Shown: piece by piece, positions 1 to 49,947 of the stretch
Numbering within the stretch: position 1 is the stretch's first letter
Layout: each line of letters starts with the position of its first letter
NCBI GenBank assembly: GCA_015063725.1
Contig: SVTP01000016.1
Span: forward strand, 1 to 49,947
Reading direction: 5' to 3'
Source: Oscillospiraceae bacterium
GTDB lineage: Bacteria; Bacillota; Clostridia; Oscillospirales; CAG-272
Length of the DNA: 49,947 bases
Position numbers and translations under genes: made by a program
The notes under the pieces: generated by a model
Databases searched by the model: none
What the model was told of the DNA's origin: nothing
What the model saw: only the letters and a program-made list of their open reading frames with translations

Positions 1-61
1 GGCAGGTCTCTTCTATTATAACATATTTGGAGGATTTCCTCTCACCGGTTAACCTCTTTTG

Positions 62-90
62 AACCCCGCCACTATGGCGGGGTTTTCGTT
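62..90 (+). terminator. Rho-independent terminator of a gene left of the window
   Basis: A 9-bp stem (62-70 with 76-84) rich in G+C is followed by TTTTCGTTTT. It ends a plus-strand transcript that enters from outside the window. I recognise no gene in bases 1-61. Confidence 0.75.
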
Positions 91-125
91 TTGCAAAAAA
101 CGCCGCCGAGAAGCCCTCGGCGGCG
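88..125 (-). terminator. Rho-independent terminator of uvrA
   Basis: A 10-bp perfect stem (101-110 with 116-125, 5-nt loop) lies just past the uvrA stop codon. Read on the minus strand it is followed by a run of Ts (complement of 95-100). Confidence 0.85.
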
Positions 126-133
126 CTTTGAAG

Positions 134-2956
134 TTATGAAAAGTATTTTTTCAGGTATTTTCCTGTATGAGAGTGCTCTACCTCTGCGATCTCCTCGGGG
201 GTTCCCGTGGCGATAACAGTTCCGCCGCCGTCCCCTCCCTCGGGGCCGAGGTCGATGACGTAGTCAGCACATTTGATCACGTCAAGATTGTGCTCGATGA
301 CGATAACGGTGTTGCCTGCATCGCACAAGCGTTGCAGTACCTCAAGGAGCTTGGCAACATCGGCAGTGTGCAGTCCTGTGGTGGGCTCGTCCAGAATATA
401 GACGGTTCTGCCCGTTGCGCGCTTGGAAAGCTCGGTTGCCAGCTTGACACGCTGCGCCTCACCGCCGGAGATGGTGGTGGCAGGCTGACCGATCTTAATA
501 TATCCGAGACCAACGTCATAAAGTGTTTGGAGCTTACGGCTGATGGCGGGGATGCCGTCAAAGAAGCGCACGCCCTCCTCTACCGTCATGTCCAGGACCT
601 CAAAGATATTCTTGCCTTTATACTGTACTTCAAGGGTGTCGCGGTTGTATCTCTTGCCCTTGCAAACGTCGCAGGTGACGTAAACGTCGGGCAGGAAGTG
701 CATTTCGATCTTTTTCACGCCGTCCCCCTCGCATGCCTCGCATCTGCCGCCCTTGACGTTAAAGGAGAAGCGTCCGGGGCCATATCCCCTTGCCTTTGCA
801 TCCTTGGTTTGGGCAAACAGAGCGCGAATGTCGGTGAACAGTCCCGTATAGGTTGCAGGATTGGAGCTTGGCATACGCCCGATGGGGCTTTGGTCAATAC
901 AAATAACCTTATCGAGGTGTTCCAAGCCTGTAATTTCATCGTGCTTGCCGGGATAGGTGATGGCGCGGTTGAGTTTATCGGCGAGCACGGGGTGCAGGAT
1001 GCCGTTGATAAGTGAGGATTTCCCCGAGCCCGAAACGCCCGTTACACAAACAAATTTGCCAAGTGGAATGTCAACATTAATGTTTTTGAGATTGTTGTGG
1101 CGTGCGCCGATGATCTTGAGGAACGCACCGCTGCCTTCTCGGCGGTATTTGGGAATATCGATGCTCTTTTTACCCGATAAATACGCACCTGTGATGGATT
1201 TTTCGTCTTTCATGATCTCCTCGGGTGTTCCCGCGGCAACCACTTCTCCGCCATGGATACCTGCCCCGGGACCGATATCAAGAATATAATCGGCGCTCTC
1301 CATCGTTTCCTCGTCGTGCTCAACAACAATGACTGTGTTGCCAAGATCACGCAGGCGCTTAAGGGTGGCGATCAGCTTGGAGTTATCTCGCTGATGCAGA
1401 CCGATGCTGGGCTCGTCGAGGATATAAAGCACACCGACAAGTGCCGAGCCAATTTGCGTAGCAAGGCGGATACGCTGTGCCTCACCGCCCGAAAGTGTCC
1501 CCGCTTTGCGGGAAAGGGTGAGATAATTGAGCCCCACGCTGACAAGGAAGCCAAGACGAGAACGGATCTCTTTTAAAATTTCGCTTGCGATCTGTACTTC
1601 GGTCTCACTCAATTCGAGTGCATTGACAAAATCGAGTGCGTCAACAATGGAAAGCGAGCAAAACTCGTGAATGTTCTTCCCTCCCACTGTGACAGAAAGA
1701 GAGGTAGCAGAAAGACGTTGACCGTGACATTCCGGGCAAGGTGCTTCCTCGATGAACTGGTTATAATACTCATTGCCGTACATTTTCATACGGTTTTCAA
1801 TCATGGGAACAATACCGTCAAACTTAACAAGCTGATGATGATCTTCCTTGCCGAACCAGCGGTGGACCTCGTATTTTTCGTCACCCGTACCGTAAAGAAG
1901 CATTTGATATTGCTCGGGGGTAAAGTCTTTGACGGGTGTTTCCATGGTAAAGCCAAAGCGCTTGCCAACAGCGGCAAACAAAGGTCCGTTCCAGCTTTCC
2001 TCCTCCAAGGTCTTAAAGCCGTTTACGGCAATTGCGCCCTCGGAAAGAGAAAGGTTTTTATTAGGGATCAGGCGGTTGACCGCAATGGTCTGCATCTCGC
2101 CAAGTCCTGCGCAGTGCGCACATGCGCCTGCAGGATTGTTAAAGGAAAACATACGCGGCTCAAGCTCACCAAAGGAAATACCGTGCTCCTCGCAGGCATA
2201 GTTTTGGGAAAATTCAAGCTCTTTTGGCTCCCCCTCACGCGGAACGGTGACGATGGTAACGTGTCCGTCAGCCGCGCCGAGTGCGTTCTCAACCGAGTCG
2301 GAAAGTCGGGATGCAATCCCCTCTCGCATAACAAGACGGTCGACAACGATGTCGATGGTGTGTTTTTTGTTCTTATCGAGCTTGATCTCCTCGGAGAGGT
2401 CGTACATATTTCCGTTTACACGCACGCGCACGTATCCGCGCTTGCGCGCGTCGGCAAACACCTTTTCGTGCATGCCCTTTTGCGCACGCACAACGGGAGC
2501 GAGCACCATAAAGCGCTCTCCCTCGGGGAATGTCAGGATTCGGTCGATGATCTGGTCCACCGTTTGTTGGCGGATCTCCTTGCCGCAGATCGGGCAATGC
2601 GGAATACCTATGCGCGCATAAAGCAGACGCAGATAGTCATAAATTTCGGTGACCGTACCCACCGTAGAACGCGGATTGCGCGAGGTGGTCTTTTGGTCGA
2701 TGGAGATCGCAGGTGAGAGACCTTCGATGGAATCAATATCGGGTTTATCGAGCTGACCGAGAAACATACGCGCGTAGGATGACAGCGACTCGACAAAGCG
2801 GCGGTGTCCCTCGGCGTAGATGGTATCAAAGGCAAGTGAGGATTTACCCGAGCCCGAAAGTCCCGTAACAACGACCAGTTGGTCGCGCGGAATCTCGACA
2901 TCTATATTTTTTAAATTGTGCACCCGCACACCGCGGATGGTGATTTTATTGGGCAT
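134..2956 (-). CDS. uvrA: Excinuclease ABC subunit A
   Basis: The damage-recognition ATPase of nucleotide excision repair, which loads UvrB at lesions in the cytoplasm. The 940-residue protein has the full UvrA layout: a first Walker [10 protein letters not shown] at residues 32-40, a zinc module with CPICG, an ABC signature LSGGEAQR, a second Walker [10 protein letters not shown] and a second CxxC pair (CEAC...CDVC). The reading frame continues 25 codons further upstream, but the start at 2956 has AGGAGA seven bases in front and gives the family N-terminus MPNKITIRG. It lies 52 bp downstream of uvrB, so the two are cotranscribed in the usual order. Nothing is truncated. Confidence 0.97.
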
Positions 2957-3008
2957 AAAGTTCTCCTGTTTTGTGGTTTTTGATGGACGTATGGCGCTTT
3001 TTTCGCTT

Positions 3009-5024
3009 TTACGGTTTATGACGGGGGACATCTATCTTACCCTCGCGCAGCTTTTTGATCTCGTCACGCAGGTAAGCCGCCTTTTCAAACTCGAGGTGCT
3101 GCGCCGCTTTTTTCATTTCGACGGTGAGCTCTGCAATCAGCTTTTCGCGCTCGGTCTTGGTCAGCTTGCGGCTCGTTTTCTCGGCAAGTCCCGCACGGGT
3201 GCGGACGCCGCCCTCCTCCTTGGTGCCAACCTCAATAACATCGCGCACGCCCTTGACAACGGTCTTTGGTGTAATGCCGTTTGCCTTATTGTAGGCGTCT
3301 TGAATCTCACGGCGGCGGTTGGTCTCACTAATAGCTGCACGCATCGAGCGTGTAACGGTATCGGCGTACATAATGACCTTGCCCCCGGCGTTACGAGCGG
3401 CACGCCCGATGGTTTGGATCAGCGAGCGCTCGGCACGCAAAAAACCTTCTTTGTCGGCATCAAGTATGGCAACAAGTGACACCTCGGGAATATCCAATCC
3501 CTCACGCAGGAGATTGATGCCGACAAGGACGTCAAACACGCCCAGTCGCAGGTCACGGATGATCTCTATACGCTCCATGGTCTCTACATTGTAATGAATA
3601 TAGCGCACCTTGATATTATTGTCCTCAAAGTACTCGGTGAGATCCTCAGCCATCTTTTTGGTGAGCGTTGTGACCAAAACGCGCTCATTTTTTGCAACAC
3701 GTGCGCGAATTTCGCCCATCAGGTCATCAACCTGCCCCTCAACGGGACGCACCTCGACCTCGGGATCAAGAAGCCCCGTTGGACGGATAATTTGCTCGAC
3801 CACGCGCTCGGAATGCTCGTTTTCGTAGTCGCCCGGCGTTGCGCTGACAAACACTGCTTGTTGGATGCTTTGCTCAAATTCATCAAAAAACAGGGGGCGG
3901 TTGTCGTATGCTGACGGCAGACGGAAGCCATAGTCAACAAGGTTCTTTTTTCTGGCAGTATCGCCGCCGCTCATGCCGCGCACCTGCGGCACGGTAATAT
4001 GCGACTCGTCAATGAACATCACGTAATCCTCGGGAAAATAATCGAGGAGCGTAAACGGAGTGGCACCGGGTTCTCTGCCTGAAAGAACACGCGAATAGTT
4101 TTCTACGCCCGAACAGAAGCCGATCTCGCGCAGCATTTCCAGATCATAGCGAACGCGCTCACGCAATCTTTGTGCCTCCAAAAGCTTGTTCTCACGCTCG
4201 AAATATGCGACACGCTCTATCATTTCGCGCTCGATCTCGGCGAGTGCCGCTTCTCTTTTTTCGTCGGAGACAGCATAGTGCGTTGCGGGATAGATGGCGG
4301 CGTAGGAAAGCGTGCGCTTGAGTTCACCCGTGACAATATTGATCTCGCAGATGCGGTCGACCTCTTCGCCAAAGAACTCTACACGCAAGGCACTGTTATC
4401 CATGTTTGCGGGAATGATCTCCACCGTGTCACCGTTGACGCGGAAAGAATCGCGCTTGAGCGCAAGATCGTTGCGCGTGTAGCTATTAGCAACCAGCTTG
4501 CGGATAAAAACATCACGCCCGATTGGCATACCCGGCCTGATAGCGAGGACGAGGCCTTGGTATTCACTCGGATCACCGAGGGAGTAGATGCAGGAGACCG
4601 ATGCCACGATGATGACGTCGCGGCGCTCAAAGAGTGCGCTTGTAGCACTATGGCGCAATCGGTCGATCTCATCGTTGATCAGGGCATCCTTTTCGATATA
4701 CATATCCTTGCCCGGGATGTATGCCTCGGGCTGGTAGTAGTCGTAGTAAGAAACAAAATATTCAACGGCAGCATCGGGAAAGAACTCACGCATCTCGGAG
4801 CAGACCTGCGCCGCCAAGGTCTTGTTGGGCTCGAGGATGAGCGTGGGGCGGTTGGTGCGTGCAATGACGTTTGCCATGGTAAAGGTCTTGCCCGAGCCCG
4901 TAACACCAAGCAGAGTTTGCATACGCTCGCCACGCAAAATGCCCTCGGTCAGCTGCTCTATCGCCTCGGGCTGATCACCCGTGGGGGAATATTCACTTTT
5001 GAGCACAAACGGCTTGCTTTGCAT
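3009..5024 (-). CDS. uvrB: Excinuclease ABC subunit B
   Basis: A DNA helicase-like component of nucleotide excision repair that receives the lesion from UvrA and recruits UvrC. The 671 residues match the normal UvrB length. Visible features are the Walker A GVTGSGKT near residue 40, the beta-hairpin motif [10 protein letters not shown] that inserts between the strands, the DESH box, the helicase motif QTIGRAAR, and a C-terminal UVR motif for UvrC contact in the last 40 residues. AGGTGAGG precedes the ATG. It is the first gene of the uvrB-uvrA unit. I saw no LexA box in its upstream region. Confidence 0.97.
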
Positions 5025-5061
5025 ATCCGCACCTCACCTTCAAAATTTTCTCGTATCTTAC

Positions 5062-5090
5062 AGTATACCACATTTTTTGCGGCAAGTAAA
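5062..5090 (-). promoter_or_regulatory. Probable promoter of uvrB-uvrA
   Basis: On the minus strand TTTACT and TATACT are separated by 17 bp, with TG one base before the -10 (extended -10). It is placed about 40 bp before the uvrB start. Confidence 0.5.
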
Positions 5091-5216
5091 GGGCTTTTTG
5101 TATTTTCTTCACCCTCTTTTTGCAATGGTTTCGCCTCGATGTTGGAAATAAATGGATTTATTTTTAAAAAAGTGAAAAAAAGATTGAAAAATCGGCAACT
5201 TTTTTTCAAAAAGGTA

Positions 5217-5245
5217 TGGAAATTTTGAAAAGAGTGTGCTATAAT
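5217..5245 (+). promoter_or_regulatory. Probable promoter of lon
   Basis: TGGAAA, 17 bp, then a perfect TATAAT with an extended TGC in front. The surrounding 5100-5240 stretch is very A+T rich. It is the only good sigma-A-like match before lon. I saw no CIRCE element. Confidence 0.6.
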
Positions 5246-5297
5246 AAGATGAAATAGTGAAAAGTAGTGCCTGTTCCGCATTTGAAAGGATTTTGGA

Positions 5298-7721
5298 ATG
5301 CCCGCATATATCGAAAAAGCCGAACCCGTTACGCTACCCGTGATCGCCCTGCGAGGCACGGTAGCCTTCCCGCAAATTACCATCAACTTTGAGGCAGGAG
5401 ACGAAAGTGCCGCCACTGCTGCCAAGGCTGCAGCCGCAAGCTCTTCCTTCCTCTTCCTCACTTCTTACAATGAATACCTCGAGGGGGGCGAGGAAAAAGA
5501 ATTCCCCTTTTACCGTGTTGGAACCGTTGTGCGCATCAAGCAGATGCTCCGCACTCCCGAGGGACAAACGCGCATCATTGCCGAAGGTCTTGTGAGAGCA
5601 ACCGTTAACAGCTATCGCACCATTCTCGGTTACACCGAAGCAGACTTGATCTGCCGTCACGTTACACTCCCTGATATGGGCGGTGTTCGCGGCGAGGCAG
5701 CCGTAAACGAAATGCTCCGCGCAGCCGAACAAAACATGCGCCTGCTCCCTGCTGAGTCTGGCGATCTTCTGAATACCATTCGCACCATCAAAGATCCCGG
5801 TGCTCTTGCCGACTTTATTGCGGCACACATTCTGGTACGCCCCGTTGATAAACAGGCAATACTGGAATGCATTGATCCCTTTGCACGCGCCGAAATCCTT
5901 TTGAGCATTCTGGCTGAGGAAGCCGTTGTGATGGAGGAGGAGTCGCGTATTCGTAAACGCGTGAGCGCGCGCATGAACCGCCATCAAAAGGAATACTACC
6001 TGCGTGAGCAGATCAAGGTCATTCAAGAGGAGCTGGGCGAGGGCGACGATGTTGCCGAATTCGCCGAAAGAATCCAAAACTCCGAGCTTCCCGAGGAGGT
6101 CGCTGCAAAGCTGACCAAGGAAAATGACCGACTTGCCAAAACACCCTTCGGCTCTGCCGAGGCTACCGTTCTGGCGAATTACCTCGACACTTGTCTCTCC
6201 ATTCCGTGGAGCAAGACGACCAAGGACCGCGTCAGCTTTACCGCCGTGCAAAAGGTTTTGGATGCTGACCACAACGGCCTTGAAGAGGTCAAGGAAAGAA
6301 TTGTGGAATACATTGCCGCAAAGCAGCTCAACCCCGACCTCAACAACCAGATCCTTTGCCTTGTCGGCCCTCCCGGCGTTGGCAAAACCTCGATTGCATC
6401 CTCTATCGCCCGCGCCATGAATCGCAAGTACGTGCGCATCTCGCTTGGCGGCGTGCGTGACGAGGCTGACATCCGCGGTCACCGCAAGACCTACATCGGC
6501 GCAATGCCCGGGCGCATCATCACTGCCCTGACACAAGCCGAGGTCCGCAATCCGCTCATCCTCTTGGATGAGATCGACAAGCTCACACGCGATTCTCACG
6601 GAGATCCCACCTCTGCCCTGCTTGAGGTGCTTGATGGTGAGCAGAACAAGAGCTTCCGCGATCACTTTGTAGAGCTCCCCTTTGATCTTTCCGACTGTAT
6701 GTTCATTGCAACGGCAAACAGCCTTGAGAACATTCCCAAGCCCTTGATCGACCGCATGGAGATCATTGAGCTCTCCACCTACACCAAGCGTGAGAAGCTG
6801 GAGATCGCAAAAGACCACCTTATCCCCAAACAACTGAAGCGCCACGGCATGACCAAGCGTATGCTCCGCATCACCGAGGACGCACTGATTGAAATTATCG
6901 ACTACTACACACGCGAGGCGGGTGTGCGTAGCCTGGAGCGCACCATTGCAACGCTTTGCCGCAAAACCGGCAAAAAGATGCTGGAGACCGGATGCAAGAG
7001 CATTACGGTAAAGTCAGGCGACGTCAAGACCTATCTCGGTGAGCGAAAGCTGCTCCCCGAAAGCATCGATTCGGAAGATCCCGTAGGATGCGTTAACGGT
7101 CTTGCCTACACCGAGCTTGGCGGAAGCCTCCTCAAGGTTGAGGTCGCGGTTCTGGACGGAACCGGCAAGATCGAGACCACCGGCTCACTCGGCGAGGTTA
7201 TGAAGGAATCTGCTCAGATCGCCGTCAGCTACGTTCGCTCGGTCGCCAAGGAATTCGGTATTCCCACCGACTTCTACAAAACCAAGGATATTCACATTCA
7301 CTTCCCCGAGGGCGCTATCCCCAAGGACGGCCCCTCTGCAGGTGTCACGATGGTGACGGCGCTCATCAGCGCCCTGACGGGCAGAGCCGTCCGCCGTGAC
7401 GTTGCTATGACAGGTGAGATCAGTCTGCGCGGAAACGTGCTTGCCATTGGCGGTCTCAAAGAAAAGACCATGGCTGCTTACAGTGCAGGCGTTAAGACCG
7501 TGCTCATTCCCGAGGAAAACATGCGCGATCTTTCTAAGATCGATACCATGGCTCGCGACAATCTGCAATTCATTCCCTGCCGCCGCGCGGCAGACGTATT
7601 GAAAGAAGCTTTGCTCCCTGCAAAAAAGACGGCTCCCACCGAGTTTGATAAATCTGCAGATGCAGTTGCGGCTTCTACCTTTGTTCCTACTGCTAACATT
7701 CAACCGCAGGTTCGCCTGTGA
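5298..7721 (+). CDS. lon: ATP-dependent protease La
   Basis: A cytoplasmic AAA+ serine protease that degrades misfolded and regulatory proteins. The 807 residues contain, in order, the N-terminal substrate-binding LON domain (about 10-205), a helical linker, the AAA+ module with Walker [10 protein letters not shown] at 357-365 and Walker [10 protein letters not shown], and the protease domain with catalytic Ser680 in KDGPSAG and Lys721 in GGLKEK. AAAGGA precedes the ATG. The last 35 residues form a nonconserved Ala/Pro/Thr-rich tail. The engB gene follows after 27 bp, an arrangement common in Firmicutes. Confidence 0.97.
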
Positions 7722-7748
7722 TCCCAATTTGAGAAAGGAGACAACGGC

Positions 7749-8357
7749 ATGGCGCTCAATTTGAACAAAACCGAGCTACGCATCAGTGCGGGACTTCCCA
7801 AACAGTTCCCCCGTGATGCCATGGTACAGATCGCCTTTTCGGGCAGATCGAACGTGGGCAAAAGCTCACTGATCAATTCCCTGCTCGGTCGCAAGTCCTT
7901 GGCGCGTGTCAGCTCCTCTCCCGGTAAGACCATTACCATCAACTTTTACGAGGTTGACAAAGCCTTGTTCCTTGTTGACCTGCCCGGTTACGGCTTTGCA
8001 AAAAGAGCCCCTGCCGATAAGGCAAAGTGGTCGGCACTGACCGACGGCTACTTTACGCAAAACCCGAACATCGATCTGCTCAAGCTTGTCATTCAATTGG
8101 TGGATAGCCGCATCGGCCCCACCGCAGATGATGAGATGATGCTCTCCTTCTTGCGCGAAGCGGGTATTCCCTTTTTGGTAGTTGCCACCAAGGCGGACAA
8201 ACTCAATGCCACCGAGCGCAAAAAAAGTGAGGAGCTTTTGCGCAGTCACCCCGATATTCCTGCCGACACGCCCATCGTGTTCTATTCATCACTCAAGGGT
8301 GAGGGGCGCGCCGATCTTTGGAGACTGATCGCCGACTACACCGGCTTGAAGCTGTGA
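7749..8357 (+). CDS. engB: Ribosome biogenesis GTP-binding protein YsxC/EngB
   Basis: An essential small GTPase that assists late assembly of the 50S ribosomal subunit. The 202 residues carry the full G-motif set: G1 GRSNVGKSS at 32-40, G3 DLPGYG, G4 TKADK and a G5-like YSS. The length is typical of YsxC. AAAGGAG sits before the ATG, and the gene lies 27 bp after lon, so the two probably share the lon promoter. The lon-engB pairing is classical in Bacillus and Clostridia. Confidence 0.95.
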   Translation: MALNLNKTELRISAGLPKQFPRDAMVQIAFSGRSNVGKSSLINSLLGRKSLARVSSSPGKTITINFYEVDKALFLVDLPGYGFAKRAPADKAKWSALTDGYFTQNPNIDLLKLVIQLVDSRIGPTADDEMMLSFLREAGIPFLVVATKADKLNATERKKSEELLRSHPDIPADTPIVFYSSLKGEGRADLWRLIADYTGLKL

Positions 8358-8386
8358 TTTTTTGAAAGTGAGAACCGTTTTCCAAA

Positions 8387-9106
8387 ATGTTATTTGATAT
8401 TCTCTCCGGCGGTAATATTACCGATATTATCGTTTCCCTTTTGTTCAGTATGCCCATCGTTATGTTGGCGCTCTCCCTGCATGAGACGGCGCACGGATAT
8501 GCGGCATACAAGTGCGGTGACAACACCGCCTACAATCTTGGGCGCTTGACGCTCAATCCCCTAAAGCACATTGACCCGGTTGGTTTTTTGTGTATGTTTG
8601 TGCTTGGCTTCGGTTGGGCAAAGCCCGTGCCGATCAACACGCGCAACTTCCGCAACCCCAAACGAGGCATGGCGATCACCGCTCTGGCAGGTCCCCTTGC
8701 AAACGCTGTTATGGGACTGATCAGCGCACTTCTGTTTGGATTTTTCAGCGCATTGCAGATCTATCTTGCCTACCAAGGCATTTCGCAATTTGCCTTTACC
8801 TGCCTTGACTACACCTGCGAGCTGTTTTGCCTCTCGGCGCTTTACAACTTTCTGTTTATGGCGTTCAACCTGATCCCCGTTCCTCCGTTTGACGGCTCGC
8901 GCATCGCGCTCGCCTTTCTGCCCTCAAAAACCTACTTTGGTTTGATGAAATATGAGCGCCAGATCATGATCGGTCTGCTCATTGCCCTTTTGGTACTCTC
9001 ACGCTTCGGCTTTTCTCCCTTCTCTTGGATTGCAAACAAGCTCACGCTTGGAGTCGCAAATCCCGCTTACAGATTGTTTGGAAAGCTGTTTGGCATTTTC
9101 GCTTGA
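8387..9106 (+). CDS. Site-2-type membrane metalloprotease (peptidase M50 family)
   Basis: An integral membrane zinc protease of the short rhomboid-like S2P type found in Firmicutes. Zinc ligands are in HETAH at residues 32-36 at the end of the first hydrophobic segment, with the third-ligand motif PVPPFDGSR in a later membrane segment. Four to five hydrophobic helices fill most of the 239 residues. The substrate is unknown; related proteins act in regulated intramembrane proteolysis. The Shine-Dalgarno sequence is poor (GAAAGTGAG, far from the ATG), so expression may rely on coupling with engB, 29 bp upstream. It is immediately followed by scpA, a linkage common in Clostridia. Confidence 0.88.
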   Translation: MLFDILSGGNITDIIVSLLFSMPIVMLALSLHETAHGYAAYKCGDNTAYNLGRLTLNPLKHIDPVGFLCMFVLGFGWAKPVPINTRNFRNPKRGMAITALAGPLANAVMGLISALLFGFFSALQIYLAYQGISQFAFTCLDYTCELFCLSALYNFLFMAFNLIPVPPFDGSRIALAFLPSKTYFGLMKYERQIMIGLLIALLVLSRFGFSPFSWIANKLTLGVANPAYRLFGKLFGIFA

Positions 9107-9141
9107 TACAATAACGCACAGAAAGGATCCGACCTCACCTC

Positions 9142-10275
9142 ATGGAAGCACTCACTTACCGACTGGATCAGTTTGAAGGTCCTCTTGACCTATTGCTCAT
9201 GCTGATTCAGAAGAACAAAGTGAATATTATCGATATTCCCATCGCGCTCATCTGCGACCAGTACCTGGAATACCTCAAGGCTGCGCAGGATATGGATATG
9301 GAGATCGCGGGTGAATTTATCGTTATGGCAAGTGAATTGATGCTCATCAAGAGCCGCTTGCTCCTCCCCAAGGTAGAGGAAGACGAAAAGGATCCGCGTG
9401 CCGACCTTGCCGAAGCATTGCTCCGCTATCAACAGGCAAAGCAAGCTGTGGCAAAAATGATCCCCCTTTATCAAACCTACAGTGGCCGCATGGTCAAGGA
9501 CACCGACGAAATTACGGTGGATACCTCTTACGTGACCGATCAGGAAGTCACGCAGCTTTGCGCCGCTGTCCGCCGCATCATTGCGGCAAACGAATCCCGC
9601 CCGCGTGCGGAAAGACAAACCTTTGCACCCTTGGTCGCTAAACCCATCATTCCCGTTGACGTAAAGATCGTGGGCATTCTTCACAGAATGTCTCGCAAGA
9701 GAGACACCTCTATGCAAGAGCTTTTGCACGATGCAGTCTCCCTGAATGATATGATCGCCATCTTTTTGGGAATTTTGGAGTTGATCAAGGTCCGCAAGAT
9801 CTTAATTGATGAAGACAATGCCTCCTACACCGTCATTCACGGCGTGGACACGCGCTTTGTGGTAAACGATGCGCCTCCCGTCGAGGGCGAAGAGGAAAAG
9901 GAATATAACCCTGCCGTTCACGGAGACGAGCCGATCCCGCTTTCCTCCAAGGCAGAGATGCACCGCGAGCAAAGACGCATCATTCGCGAGGCAAAGCTTG
10001 CCGAAAAAAAGAGATTGCGCGCCGAAGAACGTGCTCGCCGTGCCGAGGAGCGCCGTCGCGCCAAGGAAGAAGCGATGGGTCAGACCTTGATTGAGGCTGA
10101 CATTCTTCCCGAGGACGACAGCGATCTGGAAGCCGAAGCCAAGATCGCGGAAATGCTTGACAATCAGCTCTCCGAGGATGATGAGGATCTTCTCGACGAT
10201 ATCGGTCTGGATATGAACGAGATCATCACATCGATGGCTAAGCAGGCAAAAAACTTACCCGATGACAGTCAATAA
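9142..10275 (+). CDS. scpA: Segregation and condensation protein A, with long charged C-terminal tail
   Basis: The kleisin subunit of the Smc-ScpA-ScpB condensin, which bridges the Smc heads during chromosome organisation. The N-terminal motif QFEGPLDLLLMLI is diagnostic, and the winged-helix C-terminal kleisin region ends near residue 245 (LIKVRKILIDED). At 377 residues it is about 120 longer than the usual 240-260. The extra part first alternates Arg/Glu/Ala (about 275-315, a predicted single helix) and then becomes strongly acidic (about 320-365). AAAGGATC precedes the ATG at long spacing. The scpB gene follows after 30 bp. Confidence 0.95.
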   Translation: MEALTYRLDQFEGPLDLLLMLIQKNKVNIIDIPIALICDQYLEYLKAAQDMDMEIAGEFIVMASELMLIKSRLLLPKVEEDEKDPRADLAEALLRYQQAKQAVAKMIPLYQTYSGRMVKDTDEITVDTSYVTDQEVTQLCAAVRRIIAANESRPRAERQTFAPLVAKPIIPVDVKIVGILHRMSRKRDTSMQELLHDAVSLNDMIAIFLGILELIKVRKILIDEDNASYTVIHGVDTRFVVNDAPPVEGEEEKEYNPAVHGDEPIPLSSKAEMHREQRRIIREAKLAEKKRLRAEERARRAEERRRAKEEAMGQTLIEADILPEDDSDLEAEAKIAEMLDNQLSEDDEDLLDDIGLDMNEIITSMAKQAKNLPDDSQ

Positions 10276-10305
10276 AATTCCCCGAAAGGATTTAGCGCAG
10301 ATATC

Positions 10306-11067
10306 ATGGAACAAAAGAAAGAATCCGCTCCATATCTCGAGCAGCTAACGAGTGAGCAGGACCTCAAGCAAGCAATTGAGGCGATCCTGTACGCCGCAGG
10401 CTACCCGATGCGATATGACAAGCTGGGGGAGCTTTTGGGACTGAGTACAAAGGATATCAAAACGCTGGTGCGATCTATGGCAGATCATTTTGCCCTGGAG
10501 GATACACACCACGGAATTCAGCTCCTGCTCTACCCCACCACCTGTCAGCTCGCTACTAAGGAGCGTTATGCCCCATACATACGAGAAGCTCTTGGCATTC
10601 GCCGCGGCGGAAACCTATCAGCATCTTCTATGGAAGTGCTTGCGGTGGTCGCCTACAATCAACCCGTTACAAGATCCTACATCGATCTTGTGCGCGGTGT
10701 GGATAGCTCCTATGCCGTTAACTCTCTGCTTGATAAGGGGCTTATAGAAGCCGCGGGACGTCTTGATGCTCCCGGCCGTCCAATGCTTTACGTCACCACC
10801 GACAAGTTCTTGCGTGTGTTCGGGCTCAATGCTCTGGATGAGCTCCCCGAAACCGAGGCCTTGAGCGTGGCTGCCGCACAGGCAGAAGGAACCGAGGAAA
10901 ATCAAGGAAACACCGAATCAGAGCAGCTGACTCTTGATGTGGATAATGAGGTTATACCAAGTGACTACACAGAGCCTGTTGACGGTGAAGAGGAAGACGT
11001 TGCGATTGAAGCAAGCGCTGCACCGCCTCCCTCGCCCGACTCCAATGAAAAGGAGGATTTGACTTGA
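10306..11067 (+). CDS. scpB: Segregation and condensation protein B, with acidic tail
   Basis: The kite-type winged-helix dimer that binds the ScpA kleisin in the Smc complex. The core (about 14-185) contains AIEAILYAAGYPM, SMEVLAVVAYNQPVTR and a GLIEAAGRLDAPGRP wing, all typical of ScpB. A Glu/Asp/Pro-rich tail of roughly 65 residues follows, parallel to the extension on ScpA. The stop codon overlaps the TTG start of the next gene, which indicates translational coupling. Confidence 0.95.
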   Translation: MEQKKESAPYLEQLTSEQDLKQAIEAILYAAGYPMRYDKLGELLGLSTKDIKTLVRSMADHFALEDTHHGIQLLLYPTTCQLATKERYAPYIREALGIRRGGNLSASSMEVLAVVAYNQPVTRSYIDLVRGVDSSYAVNSLLDKGLIEAAGRLDAPGRPMLYVTTDKFLRVFGLNALDELPETEALSVAAAQAEGTEENQGNTESEQLTLDVDNEVIPSDYTEPVDGEEEDVAIEASAAPPPSPDSNEKEDLT

Positions 11068-11900
11068 TAGCATTGATTACAATATTAATAATTCTTGGCG
11101 TGATTCTGATCACGGCTGTGTTGCTCTTCTTCCTCGGTAATGCAAGCATTCGCATTATCAGTCAAGATCAGCTACGAGTCCTGATCTCTGTTTGCGGCAT
11201 TCGGTTTACCGTATACCCGAGTAAAAAGGATCAACCGCAAAAGCCGAAGAATCTTGCACGCTGCCGCAACCCCGAAGCCGTCCTAAAACGCGAGCTGAGG
11301 CGTCAGCAACGGGCAGCCGAGAAAGCCGCACGCAAAAAAATACGTGCTGCAAAAAGGGCAGCCAAGCGAGACGAAAAGAAAATCGGTATTCCGAAAAAGT
11401 ATTGCCCTGTTCCCAATTTGAAAGAGAATTTGGAAATGGTTTTGGAGCTTGCGAAAAAGCTTGTACGTAAAACACGCGGAAAGGTCAAGATCCGAATCAA
11501 CGAGTTGCACATTCGTGTGGCAACAAACGATGCCGCACATACTGCCCTGCTCTATGGGGTTGTAATCCAACTTGTTTCCTATTTAATAGGCTACGTTGAA
11601 AGACACTACACAAGCATTGAACGCCACGACGGTGACCTTGCTGTGGAGCCTGATTACACCACATCCGATTGCAGCGCAAGCATTGACCTTGTATTCACTG
11701 CAAAAATCTGGCGCGCTGTCAAAATCATTATTGAAATGGTAGATGCTTATGACCAAGAAAAGAAGCGCACCTACCGCAAAGCAGCTCTGCGTGAACGCGA
11801 GCAGAAAAACAACCCACCTAGATTTGATTTAAAAAATATATTAACACGTATACGAAAGGATCATTCATTATGGAAAACGAATCTTCTATCAAGGAAATAA
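11064..11900 (+). CDS. DUF2953 protein (YtfI-like)
   Basis: A membrane-anchored protein of unknown function, conserved next to ytfJ/gerW in spore formers. It has an N-terminal hydrophobic helix (about 2-24), a very basic Ala/Lys/Arg stretch (about 70-108) and the DUF2953 core TALLYGVVIQLVSYLIG followed by VEPDYTTSDCS (about 150-205). The start is a TTG at 11064 overlapping the scpB stop, with AGGAGG eight bases upstream; no ATG fits. Its 3' end overlaps the start of the GerW gene by 31 bp. The ytfI-ytfJ order is the same as in Bacillus subtilis, as I remember it. Confidence 0.82.
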   Translation: MIALITILIILGVILITAVLLFFLGNASIRIISQDQLRVLISVCGIRFTVYPSKKDQPQKPKNLARCRNPEAVLKRELRRQQRAAEKAARKKIRAAKRAAKRDEKKIGIPKKYCPVPNLKENLEMVLELAKKLVRKTRGKVKIRINELHIRVATNDAAHTALLYGVVIQLVSYLIGYVERHYTSIERHDGDLAVEPDYTTSDCSASIDLVFTAKIWRAVKIIIEMVDAYDQEKKRTYRKAALREREQKNNPPRFDLKNILTRIRKDHSLWKTNLLSRK

Positions 11901-14900
11901 TCCGGAATTCGCTGGAACAGGTACGCACCATTATTGATGCGGATACCATTGTTGGTAAGCAAATTGTTACCTCTAGCGGTATGGTAATTATTCCGATTTC
12001 CAAGCTTTCTATGGGCTTTGCCTCCGGTGGCTTGGACCTGCCCACAAAAACCGAAGAGGGCGGAAAGAAAAACTTTGGCGGTGGCGGCGGAACCGGCGTA
12101 AGCGTAGTTCCCGTTGGCTTTTTGACCATCACCCCCGAGGGCAAGGTGGATATGATCCCCATGACGTCGGAAAAGCTTACCCCCGTAGAGGTTGTTGCAG
12201 ACCTCATCTACAACTCCCCCGACATCATCGGCCGTATTAAGAACGTGTTGATGAACGGTTCTCAGATTTCTGTTGCAAATTCCGATGTGGATGTCGATGT
12301 CGATATTCAACCCGAGCTTGCCGACGAGTATCATGATCAGCTCATCCTCGCAACCGATGGAGACGAGGAAGCTCCTGTTTATGACAGTGATGCTGCAATT
12401 CAAACCGAGCAAATCATGTATGCAGACGAGGGCGAGCGCTATGCCGACACCAAGGTTGGCCGCAAAGAGCTCAAGATGAGCATTAAGGAACAGAAGAAGA
12501 GAGACAAGGAAGCTGCAAAGCTGCAAAAGAAAGCCGACAAGAGTGCTGCAAAGATGGCAAGACTCCAAGCAGAACTCATGGCTCTCAATATGGCTTTGGA
12601 TGCTGCTCAAACTCCCGAGGAGAAGGAGTATATCCAAAATGCTATTACCGAGACCAAGGTCAGTGCTCAACTCGAGGGCGAAAAGCAAGCTGAAATCGCT
12701 GCTCAACAAAAGGCTCTCGCAGCTACTGCTCCCGTTGCCGGATACGCCGCTTACGAGGTTCAATCTCGCAAAGCAAAGCGCAACCGCGCTCTTACTCCCG
12801 AGGAAAGCCAAGAGCAGCTTGAAACCGAAATCAGAGCATTCAACGCTGCTTATAACGGTGCTCCCACCGCAGATGAGAAACAAAGAATTATTGATGTTGA
12901 AAGACAGCATCTGGCTCCCTACTACGCCTCTACCTCTCGCAAGGCTGACAGAGAGATCAATGAATTCAACAGCGCTATGCAGGCTGCAAGAACGCCCGCT
13001 CAAAAGCACGCTGTCATTGAAGCTGAAAAGAAAGCAATGCTTCAGCCCACCACTGCAAGAGTTAAGACTCCCGATCAGATGAAGTTTGAGTCTGACATGA
13101 ACACTCTTGATGCTGCTTGGAAGTCTGCCAAGACCGAGGACGAAAAGAAGACCATTCTCGACGTTCAAAAGCAAACCATCATCAATGCAAAGAAGCAACG
13201 TGCAAAGAGAGACGGCTCTGCCGACAGAGTTGCATATGAGGTTCAGGCATTCAACGCTGCCCTCGCTGCTGCTCGTACTCCCAGAGAAAAGCACGCTATC
13301 ATCCAAGCCGAAAAGAAGGCAATGCTCCAATCCGGACAAACTGCTCCTGTTCTCACCAGAGATCAACAAGAGCTTCAGTCTGAGATGAATACTCTCAACA
13401 CCAGATGGGAAAGCGCAACCACTCCCGCACAACAGAATGCTGTCATCGAGGCTGAGAAAAATGCTATTCTGAAGGCTAAGAAGAAGAAGGTACGCGGAAC
13501 ATACAATCCTGCTGAAGAAAAATACTTAGCAGAGGTTGCTGCTTTCAACGCTGCTTACAATGCTGCTCCTACTCCTCAAGCTAAATATGCTGTTATCAAT
13601 GCTGAAAAGCAGGCAATGGTTGCTTCCAAACAACCTTATGCTGATCCTGCAGACGTAGCTCAGTTCAACACCAAAATGAACGACCTCAACTCTGCTATGA
13701 TGCGCGCAAAAACTCCCGCACAGCAAAAAGAAATCCTCCAACAACAGGCACAAACCGTTGTTGATGCAAAGAAGAAGGGCTTGACCAAGTCCAAGGCTGT
13801 TGCAAATGCGCAAGCCGAGGTTGATGCATTCTATGCCGCTCTCTCGAGAGCAAACACTCCCGAACAGCAACAGGCCGTTGTTATGTCTGAGGCAACTCAA
13901 ATGATCGCCTCCAATGTTACTCCGAAGTCCGTTGAAGTAGCTGAATTTGAAAACAAGATCACCAACCTCAACGATGCCCTTTTGACTGCAAAAACTCCCG
14001 CACAACAAAAGAAGATCGTTCAACAACAGGCGCAAGCTGTTGTAGATGCAAAGAACAGAGGTCTCACTAAGTCCAGATCTGCAGCAACTGCGCAGGCTGA
14101 GGTCGAGGCATTCTATGCTACTCTTAATAGAGCCAACTCGCTTGGACAACAACATGCAGCTGTTATGTCTGAGGCAACACAGATGATCGCCTCCAACACA
14201 ACTCCTAAGTCCGTTGAAGTAAATGCGTTTGAAACCAAGATGAACGACCTCAACACCGCTATGCTGCGTGCAGAAACTCCCGCACAGCAAAAGCAGATCG
14301 TTCAGCAACAGGCTCAAGCTGTTGTAGATGCAAAGAACAAGGGCATTACCAAGTCCAAGGCTGTAGCAAACGCTCAGGCTGAGGTTGATGCATTTAAGGC
14401 TGCTCTCGCAAGAGCAAACAACCTTGAGCAACAACAAGCCGTTGTTGTATCCGAGGCAACACAAATGATCGCTGCCAATGCTCCCAAGTCCGCTGACACG
14501 GCTGCATTCGAAGCGAAGATGGATAAATTCGATGCTGCTATGCAGGCTGCACAAACTCCCGAGCAACAACAAACCATTCTCGAGGGTGCAAAGCAGGCAG
14601 TTATCAAAGAAAAGAGAGCACAAAAGGGCTTGTCCAAGAACTACGATGCTGCTACCAGCCGCGTATATGCTGAGGTTATGAAGTTCAACGCTGCTCTCAA
14701 GGCTGCTCAAACCACCGAAGAAAAGAAGGCTGTTATCGATGCAGAAGCGAACGCAATGCTCAAGCCTCAAAAGACTCCTGCAGATCCCAAGTACACCGAG
14801 TTCGAGTGCGAGATGTCCGATCTCAACTCCGCTTTGGCAAATGCAAAGACCCGCGGCGAGCAAGATCAGCTGCTTGAAGAACAACAACAAGCAATTATCA

Positions 14901-15616
14901 AGGCTAAGAAGCGCGGCTTGACCAAGGCTGAGGCAGAAGAGGAAGAAACCGTTAAGGCTATCGCAGCATTCAACGCTGCCCTCCTCGCAGCAGAAACTGC
15001 AGATCAACAACAAAAGCTGATCGACATCGAAAAGCGTGCTCTCCTGAAGGCTCAAAAGCAAATTCAAGTTAAGAATGCTGAACAAGAAGTATTCGAGGCT
15101 GAAATGTCCGGCTACGATGAAGCTTACGCTGCAGCACAAAGTGATCTTGAAAAGCTCACCATCCTCGAGGCTCAAAAGCAAGCCATCATCAAGGCTAAGA
15201 AGAAGGGCGTAACCAAGGCTCAAAAGGCTGCTAAGGACGGTCAGGGACTTGATGACAAGCAAGTAAGACTGGAAGTTCTGGAAGCTGAATTGGTAGCTCT
15301 CAAGTCGGCTCTTGCACGCGCTGAGTCCGAAATGGAAAAGCGTGCTTTGATCGAGGCTGAAAAGGATGCTCTGATTGAAGTTAAGAAGCAGGTTGCCCTG
15401 AATGAGGGTGAAATCGCTGAGGAAGACCTCACTCAAGTTGAGGAAGCAATTGCTGAACCTGTTGCTGCAAAGACCAAGGCTGAAAAGCGTGCCGAAAGAA
15501 AGGCTAAGAAGCTGGCTAAGAAGCAACAAGCAGTTGAGGAAGAGGATATTCCTGTTCCTCACGGCAAACGCGGTAAGATCTCCGAAAAGACGCTTGATAG
15601 CGGCACAGTAAAATAA
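11870..15616 (+). CDS. GerW/YtfJ-family spore protein fused to a giant Ala/Lys/Gln-rich helical repeat domain
   Basis: Residues about 5-127 are a GerW (YtfJ) domain, with TIVGKQIVTSSGMVIIPISK, the glycine run NFGGGGGTGVSVVPVGFL and a closing amphipathic segment. Bacillus GerW is about 150 residues and is made in the forespore, where it supports germination; this protein is 1248. After an acidic linker (137-185) and a Lys-rich helix comes an array from about 232 to 1180. It holds about 19 units of 44-50 residues that alternate between two types. One reads like AFNAALxAAxTPxEKxAVI and the other like MNxLNxAMxxAKTPAQQ followed by VVDAKKKGLTK. Proline at each TP probably breaks helices. The tail is Lys/Glu-rich. 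AAAGGA precedes the ATG. Function of the array is unknown. Confidence 0.85.
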   Translation: MENESSIKEIIRNSLEQVRTIIDADTIVGKQIVTSSGMVIIPISKLSMGFASGGLDLPTKTEEGGKKNFGGGGGTGVSVVPVGFLTITPEGKVDMIPMTSEKLTPVEVVADLIYNSPDIIGRIKNVLMNGSQISVANSDVDVDVDIQPELADEYHDQLILATDGDEEAPVYDSDAAIQTEQIMYADEGERYADTKVGRKELKMSIKEQKKRDKEAAKLQKKADKSAAKMARLQAELMALNMALDAAQTPEEKEYIQNAITETKVSAQLEGEKQAEIAAQQKALAATAPVAGYAAYEVQSRKAKRNRALTPEESQEQLETEIRAFNAAYNGAPTADEKQRIIDVERQHLAPYYASTSRKADREINEFNSAMQAARTPAQKHAVIEAEKKAMLQPTTARVKTPDQMKFESDMNTLDAAWKSAKTEDEKKTILDVQKQTIINAKKQRAKRDGSADRVAYEVQAFNAALAAARTPREKHAIIQAEKKAMLQSGQTAPVLTRDQQELQSEMNTLNTRWESATTPAQQNAVIEAEKNAILKAKKKKVRGTYNPAEEKYLAEVAAFNAAYNAAPTPQAKYAVINAEKQAMVASKQPYADPADVAQFNTKMNDLNSAMMRAKTPAQQKEILQQQAQTVVDAKKKGLTKSKAVANAQAEVDAFYAALSRANTPEQQQAVVMSEATQMIASNVTPKSVEVAEFENKITNLNDALLTAKTPAQQKKIVQQQAQAVVDAKNRGLTKSRSAATAQAEVEAFYATLNRANSLGQQHAAVMSEATQMIASNTTPKSVEVNAFETKMNDLNTAMLRAETPAQQKQIVQQQAQAVVDAKNKGITKSKAVANAQAEVDAFKAALARANNLEQQQAVVVSEATQMIAANAPKSADTAAFEAKMDKFDAAMQAAQTPEQQQTILEGAKQAVIKEKRAQKGLSKNYDAATSRVYAEVMKFNAALKAAQTTEEKKAVIDAEANAMLKPQKTPADPKYTEFECEMSDLNSALANAKTRGEQDQLLEEQQQAIIKAKKRGLTKAEAEEEETVKAIAAFNAALLAAETADQQQKLIDIEKRALLKAQKQIQVKNAEQEVFEAEMSGYDEAYAAAQSDLEKLTILEAQKQAIIKAKKKGVTKAQKAAKDGQGLDDKQVRLEVLEAELVALKSALARAESEMEKRALIEAEKDALIEVKKQVALNEGEIAEEDLTQVEEAIAEPVAAKTKAEKRAERKAKKLAKKQQAVEEEDIPVPHGKRGKISEKTLDSGTVK
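13658..14500 (+). repeat. Three tandem 282-bp repeats inside the GerW fusion gene
   Basis: Copies start at 13658, 13940 and 14222, exactly 282 bp apart, and code for residues 597-690, 691-784 and 785-877. Each copy holds one unit of each type (94 residues). They remain clearly alike at the DNA level, for example CAAGCTGTTGTAGATGCAAA in copies 2 and 3. Copies outside this stretch are recognisable only as protein. This points to fairly recent in-frame duplication. Confidence 0.85.
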
Positions 15617-15659
15617 TCTGTTAGTCGGTTCTTTATCCGCTAAAAAGACATAAAACACA

Positions 15660-15702
15660 CTCCGGAAAAATATACATTACCAAATGTATTTTTTCCGGAG
15701 GG
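15660..15702 (+). promoter_or_regulatory. Hairpin that buries the Shine-Dalgarno sequence of the dacF-like gene
   Basis: Arms 15660-15676 and 15685-15700 form 16 base pairs with one bulged T at 15671 and an 8-nt loop. The 3' arm contains CCGGAG, the first part of the ribosome-binding site GGAGGG (15697-15702) for the ATG at 15714. No T-run follows, so it is not an ordinary terminator. Likely role: translational control or mRNA end protection (inference). Confidence 0.6.
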
Positions 15703-15713
15703 TGTTATTTATA

Positions 15714-16880
15714 ATGAAAATTCGTAAAATTTTAAGCTTTATTTTGGCGTTTTCCTGCGTTTTTTGCACTTTTTTGCTCCCTGTTTATGCAGACAAAACG
15801 CCTCTCTCCCCCCCTTCCCTCTCAGCGCAGAGCGCACTTTTGATGGAGGCGGACAGCGGCACTGTGGTATGCGAAAAAAATGCGCACACACGTCTTCCCA
15901 TGGCAAGCACGACCAAGATCATGACCGCGCTTGTGGCTTTGGAGCTTGCCACACCTGATACTGTAATTGCGGTAGATGCGCGTGCGGTAGGCACCGAGGG
16001 CTCTTCCGTTTATTTATGCGAGGGGGAAAAGCTCACTCTTGAGGAGCTTTTATACGCCTTGATGTTAGAATCTGCAAACGATGCCGCCGTTGCCATTGCA
16101 ATCGGAATTTCGGGCAGTGTGGAAGCATTTGTGGATGCAATGAACACAAAAGCAACCTCTCTTGGTCTTGTTGATACACACTTTGCAAATCCTCACGGGT
16201 TGGATGCCGAGGCGCACTACACAACCGCATACGAGCTTGCACGCATCGCGCAGGTGGCTCTGCAAAATCCCCTTCTGAGAACCATTGTCTCTACACGAAA
16301 GACCACCATTCCCCATCAGGATACCGACGGCGTGCGCTTGCTTGTCAATCACAACAAAATGCTCCGTCAATACGATGGATGTATTGGGATGAAAACTGGA
16401 TACACACAAAAAAGCGGTCGCTGCTTGGTCTCGGCGGCCGAGCGTGACGGCGTCACTCTGATTGCCGTAACCATTGATTCCCCCGATGATTGGAATGATC
16501 ACGCCAAGCTGTTGGATTACGGTTTTGCCAATTATCGCTCGGTGGAGCTGTGCTCTGCCGACTTTCAACTTTGCTTACCCGTGGTGGGAGGCAAAGAAAC
16601 CTACGCTATCGTAGGCATATTCCAAACCTATTCTGTCACGCTTCCCACAACTGTTGGCGTGATTGAACAAACCGTTGAATGTCCGCGCCATCTTTACGCT
16701 CCCGTCAAGGAGGGCGACGTATGCGGACGAATGCTCTTTTTATGCGACACAAATAATGACGGTATCCAAGAGATCATTGGAGACATTCCTCTTATTGCCC
16801 AACACAAAGTGGAAAAATATGCGCCGCACTTGAATTTGTGGCAACGCTTTTTGCTTTGGTGGCAGCGTTTGTTCTCTTGA
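15714..16880 (+). CDS. dacF: D-alanyl-D-alanine carboxypeptidase (DacF/PBP5-like)
   Basis: A secreted penicillin-binding protein that trims the terminal D-Ala of peptidoglycan stem peptides; DacF-type enzymes act on the spore cortex. A signal peptide covers residues 1-26 (cleavage after VYA). The catalytic tetrad S65-T-T-K68, the SAN motif in LESANDAA and the KTG motif in GMKTGYTQ are all present. Hydrophobic residues near the C-terminus (LNLWQRFLLWWQRLF) look like the amphipathic membrane anchor of this family. An ATG 30 bp further upstream (15684) lies inside the hairpin and lacks a ribosome-binding site, so the start at 15714 is preferred. The gene name is tentative. Confidence 0.9.
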   Translation: MKIRKILSFILAFSCVFCTFLLPVYADKTPLSPPSLSAQSALLMEADSGTVVCEKNAHTRLPMASTTKIMTALVALELATPDTVIAVDARAVGTEGSSVYLCEGEKLTLEELLYALMLESANDAAVAIAIGISGSVEAFVDAMNTKATSLGLVDTHFANPHGLDAEAHYTTAYELARIAQVALQNPLLRTIVSTRKTTIPHQDTDGVRLLVNHNKMLRQYDGCIGMKTGYTQKSGRCLVSAAERDGVTLIAVTIDSPDDWNDHAKLLDYGFANYRSVELCSADFQLCLPVVGGKETYAIVGIFQTYSVTLPTTVGVIEQTVECPRHLYAPVKEGDVCGRMLFLCDTNNDGIQEIIGDIPLIAQHKVEKYAPHLNLWQRFLLWWQRLFS

Positions 16881-16948
16881 TCTCCGCAAAAATTGTATAT
16901 TAAGGAAGAAAACAATTCACTTTACATAAAAACAAAGGAGGCGATCGG

Positions 16949-17662
16949 GTGCGGTTGCAAAAATTTTTTTCGGACTGCGGAGTACTTTCTCGCAGAGCTG
17001 CCGAGGCTGAGATCGCCGCAGGCAAGGTTAAGGTAAACGGTACCGTGGCACAAATCGGTGATTCAATTGACCCCGAGGTCGATGTTGTCGAATACAAAGG
17101 TCGTCGTATTCTGCCTCGTCTCGAAAACGCAAAGCGTCGCTATATTCTGCTCAACAAGCCGCGCGGCTTTGTGACCACCATGCAGGATGAAAAAGGTCGC
17201 CCTACTGTGGCTGACCTGACCACAGGTGTTGGCGCACGTGTCTACCCCGTCGGTCGGCTCGATATGGATTCGGAGGGGCTGTTGCTCCTGACCGACGACG
17301 GCGACTTTGCCAATAGGCTCACGCATCCGCGCCACGAGATCCCCAAAATTTATCACGTTACCCTCTCAACTGTGCTGACAAAGGAGCAGCTCTCTGCGCT
17401 CCGCGCACCAATGGAAATTGACGGCTACCGCCTGCAACCTGTCACCGTTAAAAAGCTTGCTCCCGACACGGTACAAATGAATCTTTATGAGGGACGCAAC
17501 CGCCAGATCCGTCGTATGTGCGAGGTGGTCGGTCTTAAGGTCATCCGTTTGCAACGCATCGCCATTGGCGACCTTGGTCTTGGTGACCTTCCCCTTGGTA
17601 AGTGGCGTGAGCTCACCCCCGATGAAGTACAGTATTTAACTGCCCCAAAAAAGAAAGGATAA
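16949..17662 (+). CDS. rluB: Ribosomal large subunit pseudouridine synthase B (RsuA/RluB family)
   Basis: An enzyme that isomerises a uridine in rRNA. An S4 RNA-binding domain (residues 1-60: LQKFFSDCGVLSRRAAE) is followed by the RsuA-type catalytic domain with GRLDMDSEGLLLLTDDG, which holds the catalytic Asp, and RNRQIRRMCEVVG. The 237 residues match the family. It starts with GTG, six bases after AAAGGAGG. The position after a dacF-like gene is typical of Clostridia, where this cluster often runs scpA-scpB-ytfI-ytfJ-dacF-rluB. Confidence 0.93.
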   Translation: MRLQKFFSDCGVLSRRAAEAEIAAGKVKVNGTVAQIGDSIDPEVDVVEYKGRRILPRLENAKRRYILLNKPRGFVTTMQDEKGRPTVADLTTGVGARVYPVGRLDMDSEGLLLLTDDGDFANRLTHPRHEIPKIYHVTLSTVLTKEQLSALRAPMEIDGYRLQPVTVKKLAPDTVQMNLYEGRNRQIRRMCEVVGLKVIRLQRIAIGDLGLGDLPLGKWRELTPDEVQYLTAPKKKG

Positions 17663-17667
17663 AGACT

Positions 17668-18057
17668 ATGCTGGAAGTATTACCGATTCAAGATAAAAGT
17701 GAACAAGAACAAATTGCCAACCTTTGCGGCATTCCCTTTCGCACCGAGCTTTTGGCTTACAAGGCTCTGGTAGACGGGGAGTTGCGTGGCATTTGTCAAT
17801 TTACAATGAATGCGGGCGGCGGTTCCATCGTCGATTTTGCACACGCACCTGATGCGTATGAGTTCGAACCAATGTTCGTTATGGGACGCGCCGCACTCAA
17901 TTTTATTGATCTTTGCGGTGTGCATCGCGCTTATTTTGACGCAAAATGCGACAATGAAACGCTTATAAAAGCCATCGGTTTTTCGCGAAATGCCGACGGC
18001 AGATTTGAGATGGATTTGACAGATTTCTTCAAAGAACCCTGCAAACACTCGCATTAA
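17668..18057 (+). CDS. Small conserved-looking protein, possible truncated GNAT-fold domain
   Basis: A 129-residue soluble protein that begins 5 bp after the rluB stop with a ribosome-binding site (GAAAGGA) inside the end of rluB, so it is part of the same operon. It has no signal peptide or membrane helix. The pattern (GELRGICQFTMNAGGGSIVDF, then RAALNFIDLCGV and LIKAIGF) resembles strands and the last helix of a GNAT acetyltransferase, but a clear acetyl-CoA P-loop (Q/RxxGxG/A) is missing. I do not assign a function. A terminator follows. Confidence 0.6.
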   Translation: MLEVLPIQDKSEQEQIANLCGIPFRTELLAYKALVDGELRGICQFTMNAGGGSIVDFAHAPDAYEFEPMFVMGRAALNFIDLCGVHRAYFDAKCDNETLIKAIGFSRNADGRFEMDLTDFFKEPCKHSH

Positions 18058-18095
18058 TCCACAAATCGACTACCGACTTGGTAAAATTTACCAAA

Positions 18096-18130
18096 TATTC
18101 CCCAAAATTTTTGGGGAATATTTTTTCTTG
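18096..18130 (+). terminator. Rho-independent terminator of the scp-rluB block
   Basis: TATTCCCCAAAA pairs with the complementary segment ending at 18120, followed by TTTTTTCTTG. It separates the small rluB-linked gene from spo0A. A second, weaker A/T palindrome lies directly upstream at about 18078-18095. Confidence 0.85.
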
Positions 18131-18137
18131 TTTGATA

Positions 18138-18166
18138 TTGTAAATTTATTACATTTATGGTAAAAT
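18138..18166 (+). promoter_or_regulatory. Probable promoter of spo0A
   Basis: TTGTAA, 17 bp, TAAAAT with an extended TGG before the -10, about 40 bp before the start codon. I could not find a convincing Spo0A box (TGTCGAA) or sigma-H promoter in the short intergenic region. Confidence 0.5.
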
Positions 18167-18209
18167 ATTACTGTCATAACAAAATGAAAGTTGGAGGAAA
18201 AATGGAATT

Positions 18210-18992
18210 ATGGAATACAAAACGAAACTTTTGATTGCCGATGAAAGCCCTGTTTGGCGTGCGCAGGTGCGCGAGGGCTTGATGCGCGCAGGATACCGCA
18301 ACATTGAGGAAGCGGTAAACGGTGAGGAAGCTGTACTGAAAATGTCGCAGATCCATCCCGAGGTCGTGCTTCTTGACGTTTGGCTTTCCAAGTTGGATGG
18401 CATTGGCGTTCTTCGCAATGCACGTACAATGGATTGGGGCGGTGACAAAGCACCTTCCTTTATTGTGGTATCCTCTGTTTCCAATCAAAGCATCTTTATT
18501 CAGGCATCCGAGGCGGGAGCTGACCTTTGCCTGCTCAAGCCCGTCAATCTTGTCAGTCTTGCCGAGCATATTCAAAGCATTGCGGCACGTCGTGTGCAAG
18601 ACATCCCTGCCGTCGCTCTGCAAGAGACCGAGAAAGGTCCTGATATTGAGTCGCAGGTTACGCAGATCATCCATCAGATCGGTGTTCCTGCTCACATTAA
18701 GGGATACCAATATTTGCGCACGGCGATCCTTTTAACCATTAAGGATTCGGACATTATCAACTCGGTTACCAAAGTCCTCTACCCCAGTGTTGCCAAGAAG
18801 TATGCCACTACGACCAGCCGCGTGGAGCGCGCCATCCGTCATGCCATTGAGGTCGCGTGGGATAGAGGTGACGTAGATACGCTTAACTCCTATTTTGGAT
18901 ATACCATTCAAAACAACCGCGGCAAGCCCACCAACTCCGAATTTATTGCGATGATTGCAGACAATTTGAGACTGAAATACAAATTGAATTGA
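18210..18992 (+). CDS. spo0A: Sporulation master regulator Spo0A
   Basis: The response regulator that commits Firmicutes to sporulation when phosphorylated. Its C-terminal DNA-binding domain is nearly canonical ([32 protein letters not shown]). The receiver domain (1-125) keeps the phospho-acceptor Asp56 and Lys110. It has D11-E12 where most Spo0A proteins show two Asp, and SVSN in place of the usual LTA-type switch segment. The 260 residues are near the usual length. GGAGG lies 12 bases before the chosen ATG; another ATG at 18202 is out of frame. The spoIVB gene that usually precedes spo0A is not adjacent here. Confidence 0.95.
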
Positions 18993-18996
18993 TACA

Positions 18997-19026
18997 AAAA
19001 AAGGAAGGTAACAACCTTCCTTTTTT
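18997..19026 (+). terminator. Rho-independent terminator of spo0A
   Basis: GGAAGGT pairs with ACCTTCC around a 4-nt loop, flanked by an A-run and a T-run (TTTTTT). It starts 5 bp after the spo0A stop. Confidence 0.9.
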
Positions 19027-19048
19027 CTTGTCAATTGCGTTTTTTTCG

Positions 19049-19077
19049 TTGACATGTCCATCAAATTGTGCTATAAT
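19049..19077 (+). promoter_or_regulatory. Consensus promoter of the DUF4838 gene
   Basis: Perfect TTGACA, 17 bp, perfect TATAAT, with an extended TGC before the -10. It is among the strongest predicted promoters in the window. The gene behind it is monocistronic between two terminators. Confidence 0.85.
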
Positions 19078-19122
19078 AGTGGAAAGATGCGACTATCTAT
19101 TTTATCTTTTTGGAGGAATACT

Positions 19123-20715
19123 ATGGGAAACATTTTACTTTGCGGTCTTTCCGCCTTGGAATATGATATTCGTTGCGGTGCATCCCCTGCTGAGGAGCAT
19201 GCGGGCGAGATTATGCAGCACTGGATCGAGACGATCACAGGTGAAAAAATGGTTGGCGGAAAGGGTGTAATTGATCTTCATATTGAGGAGGATCTCACCG
19301 ATGAAGAGGGACACTCTATCACCAACACATCCGGAAAACTGACAATTATCGGGCACGGTCCTCGTGGCATCCTTTACGGCGTTTACGGATTTTTGGAGAA
19401 ATATCTTCTCGTCCGCCACTATGCCCCCGGTGTAACAAGCTGGGGTGACGGTGGCTCGATTGGTGAGCTTGATGAATCCTTCTCCCCTGTTTTTGAGTAC
19501 CGTCAGGATAGCTTTTACCTTGGCGAGGATGACTTGGAATGGCGCATTGCCAACCGCGTGAACACACACACAAGTGAGGATCCCCGTCACGGCGGATACA
19601 TGAAGTGGGCAGGTAAATTTGTACACACGATGGAAAACATTACGGGTTGCCCACAAAGTCAGCAGCCCTGCCTGACCGATCCGGAGGTAATTCAAAAAGC
19701 CATTCAATATACGCGTGATTGGCTCAAAAAAGATCCATCCGTCCGTCTTGTTTCCATCTCGCAAAACGATAACGAAAAATACTGCAAGTGCGAGCGTTGT
19801 GCCGCGATCGACGCCGAGGAAGGCAGCCACATGGGTACCCTTTTGCGCCTTGTAAATGCAGTTGCTGCCAATATTAAGGATGACTATCCCGAAGTTGCTA
19901 TTGAAACCTTAGCATATCGCTACACACGCAATATTCCCAAGTATACAAAGCCTCTCCCTAACGTCATCATCCGCTTGTGCTCCTTTGAGTGCTGCTTTAC
20001 GCATCCGCTCTCCTGGGACGCTTGCTCGCGCAATCGTGCATACGTAAAGGATCTGGAGGAATGGAACAGCATTTGTGATCGTATTTACATTTGGGACTAT
20101 GTCACGAATTTTGCAAACTATCTTGCGCCCTACCCCAACTTCAACGTCCTGCGTGACAACATGCGCTTTTATGCAGAGCACGGCGTTAAGGGTATGTATC
20201 CCGAAGGAAATTATCAATCCTTCTCGGGTGAGTTCGCCGAGCTGCGCGCCTATATGCTTGCAAAGCTTGCATGGGAGCCGATGATGGCAGAATCGACCTA
20301 TCAAGCCCTTATCAACGGATTTCTGGAAGCATACTACGGCAAGGGCTGGCGCAACATCCGTGCCTTCCTCGATTGGTTCAACGGTGCGGCAAAGGCAAAA
20401 CACATTAACATCTATGAGCGCCCCTTTATGACCGTTCCGCGTGAGACGTACGAGGTGGTCTATGATGCAATTGAGTCTTGGTGGGATGCCGCAGAGAGAG
20501 ATGCCGGGGACAAGCTTGATAACGTCAAGCGCTCTCGCTTGCAATGGACCTACGTCTCCCTGATGGTACGTCCCGATCCCGAAAAGGCACGCGCCTTCTA
20601 CAAGGACGTCAACAGCCGCAAGATCTATTGGAAGGAAGAACAGCATTTTCTGCCCGAGGAGCAGGACTTCACCGCAAATCCAGCGGAATGGAACTTTAAA
20701 AAGCCGAAACAATAA
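19123..20715 (+). CDS. DUF4838 domain protein, glycoside-hydrolase-like
   Basis: A 530-residue protein that reads like the DUF4838 family, which is linked to carbohydrate processing by an N-terminal GH20-like subdomain. The hallmarks are GHGPRGILYGVYGFLEKYL near residue 95, and a catalytic-barrel part with SISQNDNEKYCKCERC, where C221, C223 and C226 could bind a metal. It has no signal peptide, so it should be cytoplasmic. A GGAGG seven bases before the ATG at 19123 fixes the start; the frame is open further upstream, but that part overlaps the promoter. Reaction and substrate are unknown. It has no sugar-related neighbours. Confidence 0.75.
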   Translation: MGNILLCGLSALEYDIRCGASPAEEHAGEIMQHWIETITGEKMVGGKGVIDLHIEEDLTDEEGHSITNTSGKLTIIGHGPRGILYGVYGFLEKYLLVRHYAPGVTSWGDGGSIGELDESFSPVFEYRQDSFYLGEDDLEWRIANRVNTHTSEDPRHGGYMKWAGKFVHTMENITGCPQSQQPCLTDPEVIQKAIQYTRDWLKKDPSVRLVSISQNDNEKYCKCERCAAIDAEEGSHMGTLLRLVNAVAANIKDDYPEVAIETLAYRYTRNIPKYTKPLPNVIIRLCSFECCFTHPLSWDACSRNRAYVKDLEEWNSICDRIYIWDYVTNFANYLAPYPNFNVLRDNMRFYAEHGVKGMYPEGNYQSFSGEFAELRAYMLAKLAWEPMMAESTYQALINGFLEAYYGKGWRNIRAFLDWFNGAAKAKHINIYERPFMTVPRETYEVVYDAIESWWDAAERDAGDKLDNVKRSRLQWTYVSLMVRPDPEKARAFYKDVNSRKIYWKEEQHFLPEEQDFTANPAEWNFKKPKQ

Positions 20716-20722
20716 CACATTT

Positions 20723-20762
20723 GGGAAGAAACCGACGGTTTCTTCCCTTTTTGTTGTTTTTT
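20723..20762 (+). terminator. Rho-independent terminator of the DUF4838 gene
   Basis: An 11-bp perfect stem (20723-20733 with 20737-20747) with a 3-nt loop, followed by TTTTTGTTGTTTTTTG. Confidence 0.9.
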
Positions 20763-20818
20763 GTCAAATTGTGTTGAGCGAAAAATTCCCGAAAAGACGA
20801 CATTTTTTCAAAATCCTC

Positions 20819-20847
20819 TATACAAAAATCATTTATTGTGTTATAAT
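20819..20847 (+). promoter_or_regulatory. Probable promoter of rlmB and downstream genes
   Basis: TATACA, 17 bp, TATAAT with an extended TGT. It lies about 50 bp before rlmB and may also drive the two genes behind it, which follow at short distances. Confidence 0.5.
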
Positions 20848-20896
20848 TATAGGTAAGAAAGTATCTTAGATTGCAGAAAGGACAAGTCCTACATCT

Positions 20897-21775
20897 ATGG
20901 AAAAGAAAAAGAATGGCGCGCCTCACCGCGACTTTAGAAAAAACGATAAAAATAATGATAGACACGATCGAACTCCGCGCAGAGATTTCAAAAAAGAAGT
21001 ACCAACTCCCAAGGGAGAGGATACAGGCATTCACGGTGACTACGAAAACGGTGCTGTGATTGGTCGCAATGCCGTTGGTGAGCTGCTCAAATCGGGCCGC
21101 GACATTGATAAATTGCTCGTGCAAAAGGGTGAGCGGACAGGCTCTATCGTTGTGCTTGTTTCGCAGGCAATCGAGCGCGGCATTCCCGTCATTGAGACCG
21201 AGAAGCCTAAGCTGGATGCCATTTCGGGATATGCCCCCCACCAAGGCGTGATCGCCTATGCGGCAGAAAAAGAATACTGCACGGTTGAGGATATTTTGGA
21301 CATTGCAAAGGAACGCGGCGAGGATCCCCTCATCGTCATTTGCGATGGCATTACCGACCCTTACAACCTTGGTGCGATCATTCGTTGCGCCGAGTGCTGC
21401 GGTGCGCACGGACTGATCATTTCCAAGCGCCGCGCTGTAGGGCTCACTCCCCTTGTAACCAAGGCATCGGCAGGCGCTATTGAACATCTTGCTGTGGCAA
21501 AGGTCTCCAACATCGCCTCTACCGTAGAAGCTCTCAAAGAAAAAGGTGTTTGGACCTTTGCCGCCGAGGCAGGCGGTGAGAGCGTATATGCCACCAACCT
21601 CAAGGGTGCTTGCGCCATCGTTCTTGGCAGTGAGGGCAACGGTGTTTCGCAGATCGTGCAAAAGACCTGTGATGCCATCATTTCCATCCCCATGTATGGG
21701 CAGGTCAACTCCTTTAATGTCTCCACCGCGGCGGCGATCCTCCTGGCAGAAGCCGCTCGCCAGCATCATTCCTGA
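20897..21775 (+). CDS. rlmB: 23S rRNA (guanosine-2'-O-)-methyltransferase RlmB, SpoU/TrmH family
   Basis: An S-adenosylmethionine-dependent 2'-O-ribose methylase of the knotted SPOUT fold. The first 45 residues form a Lys/Arg/Asp-rich extension, then comes the substrate-binding domain (IGRNAVGELLKSGRDIDKLLVQKG). The catalytic domain has the three SpoU motifs: DGITDPYNLGAIIRCAECCG, IVLGSEGNGVS and SIPMYGQVNSFNVSTAAAILL. The ribosome-binding site AAAGGA is 14 bases from the ATG, longer than usual. Exact target assignment (RlmB versus a TrmH-like paralogue) cannot be made from sequence alone. Confidence 0.88.
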   Translation: MEKKKNGAPHRDFRKNDKNNDRHDRTPRRDFKKEVPTPKGEDTGIHGDYENGAVIGRNAVGELLKSGRDIDKLLVQKGERTGSIVVLVSQAIERGIPVIETEKPKLDAISGYAPHQGVIAYAAEKEYCTVEDILDIAKERGEDPLIVICDGITDPYNLGAIIRCAECCGAHGLIISKRRAVGLTPLVTKASAGAIEHLAVAKVSNIASTVEALKEKGVWTFAAEAGGESVYATNLKGACAIVLGSEGNGVSQIVQKTCDAIISIPMYGQVNSFNVSTAAAILLAEAARQHHS

Positions 21776-21810
21776 TATCCCGTTTTTAACTCTATCGGAA
21801 AGGAGCCACT

Positions 21811-24183
21811 ATGAAAGAGAATCAAAATTCGGAACTGCCAAAGGTCAAAAATACGGCAGCCCCCGAACAAAAAAAGACGACTCCCCCGACGTCGCAAACA
21901 AAACTGCATACATCGCACAAGAAGCCGACAAACACGTCGCTTCCCTCTTCCCAAAAGCCGGCAGAAGCACCGCGCAATGCCACCCCCGGCACAGCACAAG
22001 GCGCGTCTCCTGCAAAAAAGGCTACTCCGCGCAAGCACGTACGCCCCCTGCAAACCATTGGGCAAACGCAACGCTCACGCGATGAGGTTTTGGACGAAGC
22101 ACTTGATGCGGCGTATGATGAATTTATAGAAACCGATCTCCCTGCATCAGAGGAAATCCCGATCGATGCCCCCGAGGTCATCCAACAAAAAAAGAAGCCG
22201 ACAAACCTTTTGCAGCGCATGCAAATGCGCCGCGAGGCTTTGGCAGAAAAGAAAATGAGCGCAATGGAGATCATCCGTCGCCGCAGCGGCTTTTCGGATG
22301 ATGACATTGAAATGATCTTTGAGCTGGGGTACGAGAGCGAGCTTGGGCGCTTGGTTGGCTATGACAACCTCAAAAAGCTGAAGTACGATCACCTGCACCG
22401 TATGTCGCGTGAGAGCCACAAGCGTTACCGCACGGCATTTGGCTACTGCGGCGAGGATTCGATCACACCGCAAAACAAGTCTCGCACCATGTCCAAATAC
22501 ATGTATGACCGCCGTTTTTTGATCATTCGCACAATCCTTACCGCGATTGCTTTATTGGTGATCATGATTTTGGATTACCCCGCACTTATCGGCGGTATGA
22601 TTGCAGACTTTGCAGCATCCTCCCCTTTGCTCTTCCCCATTCTCTCTACCTGCTTGATGGTAGCGATCACGGGGCTCTCTTACAGACAGTTTAACGCGGG
22701 AATTCGCAGTTATTTTAAAACACTCCCCACGCCTTATTCAACGCTTTCGGTAACTGTCCCTCTGGTTTTGCTCTATGATCTGATTGCTATGATCACGCAA
22801 GTCCCCATGCTACACCTCAATTGCGTTGCTGTTGGCGCTGTGCTTTTGCTTTGTATATGTGACATTTTCCGCCTGACAAGTGAGATGCGCGTTTTCCGCA
22901 TTTTGTCGGCAAATACCCCAAAAACAGTTTTGGAGCCCACCGAGCCTCGTAAAAAGAAGCTCAAACAAGGAAAGAAGCTGATCAAGATCATCAATGATGA
23001 CCTTGACGAGGGCTTTTATCATGTTCACGATGCAACCCTTACGGTTGGCTTCTTCCGTCGCTTTAACGAAATGGAAGCCGCACACAAGCCCTTCCGTATT
23101 TTGCTTACGCTCCCCATCGTGCTCGGCTTTTTGGCAGGCTTTATTGTAGCACTTGCAAACGGACTTGCCGATGCGCTGAACACCTTTGCAGCCGTTACCG
23201 TGCTGGGATTGCCCGGTGCCGCTTGCTTTGGTTTCTTCTTCCCCCTCTCTCACGCAAACAACCTTTTAACACACGAAAACTGCGCGCTTGTAGGTGAGGA
23301 AGCTGTAGAGGAATACAACGAATCCAAAACCGTTATTTTTAACGATTACCGACTTTGCCGTGCCGTTAGCTGCTCTGAGCTTTCGGTTCGTGAAAAGAAC
23401 GACGATCTGCGCCGTGACCTGAAGCTTGCCGGCATTCTCTTCCGCAAAATCGGCGGAAGCCTTGAGGAGATCGGCAGAGCAACGGCTACCAAAACACCTG
23501 ACCCCAGCGTTGCTTTTGTTCGCATTGCCGACACGGGTGTTGAAGCTGTGATCGACAATCAATACCACGTGATTGCGGGAGATGCAAACTTTTTGAAAAA
23601 GACCGGTATTCGAATTCCCCGTGAGACGGCAGACCGCACTCTGCGCCGCGCCGCCAACGTAGGACTGTTGTACTTTGCCGTTGACGGCGTTCTCAAGCTG
23701 ACCTATGACATTGAGTACGCGCTGGATCCTCGCTTTGAGGTAATTGCCGAAAGACTGGCAGACGACACTACGTCGGTTGCCATTCAATCCTACAACCCCA
23801 ATCTGCAAGAGGACTTTTTGGAACAGATCCGCTATACGGATGCCGTTCCCGTTCGCGTCATCAAGCCCGGAAAATACGAATCCGATGCCGTGCTTGAAAT
23901 TTCGGATACAGGTGCCGTTTCCCTTGGTGGAGAGGCACACATTGTCAATCCCCTTTATGCCGCAAAAAAGATCAACAAAACAAGACGCCTGAGCTTTTAC
24001 ATGCAAGCAGCAGCTGCTGCCATTGCATTCCTTGGAACGCTTGTTATCATGCTGATCTCCCAACAATCCATTCTCACCCCCATTCTGTTTGGAGGTTATT
24101 ATCTTGCTTGGATTTTGGCAACGGCTATTCTTTCCGGCGTGCTTGTAAGCCGTCGCACGCTTTACCTCAAGCGTGAAAAATAA
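21811..24183 (+). CDS. Degenerate P1B-type ATPase-like membrane protein (pseudoenzyme)
   Basis: A 790-residue protein with a 225-residue low-complexity, charged N-terminal region and eight predicted membrane helices (about 237-262, 268-290, 313-330, 335-355, 428-452, 457-480, 729-750, 755-780). This 4+2+2 spacing is that of heavy-metal P-type ATPases. After helix 6 comes ENCALVGEEAVEEY then SKTVIFNDYRL, which lines up with the family's GILIKGGEALE ... FDKTGTLT. The phosphorylated Asp is replaced by Asn511 and the rest of DKTGT is gone. The CPC metal site (here LPGAACFG) and the TGE loop are also missing. It therefore cannot be a normal pump. Function unknown; it lies 35 bp after rlmB. Confidence 0.7.
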   Translation: MKENQNSELPKVKNTAAPEQKKTTPPTSQTKLHTSHKKPTNTSLPSSQKPAEAPRNATPGTAQGASPAKKATPRKHVRPLQTIGQTQRSRDEVLDEALDAAYDEFIETDLPASEEIPIDAPEVIQQKKKPTNLLQRMQMRREALAEKKMSAMEIIRRRSGFSDDDIEMIFELGYESELGRLVGYDNLKKLKYDHLHRMSRESHKRYRTAFGYCGEDSITPQNKSRTMSKYMYDRRFLIIRTILTAIALLVIMILDYPALIGGMIADFAASSPLLFPILSTCLMVAITGLSYRQFNAGIRSYFKTLPTPYSTLSVTVPLVLLYDLIAMITQVPMLHLNCVAVGAVLLLCICDIFRLTSEMRVFRILSANTPKTVLEPTEPRKKKLKQGKKLIKIINDDLDEGFYHVHDATLTVGFFRRFNEMEAAHKPFRILLTLPIVLGFLAGFIVALANGLADALNTFAAVTVLGLPGAACFGFFFPLSHANNLLTHENCALVGEEAVEEYNESKTVIFNDYRLCRAVSCSELSVREKNDDLRRDLKLAGILFRKIGGSLEEIGRATATKTPDPSVAFVRIADTGVEAVIDNQYHVIAGDANFLKKTGIRIPRETADRTLRRAANVGLLYFAVDGVLKLTYDIEYALDPRFEVIAERLADDTTSVAIQSYNPNLQEDFLEQIRYTDAVPVRVIKPGKYESDAVLEISDTGAVSLGGEAHIVNPLYAAKKINKTRRLSFYMQAAAAAIAFLGTLVIMLISQQSILTPILFGGYYLAWILATAILSGVLVSRRTLYLKREK

Positions 24184-24207
24184 AACCGCGCAAAGAAAAG
24201 GACAATT

Positions 24208-26823
24208 ATGAACCATTCTACCAAACTGAACAGTACCATTCTCAAATCCGTCTCCAAGCCCGGCAGATATGCGGGCGGCGAGTACGGTGAGATCATCAAA
24301 AATAAAGAAAATATCAAAGCGCGTTTTGCCTTCTGCTTCCCCGATACGTATGAGATCGGTATGTCCAATTTGGGTATGCGCCTGCTCTACGGTGCGCTCA
24401 ACGCACACACCGACATCTGGTGCGAGCGCGTGTTTACTCCTTGGACGGATATGCAGGAGAAGATGCGCGAGCATGATCTTCCCCTGACCGCACTGGAGAG
24501 CGGCGATCCGCTCTCGGCATTCGATTTTATCGGATTTACCTTGCAGTATGAAATGAGCTACACGAACGTACTCAATATGCTCTCTTTGGCAAAGCTCCCC
24601 TTGCGCACAAAGGATCGCGGCGAGGAGGATCCCCTCATCATTGGTGGCGGTCCCTGCGCCTACAATGCCGAGCCGATTGCAGACTTTTTTGATCTGTTCA
24701 ACATCGGTGAGGGAGAAGACATGCTCCCTGCAATCGTTCGCCTTTACATCAAAATGAAAGAGGATGGTACCTATACCCGCCAGGGCTTTTTGCACGAGGC
24801 TGCCAAAACCATCCCGGGTGTGTACGTTCCCTCGCTTTACGAGGTCACCTACAACGAGGGCGGCACCATCAAGGCTTACACGCCGATCTATGATGACATT
24901 CCACGTCAGGTCACCAAGCAGATCATCAAGGATCTTGACAAGGTCTATTTCCCCGACAAGGTGGTCATGCCTTACATTGAGACCGTGCACGACCGCATTA
25001 TGCTTGAGGTCTATCGCGGATGCATTCGCGGTTGCCGCTTCTGCCAGGCAGGTATGATCTACCGCCCTGTGCGCGAAAAGAGCGCGGACGTACTCAACCG
25101 TCAAGCAAAGGCGCTTTACAATTCCACCGGTTATGAGGAAATTTCGCTTTCCTCGCTCTCTATCAGTGACTACACCTCGCTTGAACCGCTTTGTGACAAG
25201 CTCCTGAATTGGACCGACGATAACATGGTCAGCCTTTCCTTGCCCTCGCTCCGTGTGGACAGCTTTAACAAGGATCTGATGCGCCGCATTGAATCGGTGC
25301 GCTCCTCTTCCCTGACCTTTGCGCCCGAGGCGGGCACGCAAAGACTGCGCGACGTTATTAACAAGAACGTGCGCGAGGAGGACGTCATGCGCGCCGTAAA
25401 CGTTGCGTTTGATGCGCGTAAAAACTCGGTCAAGCTCTATTTTATGAACGGTCTGCCGACCGAAACGCTTGAGGACATTGAGGGCATTGCAACCCTTGCC
25501 GAGCACGTGGTGGATGCTTACTATCAAAATCCCCACCGCAACAAGGCGCGCCCCGTTCAGGTGACTGTGAGCGTTTCTTGCTTCATTCCCAAGCCCTTCA
25601 CCCCCTTCCAATGGGAGGCGCAGGACACGATGGAGGTGCTTGCCGAAAAGCAGGAATATCTCAAAACAAAGATCAAAAACAAGCACGTCAGATACGTACA
25701 TCACGATGCAAAGGTCTCTCGCATTGAGGCTGTCCTTGCGCGCGGTGACCGCCGCCTCTCGGATGCACTTGAGCTTGCTTGCCGTGAGGGCTTCTGCTTT
25801 GATGCTTGGGACGAATACTTTGACTATGACAAGTGGCTCTCCGTGTTTGAGCGCACGGGCGTTGACCCTGCGTTTTATGCCAACCGCAAGTTTGGCACGG
25901 ATGAGATCTTGCCTTGGGATATTATCGACTGCGGCGTAAGCAAGGAATTCTTCCTGCGCGAGCGCGAAAAAGCCTACGGCGAGACGACAACCCCCAACTG
26001 CCGCGAGCATTGCTCGGCATGCGGTGCCAACAAGCTGGGCGGTGTGCGTGCCGTTTGCCCCGGCTGCAAAGAGATGCAAGCCACCGAGAGCAATGCTCCC
26101 CTCCCTCAAAAGCAGGACAAGAGCGTTTGGGAACCCGTAGAGGGCTCTCGCATCGTGCGCATCAAGTTCCGCAAGGTAGGAGATTTGCAATACATCTCAC
26201 ACCTCGATCTGCAACGCACCATTGCGCGCGTACTGGTGCGCGCAAACATCCCCATGTGGTACACGCAGGGCTTCAATCCCCACGCAAAAGTGGTGTTTGG
26301 ACTGCCCCTTTCGGTTGGTACCGAGAGCGAGTGCGAGTTCATTGATTTGCGTGTAGACCGCAACATCCCTTGTGAGGAAGTCAAAAATCTGCTTAACCGT
26401 GAGTTGACCGACGAGATGCAAGTGCTTGACGCTTATGAGCCAACAAGCAAGTTTGCCGACATTGCGTGGGCAAGATATGAGATTGCGCTCCACTTTGCAG
26501 GTGCTGATGAAACGGTGGCACAAAAGCTGCAAGACCTCTTTACGACCTCTCCCCTGTTGGTCATGAAGAAATCGAAGTCGGGCGAGAAAGAAGTTGACCT
26601 GACGCAAATGATTCGTCAGTTTGATGCAATTTGCACCAAGGACGGCGAGATTGCCATTACAACAGTCTTGCGTGCAGGCAACACCGAAAACCTCAACCCC
26701 GAAATGCTCGTGGCTGCCGCAAAAGAGCGCCTCGGCATCCTTTCGGGAGACCCCACCAAGGAGACCTACTCCATTCTCCGCACAAACGTTTACACCGATG
26801 ACGGTGTGAGTGAGTTTAGATAA
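24208..26823 (+). CDS. B12-binding-type radical SAM protein fused to a DUF2344 domain
   Basis: An 871-residue fusion known from Firmicutes (families I remember as TIGR03960 plus TIGR03936). The N-terminal half starts with a cobalamin-binding-like Rossmann part (FCFPDTYEIGMSNLGMRLLY) and carries the radical SAM cluster C272-IRG-C276-RF-C279. A small zinc-like CSACGANK/CPGC motif lies near residue 610. From about 650 the DUF2344 domain begins (KVGDLQYISHLDLQR ... GFNPHAKVVFGLPLSVG). In many genomes the pair precedes rng and rplU, suggesting a tRNA or ribosome link, but here a terminator follows directly. The substrate is unknown. Confidence 0.9.
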   Translation: MNHSTKLNSTILKSVSKPGRYAGGEYGEIIKNKENIKARFAFCFPDTYEIGMSNLGMRLLYGALNAHTDIWCERVFTPWTDMQEKMREHDLPLTALESGDPLSAFDFIGFTLQYEMSYTNVLNMLSLAKLPLRTKDRGEEDPLIIGGGPCAYNAEPIADFFDLFNIGEGEDMLPAIVRLYIKMKEDGTYTRQGFLHEAAKTIPGVYVPSLYEVTYNEGGTIKAYTPIYDDIPRQVTKQIIKDLDKVYFPDKVVMPYIETVHDRIMLEVYRGCIRGCRFCQAGMIYRPVREKSADVLNRQAKALYNSTGYEEISLSSLSISDYTSLEPLCDKLLNWTDDNMVSLSLPSLRVDSFNKDLMRRIESVRSSSLTFAPEAGTQRLRDVINKNVREEDVMRAVNVAFDARKNSVKLYFMNGLPTETLEDIEGIATLAEHVVDAYYQNPHRNKARPVQVTVSVSCFIPKPFTPFQWEAQDTMEVLAEKQEYLKTKIKNKHVRYVHHDAKVSRIEAVLARGDRRLSDALELACREGFCFDAWDEYFDYDKWLSVFERTGVDPAFYANRKFGTDEILPWDIIDCGVSKEFFLREREKAYGETTTPNCREHCSACGANKLGGVRAVCPGCKEMQATESNAPLPQKQDKSVWEPVEGSRIVRIKFRKVGDLQYISHLDLQRTIARVLVRANIPMWYTQGFNPHAKVVFGLPLSVGTESECEFIDLRVDRNIPCEEVKNLLNRELTDEMQVLDAYEPTSKFADIAWARYEIALHFAGADETVAQKLQDLFTTSPLLVMKKSKSGEKEVDLTQMIRQFDAICTKDGEIAITTVLRAGNTENLNPEMLVAAAKERLGILSGDPTKETYSILRTNVYTDDGVSEFR

Positions 26824-26867
26824 AAAACAAAAGCCGCAAATGCTCAAGCATTTGCGGCTTTTGTTTT
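26824..26867. terminator. Bidirectional terminator between the radical SAM gene and metF
   Basis: A nearly perfect 19-bp stem (26824-26842 with 26849-26867) with A-rich and T-rich ends can stop transcription from both convergent genes. The metF stop codon lies in its right arm. Confidence 0.9.
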
Positions 26868-27741
26868 ACCCAAGAATATCGGAAAGATTATTTAGAATCG
26901 CTGCGGCGACGTCGGGTTTGTTCATGGAATAGACGTGCACGTTTGTGATGCCGTTGGCAAAGAGGTCGATGATCTGGTCGGTGGCGTAGGCAATGCCTGC
27001 TTGCTTCATAGCCGTGGGAGTGGTGCCGAATTTATCGACGAGCGACTTGAAGCGTTGCGGCATAAACGAGCCGGAAAGCTTGATTGCGCGCTCGATTTGG
27101 TTGCCGTTTGTAATGGGCATGATGCCCGGAATGACGGGAACGGTAATGCCCGCCTCACGAATCTTATAAAGGAAGTTATAGAGCAAATTGTTATCAAAAA
27201 ACATCTGCGTTGTGAGGAAATCACAGCCCGCGTCGACCTTTTCTTTGAGGTACTTGATGTCCTCTTTTTGGTCTTTGCTCTCGGGGTAAATTTCGGGATA
27301 GCACGCACCGCCAATGCAAAAGTCGGCTCCGCTCTCTCGCAGTTCACGCACAAGGTCGACCGCGTGTCGGTATGCCCAATCGGAGCGGTCTGAGGCGGCA
27401 AGCTCGGGAGTCAGGTCACCGCGCAAAGCCATAACATTCTCAATGCCTGCGGCTTTGAGCTCTTCGATCTTTCTTTTTACTGTCTCTTTGGTGGAAGAAA
27501 CGCAGGTCAGGTGCGCGAGTGTGGGCACGCCGTAGTGCTCCTTGATATTTTGTGCGATCTCCAAGGTGTAGCGACTCGTTCCGCCGCCCGCACCATAGGT
27601 AACACTCATAAACGAGGGGCGCAATCTTGCAATCTGTTCAGTGGCGTTCTTTACGCTCTCAAAGGATGTGTCGTTCTTTGGTGGAAAGACCTCAAATGAG
27701 AGTGACAGTTTTTCACCCTCAAAAAGTTTTGTCAGTTTCAT
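26866..27741 (-). CDS. metF: Methylenetetrahydrofolate reductase
   Basis: Reduces 5,10-methylene-tetrahydrofolate to 5-methyl-tetrahydrofolate for methionine synthesis, or runs as part of C1 metabolism in anaerobes. The 291 residues form a single flavin-binding TIM barrel with the family motifs LSFEVFPPK, SVTYGAGG, AHLTC and FLTTQMFFDN. The start at 27741 has AGGTAGGGAAG in front and gives the expected N-terminus MKLTKLFEG; the open frame extends 29 codons further but overlaps the promoter. It is monocistronic, with its own promoter and terminator; no metH or folD is adjacent. Confidence 0.95.
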   Translation of the reverse strand: MKLTKLFEGEKLSLSFEVFPPKNDTSFESVKNATEQIARLRPSFMSVTYGAGGGTSRYTLEIAQNIKEHYGVPTLAHLTCVSSTKETVKRKIEELKAAGIENVMALRGDLTPELAASDRSDWAYRHAVDLVRELRESGADFCIGGACYPEIYPESKDQKEDIKYLKEKVDAGCDFLTTQMFFDNNLLYNFLYKIREAGITVPVIPGIMPITNGNQIERAIKLSGSFMPQRFKSLVDKFGTTPTAMKQAGIAYATDQIIDLFANGITNVHVYSMNKPDVAAAILNNLSDILG

Positions 27742-27771
27742 ACGCTTCCCTACCTTTCTTTTTCTGTCATC

Positions 27772-27800
27772 ATTATAGCACCTTTTGAAAGAAAAATCAA
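27772..27800 (-). promoter_or_regulatory. Promoter of metF
   Basis: On the minus strand TTGATT, 17 bp, TATAAT with an extended TGC, about 30 bp before the metF ATG. No SAM riboswitch or T-box fits in the short leader. Confidence 0.65.
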
Positions 27801-27810
27801 TAGATACCAA

Positions 27811-27844
27811 GAAAAACCCCACCGTCAATTTTAACGGTGGGGTT
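27811..27844 (-). terminator. Terminator of the solute-binding-protein operon
   Basis: An 11-bp perfect stem (27815-27825 with 27834-27844). On the minus strand it is followed by TTTTTC, just past the last lipoprotein gene. Confidence 0.9.
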
Positions 27845-27867
27845 GAAATTATCCTTACAACCGATTA

Positions 27868-29574
27868 TTAACCAAGCTCGGGATTGAGCAAAGCATCAAT
27901 GGTCTCGAACATGGATTCTTCGATGTGAAAGATGCTGGAAGTGATATCTGTATATTCAGACGATTCTCTGTTGGGAATCTGATACAGCTTTTCTTCAAGA
28001 TTGCCCCAAGAAGGATACAGAAGAGCCAAATCGTAAACCAACGAGGTTCTGATGATATCCATAACAGGACGGGAACCGTTGTCAGCAGCAGCTTGGAGGT
28101 AAACGGTTCTGTCATAGTATGCGTGCATGGTAGAATCCGGCAGGCTGGAGTAAACGGTCAAAGCCTGCATCAAGCGCTCGGAATACTCAGCATTTTCACC
28201 TGCAATATTGGGAATAGCCCAAAGGTGTGCCCAGTTGTAGAAGTAAACAACGCTACGGTAATCCATTCCCTCTTCGTAAACGGGAATCGGGAGAATACCG
28301 TATTCGAACTCTGCTCTGGGGTAGATCTCACTTCTTACGTTGAAGAGCGAGCAGTCTGCAAAGAGAACGTCACCGGTGAGGAAGTTTTTGTTGAGGATGT
28401 TAGAGGATTCGTGAGGGATCCAAGGAGTATTGACCTTACGGTTGAACTTATCAAAGATGTAGTCGTAAAGAGTCTGTCCCAAGTTTTCCTGAATAACAAA
28501 TTCAGGCAGACCTTCGTCGTTCTTTTGGGTAATACGTCCACCGGAACCGTAGAAATACCACAGTGCGGAATAGAGATACTGGTGATAGCCAACAACATCG
28601 CCACCAACATACTTATTGGTAACCTCTTTTCCATCTACAACGCCATCAGGCAGAACGTGAAGTTCGCCACCATCCTGACCGGCATCAACGTTTGCAAGCT
28701 CTGCAATCGTCAAAAGAGTATTCATCGTCCACTTTTTAGCGGTAACGATATTGTAGATGTTGCTGTAAGAAATATCGCCCTCAAATACCTCGACGATTTC
28801 TTCTGCGAGGTCATTGTAGAATTCCATATTGACAATGGAAAGACCTGCAACGTCCATGGTGGAGATGTTCATATCACCGCTGGTGAAATACAGCTTATCG
28901 CCAACACGAAGCTCGTTGATTGCATTCTGGTCAAACGACTCATGGCTCAAATCCAGGTTTTCCATATCGTAAAGATTGCGCAGCAGGTTTTGAGTTGCCG
29001 CCTGTGCTGCAGGCTTTGCGGTAATGATGGTCAGGTCGTAGCCTTCACCGTTGATAAAGGCGGAGAGCAGATGCTCGATTTGGCTACCATCGGAGGAAAC
29101 CTGTCTGATCTTGCAGTTGTAATCTGCTTCGATCTGTTTGTTTCTTTGGTAAACAGCGAAGGAAATAACATCGTTTTCACTGTTTGCTTCATCAACCCAG
29201 AAGTCAACGCAACGGTAGTCGTTATTACCGTTTGCAATTTGTGCAGCATGCGCAGTAGGGCTGGTGCCTGCTTGGTCGCGAACATATGCACGGTAAACAT
29301 ATCCGTCCATATCAACAACCTCAGGCAAAATAATGTTTTCTTCCGGTGGTGTAGTGGTGGTATCACCGTTACCTTCGTTTCCTTCGTTACCGCCGTTGCC
29401 ACTGTTGCCATTGTTGCCACTGTTGTCATTGGAAGGATTGTTTTGTTGACCATTATTGTCAGTTGGTGCAGGAGTTTTGTGTCCCCCGCCCTTGTTGTTG
29501 TTACAAGCTGCAATGCAAGGAATGATCATGCACAGAGCCAACAACAAAATGAGGATTCTCGTAATACGTTTCAT
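27868..29574 (-). CDS. Extracellular solute-binding lipoprotein, copy 1 (last gene of the unit)
   Basis: A 568-residue lipoprotein: signal peptide with lipobox IAAC and lipidated Cys24, then a disordered Gly/Asn/Pro/Thr linker to about residue 80, then a large two-lobed family-1-type solute-binding fold. It shares with its two neighbours a run of matching blocks, such as the D(M/L)NISTMD(V/T) region, a KWT(M/I) segment, YFYGSGGR and VVYFYNW-AHLWAIPN. Ligand unknown; long family-1 binding proteins of this kind in Clostridia usually bind oligosaccharides or other sugars. It lies 23 bp after copy 2. No ABC permease or ATPase gene is in the window. Confidence 0.8.
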   Translation of the reverse strand: MKRITRILILLLALCMIIPCIAACNNNKGGGHKTPAPTDNNGQQNNPSNDNSGNNGNSGNGGNEGNEGNGDTTTTPPEENIILPEVVDMDGYVYRAYVRDQAGTSPTAHAAQIANGNNDYRCVDFWVDEANSENDVISFAVYQRNKQIEADYNCKIRQVSSDGSQIEHLLSAFINGEGYDLTIITAKPAAQAATQNLLRNLYDMENLDLSHESFDQNAINELRVGDKLYFTSGDMNISTMDVAGLSIVNMEFYNDLAEEIVEVFEGDISYSNIYNIVTAKKWTMNTLLTIAELANVDAGQDGGELHVLPDGVVDGKEVTNKYVGGDVVGYHQYLYSALWYFYGSGGRITQKNDEGLPEFVIQENLGQTLYDYIFDKFNRKVNTPWIPHESSNILNKNFLTGDVLFADCSLFNVRSEIYPRAEFEYGILPIPVYEEGMDYRSVVYFYNWAHLWAIPNIAGENAEYSERLMQALTVYSSLPDSTMHAYYDRTVYLQAAADNGSRPVMDIIRTSLVYDLALLYPSWGNLEEKLYQIPNRESSEYTDITSSIFHIEESMFETIDALLNPELG

Positions 29575-29597
29575 AAATTCTCCTTTTGTTATTTATT

Positions 29598-31271
29598 TTA
29601 GGATACAAAAGTGGGATTCTTGAGTTTTTCTACCGTTTCTTGCAGGTTGCGGTTGATTTCACTTTGAGAGGATACGTTACCAGCGTAGACACCGGCAGAG
29701 CTGATTGTCAGCTCACCGAGGGTAACAGTACCCATCTTGTACCAGTCATAAAGCAGTGCGATATCATAAACCATCGAATCTTTAATGGTATTCATAGCCT
29801 TACGGGAACCTTCATCGGATGCGGTGTTGAGGTACAAGGTTCTCTCATAGTATGCATACATGGTGGAATCCTGGAGGTCAACGTTGGAGTACGCTGCAAA
29901 GATGTTCATCATCTGCTGTGCTATTTCAGAGTTGTTTACCTTATTGGGAATAGCCCACAGATGGTTGCAGTTGGTAAAATAAACTACGCTATGGTAATCT
30001 GCTCCCTCCTCGTAAGTGGGGTTCGGCAGAATACCGTATTGGAAGGGACTTGCGTTGTAAAGCTGTGTTCTGATATCGAACAATGTCATTTCGGTGAAAA
30101 GGCAACGACCGGAAGAGAAAATATCCCATCTGGGGCCGGAATAGCCGTGAGGCAACCAAGCCGCGTTGTCACCGGTTCTTGTGTTGAACTTAGAGAAAAG
30201 GTAGTCAAACAAATCGTTATGCTTTTCAATAACGAGCTGCGGATTGCCTTCATCATCGATCTCGGTCAGGCGTCCGCCCGAGCCATAGAAGTAGTAAACA
30301 CCCATGCCGGTGTAGGCAAAGTAGCCCAGAACGTCACCGTCTTGAGAACCAAGTGCAAAGCCGTCGGAATCGTTAACGTCGACATTGATCGTATTTGCCA
30401 TTGTGAGCATCGTATCGATCGTCCACTTTTTGCTCAAGACAAGATTGTAGATATCAGCATACATGGGATCGTTGCCAAACAGTTCTACAAAGGTCTCAAT
30501 GTAGTTGTTATACATTTCGAGGTTAACAACGGTAGGTCCGCAAACCTCCATTGTAGAAACGTTCATATCACCGCTGAGGTAATAGAGGCAATCGCCAAGA
30601 GCCAACTCCTTGAGGGATTTTTTATCGTAAGAGGGATGCGAAAAATCAAGGCTCGACATCATGTTGAGGTTACTCAACAGATTTTGCGTTGCTGCATTTG
30701 CAGCTGAGCGTGCCATAATAACGGTCAGGTCAACGCCATCATCATTCATATAGTACAGTTTGAGCTGAGAGGTCATGTCGCCCTTTTGCTCAAGCTGCTT
30801 GATGCGACAGTTGTAGGTCTCTTCGATTTGAGAGTTTCTCAAATAAACTGCGTAAGTAATTGCGTCATTGTTGCTTGTTGCCTCGTCTACCCAAAAGTCA
30901 ATGCAAGCATATCCATTGTTACCAATGACAAGCTGCAGATCTTCGGGGGCGGTATGGTCACCGGTACGGACAAGCGCTTCGTATACATAAGGATCACCGT
31001 CTTTACCGAAATCGGCCGGGGGCGGCAGAGGGATATCGGGGGTTTCCTCTCCTCCGGCGTCAGGTGTTGTAACATCACCATCGCCATCGTTGCCGCTATT
31101 ACCACTGTTGCCACCGTTTCCACCGTTGCCACCGTTGCCACCGTTTTCGGTGCTTTCGGGATCGGTGGGAACAGGCTTGTAGTTGTCTTTTTTATTATCA
31201 CAAGCAAGCATGCAGGTAAGCAAACAAACAAGCGCCAAAACCAACGCGATAACTCGTGCTATTTGCTTCAT
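29598..31271 (-). CDS. Extracellular solute-binding lipoprotein, copy 2
   Basis: A 557-residue paralogue of the flanking genes. The signal peptide ends in the lipobox MLAC (Cys24), followed by a Gly/Asn repeat linker encoded by imperfect 9-bp repeats (about 31085-31145) and the binding domain with SGDMNVSTMEV, KKWTIDTML, YYFYGSGGRLTE and VVYFTNCNHLWAIPN. AAGGAG precedes the ATG. It is separated from copy 3 by 139 bp containing a strong RNA stem, and from copy 1 by only 23 bp. The ligand is unknown, and sequence divergence from the neighbours suggests different specificity (inference). Confidence 0.8.
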   Translation of the reverse strand: MKQIARVIALVLALVCLLTCMLACDNKKDNYKPVPTDPESTENGGNGGNGGNGGNSGNSGNDGDGDVTTPDAGGEETPDIPLPPPADFGKDGDPYVYEALVRTGDHTAPEDLQLVIGNNGYACIDFWVDEATSNNDAITYAVYLRNSQIEETYNCRIKQLEQKGDMTSQLKLYYMNDDGVDLTVIMARSAANAATQNLLSNLNMMSSLDFSHPSYDKKSLKELALGDCLYYLSGDMNVSTMEVCGPTVVNLEMYNNYIETFVELFGNDPMYADIYNLVLSKKWTIDTMLTMANTINVDVNDSDGFALGSQDGDVLGYFAYTGMGVYYFYGSGGRLTEIDDEGNPQLVIEKHNDLFDYLFSKFNTRTGDNAAWLPHGYSGPRWDIFSSGRCLFTEMTLFDIRTQLYNASPFQYGILPNPTYEEGADYHSVVYFTNCNHLWAIPNKVNNSEIAQQMMNIFAAYSNVDLQDSTMYAYYERTLYLNTASDEGSRKAMNTIKDSMVYDIALLYDWYKMGTVTLGELTISSAGVYAGNVSSQSEINRNLQETVEKLKNPTFVS

Positions 31272-31357
31272 ATTTTATTCTCCTTAAAAATTCTGTGATA
31301 TAACTCTAAAAGAAAGATTATAAAATCGCCCTGCGATAAGCAGATATAAATTGGATA

Positions 31358-31389
31358 GTTACCGACGCACGCGAACGTGCGCCGGTAAC
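31358..31389 (-). promoter_or_regulatory. Intercistronic 14-bp RNA stem with UUCG loop
   Basis: On the minus-strand transcript the arms 31376-31389 and 31358-31371 pair over 14 bp (one G-U) around a UUCG loop. On the plus strand the same site has an A-C mismatch, so it is designed for the minus transcript. No T-run follows, so it is more likely an mRNA end stabiliser or partial terminator between copy 3 and copy 2. Confidence 0.6.
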
Positions 31390-31410
31390 ATCATCATTCG
31401 TATAGGAAAA

Positions 31411-33060
31411 TTACTCTTCGGTAAAGTCGGGATTCTTGAATTGTTCGATGGTCTCCTCAAGCTTGGGTTGAGCATTGGTAGGAATCAAGGCAGAAAGAGT
31501 ACCGTGGTTGTTGGTGCTTCTCTTATGCCACAGCTCGGAGAGCTCACTTGCCCATCCACCCCAGTCGTAAAGCAGAGCGATGTCATAAACGGTAGAGCTT
31601 CTAATAATATCCATTACACGACGTGCATCGGGATCGGGAGCTACGGAGAAGTACAGAGTTCTGGTGTAGTAGCCATCCATGGTGGAGTCTTTTCTTCTAA
31701 CGTTAGAATAAGCAACCATGGCATCCATCATAATTTGTGCCTTATCAAGATCCTCGCACAGATTGGGGATTGCCCAAAGGTGAACAACATTGTAGAAGTA
31801 TACTACAGCGTTGTAGGGATCGCCCTCTTCGTATACAGGGTTGGGCAACAGACCATATCTAAAGCCACCGTTGAGGTAAAGATCCGTACGAACATCCCAC
31901 AGAGTCATATCAGTGAAAAGTGTGTTTGCATTGACCATGAAATTGGTCTTTCTTACGGGAGAATAACCGTTAGGATACTTGACGTTGCGAGCTACAGGAT
32001 GAAGATTGTCGAAAAGATAGTCAAACAGAGTTTGGTTTTGAGAATTGCCGATAACGAATTCAGGGACGCCGTCATCAGTCATCTCTGTGATACGTCCGCC
32101 TGCACCGTAGAAGTAATAAACGGCAGATTCGTTATATTGGAAGTAACCAACACTATCCTGATCGGAAGCACCGAGGTCGCCGTCGGAGGGATCCGCATCA
32201 ACAGAAGTCAGTTCTGCGATCTCAAGCATGTTACCAATGGTCCACTTGCCGGATGTAACCAGATTGTAGATGTTAGCGTAAAGCGTGTCACCGCCAAAAT
32301 GATTGACAATACCCTCTGCAAACTTTTCGTAGAGTTCCATGTTAACAACGGTGGGAGCCAAGGTATCCATGGTAGAAATGTTCATATCACCGCTGAGGTA
32401 ATAGAGCTTATCTGCGATAGAAAGCTCTCTGATGGAGTTTTGGTCATACGCCTCGTGGGTAAGGTCGAGGGACAGATCATTGAGCTCGGTGAGCAGGTTT
32501 TTAACAGCTGCATTTGCCGCAGACTTTGCCAGCATGATGGTCAATTCAAAAGTGGAACCATTCTGATAAAATCTTGCAAGCTCCTGTGCCATATTAATGG
32601 TTTGGTTTTCTTGACGGATCTTAATGTTGTAATCCGTTTCAAGCTCTTTGTTACGGTAGTAGACCGCGTATGCAAGAGCATCCTCGGGCTCGCCCTGGTT
32701 CGGATCGATCCAGAAATCTTCGCAATAGAATTGGGGATTACCGTCTTCAACAGGAGTACCTGTTACAACGTTGGAACGAACGTATGCACGATAAATGTAG
32801 CCACCCAAGTCTACTTTTTCGGGCATAACGGGGGGTTCTTCTTCCGGAGGGGTGGTAGTGGTATCACCACCGCCATTATCGGTGCCGTCATTGCCGCCGG
32901 TGCCGTCATTGCCGCCGGAAGGGTTGTTTTGTTGCTGGTTGCTGTCGGTGGGTGCGGGAGTTTTGTGACCGCCGCCCTTGTTGTTGTTACAAGCTGCAAA
33001 GCAAGAAACCAACATGACGATAGCGAGCAGCAATGTTACAATTTTGACTGCTTTTTTCAT
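31411..33060 (-). CDS. Extracellular solute-binding lipoprotein, copy 3 (first of the three)
   Basis: A 549-residue lipoprotein. The ATG at 33060 has AAGGAG eight bases upstream and is chosen over one seven codons earlier. Lipobox FAAC gives Cys24; the next residues NNNKGGGHKTPAPTD are identical to those of copy 1, showing common origin. A Gly/Asn/Thr/Pro linker leads to the binding domain with SGDMNISTMDT, YYFYGAGGRITEM and VVYFYNVVHLWAIPN. It lies 85 bp behind the oxidoreductase gene, with a small hairpin and a TATAAT in the gap, so it may be read both from the operon promoter and separately. Confidence 0.8.
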   Translation of the reverse strand: MKKAVKIVTLLLAIVMLVSCFAACNNNKGGGHKTPAPTDSNQQQNNPSGGNDGTGGNDGTDNGGGDTTTTPPEEEPPVMPEKVDLGGYIYRAYVRSNVVTGTPVEDGNPQFYCEDFWIDPNQGEPEDALAYAVYYRNKELETDYNIKIRQENQTINMAQELARFYQNGSTFELTIMLAKSAANAAVKNLLTELNDLSLDLTHEAYDQNSIRELSIADKLYYLSGDMNISTMDTLAPTVVNMELYEKFAEGIVNHFGGDTLYANIYNLVTSGKWTIGNMLEIAELTSVDADPSDGDLGASDQDSVGYFQYNESAVYYFYGAGGRITEMTDDGVPEFVIGNSQNQTLFDYLFDNLHPVARNVKYPNGYSPVRKTNFMVNANTLFTDMTLWDVRTDLYLNGGFRYGLLPNPVYEEGDPYNAVVYFYNVVHLWAIPNLCEDLDKAQIMMDAMVAYSNVRRKDSTMDGYYTRTLYFSVAPDPDARRVMDIIRSSTVYDIALLYDWGGWASELSELWHKRSTNNHGTLSALIPTNAQPKLEETIEQFKNPDFTEE

Positions 33061-33145
33061 AAATCTTTCTCCTTGATTCATTTTTTATATAGCTTCGGGT
33101 TCTGCCCGAAAATTATATACTGTGTTGTGTTCCCTTTTGGGATGA

Positions 33146-34198
33146 TTAAAAGTTGATTTCGCGCTTTTCTTCTGCCGACTGATAGATGGCATCAAGCAGC
33201 TTCGCGCTCTCGAGGACGTTGCTGATGTGGCTGCGGTTGCGTCTGCCTGTCTCACAAGCATCCAGGAAGTCAGAATCTTCTCTGTAGTACATATCAGGAA
33301 TGTCAAATTCGGGACGTTCTTCGGTCAGGTCATCCTTAAAGAAGGTGAAATGTCCGCAGTAGTCAAGTCTGACGCCGCCCTTGTCACCGAGGAAGTCAAT
33401 GTAGGTATCCTTTTTGGCAATGTTTTGTGCCCATGCGCCATTGAAGGAGATGGACGCCTTGTCGGTACGGATGAAACCGGTAACAAAGTCGTCAACGTCG
33501 TTCACACCGGTTTCCAGGTTCTTGGTCTCCTCTGCCCACATACCGGTGTACTTATACGCCTTCATATCCTTTGCCATTTCAGAGTAGGTGTTGGCGCTAA
33601 CGGTTTTGAGCTCAGCACCGCCGAGGATGTAGAGGATGAGGTCGAGGTAGTGAACACCCCAGTCGATGAGAACACCGCCGCCCGACTCTGCCTTGTTGGT
33701 AAAGGAACCGCCAAGACCGGGGATGCTACGGTGTGCACGGAAGGAGCAGTAAACGTGATAGATGTTACCAAGCTCGCCGCGCTTGTTCATTTCCGCGATG
33801 CGGCAAACCGACTCCTGGAAGCGGTTGCACACACCGATGTTGAGCAATTTGCCCTGCTTTTCAGCTTCGTCTGCCATCTCTTTGGAGAGTGCATAGTTGA
33901 CGGTGATGGGCTTTTCACACATAACGTTCTTGCCTGCCTTGAGCGCATCCATTGTGATAACGTAGTGCGCATAATTGGGAGTCAGAACGAATACGGTTTG
34001 CACCTCAGGGTCACCCAACGCAACTTTGTAATCGGTGATGGCTTGCTCTGCACCGTACTTTTCAACTACGGCGTTTGCCTTTTCGATAATCAGGTCACAC
34101 GCATATTTTATGCGTACATCTTCCATTTTGGAAAGAGCCGGCAGGTGTGCAAAATTTGCAATTCTACCGCAACCGATAATGGCAATTGTTTTTTGCAT
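33146..34198 (-). CDS. Gfo/Idh/MocA-family oxidoreductase
   Basis: An NAD(P)-dependent dehydrogenase acting on a sugar, sugar acid or inositol-like compound. The N-terminal Rossmann fold begins IAIIGCGRIANFAHLPAL; the catalytic lysine is in CEKPITVNYA, and the C-terminal domain has GGVLIDWGVHYLDLILYILGG with the expected Asp and His. The 350 residues are normal. GGAG precedes the ATG, and the gene starts 4 bp after the stop of the upstream isomerase gene, so the two act together. The exact substrate cannot be read from sequence. Confidence 0.9.
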   Translation of the reverse strand: MQKTIAIIGCGRIANFAHLPALSKMEDVRIKYACDLIIEKANAVVEKYGAEQAITDYKVALGDPEVQTVFVLTPNYAHYVITMDALKAGKNVMCEKPITVNYALSKEMADEAEKQGKLLNIGVCNRFQESVCRIAEMNKRGELGNIYHVYCSFRAHRSIPGLGGSFTNKAESGGGVLIDWGVHYLDLILYILGGAELKTVSANTYSEMAKDMKAYKYTGMWAEETKNLETGVNDVDDFVTGFIRTDKASISFNGAWAQNIAKKDTYIDFLGDKGGVRLDYCGHFTFFKDDLTEERPEFDIPDMYYREDSDFLDACETGRRNRSHISNVLESAKLLDAIYQSAEEKREINF

Positions 34199-34202
34199 GG
34201 TC

Positions 34203-35057
34203 TTAGTTCTCCTTTATTATCTTTCTCAAATAATTTGCTGCAAGGGTAATATCGTCGGCAGGGGTTGCGCCGGCCTCTCGCTCAATGGTAAGGAAGCCGC
34301 GATAGCCAATATCCTCAAGGGCCTTGAGGTAAGCCTTGAAATCAACGCTTCCCTCTCCGAGAGGCGTTTCTCGGAAAGCGGTGATGCCTGCCATATCCTC
34401 AGGCATGGGAATGACCTGATAGATATATTCCGGGTTGGTACGTTTGAGCATGACGCCGTCCTTTGCGTGGGTGTGGACGATGTACTTCTTCAAACGGTGA
34501 ACGGCGGCTGCGGGATCGTCCCCCGTTACCATAACGAGGTTTGCAGGATCCAAGTTGACACCAACACCGCAGGAGCCGAGCGAGTCGAGGAAATCGCCAA
34601 GAACCGCAGAGGTCTCGGGACCGGTTTCAACCGCAAAGTGTGCGTTTACACTGTCGGCGTACTGTGCGAGCTCGTAGCAAGCCTCTTGCATAATTTTGTA
34701 GCGTTCGCAGGTCTTATCCTCAGGGACAACACCGATGTGGGTGGTGACAATGTTCGTTTCCATATCCAAGGCAAGATCAACAACTCTTTTGGAACGTTCT
34801 ACGTAGATCTTGTTGGATTCGGCATTCATAAAACCGTGGCCGAAATCGCCGCAAATTGCAGAAAACTTGACGCCATTATCCTTTGCGAACTGCAAAAGCT
34901 CACGACGGCGCTCTGCCGTAAAATTCTCGGGGGTAAAGTCACCTCTGGTCCCATACATTTGGATACCGTCAAGGCCAAGCTTGCTCGCCTCTTTGATAGC
35001 CTCGTGAATTTCTTTGCGGAAAGACTCAACAACAACGCCGATTGGAAAGTGATACAT
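34203..35057 (-). CDS. Sugar phosphate isomerase/epimerase (xylose-isomerase-like TIM barrel, AP endonuclease 2 family)
   Basis: A 284-residue TIM barrel of the AP_endonuc_2 fold, a metal-dependent epimerase/isomerase group acting on keto- and aldo-sugars or inositol intermediates. Metal-site elements visible are FAVETGPE (Glu), GVNLDPANL (Asp), VHTHAKDG (His-x-His) and the late GFLTIERE (Glu). AGGAGG precedes the ATG. It is the first gene of the minus-strand unit that continues with an oxidoreductase and three binding lipoproteins, so uptake of a sugar-like compound followed by oxidation and epimerisation is the likely theme (inference). Confidence 0.85.
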   Translation of the reverse strand: MYHFPIGVVVESFRKEIHEAIKEASKLGLDGIQMYGTRGDFTPENFTAERRRELLQFAKDNGVKFSAICGDFGHGFMNAESNKIYVERSKRVVDLALDMETNIVTTHIGVVPEDKTCERYKIMQEACYELAQYADSVNAHFAVETGPETSAVLGDFLDSLGSCGVGVNLDPANLVMVTGDDPAAAVHRLKKYIVHTHAKDGVMLKRTNPEYIYQVIPMPEDMAGITAFRETPLGEGSVDFKAYLKALEDIGYRGFLTIEREAGATPADDITLAANYLRKIIKEN

Positions 35058-35072
35058 AGATCCTCCTTACTT

Positions 35073-35108
35073 GCGCGTATATGCACCTCTTTACATGCGT
35101 ACACGCGC
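35073..35108 (-). promoter_or_regulatory. Dyad in the leader of the sugar-isomerase operon
   Basis: Arms 35073-35085 and 35096-35108 are inverted repeats (GCGCGTATATGCA and TGCGTACACGCGC) around a 10-bp centre. In the minus-strand RNA 12 of 13 pairs form, counting one G-U. It lies between the promoter and the ribosome-binding site and could be a LacI/AraC-type operator or an RNA hairpin. Confidence 0.45.
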
Positions 35109-35131
35109 GCGACACATTTTATGGATAATTC

Positions 35132-35160
35132 ATTATATCACACTTCCCACATTTTGTCTA
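35132..35160 (-). promoter_or_regulatory. Promoter of the sugar-isomerase/lipoprotein operon
   Basis: On the minus strand TAGACA, 17 bp, TATAAT with an extended TGA, about 75 bp before the first ATG. The rest of the 327-bp gap (35161-35384) shows no gene; it holds A+T-rich sequence and the upstream region of the microprotein gene. Confidence 0.75.
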
Positions 35161-35384
35161 TACTTTTTTAGGATTTTTGTGCACTTTTTTCTTCTTTTAA
35201 AGCAATTTTAAGACCTTCTTCAACATTCGTTCACAAAGTGTTCTTCAAATCATGCAAAAGTCGAAAAACTCTGTCAAAAATCGGCAAGATGCGCCCGTTT
35301 TCTTGCACCTTTTTCCAAGTTCGTCATAATATGATAACAGAGGAGCCACTCACGCTCCCCTATCAATTTTGTGGAGGAACGATT

Positions 35385-35477
35385 ATGAATAACTGTTTTT
35401 GCAATCTGTTTGATAACAGCACCCTTTGGTTGATCATCATTGCCATCATCCTGCTTTCCTGCTGCTGCTGCCATTGA
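35385..35477 (+). CDS. 30-residue Cys-rich membrane microprotein
   Basis: A tiny reading frame of 30 codons with a good GGAGG seven bases before its ATG and a strong terminator 12 bp after the stop, so it forms a complete single-gene unit. The protein has a short Cys-containing head (MNNCFCNLFDN), one hydrophobic helix (TLWLIIIAIILLS) and ends CCCCH. It recalls the very small membrane or spore-coat-associated proteins of Clostridia and Bacillus (YjcZ-like), but I cannot name a family. The cysteines could be lipidated, bind metal or cross-link. The upstream promoter is not clear. Confidence 0.65.
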   Translation: MNNCFCNLFDNSTLWLIIIAIILLSCCCCH

Positions 35478-35488
35478 TGTGACAGCAT

Positions 35489-35533
35489 AAGCCGAGGGCA
35501 CCGTGCAGTTTGCACGGTGCCCTCGGCTTTTTT
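35489..35533 (+). terminator. Strong terminator of the microprotein gene
   Basis: A 17-bp perfect stem (35491-35507 with 35511-35527), 3-nt loop, then TTTTTTC. It is one of the strongest hairpins in the window, unusual for a 30-codon gene. Confidence 0.93.
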
Positions 35534-35587
35534 CATATTCTGTTTTTGAGTAGCATAAAATGGTATTGCTTGGAAGGTTGTCGCTTG

Positions 35588-35833
35588 TTAATTGATTCCC
35601 TTCAATGCCGCAAGGCAATCGGCGCAGATGCGCTTGTTTTTGTAAAGGGTGATGCCGTCAACGTTGGTACAAAATACGCAGGAAGGTTCATATTTTTGCA
35701 GAATGATGCGTCCCTCGTCGGTAAAGATCTCCAATGCGTCGCGTACGTTGATGTCCATGCTTTGACGAATTTCAGCAGGCAGAACAATTCTACCAAGCTC
35801 GTCTACTTTTCTTACCATTCCAGTCGATTTCAT
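35588..35833 (-). CDS. AbrB/SpoVT-family transition-state regulator with zinc-ribbon tail
   Basis: An 81-residue DNA-binding protein: the swapped-hairpin AbrB domain (residues 1-48: STGMVRKVDELGRIVLPAEIR) plus a C-terminal segment with two CxxC pairs (C52/C55 and C70/C73), likely a zinc ribbon. This version is common in Clostridia. In Bacillus, AbrB represses post-exponential and sporulation genes. The start at 35833 has GAGG nine bases upstream; the frame extends 34 codons further but runs into the promoter. It is divergent from spmA with 146 bp between them. Confidence 0.93.
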   Translation of the reverse strand: MKSTGMVRKVDELGRIVLPAEIRQSMDINVRDALEIFTDEGRIILQKYEPSCVFCTNVDGITLYKNKRICADCLAALKGIN

Positions 35834-35906
35834 AAGGTGATCCTCTTTTCGTGGCATTTTGATTTGGCTCGAGACTTTATGACAGAACTCGACTTTTGCC
35901 AAGACC

Positions 35907-35935
35907 ATTATATACCATTTTTCGCTTTTTGTCAA
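35907..35935 (-). promoter_or_regulatory. Consensus promoter of the abrB-like gene
   Basis: On the minus strand a perfect TTGACA, 17 bp, perfect TATAAT. AAAGTCGA immediately downstream (complement of 35888-35898) partly resembles a Spo0A box, but I do not claim one. Confidence 0.85.
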
Positions 35936-35979
35936 CCCCCTTTTTGTTTTTGCAGATTTTGGAAGGATTTGGAGGCTGT

Positions 35980-36591
35980 ATGCTCGGTAAAATTTTTGGG
36001 GCTCTTTGTGGGCTTTCTCTTCTTTTTGGCGCGTTTTGCGGACGTCTTTCAGAGGTGGCTGCAGCGATCCCGGACGGTGCCAACAAAGCCGTCGAGGTCA
36101 CGCTCACTCTCCTTGGTATGATGTGCCTTTGGAGCGGTGTGATGCAGGTGCTGACAGATGCCGGCATTATCAAAAAAATAGCGCGCCTTTTTGCGCCTTT
36201 TTTGCGTTACATCTTCCCAAAAGCCTACAAAACGGGGGAAGGATATGAAGAAATATGTGCCACTGTAAGCGCAAATTTTTTAGGCGTTGGAAACGCCGCC
36301 ACGCCTTTTGCTTTATGTGCCATGAAGAAAATGCAAAAGCATAATCCAACCCCCGAGAAGGCAGATGACGAGCAGGTCACGCTTGCCGTCCTGAGCACGG
36401 CTCCCCTGACGCTTGTTCCCGCAAATCTGTTGGCTTTGCGCCGCGCGGCAGGCTCTGCCGATCCCTTCTCGATTATGATCCCCGTTTGGATCACTTCCCT
36501 TTTATGCGTTGCGTTTTCCTTACTTTTAACCTCATTTTTGCGCATACGTTGGCGTTTTTTGCGCACACGTGCTTTAAAAACCGATGATTGA
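35980..36591 (+). CDS. spmA: Spore maturation protein A
   Basis: A polytopic membrane protein needed, with SpmB, for dehydration of the spore core. The 203 residues match the nucleoside-transporter-like Gate domain family with DGANKAVEVTLTLLGMMCLWSG, ANFLGVGNAATPFAL and TAPLTLVPANLLALR. The start at 35980 is supported by GGAGG four bases upstream and AAGGA further up; an in-frame extension to 35896 is unlikely because it enters the abrB promoter. The 3' end overlaps spmB by 8 bp, so the two are translationally coupled. Confidence 0.93.
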   Translation: MLGKIFGALCGLSLLFGAFCGRLSEVAAAIPDGANKAVEVTLTLLGMMCLWSGVMQVLTDAGIIKKIARLFAPFLRYIFPKAYKTGEGYEEICATVSANFLGVGNAATPFALCAMKKMQKHNPTPEKADDEQVTLAVLSTAPLTLVPANLLALRRAAGSADPFSIMIPVWITSLLCVAFSLLLTSFLRIRWRFLRTRALKTDD

Positions 36592-37108
36592 TATTCTCTC
36601 AGCACTCCCCATGCCACTCATCCTTGCCGCAGTGGGAGGCATACTTTTGTTTTCTAAAAGGGACCGTTTTGAGTCCTTTTTGGCAGGTGCCAGACAGGGA
36701 CTTGGAACGGCGGTAAATCTGTTGCCAACACTCTGCGCTCTGATTGTGGGGGTTGCTATGCTGAACGCCTCGGGAGCAATCGAATGGCTCGCAAATCTAT
36801 TCTCCCCCATTGCAAGTGCGATCGGTGTTCCCGCAGAGCTTTTGCCGCTGCTTTTCACCCGCCCCTTTTCGGGAAGCGCATCGACGGCATCCTTTGTCGA
36901 GCTTTTGGAACGCGTTGGGGCAGATAGCTTTGCAGGGCTTTGCGCATCTGTCATTTTTGCAACATCGGATACGATGGTCTACATCATATCGGTCTATTTT
37001 TCCTCGGTCGGTATCAAGCACTCGCGTGCGGCTTTTCCCATTGCAGGTGCTGTTATGCTCTTTTGCATCTTTTTTTCCTGTTTTTTGTGCAGAATGTGGT
37101 TTTTTTAG
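36584..37108 (+). CDS. spmB: Spore maturation protein B
   Basis: The partner of SpmA: a 174-residue membrane protein with the Gate-domain motifs GLGTAVNLLPTLCALIVGVAML, LFTRPFSGSAS and ATSDTMVYIISVYFSSVG. In Bacillus subtilis spmA and spmB follow dacB, and loss of the pair gives spores with a wetter, more heat-sensitive core. Here the pair stands without dacB; the only DacF-like gene is 20 kb away. Coupled to spmA by an 8-bp overlap. Confidence 0.93.
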   Translation: MIDILSALPMPLILAAVGGILLFSKRDRFESFLAGARQGLGTAVNLLPTLCALIVGVAMLNASGAIEWLANLFSPIASAIGVPAELLPLLFTRPFSGSASTASFVELLERVGADSFAGLCASVIFATSDTMVYIISVYFSSVGIKHSRAAFPIAGAVMLFCIFFSCFLCRMWFF

Positions 37109-37159
37109 GGGACGTATGGCAAATACTCCTAAAAAGACGTTTGTTTAAGGAGAAGGAAA

Positions 37160-37429
37160 ATGATAAAAGGCGCACGGAAACAGATGATCGTTGTTCGCAC
37201 CGGCAACAGTCCCTATTTTGACGAGGCATATTTTGTGCTCCGGGATGATGCCCAAAAGGACAAGCGGAAAAGCAAGGATATTTTAAGCGAAGCCAACCGC
37301 ATACTCGCCGAGACGGCACCCGATACAACGCCTGCAGCAAAAAAGAAAAACCGACATTGGTTCTTTTTTGGCGTGGGCTGTTTTTGCGGTGCTGTTTTGA
37401 GCGTGATCGTGACACTTTTACTCTTTTGA
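37160..37429 (+). CDS. Small membrane-anchored protein, unknown function
   Basis: An 89-residue protein with a clear ribosome-binding site (AGGAGAAGG) 51 bp after spmB, probably in the same transcript. The N-terminal part (QMIVVRTGNSPYFDEAYFVLRDD) looks folded and conserved; a Lys-rich middle is followed by a single C-terminal membrane helix (about 68-88), so it is a tail-anchored protein with the soluble part in the cytoplasm. I recognise no characterised family. Its position behind spmAB hints at a spore or envelope role, but that is inference. Confidence 0.7.
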   Translation: MIKGARKQMIVVRTGNSPYFDEAYFVLRDDAQKDKRKSKDILSEANRILAETAPDTTPAAKKKNRHWFFFGVGCFCGAVLSVIVTLLLF

Positions 37430-37456
37430 TGTCGAAAGTTTTTTGTGCGGTTCCTA

Positions 37457-37485
37457 TTGACTTTATATCATATATATGATATAAT
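37457..37485 (+). promoter_or_regulatory. Promoter of the structured RNA/RNase J unit
   Basis: TTGACT, 17 bp, perfect TATAAT with an extended TGA; the spacer is an A/T palindrome. The predicted start point is at 37491-37492, exactly where the RNA's closing stem begins. Confidence 0.8.
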
Positions 37486-37490
37486 ATACG

Positions 37491-37678
37491 CGTCAAATGT
37501 GACCGTTTTGTTTGTCTGCCCGACGGCGTTTGCGTGCGGCAGACTCACCTCTGCAATTAGAAGAATGCCTTGATCGACGGGGATGTGCGTGGTCCTCATC
37601 GGGTGCAAGGTCTCGTTTTGTTGCGCTTTTTTGCGTGACGCGGTGCAAAAACGGCGATTTTTGACAGCCTGTTTTTTG
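37491..37678 (+). ncRNA. Structured RNA of about 185 nt before RNase J (6S-like in layout, or a leader)
   Basis: The predicted first bases GTCAAA (37492-37497) pair with TTTGAC (37660-37665), continued by CCGTTTT (37503-37509) with AAAACGG (37648-37654). Inside lie three hairpins: 37514-37544 (7 bp, GTCTGCC/GGCAGAC), 37567-37611 (CCTTG/CAAGG) and 37620-37639 (7 bp around six Ts). A run of six Ts (37672-37677) follows. Pairing of the 5' end with the 3' end and the length fit 6S RNA, but the internal multi-branched fold does not obviously match it. A second, small hairpin (37686-37699) sits before the RNase J ribosome-binding site. Confidence 0.45.
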
Positions 37679-37731
37679 AATAACATCTCCCTTTTGGAGA
37701 ACATTTTATAGAAAGGAACGTTTCAATTCAA

Positions 37732-39423
37732 ATGCCAAGAAAACAAAAAAAAGGAGCTGTGGCGGGTAAGATCCGCATCATCCCTCTGGGCGGACTTGGT
37801 GAGATCGGCAAAAACATGACCGTTATTGAATACAACGACGATATGGTTGTGATCGATTGCGGTCTCGGATTTCCCGAGGACGATATGCCGGGCATTGACC
37901 TTGTCATTCAGGATATCTCCTATTTGGAAGCGAACAAAGATCGCTTGCGTGCGATCCTTTTGACGCATGGACACGAGGATCATATCGGTGCTATTCCCTA
38001 CTTGCTTCGCACCATCAATGCGCCCGTCTACGGCACGCCCCTCACGCTTGGGATCATTCGCTACAAGCTGCAAGAGCATCCCCTGCCATGGAAGCCCGAT
38101 TTGCGTGTGATCAACGCCGGTGACACCGTTAAGCTGGGCGAAATTGCCGCTGAGTTTATTCATGTAAACCACTCGATTGCCGATGCTTGCGCCATTGCCC
38201 TGCACACCCCTTTGGGTACAATTTTGCACACGGGTGACTTTAAACTCGACACAACACCGATCGACGGCGAAATGATGGACATCGTTCGTCTGGGCGAGCT
38301 CGGACGCCGCGGATTGCTTCTATTGATGTGCGAATCCACCAACGCAGAGCGCCCCGGTCATACTCCCTCGGAAAAGACCGTTGGAACCTCACTTGCAAGC
38401 GTTTTTGCAACCTACCCCAAAAAACGCGTTATCATTGCCACGTTTTCATCAAACGTGCATCGCGTTCAGCAAATTATCGATGCCAGTGCCAAGCACGGCA
38501 GAAAGGTCGCCATTACGGGGCGCAGCATGCTAAACATTGTCAGTGCTGCCACCGAGCTTGGATATATGAAGATCCCCTCGGGCGTTCTCGTTGACATTGG
38601 CGACATCAAACGCTTCAAACCCGGCGAGGTAACGATCATTACCACGGGCAGCCAGGGTGAGCCAATGTCGGCACTCTACCGTATGGCTTTTTCGGATCAC
38701 GCACAGGTCTCGCTGGACTCCAATGACGTTGTTGTGCTCTCTGCTTCGGCAATTCCCGGCAACGAAAAGCTGGTGGGGCGCATTATCAACGAGCTTTCCA
38801 AAAATGACGTCAAGGTCTTGCACGAGGCAGAAGCTGAGCTTCACGTTTCGGGACATGCCTGCCAGGAAGAGATCAAGCTGATGCTGGCGCTGACAAAACC
38901 GCGCTACTTTATGCCCATCCATGGCGAGAGCCGTCACCTTTGCGCCAACCGCGATCTGGCGCGCTACATGGGTATGAAGGAGAAGGATATTTTCATCTCC
39001 GAGATCGGTCGTGTGCTGGAAATAGATGCCGACGGTGCTCGCTTTGGCGGTGAAGTACCCGCAGGCAAAATTTTGGTGGACGGCTATGGCGTTGGCGACG
39101 TTGGGAACATTGTTTTGCGTGACCGCCGGCACCTCTCGCAGGACGGTTTGATTGTGGTGGTTGCTACGGTCGATACCGAGGAGCGACTCCTGATCTCCGG
39201 TCCAGACATCATCTCACGCGGCTTTATTTACGTTCGCGAGGCTGAGGAGCTGATGGAAGAAGTACGCGCCGTTGCCTTTGATTCGATGATGAGCATCCTT
39301 GAACGTCGCGAGCGCGTTGATCGCATCAAGCTCAAGCGCCGCGTAAAGGATGATTTGACAAAATTCCTCTACAGCAGAACACATCGCAAACCGATGATCC
39401 TGCCTGTCATCATGAATATCTGA
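37732..39423 (+). CDS. rnj: Ribonuclease J
   Basis: A metallo-beta-lactamase/beta-CASP nuclease with 5'-3' exonuclease and endonuclease activity, central to mRNA decay and rRNA processing in Firmicutes. The 563 residues show the zinc motif HGHEDH at 79-84, HTGDFKLDTTP, the beta-CASP part with TGSQGEPMSALYRM and the late motif PIHGESRHL. AAAGGAACG precedes the ATG. A roughly 240-nt leader with strong RNA structure precedes it, so the enzyme may control its own mRNA (inference). No rnjB or rny is adjacent. Confidence 0.95.
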   Translation: MPRKQKKGAVAGKIRIIPLGGLGEIGKNMTVIEYNDDMVVIDCGLGFPEDDMPGIDLVIQDISYLEANKDRLRAILLTHGHEDHIGAIPYLLRTINAPVYGTPLTLGIIRYKLQEHPLPWKPDLRVINAGDTVKLGEIAAEFIHVNHSIADACAIALHTPLGTILHTGDFKLDTTPIDGEMMDIVRLGELGRRGLLLLMCESTNAERPGHTPSEKTVGTSLASVFATYPKKRVIIATFSSNVHRVQQIIDASAKHGRKVAITGRSMLNIVSAATELGYMKIPSGVLVDIGDIKRFKPGEVTIITTGSQGEPMSALYRMAFSDHAQVSLDSNDVVVLSASAIPGNEKLVGRIINELSKNDVKVLHEAEAELHVSGHACQEEIKLMLALTKPRYFMPIHGESRHLCANRDLARYMGMKEKDIFISEIGRVLEIDADGARFGGEVPAGKILVDGYGVGDVGNIVLRDRRHLSQDGLIVVVATVDTEERLLISGPDIISRGFIYVREAEELMEEVRAVAFDSMMSILERRERVDRIKLKRRVKDDLTKFLYSRTHRKPMILPVIMNI

Positions 39424-39570
39424 AAAAATCGTCGAATTTGTCGGTTTTATGTCTAAAATTTCTGCTTTGTTCATAATCAAGACACAAGCATTTCACACTC
39501 TAAAGTTATAATATCTTTATATGCGCTATGACACTGTTCATACCCGTCAAAAAAGAAAGGAACATCAACA

Positions 39571-42500
39571 ATGGGAAAAGGAAAAAGAAACAAGCAGCTC
39601 CGTCTGAATGAAACAGAGGGAGCACCCCAAAAACGTGAAAACAAAACAAAAAAACAATTCGTTATGCCCGTTTGGGCAAAACGCGCACTTTGCATCGTTC
39701 TGCTCGTAGCCGTTCTGGCAGGCATTATTGCTGCTGCCCTGATCAGCGGCGGTGCTATTTTGCGTAACCGCATTCTTGTTGAAAGTAAAACCGGCAAGTT
39801 TGATGTCAACCAACAAATGGCTACGTTCATTCTTTGGTTCACAATGTATCAACAAGCAGCCAACGAATGGCAAGACGCTTACATGCAATATCAGTACCAA
39901 CAACTGTTTGGCGGCGGCAGTTCCACAAACAGCAGCATTTTGAACTATTCTCAAGAGTACTACAGTCTCTCCAACGCTGCATACTACACCAAGCAGATCC
40001 TCAACACCGGTCTGCACAGCATCAAGGATTACCTGATCGAGTTGGTTGCAGGCGCAGATGCTGCGATTGAAGCCGGCATGAAGTTTGAAGCACACGACAA
40101 GCAAGATGCTAAAGACGTAGTCACTTGGATGAAAAATCTTTATGTAGGTTTTGGTCTTGCCGAAGAAGACAACGCAAATAGAATGACCTTTGATTACTTC
40201 TTGACCGAGTATGTTGGCGAAGATTTCAAGGCATCTGATATTGAAGATGCTGCAAAGGTTATGATCATGTACTCCAAGTACAGTGATTATATGAATTTCA
40301 CCTTCCAGAATGAGGCTACACAGACCGATCTGCAGAACTATATCGACAAGAACCCTGCCGGCTTCTTCCAGACCAAGTACTACACCTTTACCGGTGCAGA
40401 AGAGTCTATGATCCGCGAGTTCTACTCCGATAAGTTTATAGAGGAGCGTTTTGAGAGCACCGTTGCAAAGCACTTTGCAACCGTTGACCGTCTTACCCTT
40501 GTTGATCTCGAGGGCAATGCGCTGACTGCAAAGATCGCAGAACTCGGTCTCAACACCACCACCAAGTACACCAAGACCACCGACGCAGACGGTAAAGTTA
40601 CCTACTCCCCTAACCTGCCTGATGCACTGGGTGAGTATATCTTCGGTGCTTCTAATAAGGCAGGCACGTTTGCCTCTGTTACCGGCGAAAAATGCGCTTA
40701 CTTGGTTTACTTTGAAAAAACCTCTACCGCTACCGAAGCCACTGTTTCCTTCAAGGAATACAAATATGAGGATTACAAGGACAACCTTTCCGAGATTGAA
40801 AACCTTAAGGATCTGATTGCAGAATGCATCAAGGGCGGCAAGAACACCACCGACTCTATGACCGCAAAAGAGAAAGCAGATGACCTGCTCGCTAAAATGC
40901 AGGATGATCTGCCTCTCGGTATCCCCGAGGATCAAATCATTGCCGCAGATACAACAAAGGACCTTAAAGAAGACGATGCCAACACTGTTCCCGAGGAAAT
41001 TCTTGACAGACTTTACGACGAGGATACAACTGTTTACAAGGGTTGGAAGTTTATTGCTAACAACTCCACCACCTACTACGTTGTAAAGGTGGATGAAGTC
41101 CTCAAAGACGAAAACGATAAACCTACCACCAACTACAAAATCCTTTACGTTGCACTCACCGATGATCTGTTTGCAAGCGTTTTGGATACCTTTGAGGCAG
41201 AATACAACCTGTATCTGCTTGAAACCAAGGTTGAAGCTCCCTCCTATAAGCAAGAGTTCAAGCCCTTTGCAGAAAAGGTTGTTAACTGGTTGATGAAGGA
41301 AAACTTCAAAGAACTCGTACTGACCAGATATGCAAATGCAGAGCTCAAGGATCTGCTTGCTGCAAAGTCTGATACCGACAAGCAAAAGCTGACCGATGCA
41401 TTGAACACTCTGTTCACAAACGGCATTCAAGACTTTACCAAGGGTTATAATACCAAGAAAGAATTTGAAACCAAGTATGACAGCGCTGTTTACGATTATA
41501 TCTTCAACTCCAAAAACAAGGATAGCGCAACCGTAATCGTTGGTGAGGACGATCGCGTATTCCTCGTTTACGTTGCTCCCGTTACCGAAGAGGAAGAAGG
41601 CCACGAAGGTCACGACCATAGCAAGATCGTTCACGCTGCTATCAAAGAATATAACTTTGCTGACTACGAGGCAAGCTTGAAGATAGGCGAAGGAGAGGAT
41701 GCTAAAACCTTTGCAGAGCAAATCGTTGCTGACCTGCTTGCCGAAGGCAGAAAGAACACCACCTCGTTTAAGGCTGCTGAAGAGCTTGCAAAGGCAGAAT
41801 TTGATGACCTGAAGAAGACCGAAAATGCAAAAACTTGGGAAGACTTTGAAACCCAAATTGCCATCAAGCCCAAGGATGGCGTAACTTCCCCCGTTCCCGA
41901 TGCCATCATCAACAAGATCTTCCCCGCCGGCAGCAAGGCAGAGAAGATCGAGCTTACTGCAGACACCTACTACCAAGTAGATAGCAACGGAACCTCCTAT
42001 GTATTCAAATTGACTGAAATCAATAGCAAGCTTCTCTCCTGCACGGTTGAGTATAAGGAATTCAAGGACGATGAATACTACAGCTATTTCCGCGCTATTA
42101 AGAGCAAGTTGGATGGTTCCTTGAAGGAAGAGGCAACTACTCTGAAGTATCCTCAATCCATCACCACCGGCTCTTACCAGGATTGGCTCTTCAAGGGCGA
42201 ATACAAAGACGGTCCTCGTACCTTCGACCGTCAAAAGGGTGATATGACCTTTATTGCTACCACCGACAGCAAGAGCAACATTACAAGCTTGACAATCTAT
42301 ATCGTTGAAGAACCCGCAAAGCAGGTTAACGACGAGAATGAGACTATTTACGCTATTTACCAATTGTACGAAACTGAAAAGGAAGCGAAAAAGGCTCTCA
42401 AGAAGCTGGGCGGCAAGACCGGATTTGCTCTGCTTGATCTCTTCTCCTCCCTCAAGATCACCAAAACGATGAAAGAGGGCAACGAAGAAGGCTACTACCC

Positions 42501-42843
42501 CGGATACGTTGTTACCTCCAATCCTCAAGTAGGCGTGGACTTTACAAAATCCGACATTACGGACGAAAATCTGAAAAATTGGTTGTTTGACGACGCACGT
42601 CAAGCATTCGATATGCAGATCATTGAATCCAAGGACGGCAAGGGCTACTATCTGGCTCTCTACGCATCCGGTGAACAAGCTTGGACCCGCAATGCAAGAA
42701 CTGCTTGGACCAGCGAAAAGTTTGCTGCACACATGAAGGATGTCATCGCTAATGGCGGCTACGAATTCAACGAAGATGCTATGAGCAAGATTGAAGGTGT
42801 TCTCACCACAACCACTGCTCCTGCTACAACTACAAAACCTTAA
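39571..42843 (+). CDS. Large membrane-anchored repeat protein, possibly a divergent SurA/PrsA-type foldase
   Basis: A 1090-residue protein with a basic cytoplasmic head, one membrane helix (about 38-62) and a large extracytoplasmic part. Residues 75-180 (FDVNQQMATFILWFTMYQ) resemble the helical SurA_N chaperone domain. At least five degenerate modules follow, each with a hydrophobic-IF motif, a Gly or Ser turn, a YYVV-type strand and a KEY/DYK motif. Examples are ALGEYIFGASNKAGTF, VYDYIFNSKNKDSATV, AIINKIFPAGSKAEKI and NWLFDDARQAFDM. They read like parvulin halves without the full active site. A His/Glu cluster (about 672-682: EEEEGHEGHDH) could bind metal. The C-terminus is Thr-rich. AAAGGAAC precedes the ATG. 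Function is inferred only from layout. Confidence 0.6.
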   Translation: MGKGKRNKQLRLNETEGAPQKRENKTKKQFVMPVWAKRALCIVLLVAVLAGIIAAALISGGAILRNRILVESKTGKFDVNQQMATFILWFTMYQQAANEWQDAYMQYQYQQLFGGGSSTNSSILNYSQEYYSLSNAAYYTKQILNTGLHSIKDYLIELVAGADAAIEAGMKFEAHDKQDAKDVVTWMKNLYVGFGLAEEDNANRMTFDYFLTEYVGEDFKASDIEDAAKVMIMYSKYSDYMNFTFQNEATQTDLQNYIDKNPAGFFQTKYYTFTGAEESMIREFYSDKFIEERFESTVAKHFATVDRLTLVDLEGNALTAKIAELGLNTTTKYTKTTDADGKVTYSPNLPDALGEYIFGASNKAGTFASVTGEKCAYLVYFEKTSTATEATVSFKEYKYEDYKDNLSEIENLKDLIAECIKGGKNTTDSMTAKEKADDLLAKMQDDLPLGIPEDQIIAADTTKDLKEDDANTVPEEILDRLYDEDTTVYKGWKFIANNSTTYYVVKVDEVLKDENDKPTTNYKILYVALTDDLFASVLDTFEAEYNLYLLETKVEAPSYKQEFKPFAEKVVNWLMKENFKELVLTRYANAELKDLLAAKSDTDKQKLTDALNTLFTNGIQDFTKGYNTKKEFETKYDSAVYDYIFNSKNKDSATVIVGEDDRVFLVYVAPVTEEEEGHEGHDHSKIVHAAIKEYNFADYEASLKIGEGEDAKTFAEQIVADLLAEGRKNTTSFKAAEELAKAEFDDLKKTENAKTWEDFETQIAIKPKDGVTSPVPDAIINKIFPAGSKAEKIELTADTYYQVDSNGTSYVFKLTEINSKLLSCTVEYKEFKDDEYYSYFRAIKSKLDGSLKEEATTLKYPQSITTGSYQDWLFKGEYKDGPRTFDRQKGDMTFIATTDSKSNITSLTIYIVEEPAKQVNDENETIYAIYQLYETEKEAKKALKKLGGKTGFALLDLFSSLKITKTMKEGNEEGYYPGYVVTSNPQVGVDFTKSDITDENLKNWLFDDARQAFDMQIIESKDGKGYYLALYASGEQAWTRNARTAWTSEKFAAHMKDVIANGGYEFNEDAMSKIEGVLTTTTAPATTTKP

Positions 42844-42865
42844 TTTAGGTTTTCACATTTATCCG

Positions 42866-42897
42866 CAAAATGGCACGGAAGCTTCCGTGCCATTTTG
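42866..42897 (+). terminator. Terminator of the large repeat protein gene
   Basis: A perfect 16-bp palindrome (42866-42897) with A- and T-rich ends, 23 bp past the stop codon. Confidence 0.85.
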
Positions 42898-42956
42898 TAA
42901 CCGAGTACATATACTGTATTGACTATTAAAAACTAACCAAAAAGGAATTTTGTGTG

Positions 42957-43604
42957 ATGATTCTTGACTCCAAACACACAACGGTTGCTTACCGTTGTCC
43001 GCACTGCGGTGCCGGCGTTATCAGCGCAGTAAACGTTTTTTCTCTTTCCGCCGACATGGTAAAACTCAAATGCACCTGTGGTAAGAGTGAAATGTCGATC
43101 GTTTCCTCGCAGGATGAAAAGATCCGCTTGACCGTGCCCTGCATGCTCTGCGCAACGCCGCACATCTTTACTGTCAATAGTTCCCTCTTTTACGGCAAGG
43201 AAATTTTCTCGCTCTGTTGCCCCTACGCATCGGATTTTCCGCTCGCTTTCTTTGGTGAGATGAATCTTGTTAAGGGTGAGTTGGCACGCTCCGAGCTCGC
43301 GCTCCTCGACATGATGGAAAAGAACGGCTTGACGCCCCCTGAGGAGATCGTTGACGATGAGGACCTTTTGCCCGACCCGCAGGTTTTGGATATTGTGATG
43401 TTTGTTATCAACGATATGGACGCCGAGGGCAAGATCTATTGCAAATGCGCCACCGATGACAACGGGCGCGCCTACGAGGCTGAAATCACCCCCGAGGGCG
43501 TTCGCGTTACCTGCAAGCAGTGCGGCGCTTCTCGCACCGTCCCCACCGACTCTCGCCTCAGCGCGCACGCGTTCCTCAATGCGGATGCACTTTATTTAGA
43601 ATAA
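42957..43604 (+). CDS. Zinc-ribbon protein (CpXC-like), unknown function
   Basis: A 215-residue soluble protein with several Cys pairs: CPHCG near residue 15, KCTCGK near 40, VPCMLC near 60, CKC near 160 and CKQCG near 185. This suggests an N-terminal zinc ribbon of the CpXC kind and a second ribbon at the C-terminus around a helical middle with an acidic stretch (PPEEIVDDEDLLPDP). AAAGGA lies nine bases before the ATG at 42957; a GTG three bases earlier is an equally possible start. Nothing nearby explains its role. It is followed by a repeat element instead of a simple terminator. Confidence 0.75.
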   Translation: MILDSKHTTVAYRCPHCGAGVISAVNVFSLSADMVKLKCTCGKSEMSIVSSQDEKIRLTVPCMLCATPHIFTVNSSLFYGKEIFSLCCPYASDFPLAFFGEMNLVKGELARSELALLDMMEKNGLTPPEEIVDDEDLLPDPQVLDIVMFVINDMDAEGKIYCKCATDDNGRAYEAEITPEGVRVTCKQCGASRTVPTDSRLSAHAFLNADALYLE

Positions 43605-43616
43605 GAAGGATTGGAC

Positions 43617-43790
43617 GTGGGGGAACTTTTTAAAAAAAGTTCCCCCACACCCCTTCAAAAACTTCCTAACAAAAATAACAAAATAGAATCGTTAGTCCAC
43701 GGATAGACGGACGGCGCGAGCGAAACGCTCGCTTTGGCTACCGCAAGCGGCTGGGCACCACCAAGACCCCATCCGCTAAGAAAGTTGTTT
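43617..43790 (-). repeat. Dispersed hairpin-ended repeat, copy 1
   Basis: The outer hairpin (43617-43648, 15-bp stem with AAAAAAA/TTTTT centre) ends the zinc-ribbon gene. The sequence through 43790, read on the minus strand, matches 48373-48547: ACAACTTTCTTAGCG, a GGTCTTGGTGGT block, AAAGCGAGCG with CGCTCGCG, GTCTATCCGT, TCTATTTT and GAAGGGG near the hairpin. I see no reading frame. The 335-bp gap 43605-43940 holds only this element and the next one. Confidence 0.75.
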
Positions 43791-43820
43791 GCACAAAACG
43801 GAAAACACTGTTTTGTGCGG

Positions 43821-43915
43821 CAAACTAACCAAAAGCCTTCCCCTTGAGGGGTAGGTGTCAAATCCGACTCGCGGATTTGACGGATGAGGTGTAGGACGCA
43901 ACGCGTCCGTCCAAA
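43821..43915 (+). repeat. Second palindromic repeat family, copy 1
   Basis: Starts CAAACTAAC, then CCTTCCCC TTGA GGGG, followed by a palindrome TCAAATCCG/CGGATTTGA (43858-43880), the sequence CGGATGAGGTG and a third hairpin GGACGC/GCGTCC (43894-43908). A shorter relative is at 49583-49616. An extra hairpin GCACAAAAC/GTTTTGTGC (43791-43818) lies between the two repeat families. It directly precedes the nitroreductase gene. Confidence 0.6.
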
Positions 43916-43940
43916 ATTTTCGGACAGATAAGGAGAAACT

Positions 43941-44468
43941 ATGAACTTTTATGAAATCGCACAAAATCGGCAATCTTGCAGGAACTATGATGCAAGCCGC
44001 CTCGTTGAAGAAGAAAAGCTCAATGCCGTTTTGGAGTCCGTTCGCCTTTCTCCCTCGGCTTGCAACGGTCAGCCCTACCACCTGACGGTGTGTCAAGGAG
44101 ATGTTGCTCGCGAGGTTGCTAAAGCTGTTATGGGCATGGGGATGAATAAGTTTGCCGCTGATGCGCCTGTTCTCATCGTCATTTCCGAGGAGCCCTACTG
44201 CAAAACTGCAGCTCTCGGTGCAAAGGTCAAGGGCAACGACTATCGCTCGATTGACATTGGCATTGCGGCGGCGTATCTCACCGCCGAGGCAGCCGCTCAA
44301 GGTCTTGGCACTTGTATTCTCGGTTGGTTTGACGATGAAAAGATCCGCAAGATCTGTTCCCTCTCTCACCCTGTTCGTCTCGTCATTACCCTCGGCTACG
44401 CCAAAGAGGACGACAAATTGAGAGCGAAAAAGAGAAAAGATTTGAATGAGTTGGTAACAAAACTATAA
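43941..44468 (+). CDS. Nitroreductase-family FMN oxidoreductase
   Basis: A 175-residue flavoprotein of the nitroreductase fold. The N-terminal motif FYEIAQNRQSCRNYD with Arg/Ser phosphate contacts, the segment SACNGQPYHLTV, and the C-terminal AAAYLTAEAAAQGLGTC plus ITLGYA are all typical. It is a short version, and members are usually NAD(P)H-dependent reductases with broad or unknown substrates. AAGGAG precedes the ATG by six bases. It is monocistronic, lying between a repeat element and a bidirectional terminator. Confidence 0.9.
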   Translation: MNFYEIAQNRQSCRNYDASRLVEEEKLNAVLESVRLSPSACNGQPYHLTVCQGDVAREVAKAVMGMGMNKFAADAPVLIVISEEPYCKTAALGAKVKGNDYRSIDIGIAAAYLTAEAAAQGLGTCILGWFDDEKIRKICSLSHPVRLVITLGYAKEDDKLRAKKRKDLNELVTKL

Positions 44469-44511
44469 AAAACACCCCGACAGATTGTAACATCTGTCGG
44501 GGTGTTTTTTT
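44467..44511. terminator. Bidirectional terminator between the nitroreductase and the XRE regulator
   Basis: A 14-bp perfect stem (44472-44485 with 44492-44505) with A-run on the left and T-run on the right serves both convergent genes. Confidence 0.92.
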
Positions 44512-44528
44512 GTTTTATAGCTTGAAAC

Positions 44529-45134
44529 TTATCGCACGATGCGGTGCTTGCACATACTTGTTTTTTTGCATTTGGGACAGGTCAGACGGCGTTTGGTAAT
44601 AGTGTGATACCCTTTTACGTACGCGCTCATGGTTGGTATAAAAAGTTCTTTGCAATGCGGACATTCAAAGTATCCTGCCTTTCTTTCAAGAATTGCCGCT
44701 CCACCTATTCCAATCACTGCCGTAGCAACGGCAAAAACGATAATCGCAATTCTATTGAACGTTGACATTTGAATATAGGATGCAATGATAATAAGTGAGC
44801 ACACCGCAATAATTGTAATAACACCGCAAATAACCGAAAGTGCCATTCGCTGTTGGTTTTCTTCATTTTCTTTCATCAAATTCATCATGTTTTCCTCTGC
44901 TTTCGTTTTGTATGCGACATCAGAGATACGCTCACCACTCAGTAAATCGTTGACCGTGATTTGCAACATCTCGCACAAAGGCATCATAAGAGAAATCTCC
45001 GGCAGTCCCTTTCCGCATTCCCATTTAGAAACTGTTTTATCGCTGATGGAAAGTGCATCGGCAAGTTGTCTCTGCGTCATATTCTTTTGTTTTCTTATTT
45101 CGGCTATAAATTTGCCGATTTTGATCTGATCCAT
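44529..45134 (-). CDS. Membrane-attached XRE-family regulator with C-terminal zinc ribbon
   Basis: A 201-residue protein: a Cro/CI helix-turn-helix (about 5-62: IRKQKNMTQRQLADALSISDKTVSKWE), a linker, two membrane helices (about 97-117 and 123-147), and a zinc ribbon with CPHC and CPKC pairs (about 155-190). The start at 45134 is set by AAGGAGGAG nine bases upstream; a 20-codon upstream extension is not supported. Regulators of this shape are common in Firmicutes and mostly uncharacterised. Its own promoter lies in the 100-bp gap to the protease gene. Confidence 0.88.
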   Translation of the reverse strand: MDQIKIGKFIAEIRKQKNMTQRQLADALSISDKTVSKWECGKGLPEISLMMPLCEMLQITVNDLLSGERISDVAYKTKAEENMMNLMKENEENQQRMALSVICGVITIIAVCSLIIIASYIQMSTFNRIAIIVFAVATAVIGIGGAAILERKAGYFECPHCKELFIPTMSAYVKGYHTITKRRLTCPKCKKTSMCKHRIVR

Positions 45135-45158
45135 CGGGTTCTCCTCCTTTCTGCCTTT

Positions 45159-45187
45159 ATTATATAGTATGAATTGACTGATGTACA
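45159..45187 (-). promoter_or_regulatory. Probable promoter of the XRE regulator
   Basis: On the minus strand TGTACA, 17 bp, TATAAT. Inverted GTATG/CATAC arms across the -35 to -10 region may be an operator for autoregulation (weak). Confidence 0.45.
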
Positions 45188-45235
45188 CATACAAAGCGTA
45201 GAATTTTGGGTATCTACGGAGAGTAGAAGCGTGAT

Positions 45236-46096
45236 TTATAATTTCTGTTTTGCAAAGGACAAGTATTCCCGGTAAACAGTATTGATGGGCAGATTGATCA
45301 ACTGTTCAAAGTCGTAGTTGTTGGAAATCTGTTGAACAAATTTTGTTCCAAGATAATATCCGACATCTCCTTTTCCGTTATAGCTTACCCAATCACCAAA
45401 ATATCTTTGATTAAACTTCGTCATAGTTGGCAAGTCATTTTGAAAATCTTTCAATATTTGATTGAAGTGATGGTCACACCAATGTAACCAACCATCTTTA
45501 TTTTGGTGATAATAATGAAAATCATTTACCAAAAACTGCTCAAAATACATTGCTATGCCCTCTGTAAACAGCTGCCAAACGAAGTCCTCGCAGCTGTTAG
45601 TTCCCTGCTGATCAAGGATACCGTATTGCTTATGATATACGTGCCCCAATTCGTGGTAAATCAGTCCGCGCATAGAGTCCTCATCGCACCAATCCAGCTC
45701 AAGTATCTTTTCTATTCCTAACAGGATGACATCTCTACCGTTGATATTGGTCACCCATCCTGCGGCATTGCAAAGTCCAACGTATAAAACGATATCAATA
45801 TTCAATTCACGTCCAAATCGATCAACAACCTTTTGATTTAAATTATTTGTAACCTTGCAAAATGAAGAATGTAAAATTGCCAAGCACGGATGTTCATAAA
45901 CAGCATTGATAATTGGCAAAACATCCCTTTCGTATACATAGCTACCGCTGTCTAAACATTCTTTTAAGTCATCGACAAAAATATGGGTAGATTGATCATA
46001 TAGAGAATTGATGTATAGTTCCCATTCTTCGAAGTTGAATTGTTTATTTGTAAATAAAGATTCGATTTGCGGATATGTGTCTATTATTTTTATCAT
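45236..46096 (-). CDS. HELGH zinc metalloprotease-like protein, unknown family
   Basis: A 286-residue protein without signal peptide or membrane helix. The zinc-binding motif is H148-E-L-G-H152 (IYHELGHVYH), with a candidate third ligand Glu179 in FTEGIAMYFE, which makes it a gluzincin-type fold. The HELGH motif is also the one seen in ImmA/IrrE proteases, though the rest does not look like ImmA. Base composition is clearly more A+T-rich than in the core genes, suggesting recent acquisition. It lies between a small membrane protein gene (23 bp upstream) and the XRE regulator on the same strand. The start codon lacks a strong ribosome-binding site. Confidence 0.65.
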   Translation of the reverse strand: MIKIIDTYPQIESLFTNKQFNFEEWELYINSLYDQSTHIFVDDLKECLDSGSYVYERDVLPIINAVYEHPCLAILHSSFCKVTNNLNQKVVDRFGRELNIDIVLYVGLCNAAGWVTNINGRDVILLGIEKILELDWCDEDSMRGLIYHELGHVYHKQYGILDQQGTNSCEDFVWQLFTEGIAMYFEQFLVNDFHYYHQNKDGWLHWCDHHFNQILKDFQNDLPTMTKFNQRYFGDWVSYNGKGDVGYYLGTKFVQQISNNYDFEQLINLPINTVYREYLSFAKQKL

Positions 46097-46119
46097 TCCA
46101 CTTACTCTCCAAATGTAAA

Positions 46120-46455
46120 TTAGAACAGATTATGCAAATTGCTGACGACAACCTCCCAAAAGCTCCAGGATGCGAAGAAAAGCACGAGGGCGGCAAGGGC
46201 TTCCAAAACGGCGAGCCGTTTTACCATCTTACTGTTATTCAGATTGATCAAGTACACAACATTGGCAATCGCCATCAAGGCAATAAAGAGTGCCGATAAA
46301 ACAGCGATCAGTATCAGCGGAATTAGAATAGGGGCATTTGGCGAATCAAAAAACGGAGACATCATCGCCGATAATATGCACATAGCACATTCGACAAACA
46401 GTCCTCCAAGCAAACCGACGATGATGGGAGAGATAACCGATATTATTTTTTTCAT
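46120..46455 (-). CDS. Small polytopic membrane protein
   Basis: A 111-residue hydrophobic protein with three to four membrane helices (about 5-30, 43-68, 80-102). The ATG at 46455 lies five bases after AGGAGG; a GTG two codons earlier overlaps that Shine-Dalgarno sequence and is less likely. It is the first gene of the A+T-rich minus-strand cluster. No family recognised; a small membrane sensor or immunity-type partner is possible but not supported by motif. Confidence 0.6.
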   Translation of the reverse strand: MKKIISVISPIIVGLLGGLFVECAMCILSAMMSPFFDSPNAPILIPLILIAVLSALFIALMAIANVVYLINLNNSKMVKRLAVLEALAALVLFFASWSFWEVVVSNLHNLF

Positions 46456-46495
46456 AGGCACCTCCTAATTCCTTGTTGCAGTCTTTGTTGATTTC

Positions 46496-46524
46496 ATTAT
46501 AACACACAAATTCATCCAAAACAA
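46496..46524 (-). promoter_or_regulatory. Probable promoter of the A+T-rich cluster
   Basis: On the minus strand TTGTTT, 17 bp, TATAAT with extended TGT, about 35 bp before the small membrane protein gene. The -10 is good, the -35 weak. Confidence 0.45.
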
Positions 46525-46564
46525 TATTTATGTCAAAAAACTCTCGTTTTTTTCTCTTACCCTA

Positions 46565-46593
46565 TTGACAAACGCGCAAAATGGGGGTATACT
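46565..46593 (+). promoter_or_regulatory. Promoter of the T-box/trpB2 unit
   Basis: Perfect TTGACA, 17 bp, TATACT. Predicted transcription start about 46600. Confidence 0.85.
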
Positions 46594-46599
46594 ATTAGC

Positions 46600-46880
46600 A
46601 ACATCAAAAACCGATGCGAAAGAAGAGTAACCGAGCATCAAGCTTTTACAGAGAGCCGCAGGTGGTGGAATTGCGGCAAAGACGGCTTGGCGAATGGGCT
46701 TTCAAGGGCGAACCGAACGAGTATTTTCTCCAGTAGGCTTCGACGGGGTGCGCTCCCGTTACCACTCGCGCCGCATATAATCTACTACCGTATGCGAAAA
46801 GTGGAAGCTTTGGCTTCAATGAGGGTGGCACCGCGAATTTTTCGTCCCTATAACCGAAAGGTTTTAGGGCGTTTTTTGTT
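46600..46880 (+). promoter_or_regulatory. Tryptophan T-box leader
   Basis: A tRNA-sensing riboswitch. Stem I starts with AGTA at 46626-46629, has AGAGAG and GGTGGTGGAA distal-loop motifs, and a specifier loop GCGAA-TGG-G with the Trp codon TGG at 46695-46697. The T-box AGGGTGGCACCGCG is at 46822-46835, followed by a terminator hairpin (46843-46871) and TTTTTT. Uncharged tRNA-Trp should pair with the specifier and T-box to allow read-through into trpB2. It fills the gap between 46500 and 46905. Confidence 0.95.
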
Positions 46881-46905
46881 TTTGCCCTCACGAAAGGAGA
46901 ACATT

Positions 46906-48279
46906 ATGGCACAAAGAGAGATCCCCTACAAGATTTATTTGGAAGAGAGCGAAATGCCGCGCAACTGGTACAACGTACGTGCCGACATGACCAAGAAACC
47001 CGCTCCCCTGCTTGATCCCAAGACGGGCAAGCCCATCACGGCAGAGGAGCTTGGCAAGGTCTTTTGCGAGGAGCTTGTCAAGCAGGAGCTGGATGACACC
47101 AACCGCTACATTCCCATCCCCGAGGAAATTCTCAATTTTTATAAAATGTACCGCCCCGCACCGCTGGTTCGCGCTTACTGTCTGGAAAAAAAGCTTGGCA
47201 CGCCCGCGCACATCTACTACAAGTTTGAGGGCAACAACACCAGCGGCAGCCACAAGCTCAACTCCGCAATCGCGCAAGCCTACTATGCAAAGGAGCAAGG
47301 TCTTGTTGGCGTTACCACCGAGACAGGCGCCGGTCAATGGGGTACTGCCCTTTCAATGGCTTGCTCCTATTTTGGACTGGACTGCAAGGTGTTTATGGTC
47401 AAATCCTCTTATGAGTTAAAACCCTTCCGCCGCGAGGTCATGCGCACCTACGGCGCAAGCGTAACGCCTTCTCCCTCTGACACCACGCGCGTGGGACGTC
47501 AGATCCTTGAAGAGTTCCCGGGAACGACGGGAAGCCTTGGTTGCGCCATCTCCGAGGCGGTTGAAGCCGCCACCGACCGCGAGGGCTACCGCTACGTTCT
47601 CGGTAGTGTTCTCTCTCAGGTCATGCTTCACCAATCGGTCATTGGTATGGAGACCAAAGCCGCGCTTGACAAATACGGCGTAAAAGCTGACGTCATCATC
47701 GGTTGCGCAGGTGGCGGCTCGAACTTGGGCGGCCTGATCGCTCCCTTTATGGGTGAAAAGCTGCGCGGTGAAGCGGATTATCAATTCATTGCCGTTGAGC
47801 CCGAAAGCTGTCCTTCCCTCTCGCGCGGCAAGTACGTTTACGATTACTGCGACACCGGCCGCGTTTGTCCTCTTGCCAAGATGTACACGCTTGGCAGCGG
47901 CTTTATTCCTGCCGCTACGCACGCGGGTGGATTGCGCTACCACGGCATGAGTTCCACTCTCTCCGAGCTCTATGACGAGGGACTGATGGAAGCCCGCACC
48001 GTTAAGCAGACCGAGGTCTTTGCCGCTGCTGAATACTTTGCGCGCATTGAGGGTATTCTGCCAGCACCCGAAAGCTCTCACGCCATTAAGGTGGCGATGG
48101 ACGAAGCCATCAAGTGCAAAGAAACAGGTGAGGAAAAGGTCATCGTCTTTGGTCTGACAGGCACCGGCTACTTTGATATGATGTCCTATGAGAAATTCCA
48201 CGACGGCAAAATGGTCGACTACGTCCCCACCGACGAGGAGATCGCTTTGGGCTTGTCGAAAACACCGAAGATTATTTGA
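46906..48279 (+). CDS. trpB2: Tryptophan synthase beta chain, TrpB2 type
   Basis: A pyridoxal-phosphate enzyme that joins indole and serine to make tryptophan. The 457 residues are of the long TrpB2 type: the N-terminal WYNVRADM and DPKTGKPI motifs are lacking in TrpB1. The PLP lysine is K117 in GSHKLNSA; GCAGGGSNLGG binds the cofactor phosphate. No trpA or other trp gene is adjacent, so salvage of external indole is likely (inference from TrpB2 biology). AAAGGAG precedes the ATG at 46906; the frame is open much further upstream only because it runs through the T-box. Regulation is by that leader. Confidence 0.95.
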   Translation: MAQREIPYKIYLEESEMPRNWYNVRADMTKKPAPLLDPKTGKPITAEELGKVFCEELVKQELDDTNRYIPIPEEILNFYKMYRPAPLVRAYCLEKKLGTPAHIYYKFEGNNTSGSHKLNSAIAQAYYAKEQGLVGVTTETGAGQWGTALSMACSYFGLDCKVFMVKSSYELKPFRREVMRTYGASVTPSPSDTTRVGRQILEEFPGTTGSLGCAISEAVEAATDREGYRYVLGSVLSQVMLHQSVIGMETKAALDKYGVKADVIIGCAGGGSNLGGLIAPFMGEKLRGEADYQFIAVEPESCPSLSRGKYVYDYCDTGRVCPLAKMYTLGSGFIPAATHAGGLRYHGMSSTLSELYDEGLMEARTVKQTEVFAAAEYFARIEGILPAPESSHAIKVAMDEAIKCKETGEEKVIVFGLTGTGYFDMMSYEKFHDGKMVDYVPTDEEIALGLSKTPKII

Positions 48280-48287
48280 TAAGAATT

Positions 48288-48323
48288 GCGGGGGAACCTT
48301 TTTTAAAAAAAAGGTTCCCCCGC
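48288..48323 (+). terminator. Terminator of trpB2, hairpin of the dispersed repeat family
   Basis: A roughly 17-bp stem with a long A/T centre starts 8 bp after the stop. The hairpin and the following GCACCCCTTCCAAAAA match the outer end of the dispersed repeat at 43617-43660. Confidence 0.8.
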
Positions 48324-48372
48324 ACCCCTTCCAAAAAATTTCGCACAAATAAATGTAATAAAACATAGATAA

Positions 48373-48547
48373 CAACTTTCTTAGCGAGCAGGGTCTCGGT
48401 GGTCCCTGGGAGCTCGCGGGAGCAAAAGCGAGCGTTGCGCTCGCGTCGACAGTCTATCCGTAGACAAACAACTCTATTTTCTGATCCTTTGTTAGAGAGT
48501 TCTTGAAAGGGGCGTGGGGGAAACTTCTTGCAAGAAGTTTCCCCCAC
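48373..48547 (+). repeat. Dispersed hairpin-ended repeat, copy 2
   Basis: Homologous, in opposite orientation, to 43617-43790: ACAACTTTCTTAGCG, GGTCTCGGTGGT, AAAGCGAGCG with CGCTCGCG, GTCTATCCGT, CTCTATTTT and GAAAGGGG. It closes with a 17-bp perfect hairpin (48514-48547) that also serves as terminator for cysK on the minus strand. With the trpB2 terminator hairpin on the left, the whole 48288-48547 segment is bounded by two inverted hairpins. No gene is visible in the gap 48280-48553. Confidence 0.75.
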
Positions 48548-48553
48548 AAATCT

Positions 48554-49477
48554 TTATTTTTTGAAGAGTGGTGTAGACAAATATCTCTCCCCCGTATCAG
48601 GCAAAAGAACCGCGATACGTGCATCTTTGGGCATCGTTTTTGCAAGCTCTGTGGCGGCGTGGAGTGCTGCGCCCGAGGTAATGCCGACGAGCAGCCCTTC
48701 GGCGGTTGCGAATGCTCTTGCGGCGCGGTAGGCGTCCTCATCGGTTACGGTGATGATGTCGTCGATGATGGCTTTATCAAGGTTTTCGGGTACAAAATTC
48801 GCGCCAATTCCCTGCAAGCCATGTGCGCCTGCATATCCTTTGGAGAGCAGCGGAGAGGTTTTGGGCTCTACCGCAACAATGCGGCAATTTGGATTGTGTT
48901 CTTTGAGGTATTTGCCAACGCCCGAAAGTGTTCCACCTGTTCCCACGCCTGCTACAAAGGCATCGATTTTGCCATCACAATCTGTCCAAATTTCGGGACC
49001 TGTTGTGGTGTAGTGTGCTTTTGGGTTGGCAGGGTTATCGAACTGCGACGGGATAAAGCTGCCCTCAATAGTGGCGGCAAGTTCATTTGCTTTTTCAACC
49101 GCGCCCGTCATTCCAAGATCGCCGTCGGTCAGGACGATCTCTGCACCATAGGCGGCAAGGAGCGCGCGACGTTCGGCGCTCATACTGTCGGGCATCGTGA
49201 GTATCAGGCGGTATCCGCGATGAGCACACAGAGCCGCCAAACCGATGCCTGTGTTGCCGCTGGTCGGCTCAATAACGGTGGCACCCTGCTGGATCAGTCC
49301 GCGCTCCTCGGCATCATCGAGCATAAAGAGTGCTACGCGATCCTTGGCGCTGCCCGCAGGATTAAAGCACTCCAATTTGCAAAACAGATGTGCGCCGTCC
49401 GCATACGTTGCGGCAAAATTGTGCGCTTCCATCAGCGGCGTTTTTCCTATCAACTCGGCAATATTATGAAACAGCAT
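48554..49477 (-). CDS. cysK: Cysteine synthase (O-acetylserine sulfhydrylase)
   Basis: A pyridoxal-phosphate enzyme making cysteine from O-acetylserine and sulfide. The 307 residues carry the PLP lysine K45 in GSAKDR, the substrate loop PTSGNTGIGLA and the phosphate-binding GVGTGGTLSGVGK. The start at 49477 has AGGGGGAG in front and gives the family N-terminus (IAELIGKTPLM); the open frame extends 21 codons further without support. It is monocistronic. No T-box or other riboswitch was seen upstream. The closely related cystathionine beta-synthase-like and OASS-B enzymes cannot be fully excluded. Confidence 0.93.
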   Translation of the reverse strand: MLFHNIAELIGKTPLMEAHNFAATYADGAHLFCKLECFNPAGSAKDRVALFMLDDAEERGLIQQGATVIEPTSGNTGIGLAALCAHRGYRLILTMPDSMSAERRALLAAYGAEIVLTDGDLGMTGAVEKANELAATIEGSFIPSQFDNPANPKAHYTTTGPEIWTDCDGKIDAFVAGVGTGGTLSGVGKYLKEHNPNCRIVAVEPKTSPLLSKGYAGAHGLQGIGANFVPENLDKAIIDDIITVTDEDAYRAARAFATAEGLLVGITSGAALHAATELAKTMPKDARIAVLLPDTGERYLSTPLFKK

Positions 49478-49580
49478 AGCGCTCCCCCTTTGTTGGTCGT
49501 CTATTTTCCCTATTGTATCACAGATTGAGGCATTTGTCAATTAGGCAGAATAGTATTTCTTGCGTCATTGAACTTTTATA

Positions 49581-49616
49581 GCCTTCCCCTCAAGGGGAAG
49601 CCTTAGTTTACTTCTG
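49581..49616 (-). repeat. Second palindromic repeat family, short copy 2
   Basis: Read on the minus strand it gives AAACTAAGGCTTCCCC, TTGA and GGGGAAGGC, matching the start of the repeat at 43821-43857. The right-hand part present in copy 1 is missing here. Confidence 0.55.
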
Positions 49617-49635
49617 CCTTATCCCCATAAAACAG

Positions 49636-49666
49636 AAAAAAACAGCACGGAAAACTCCATACTGTT
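49636..49666 (-). terminator. Terminator of rpsT
   Basis: On the minus strand an 11-bp stem with two G-U pairs (49656-49666 with 49641-49651) and a 4-nt loop is followed by a T-rich tail (complement of 49636-49640 and beyond). Confidence 0.7.
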
Positions 49667-49717
49667 TTATTCTGAGACAAAGTTGGGTTAGGACTTTATC
49701 GTCTTTGTTTGGTTTGA

Positions 49718-49947
49718 TTACTTGTTCAGCGCGTTGAGCTTCTTTGTGAACTGGCTCTTCTTGTGAGCTGCTGCGTTCTTATGGATGATTCCGTAAGCGG
49801 CTGCTTGGTCAACCTTCTTAACAGCTTCCTTATAAGCTGCTTGAGCGGCTGCCATATCACCGGATGCAAGAGCTGCATCATACTTCTTCATTTCAGTCTT
49901 GAGCGCGCTGCGGTGCATTTTGTTCTGCAGGGTCTTGGTCTCGATAA
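49718..49947 (-). CDS. rpsT: 30S ribosomal protein S20, C-terminal part
   Basis: Partial gene, cut by the right end of the window; its start lies outside. The readable part (about 76 residues) contains IETKTLQNKMHRSALKTEMKKYDAAL and ends with the typical S20 helix VDQAAAYGIIHKNAAAHKKSQ followed by TKKLNALNK. S20 binds 16S rRNA early in small-subunit assembly. The frame continues to the last base of the window, so no internal methionine should be taken as the start. Confidence 0.93.
   Translation of the reverse strand, partial: IETKTLQNKMHRSALKTEMKKYDAALASGDMAAAQAAYKEAVKKVDQAAAYGIIHKNAAAHKKSQFTKKLNALNK

Follow-up and report, generated by a model that had tools for sequence, protein, structure and literature searches.

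A clade-restricted helical repeat insert in the gerW gene of an Oscillospiraceae bacterium

The stretch of DNA analysed here, called the window below, covers 49,947 nucleotides of a single contig from an Oscillospiraceae bacterium (genome G000). Family matches place lon, ysxC, scpA (below cut-off), scpB and the DUF2953 gene ytfI, in that order, ahead of gerW. Downstream of gerW follow D-Ala-D-Ala carboxypeptidases (below cut-off), a pseudouridine synthase and spo0A. This gene order supports the claim of an earlier note, made from the sequence by itself, that the locus is the standard one. Two ORFs at 8387-9106 and 17668-18057 were without an NCBIfam match. The features that concern us are as follows.

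11064..11900, plus strand: ytfI (DUF2953; PF11167), overlapping the start of gerW by 31 bp
11855..11860, plus strand: AAAGGA, probable ribosome-binding site of gerW, 9 nt 5' of the ATG, assigned by reading the sequence
11870-15616, plus strand: gerW ORF, 1248 aa, without internal stop
11870..12262, plus strand: GerW/YtfJ domain, residues 1-131 (PF09579, TIGR02874), 92% identical in G009, another species of the genus
12263..12457, plus strand: acidic linker, residues 132-196, net charge -17
12458..12544, plus strand: Lys-rich stretch preceding the array, residues 197-225, named for its composition (residues 197-232 carry net +9)
12545..15385, plus strand: array of 19 alternating A/B units, predicted helical hairpins, residues 226-1172 (unit HMM, pair alignment, AlphaFold)
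13706..14481, plus strand: youngest part of the array, a 282-bp (A+B) block in 2.8 copies with 78% matches (Tandem Repeats Finder)
15548..15613, plus strand: conserved C-terminal peptide, residues 1227-1248, IPVPHGKRGKISEKTLDSGTVK, the same or nearly so in four array-free relatives and in the G009 tail contig
15684..16880, plus strand: dacF-like D-Ala-D-Ala carboxypeptidase (NCBIfam matches, all below curated cut-offs)
18210..18992, plus strand: spo0A (TIGR02875 above cut-off; PF08769)

Some further observations concern the window at large. ScpA (9142-10275) has 377 aa against models of about 240-250, and its charged C-terminal extension is kept in G009, with 91.5% identity over 377 codons. 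Two adjacent lipoprotein-like ORFs at 27868-29574 and 29598-31271 (minus strand; 568 and 557 aa) have similar starts. Neither these nor the ORF at 39571-42843 (plus strand, 1090 aa) had a Pfam match at E 1e-4. A sigma-70 promoter scan returned 6 sites against 6.1 expected. Opposite the gerW array, the minus strand has open frames at 11861-13432 (523 aa) and 13526-15658 (710 aa), which are probably a by-product of array codon usage.

The gerW protein matches PF09579 (Spore_YtfJ) at residues 33-113 with 61.6 bits against a gathering cut-off of 25, and TIGR02874 at residues 6-128 with 86.6 bits, below the equivalog cut-off of 116.3. The domain thus occupies only about the first tenth of the 1248 residues, as the earlier note had stated. 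Within the taxonomic family of the host, TIGR02874 matches 270 of the 295 genomes sampled, and only 7 reach its cut-off (288 of 295 are below). Therefore, our assignment to gerW relies on PF09579 membership and orthology by locus, not on the equivalog model. The window genome has a single PF09579 match. Of 35 genomes in the genus, 30 contain SpoIVA and 32 contain Spo0A_C, and G000 and G009 are positive for both. With one domain match in the genome, the expected locus and sporulation genes present, the 1248-aa product is the gerW/ytfJ orthologue of the window genome, confirming the assignment made before. Separately, the MAG SIG705 (G025) has gerW on two contigs (loci L068 and L070) and two Spo0A_C matches, reflecting either a mixed bin or a duplicated locus.

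According to the accessible excerpts of the sources cited here, YtfJ/GerW is widespread in spore formers and present in spores, and its role is undetermined (PMC4366231, PMC11760639). YtfJ is among the proteins common to the spores compared (PMC11760639), and ytfJ is in a core sporulation list under sigma F (PMC3416734). In Bacillus, expression is forespore-specific and dependent on sigma F, and the protein is found in the soluble fraction (PMC4366231). As told in the same excerpts, an earlier report linked GerW to L-alanine germination, but loss of gerW was without effect in B. subtilis and B. megaterium (PMC4366231). These deletions contradict the germination role that the earlier note had taken as known. 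GerW is still given as an inner-membrane germination protein, by orthology, in the part of PMC8745062 at hand, an entry that stands against the deletion and soluble-fraction data of PMC4366231.

Between the GerW domain and the array lie the acidic linker and the Lys-rich stretch; judged by eye, stretches resembling the latter also occur in short GerW relatives. With an HMM of a single unit, 19 units are recognised at residues 226-1172, all with i-Evalues of at most 1.3e-13, matching the earlier count of about 19, and two further unit fragments score below zero bits. When residues 246-1180 are compared with themselves, identity is highest (21.4%) at a lag of 94 residues, equal to two units; the maximum over 500 shuffles at lags 30-199 was 13.3%. 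Pair alignment confirms that there are two unit types and that they strictly alternate. Type A has the consensus EIxAFNAALxAAxTPxQKxAVIxAEKxAM and type B the consensus FExxMNxLDxAxxxAKTPxQQKxILExQKQAIIKAKK. Anchor-to-anchor spacing is 42-52 residues, a slightly wider range than the 44-50 proposed at first; the exceptions are unit 1, which is followed by a spacing of 85, and unit 18, followed by one of 62. Residues 191-1248 are 19.6% Ala, 11.5% Lys and 9.3% Gln. The array had been described as almost free of Cys and Trp, and residues 233-1180 (948 aa) indeed contain 1 Cys and 2 Trp. The same residues have a net charge of +4, which speaks against histone-like DNA binding by the array.

At E <= 0.001, 56 of 60 genomes (own included) match the gerW protein. 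Besides G000, only G009 matches within residues 260-1180, and another genome, G032, matches residues 1-253 and 1190-1248, i.e. both protein ends. G009 is a MAG from water-buffalo caecum. Its gerW frame (record JAFYRH010000301.1, locus L053) stays open over 772 aa, as far as the contig runs, with 11 units of which the final one is cut. A second G009 contig, C12, which was read by eye with a supporting profile match, begins inside a B-type unit; behind it come a further unit, the C-terminal peptide with a stop codon, and dacF. Both contigs together give G009 a minimum of 13 units, of which two are cut. In both G000 and G009 the gerW stop is about 3.04 kb before the Spo0A_C match. No stop codon was seen between the GerW domain and the array, the position at which the earlier note would have looked for one: G009 reads through, and array-free relatives have a shorter gene.

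A search of related genomes, suggested in that note, found the array (profile A1) in two genomes, G000 and G009, out of 35 in the genus. The same profile matched 1 of 196 genomes in the family, 1 of 391 in the class and 1 of 398 in the phylum, each time G000; these three samples overlap, and the family sample is without G009. There was no match outside gerW in G000 or G009, and none in viral contigs, plasmids or phages. Whether the extension occurs only inside gerW had been posed as a question, and in the genomes sampled it does. Among 77 named GerW loci, 76 span 125-265 aa, and the remaining one is that of G009. The longest GerW open frames among the matches listed have 290 aa (family) and 226 aa (class), but these matches all score above the window protein, leaving room for other giants among low-scoring GerW proteins. 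In the samples searched, the array is restricted to one small clade.

Structure prediction of two and of four units, also suggested at the outset, gave helical hairpins. For four units, AlphaFold2 placed eight helices, each 17-20 residues long, and within the units a turn of 3 residues (pLDDT 80.7, pTM 0.64), using a shallow alignment of 10 rows (7 window, 3 G009) made up mostly of paralogous units. For two units it placed four helices (pLDDT 86.6, pTM 0.50). Each unit of about 47 residues is predicted well as two helices with a hydrophobic stripe, the hairpins being chained; packing between hairpins, and hence the stiffness of the whole array, is predicted with uncertainty. Helices in alpha-solenoids stack at about 1 nm each, and 38 helices stacked in this way would span roughly 40 nm. 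We analysed columns in 13 A and 12 B units, omitting window units 1 and 19, G009 units 1 and 2, the cut one and the C12 units. Counted from the turn, columns -14, -10, -7, -4, -3, 0, +9, +10, +17 and +18 are hydrophobic in both types. Outside this stripe most columns vary, and some polar ones are conserved. In type A these are E (-11, +13) and N (-6), in type B Q (+15) and K (+21).

We looked for kin of the array by structure and by profile. Foldseek gave no match at E <= 0.001, the best being 0.24 (PDB, four units), 1.3 (PDB, two units) and 0.38 (viral). The weak PDB matches were mostly receptors, several of them named as BRIL fusions, plus some designed helical repeats. Against Pfam the best E was 0.015, in one of 12 rows and with no consistent family; NCBIfam gave no match, and the array profile reached at best E 0.44 against the PDB. 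A single-sequence PDB match to a flagellar hook-associated protein (E 0.0014) was not recovered by profile. A resemblance of the array to cytochrome b562 and albumin-binding GA modules was considered, and profile searches of the PDB and Pfam gave no support for either. In PHROGs, one family of unknown function matched with E 0.00052, no stretch passing alone, and another with 0.014; we treated both as compositional. By these comparisons the array appears to be a helical-hairpin repeat without relatives detected in the databases searched.

To gauge constraint, we compared the window and G009 by the Nei-Gojobori method with our own script. The GerW head (131 codons) has a dN/dS of 0.128. In the array, dN/dS is 0.234 with a dS of 1.26 for window residues 197-590 (391 codons), and 0.288 with a dS of 1.11 for the last part of the array region (136 codons). 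Nine neighbouring genes show dN/dS of 0.028-0.203 and dS of 0.71-1.52, and the array dS is within that range. Copies within the youngest block have a mutual dN/dS of 0.19-0.32. The array is under purifying selection and is less constrained than any of the nine neighbours. A separate observation is that dS in the gerW head (11870-12262) is unusually low, 0.28-0.30 against the neighbours' 0.71-1.52; codon constraint, an RNA element and recombination are candidate causes.

A tree of GerW heads was built from 78 rows (77 named loci and the window) and 137 columns, and many of its forks are unresolved. The window and G009 are paired at 100/98 within a seven-row clade at 98/94. Six of the seven rows have the C-terminal peptide, the state of G009 being set by hand from its tail contig, and the member without it is L059. 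The peptide needs two changes on the tree, which may be a gain plus a loss or else a pair of gains, and its absence from L059 makes it dispensable at least once. The four array-free members that have it, of 229, 235, 248 and 265 aa, end in GKISEKTL or near. As these relatives close with the peptide too, the array is flanked by a conserved end on either side. The earlier idea of a giant added domain therefore stands as far as an in-frame helical tandem repeat goes, but the repeat is an insert between conserved ends and not a plain C-terminal addition. A pattern for the peptide, with GAY (Asp) at a Glu (GAR) codon and one mismatch, gave 62 matches across 35 genomes; six of these matches were gerW ends, and the reversed control gave 35.

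The simplest account of these sequences would have the peptide first, the array inserted once and block duplications later. When 10 G009 units were compared with those of the window, 5 best matched the unit at the same position, 4 a unit at another position, and 1 was misregistered by its hand anchor. This suggests an older shared part of the array and later, separate turnover in the two species. We also scanned 34 array-free GerW tails (residues from 126 on, proteins longer than 150 aa, G009 omitted) for an ancestral unit and found none; the unit HMM gave at best 2.9 bits, against 8.8 for the best of 50 shuffles each.

We propose that a tandem helical-hairpin array expanded behind the GerW domain and ahead of a conserved C-terminal peptide that is older than the array; in the simplest case this happened in the ancestor shared by the window species and G009. 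Strung together, the hairpins would form an extended spacer or scaffold, close to neutral in charge, by which the spacing of both conserved ends is set within the forespore or spore core; its length may change via gain or loss of 282-bp (A+B) blocks. We infer the function of the array, as we do its extended shape, its part as spacer or scaffold and its forespore location. A helical spacer or scaffold in the forespore that acts by its length is the most likely role, and we give it an even chance. In its favor count the same fusion in two species, purifying selection, the kept hydrophobic stripe, the peptide in four array-free relatives, the helical hairpin models, the net charge of +4 and the 282-bp block in 2.8 copies. 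Against it count the pTM drop to 0.50 for two units, several conserved polar columns, which could mean binding, and the absence of the peptide from L059. More tentatively, a new helical-hairpin repeat family may have been born in one small clade of gut Clostridia and serve as a ruler or tether, with GerW held at a set distance from the peptide's binder. Inside the forespore, the GerW protein would then act as a rod tens of nanometres long whose length can be adjusted.

The conserved polar columns, which occur within each type, raise the possibility that the units are repeated binding modules and GerW a multivalent scaffold collecting one or two partners, its length a by-product. The strict alternation of two unit types, offering A-type and B-type sites, and purifying selection on the array would agree with this. 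However, the conserved columns are mostly on the hydrophobic stripe, most others vary, and no known binding repeat matched in Pfam, NCBIfam or PDB; we consider such modules possible but doubtful. Rather unlikely is a near-neutral repeat expansion in an insertion-tolerant tail, folded and soluble but without selected function. Some 950 codons remain an open frame under constraint in both species at a dS near 1, although low dN/dS may also reflect selection for folding alone. The array dN/dS of 0.23-0.29 does exceed the neighbours' 0.03-0.20, the tails of array-free GerW proteins differ widely in length (125-265 aa in 76 complete named genes), and for Bacilli and Paenibacillus variable regions in YtfJ have been published, as far as the accessible part of PMC9425974 goes.

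It is improbable that the protein is a Gln/Ala/Lys-rich amino-acid reserve of the spore, degraded at germination like gamma-type SASP. Its composition at residues 191-1248, rich in these residues and nearly without Cys and Trp, would fit, but no SASP family matched, and neither strict alternation nor a conserved hydrophobic stripe is necessary for a reserve. The pattern TE[FI]A, taken here for the germination-protease site, has 0 occurrences in the window and G009 proteins. An assembly or gene-calling artefact, with two genes joined or a repeat stretched, is very improbable: both genomes are incomplete, MAG-like assemblies (80% for G000, 69% for G009) and the G009 contig break falls inside the array, but separate assemblies of different species show both junctions in frame, the youngest repeat copies are only 78% alike and array dN/dS is well below 1. 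The fusion of GerW and array is not an artefact, a concern that the earlier note had raised.

Taken together, our results indicate that the helical repeat insert in a true gerW gene, seen in two uncultured relatives from the gut, is real and clade-restricted. Our searches of open-licence papers showed none on a repeat-bearing GerW. A natural GerW with both conserved ends far apart suggests that both ends matter, and the array, the ends and the array length offer a handle for finding GerW contacts. In addition, the gene is a recent example of how a long folded repeat array came about inside a single bacterial genus, and array-free sister lineages are available for comparison.

Like alpha-solenoids, designed helical repeats and four-helix bundles such as cytochrome b562, the array is predicted to consist of serial antiparallel helix pairs, but kinship to general helical-hairpin repeats is not supported by the Foldseek or PDB profile matches. 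YtfJ of Bacilli and Paenibacillus, entered with a variable region and tail (PMC9425974, Table 2), shares lineage-specific variability with the window protein; unlike for the latter, the accessible part of that source states no array, repeat unit or length. With YtfJ/GerW sporulation proteins such as B. subtilis YtfJ, the window protein has in common the domain, the protein start, the locus and a single gerW in the genome. It differs in its 1248 aa against the usual 150 or so, and in adding a 19-unit array and a C-terminal peptide that is found in only part of the genus.
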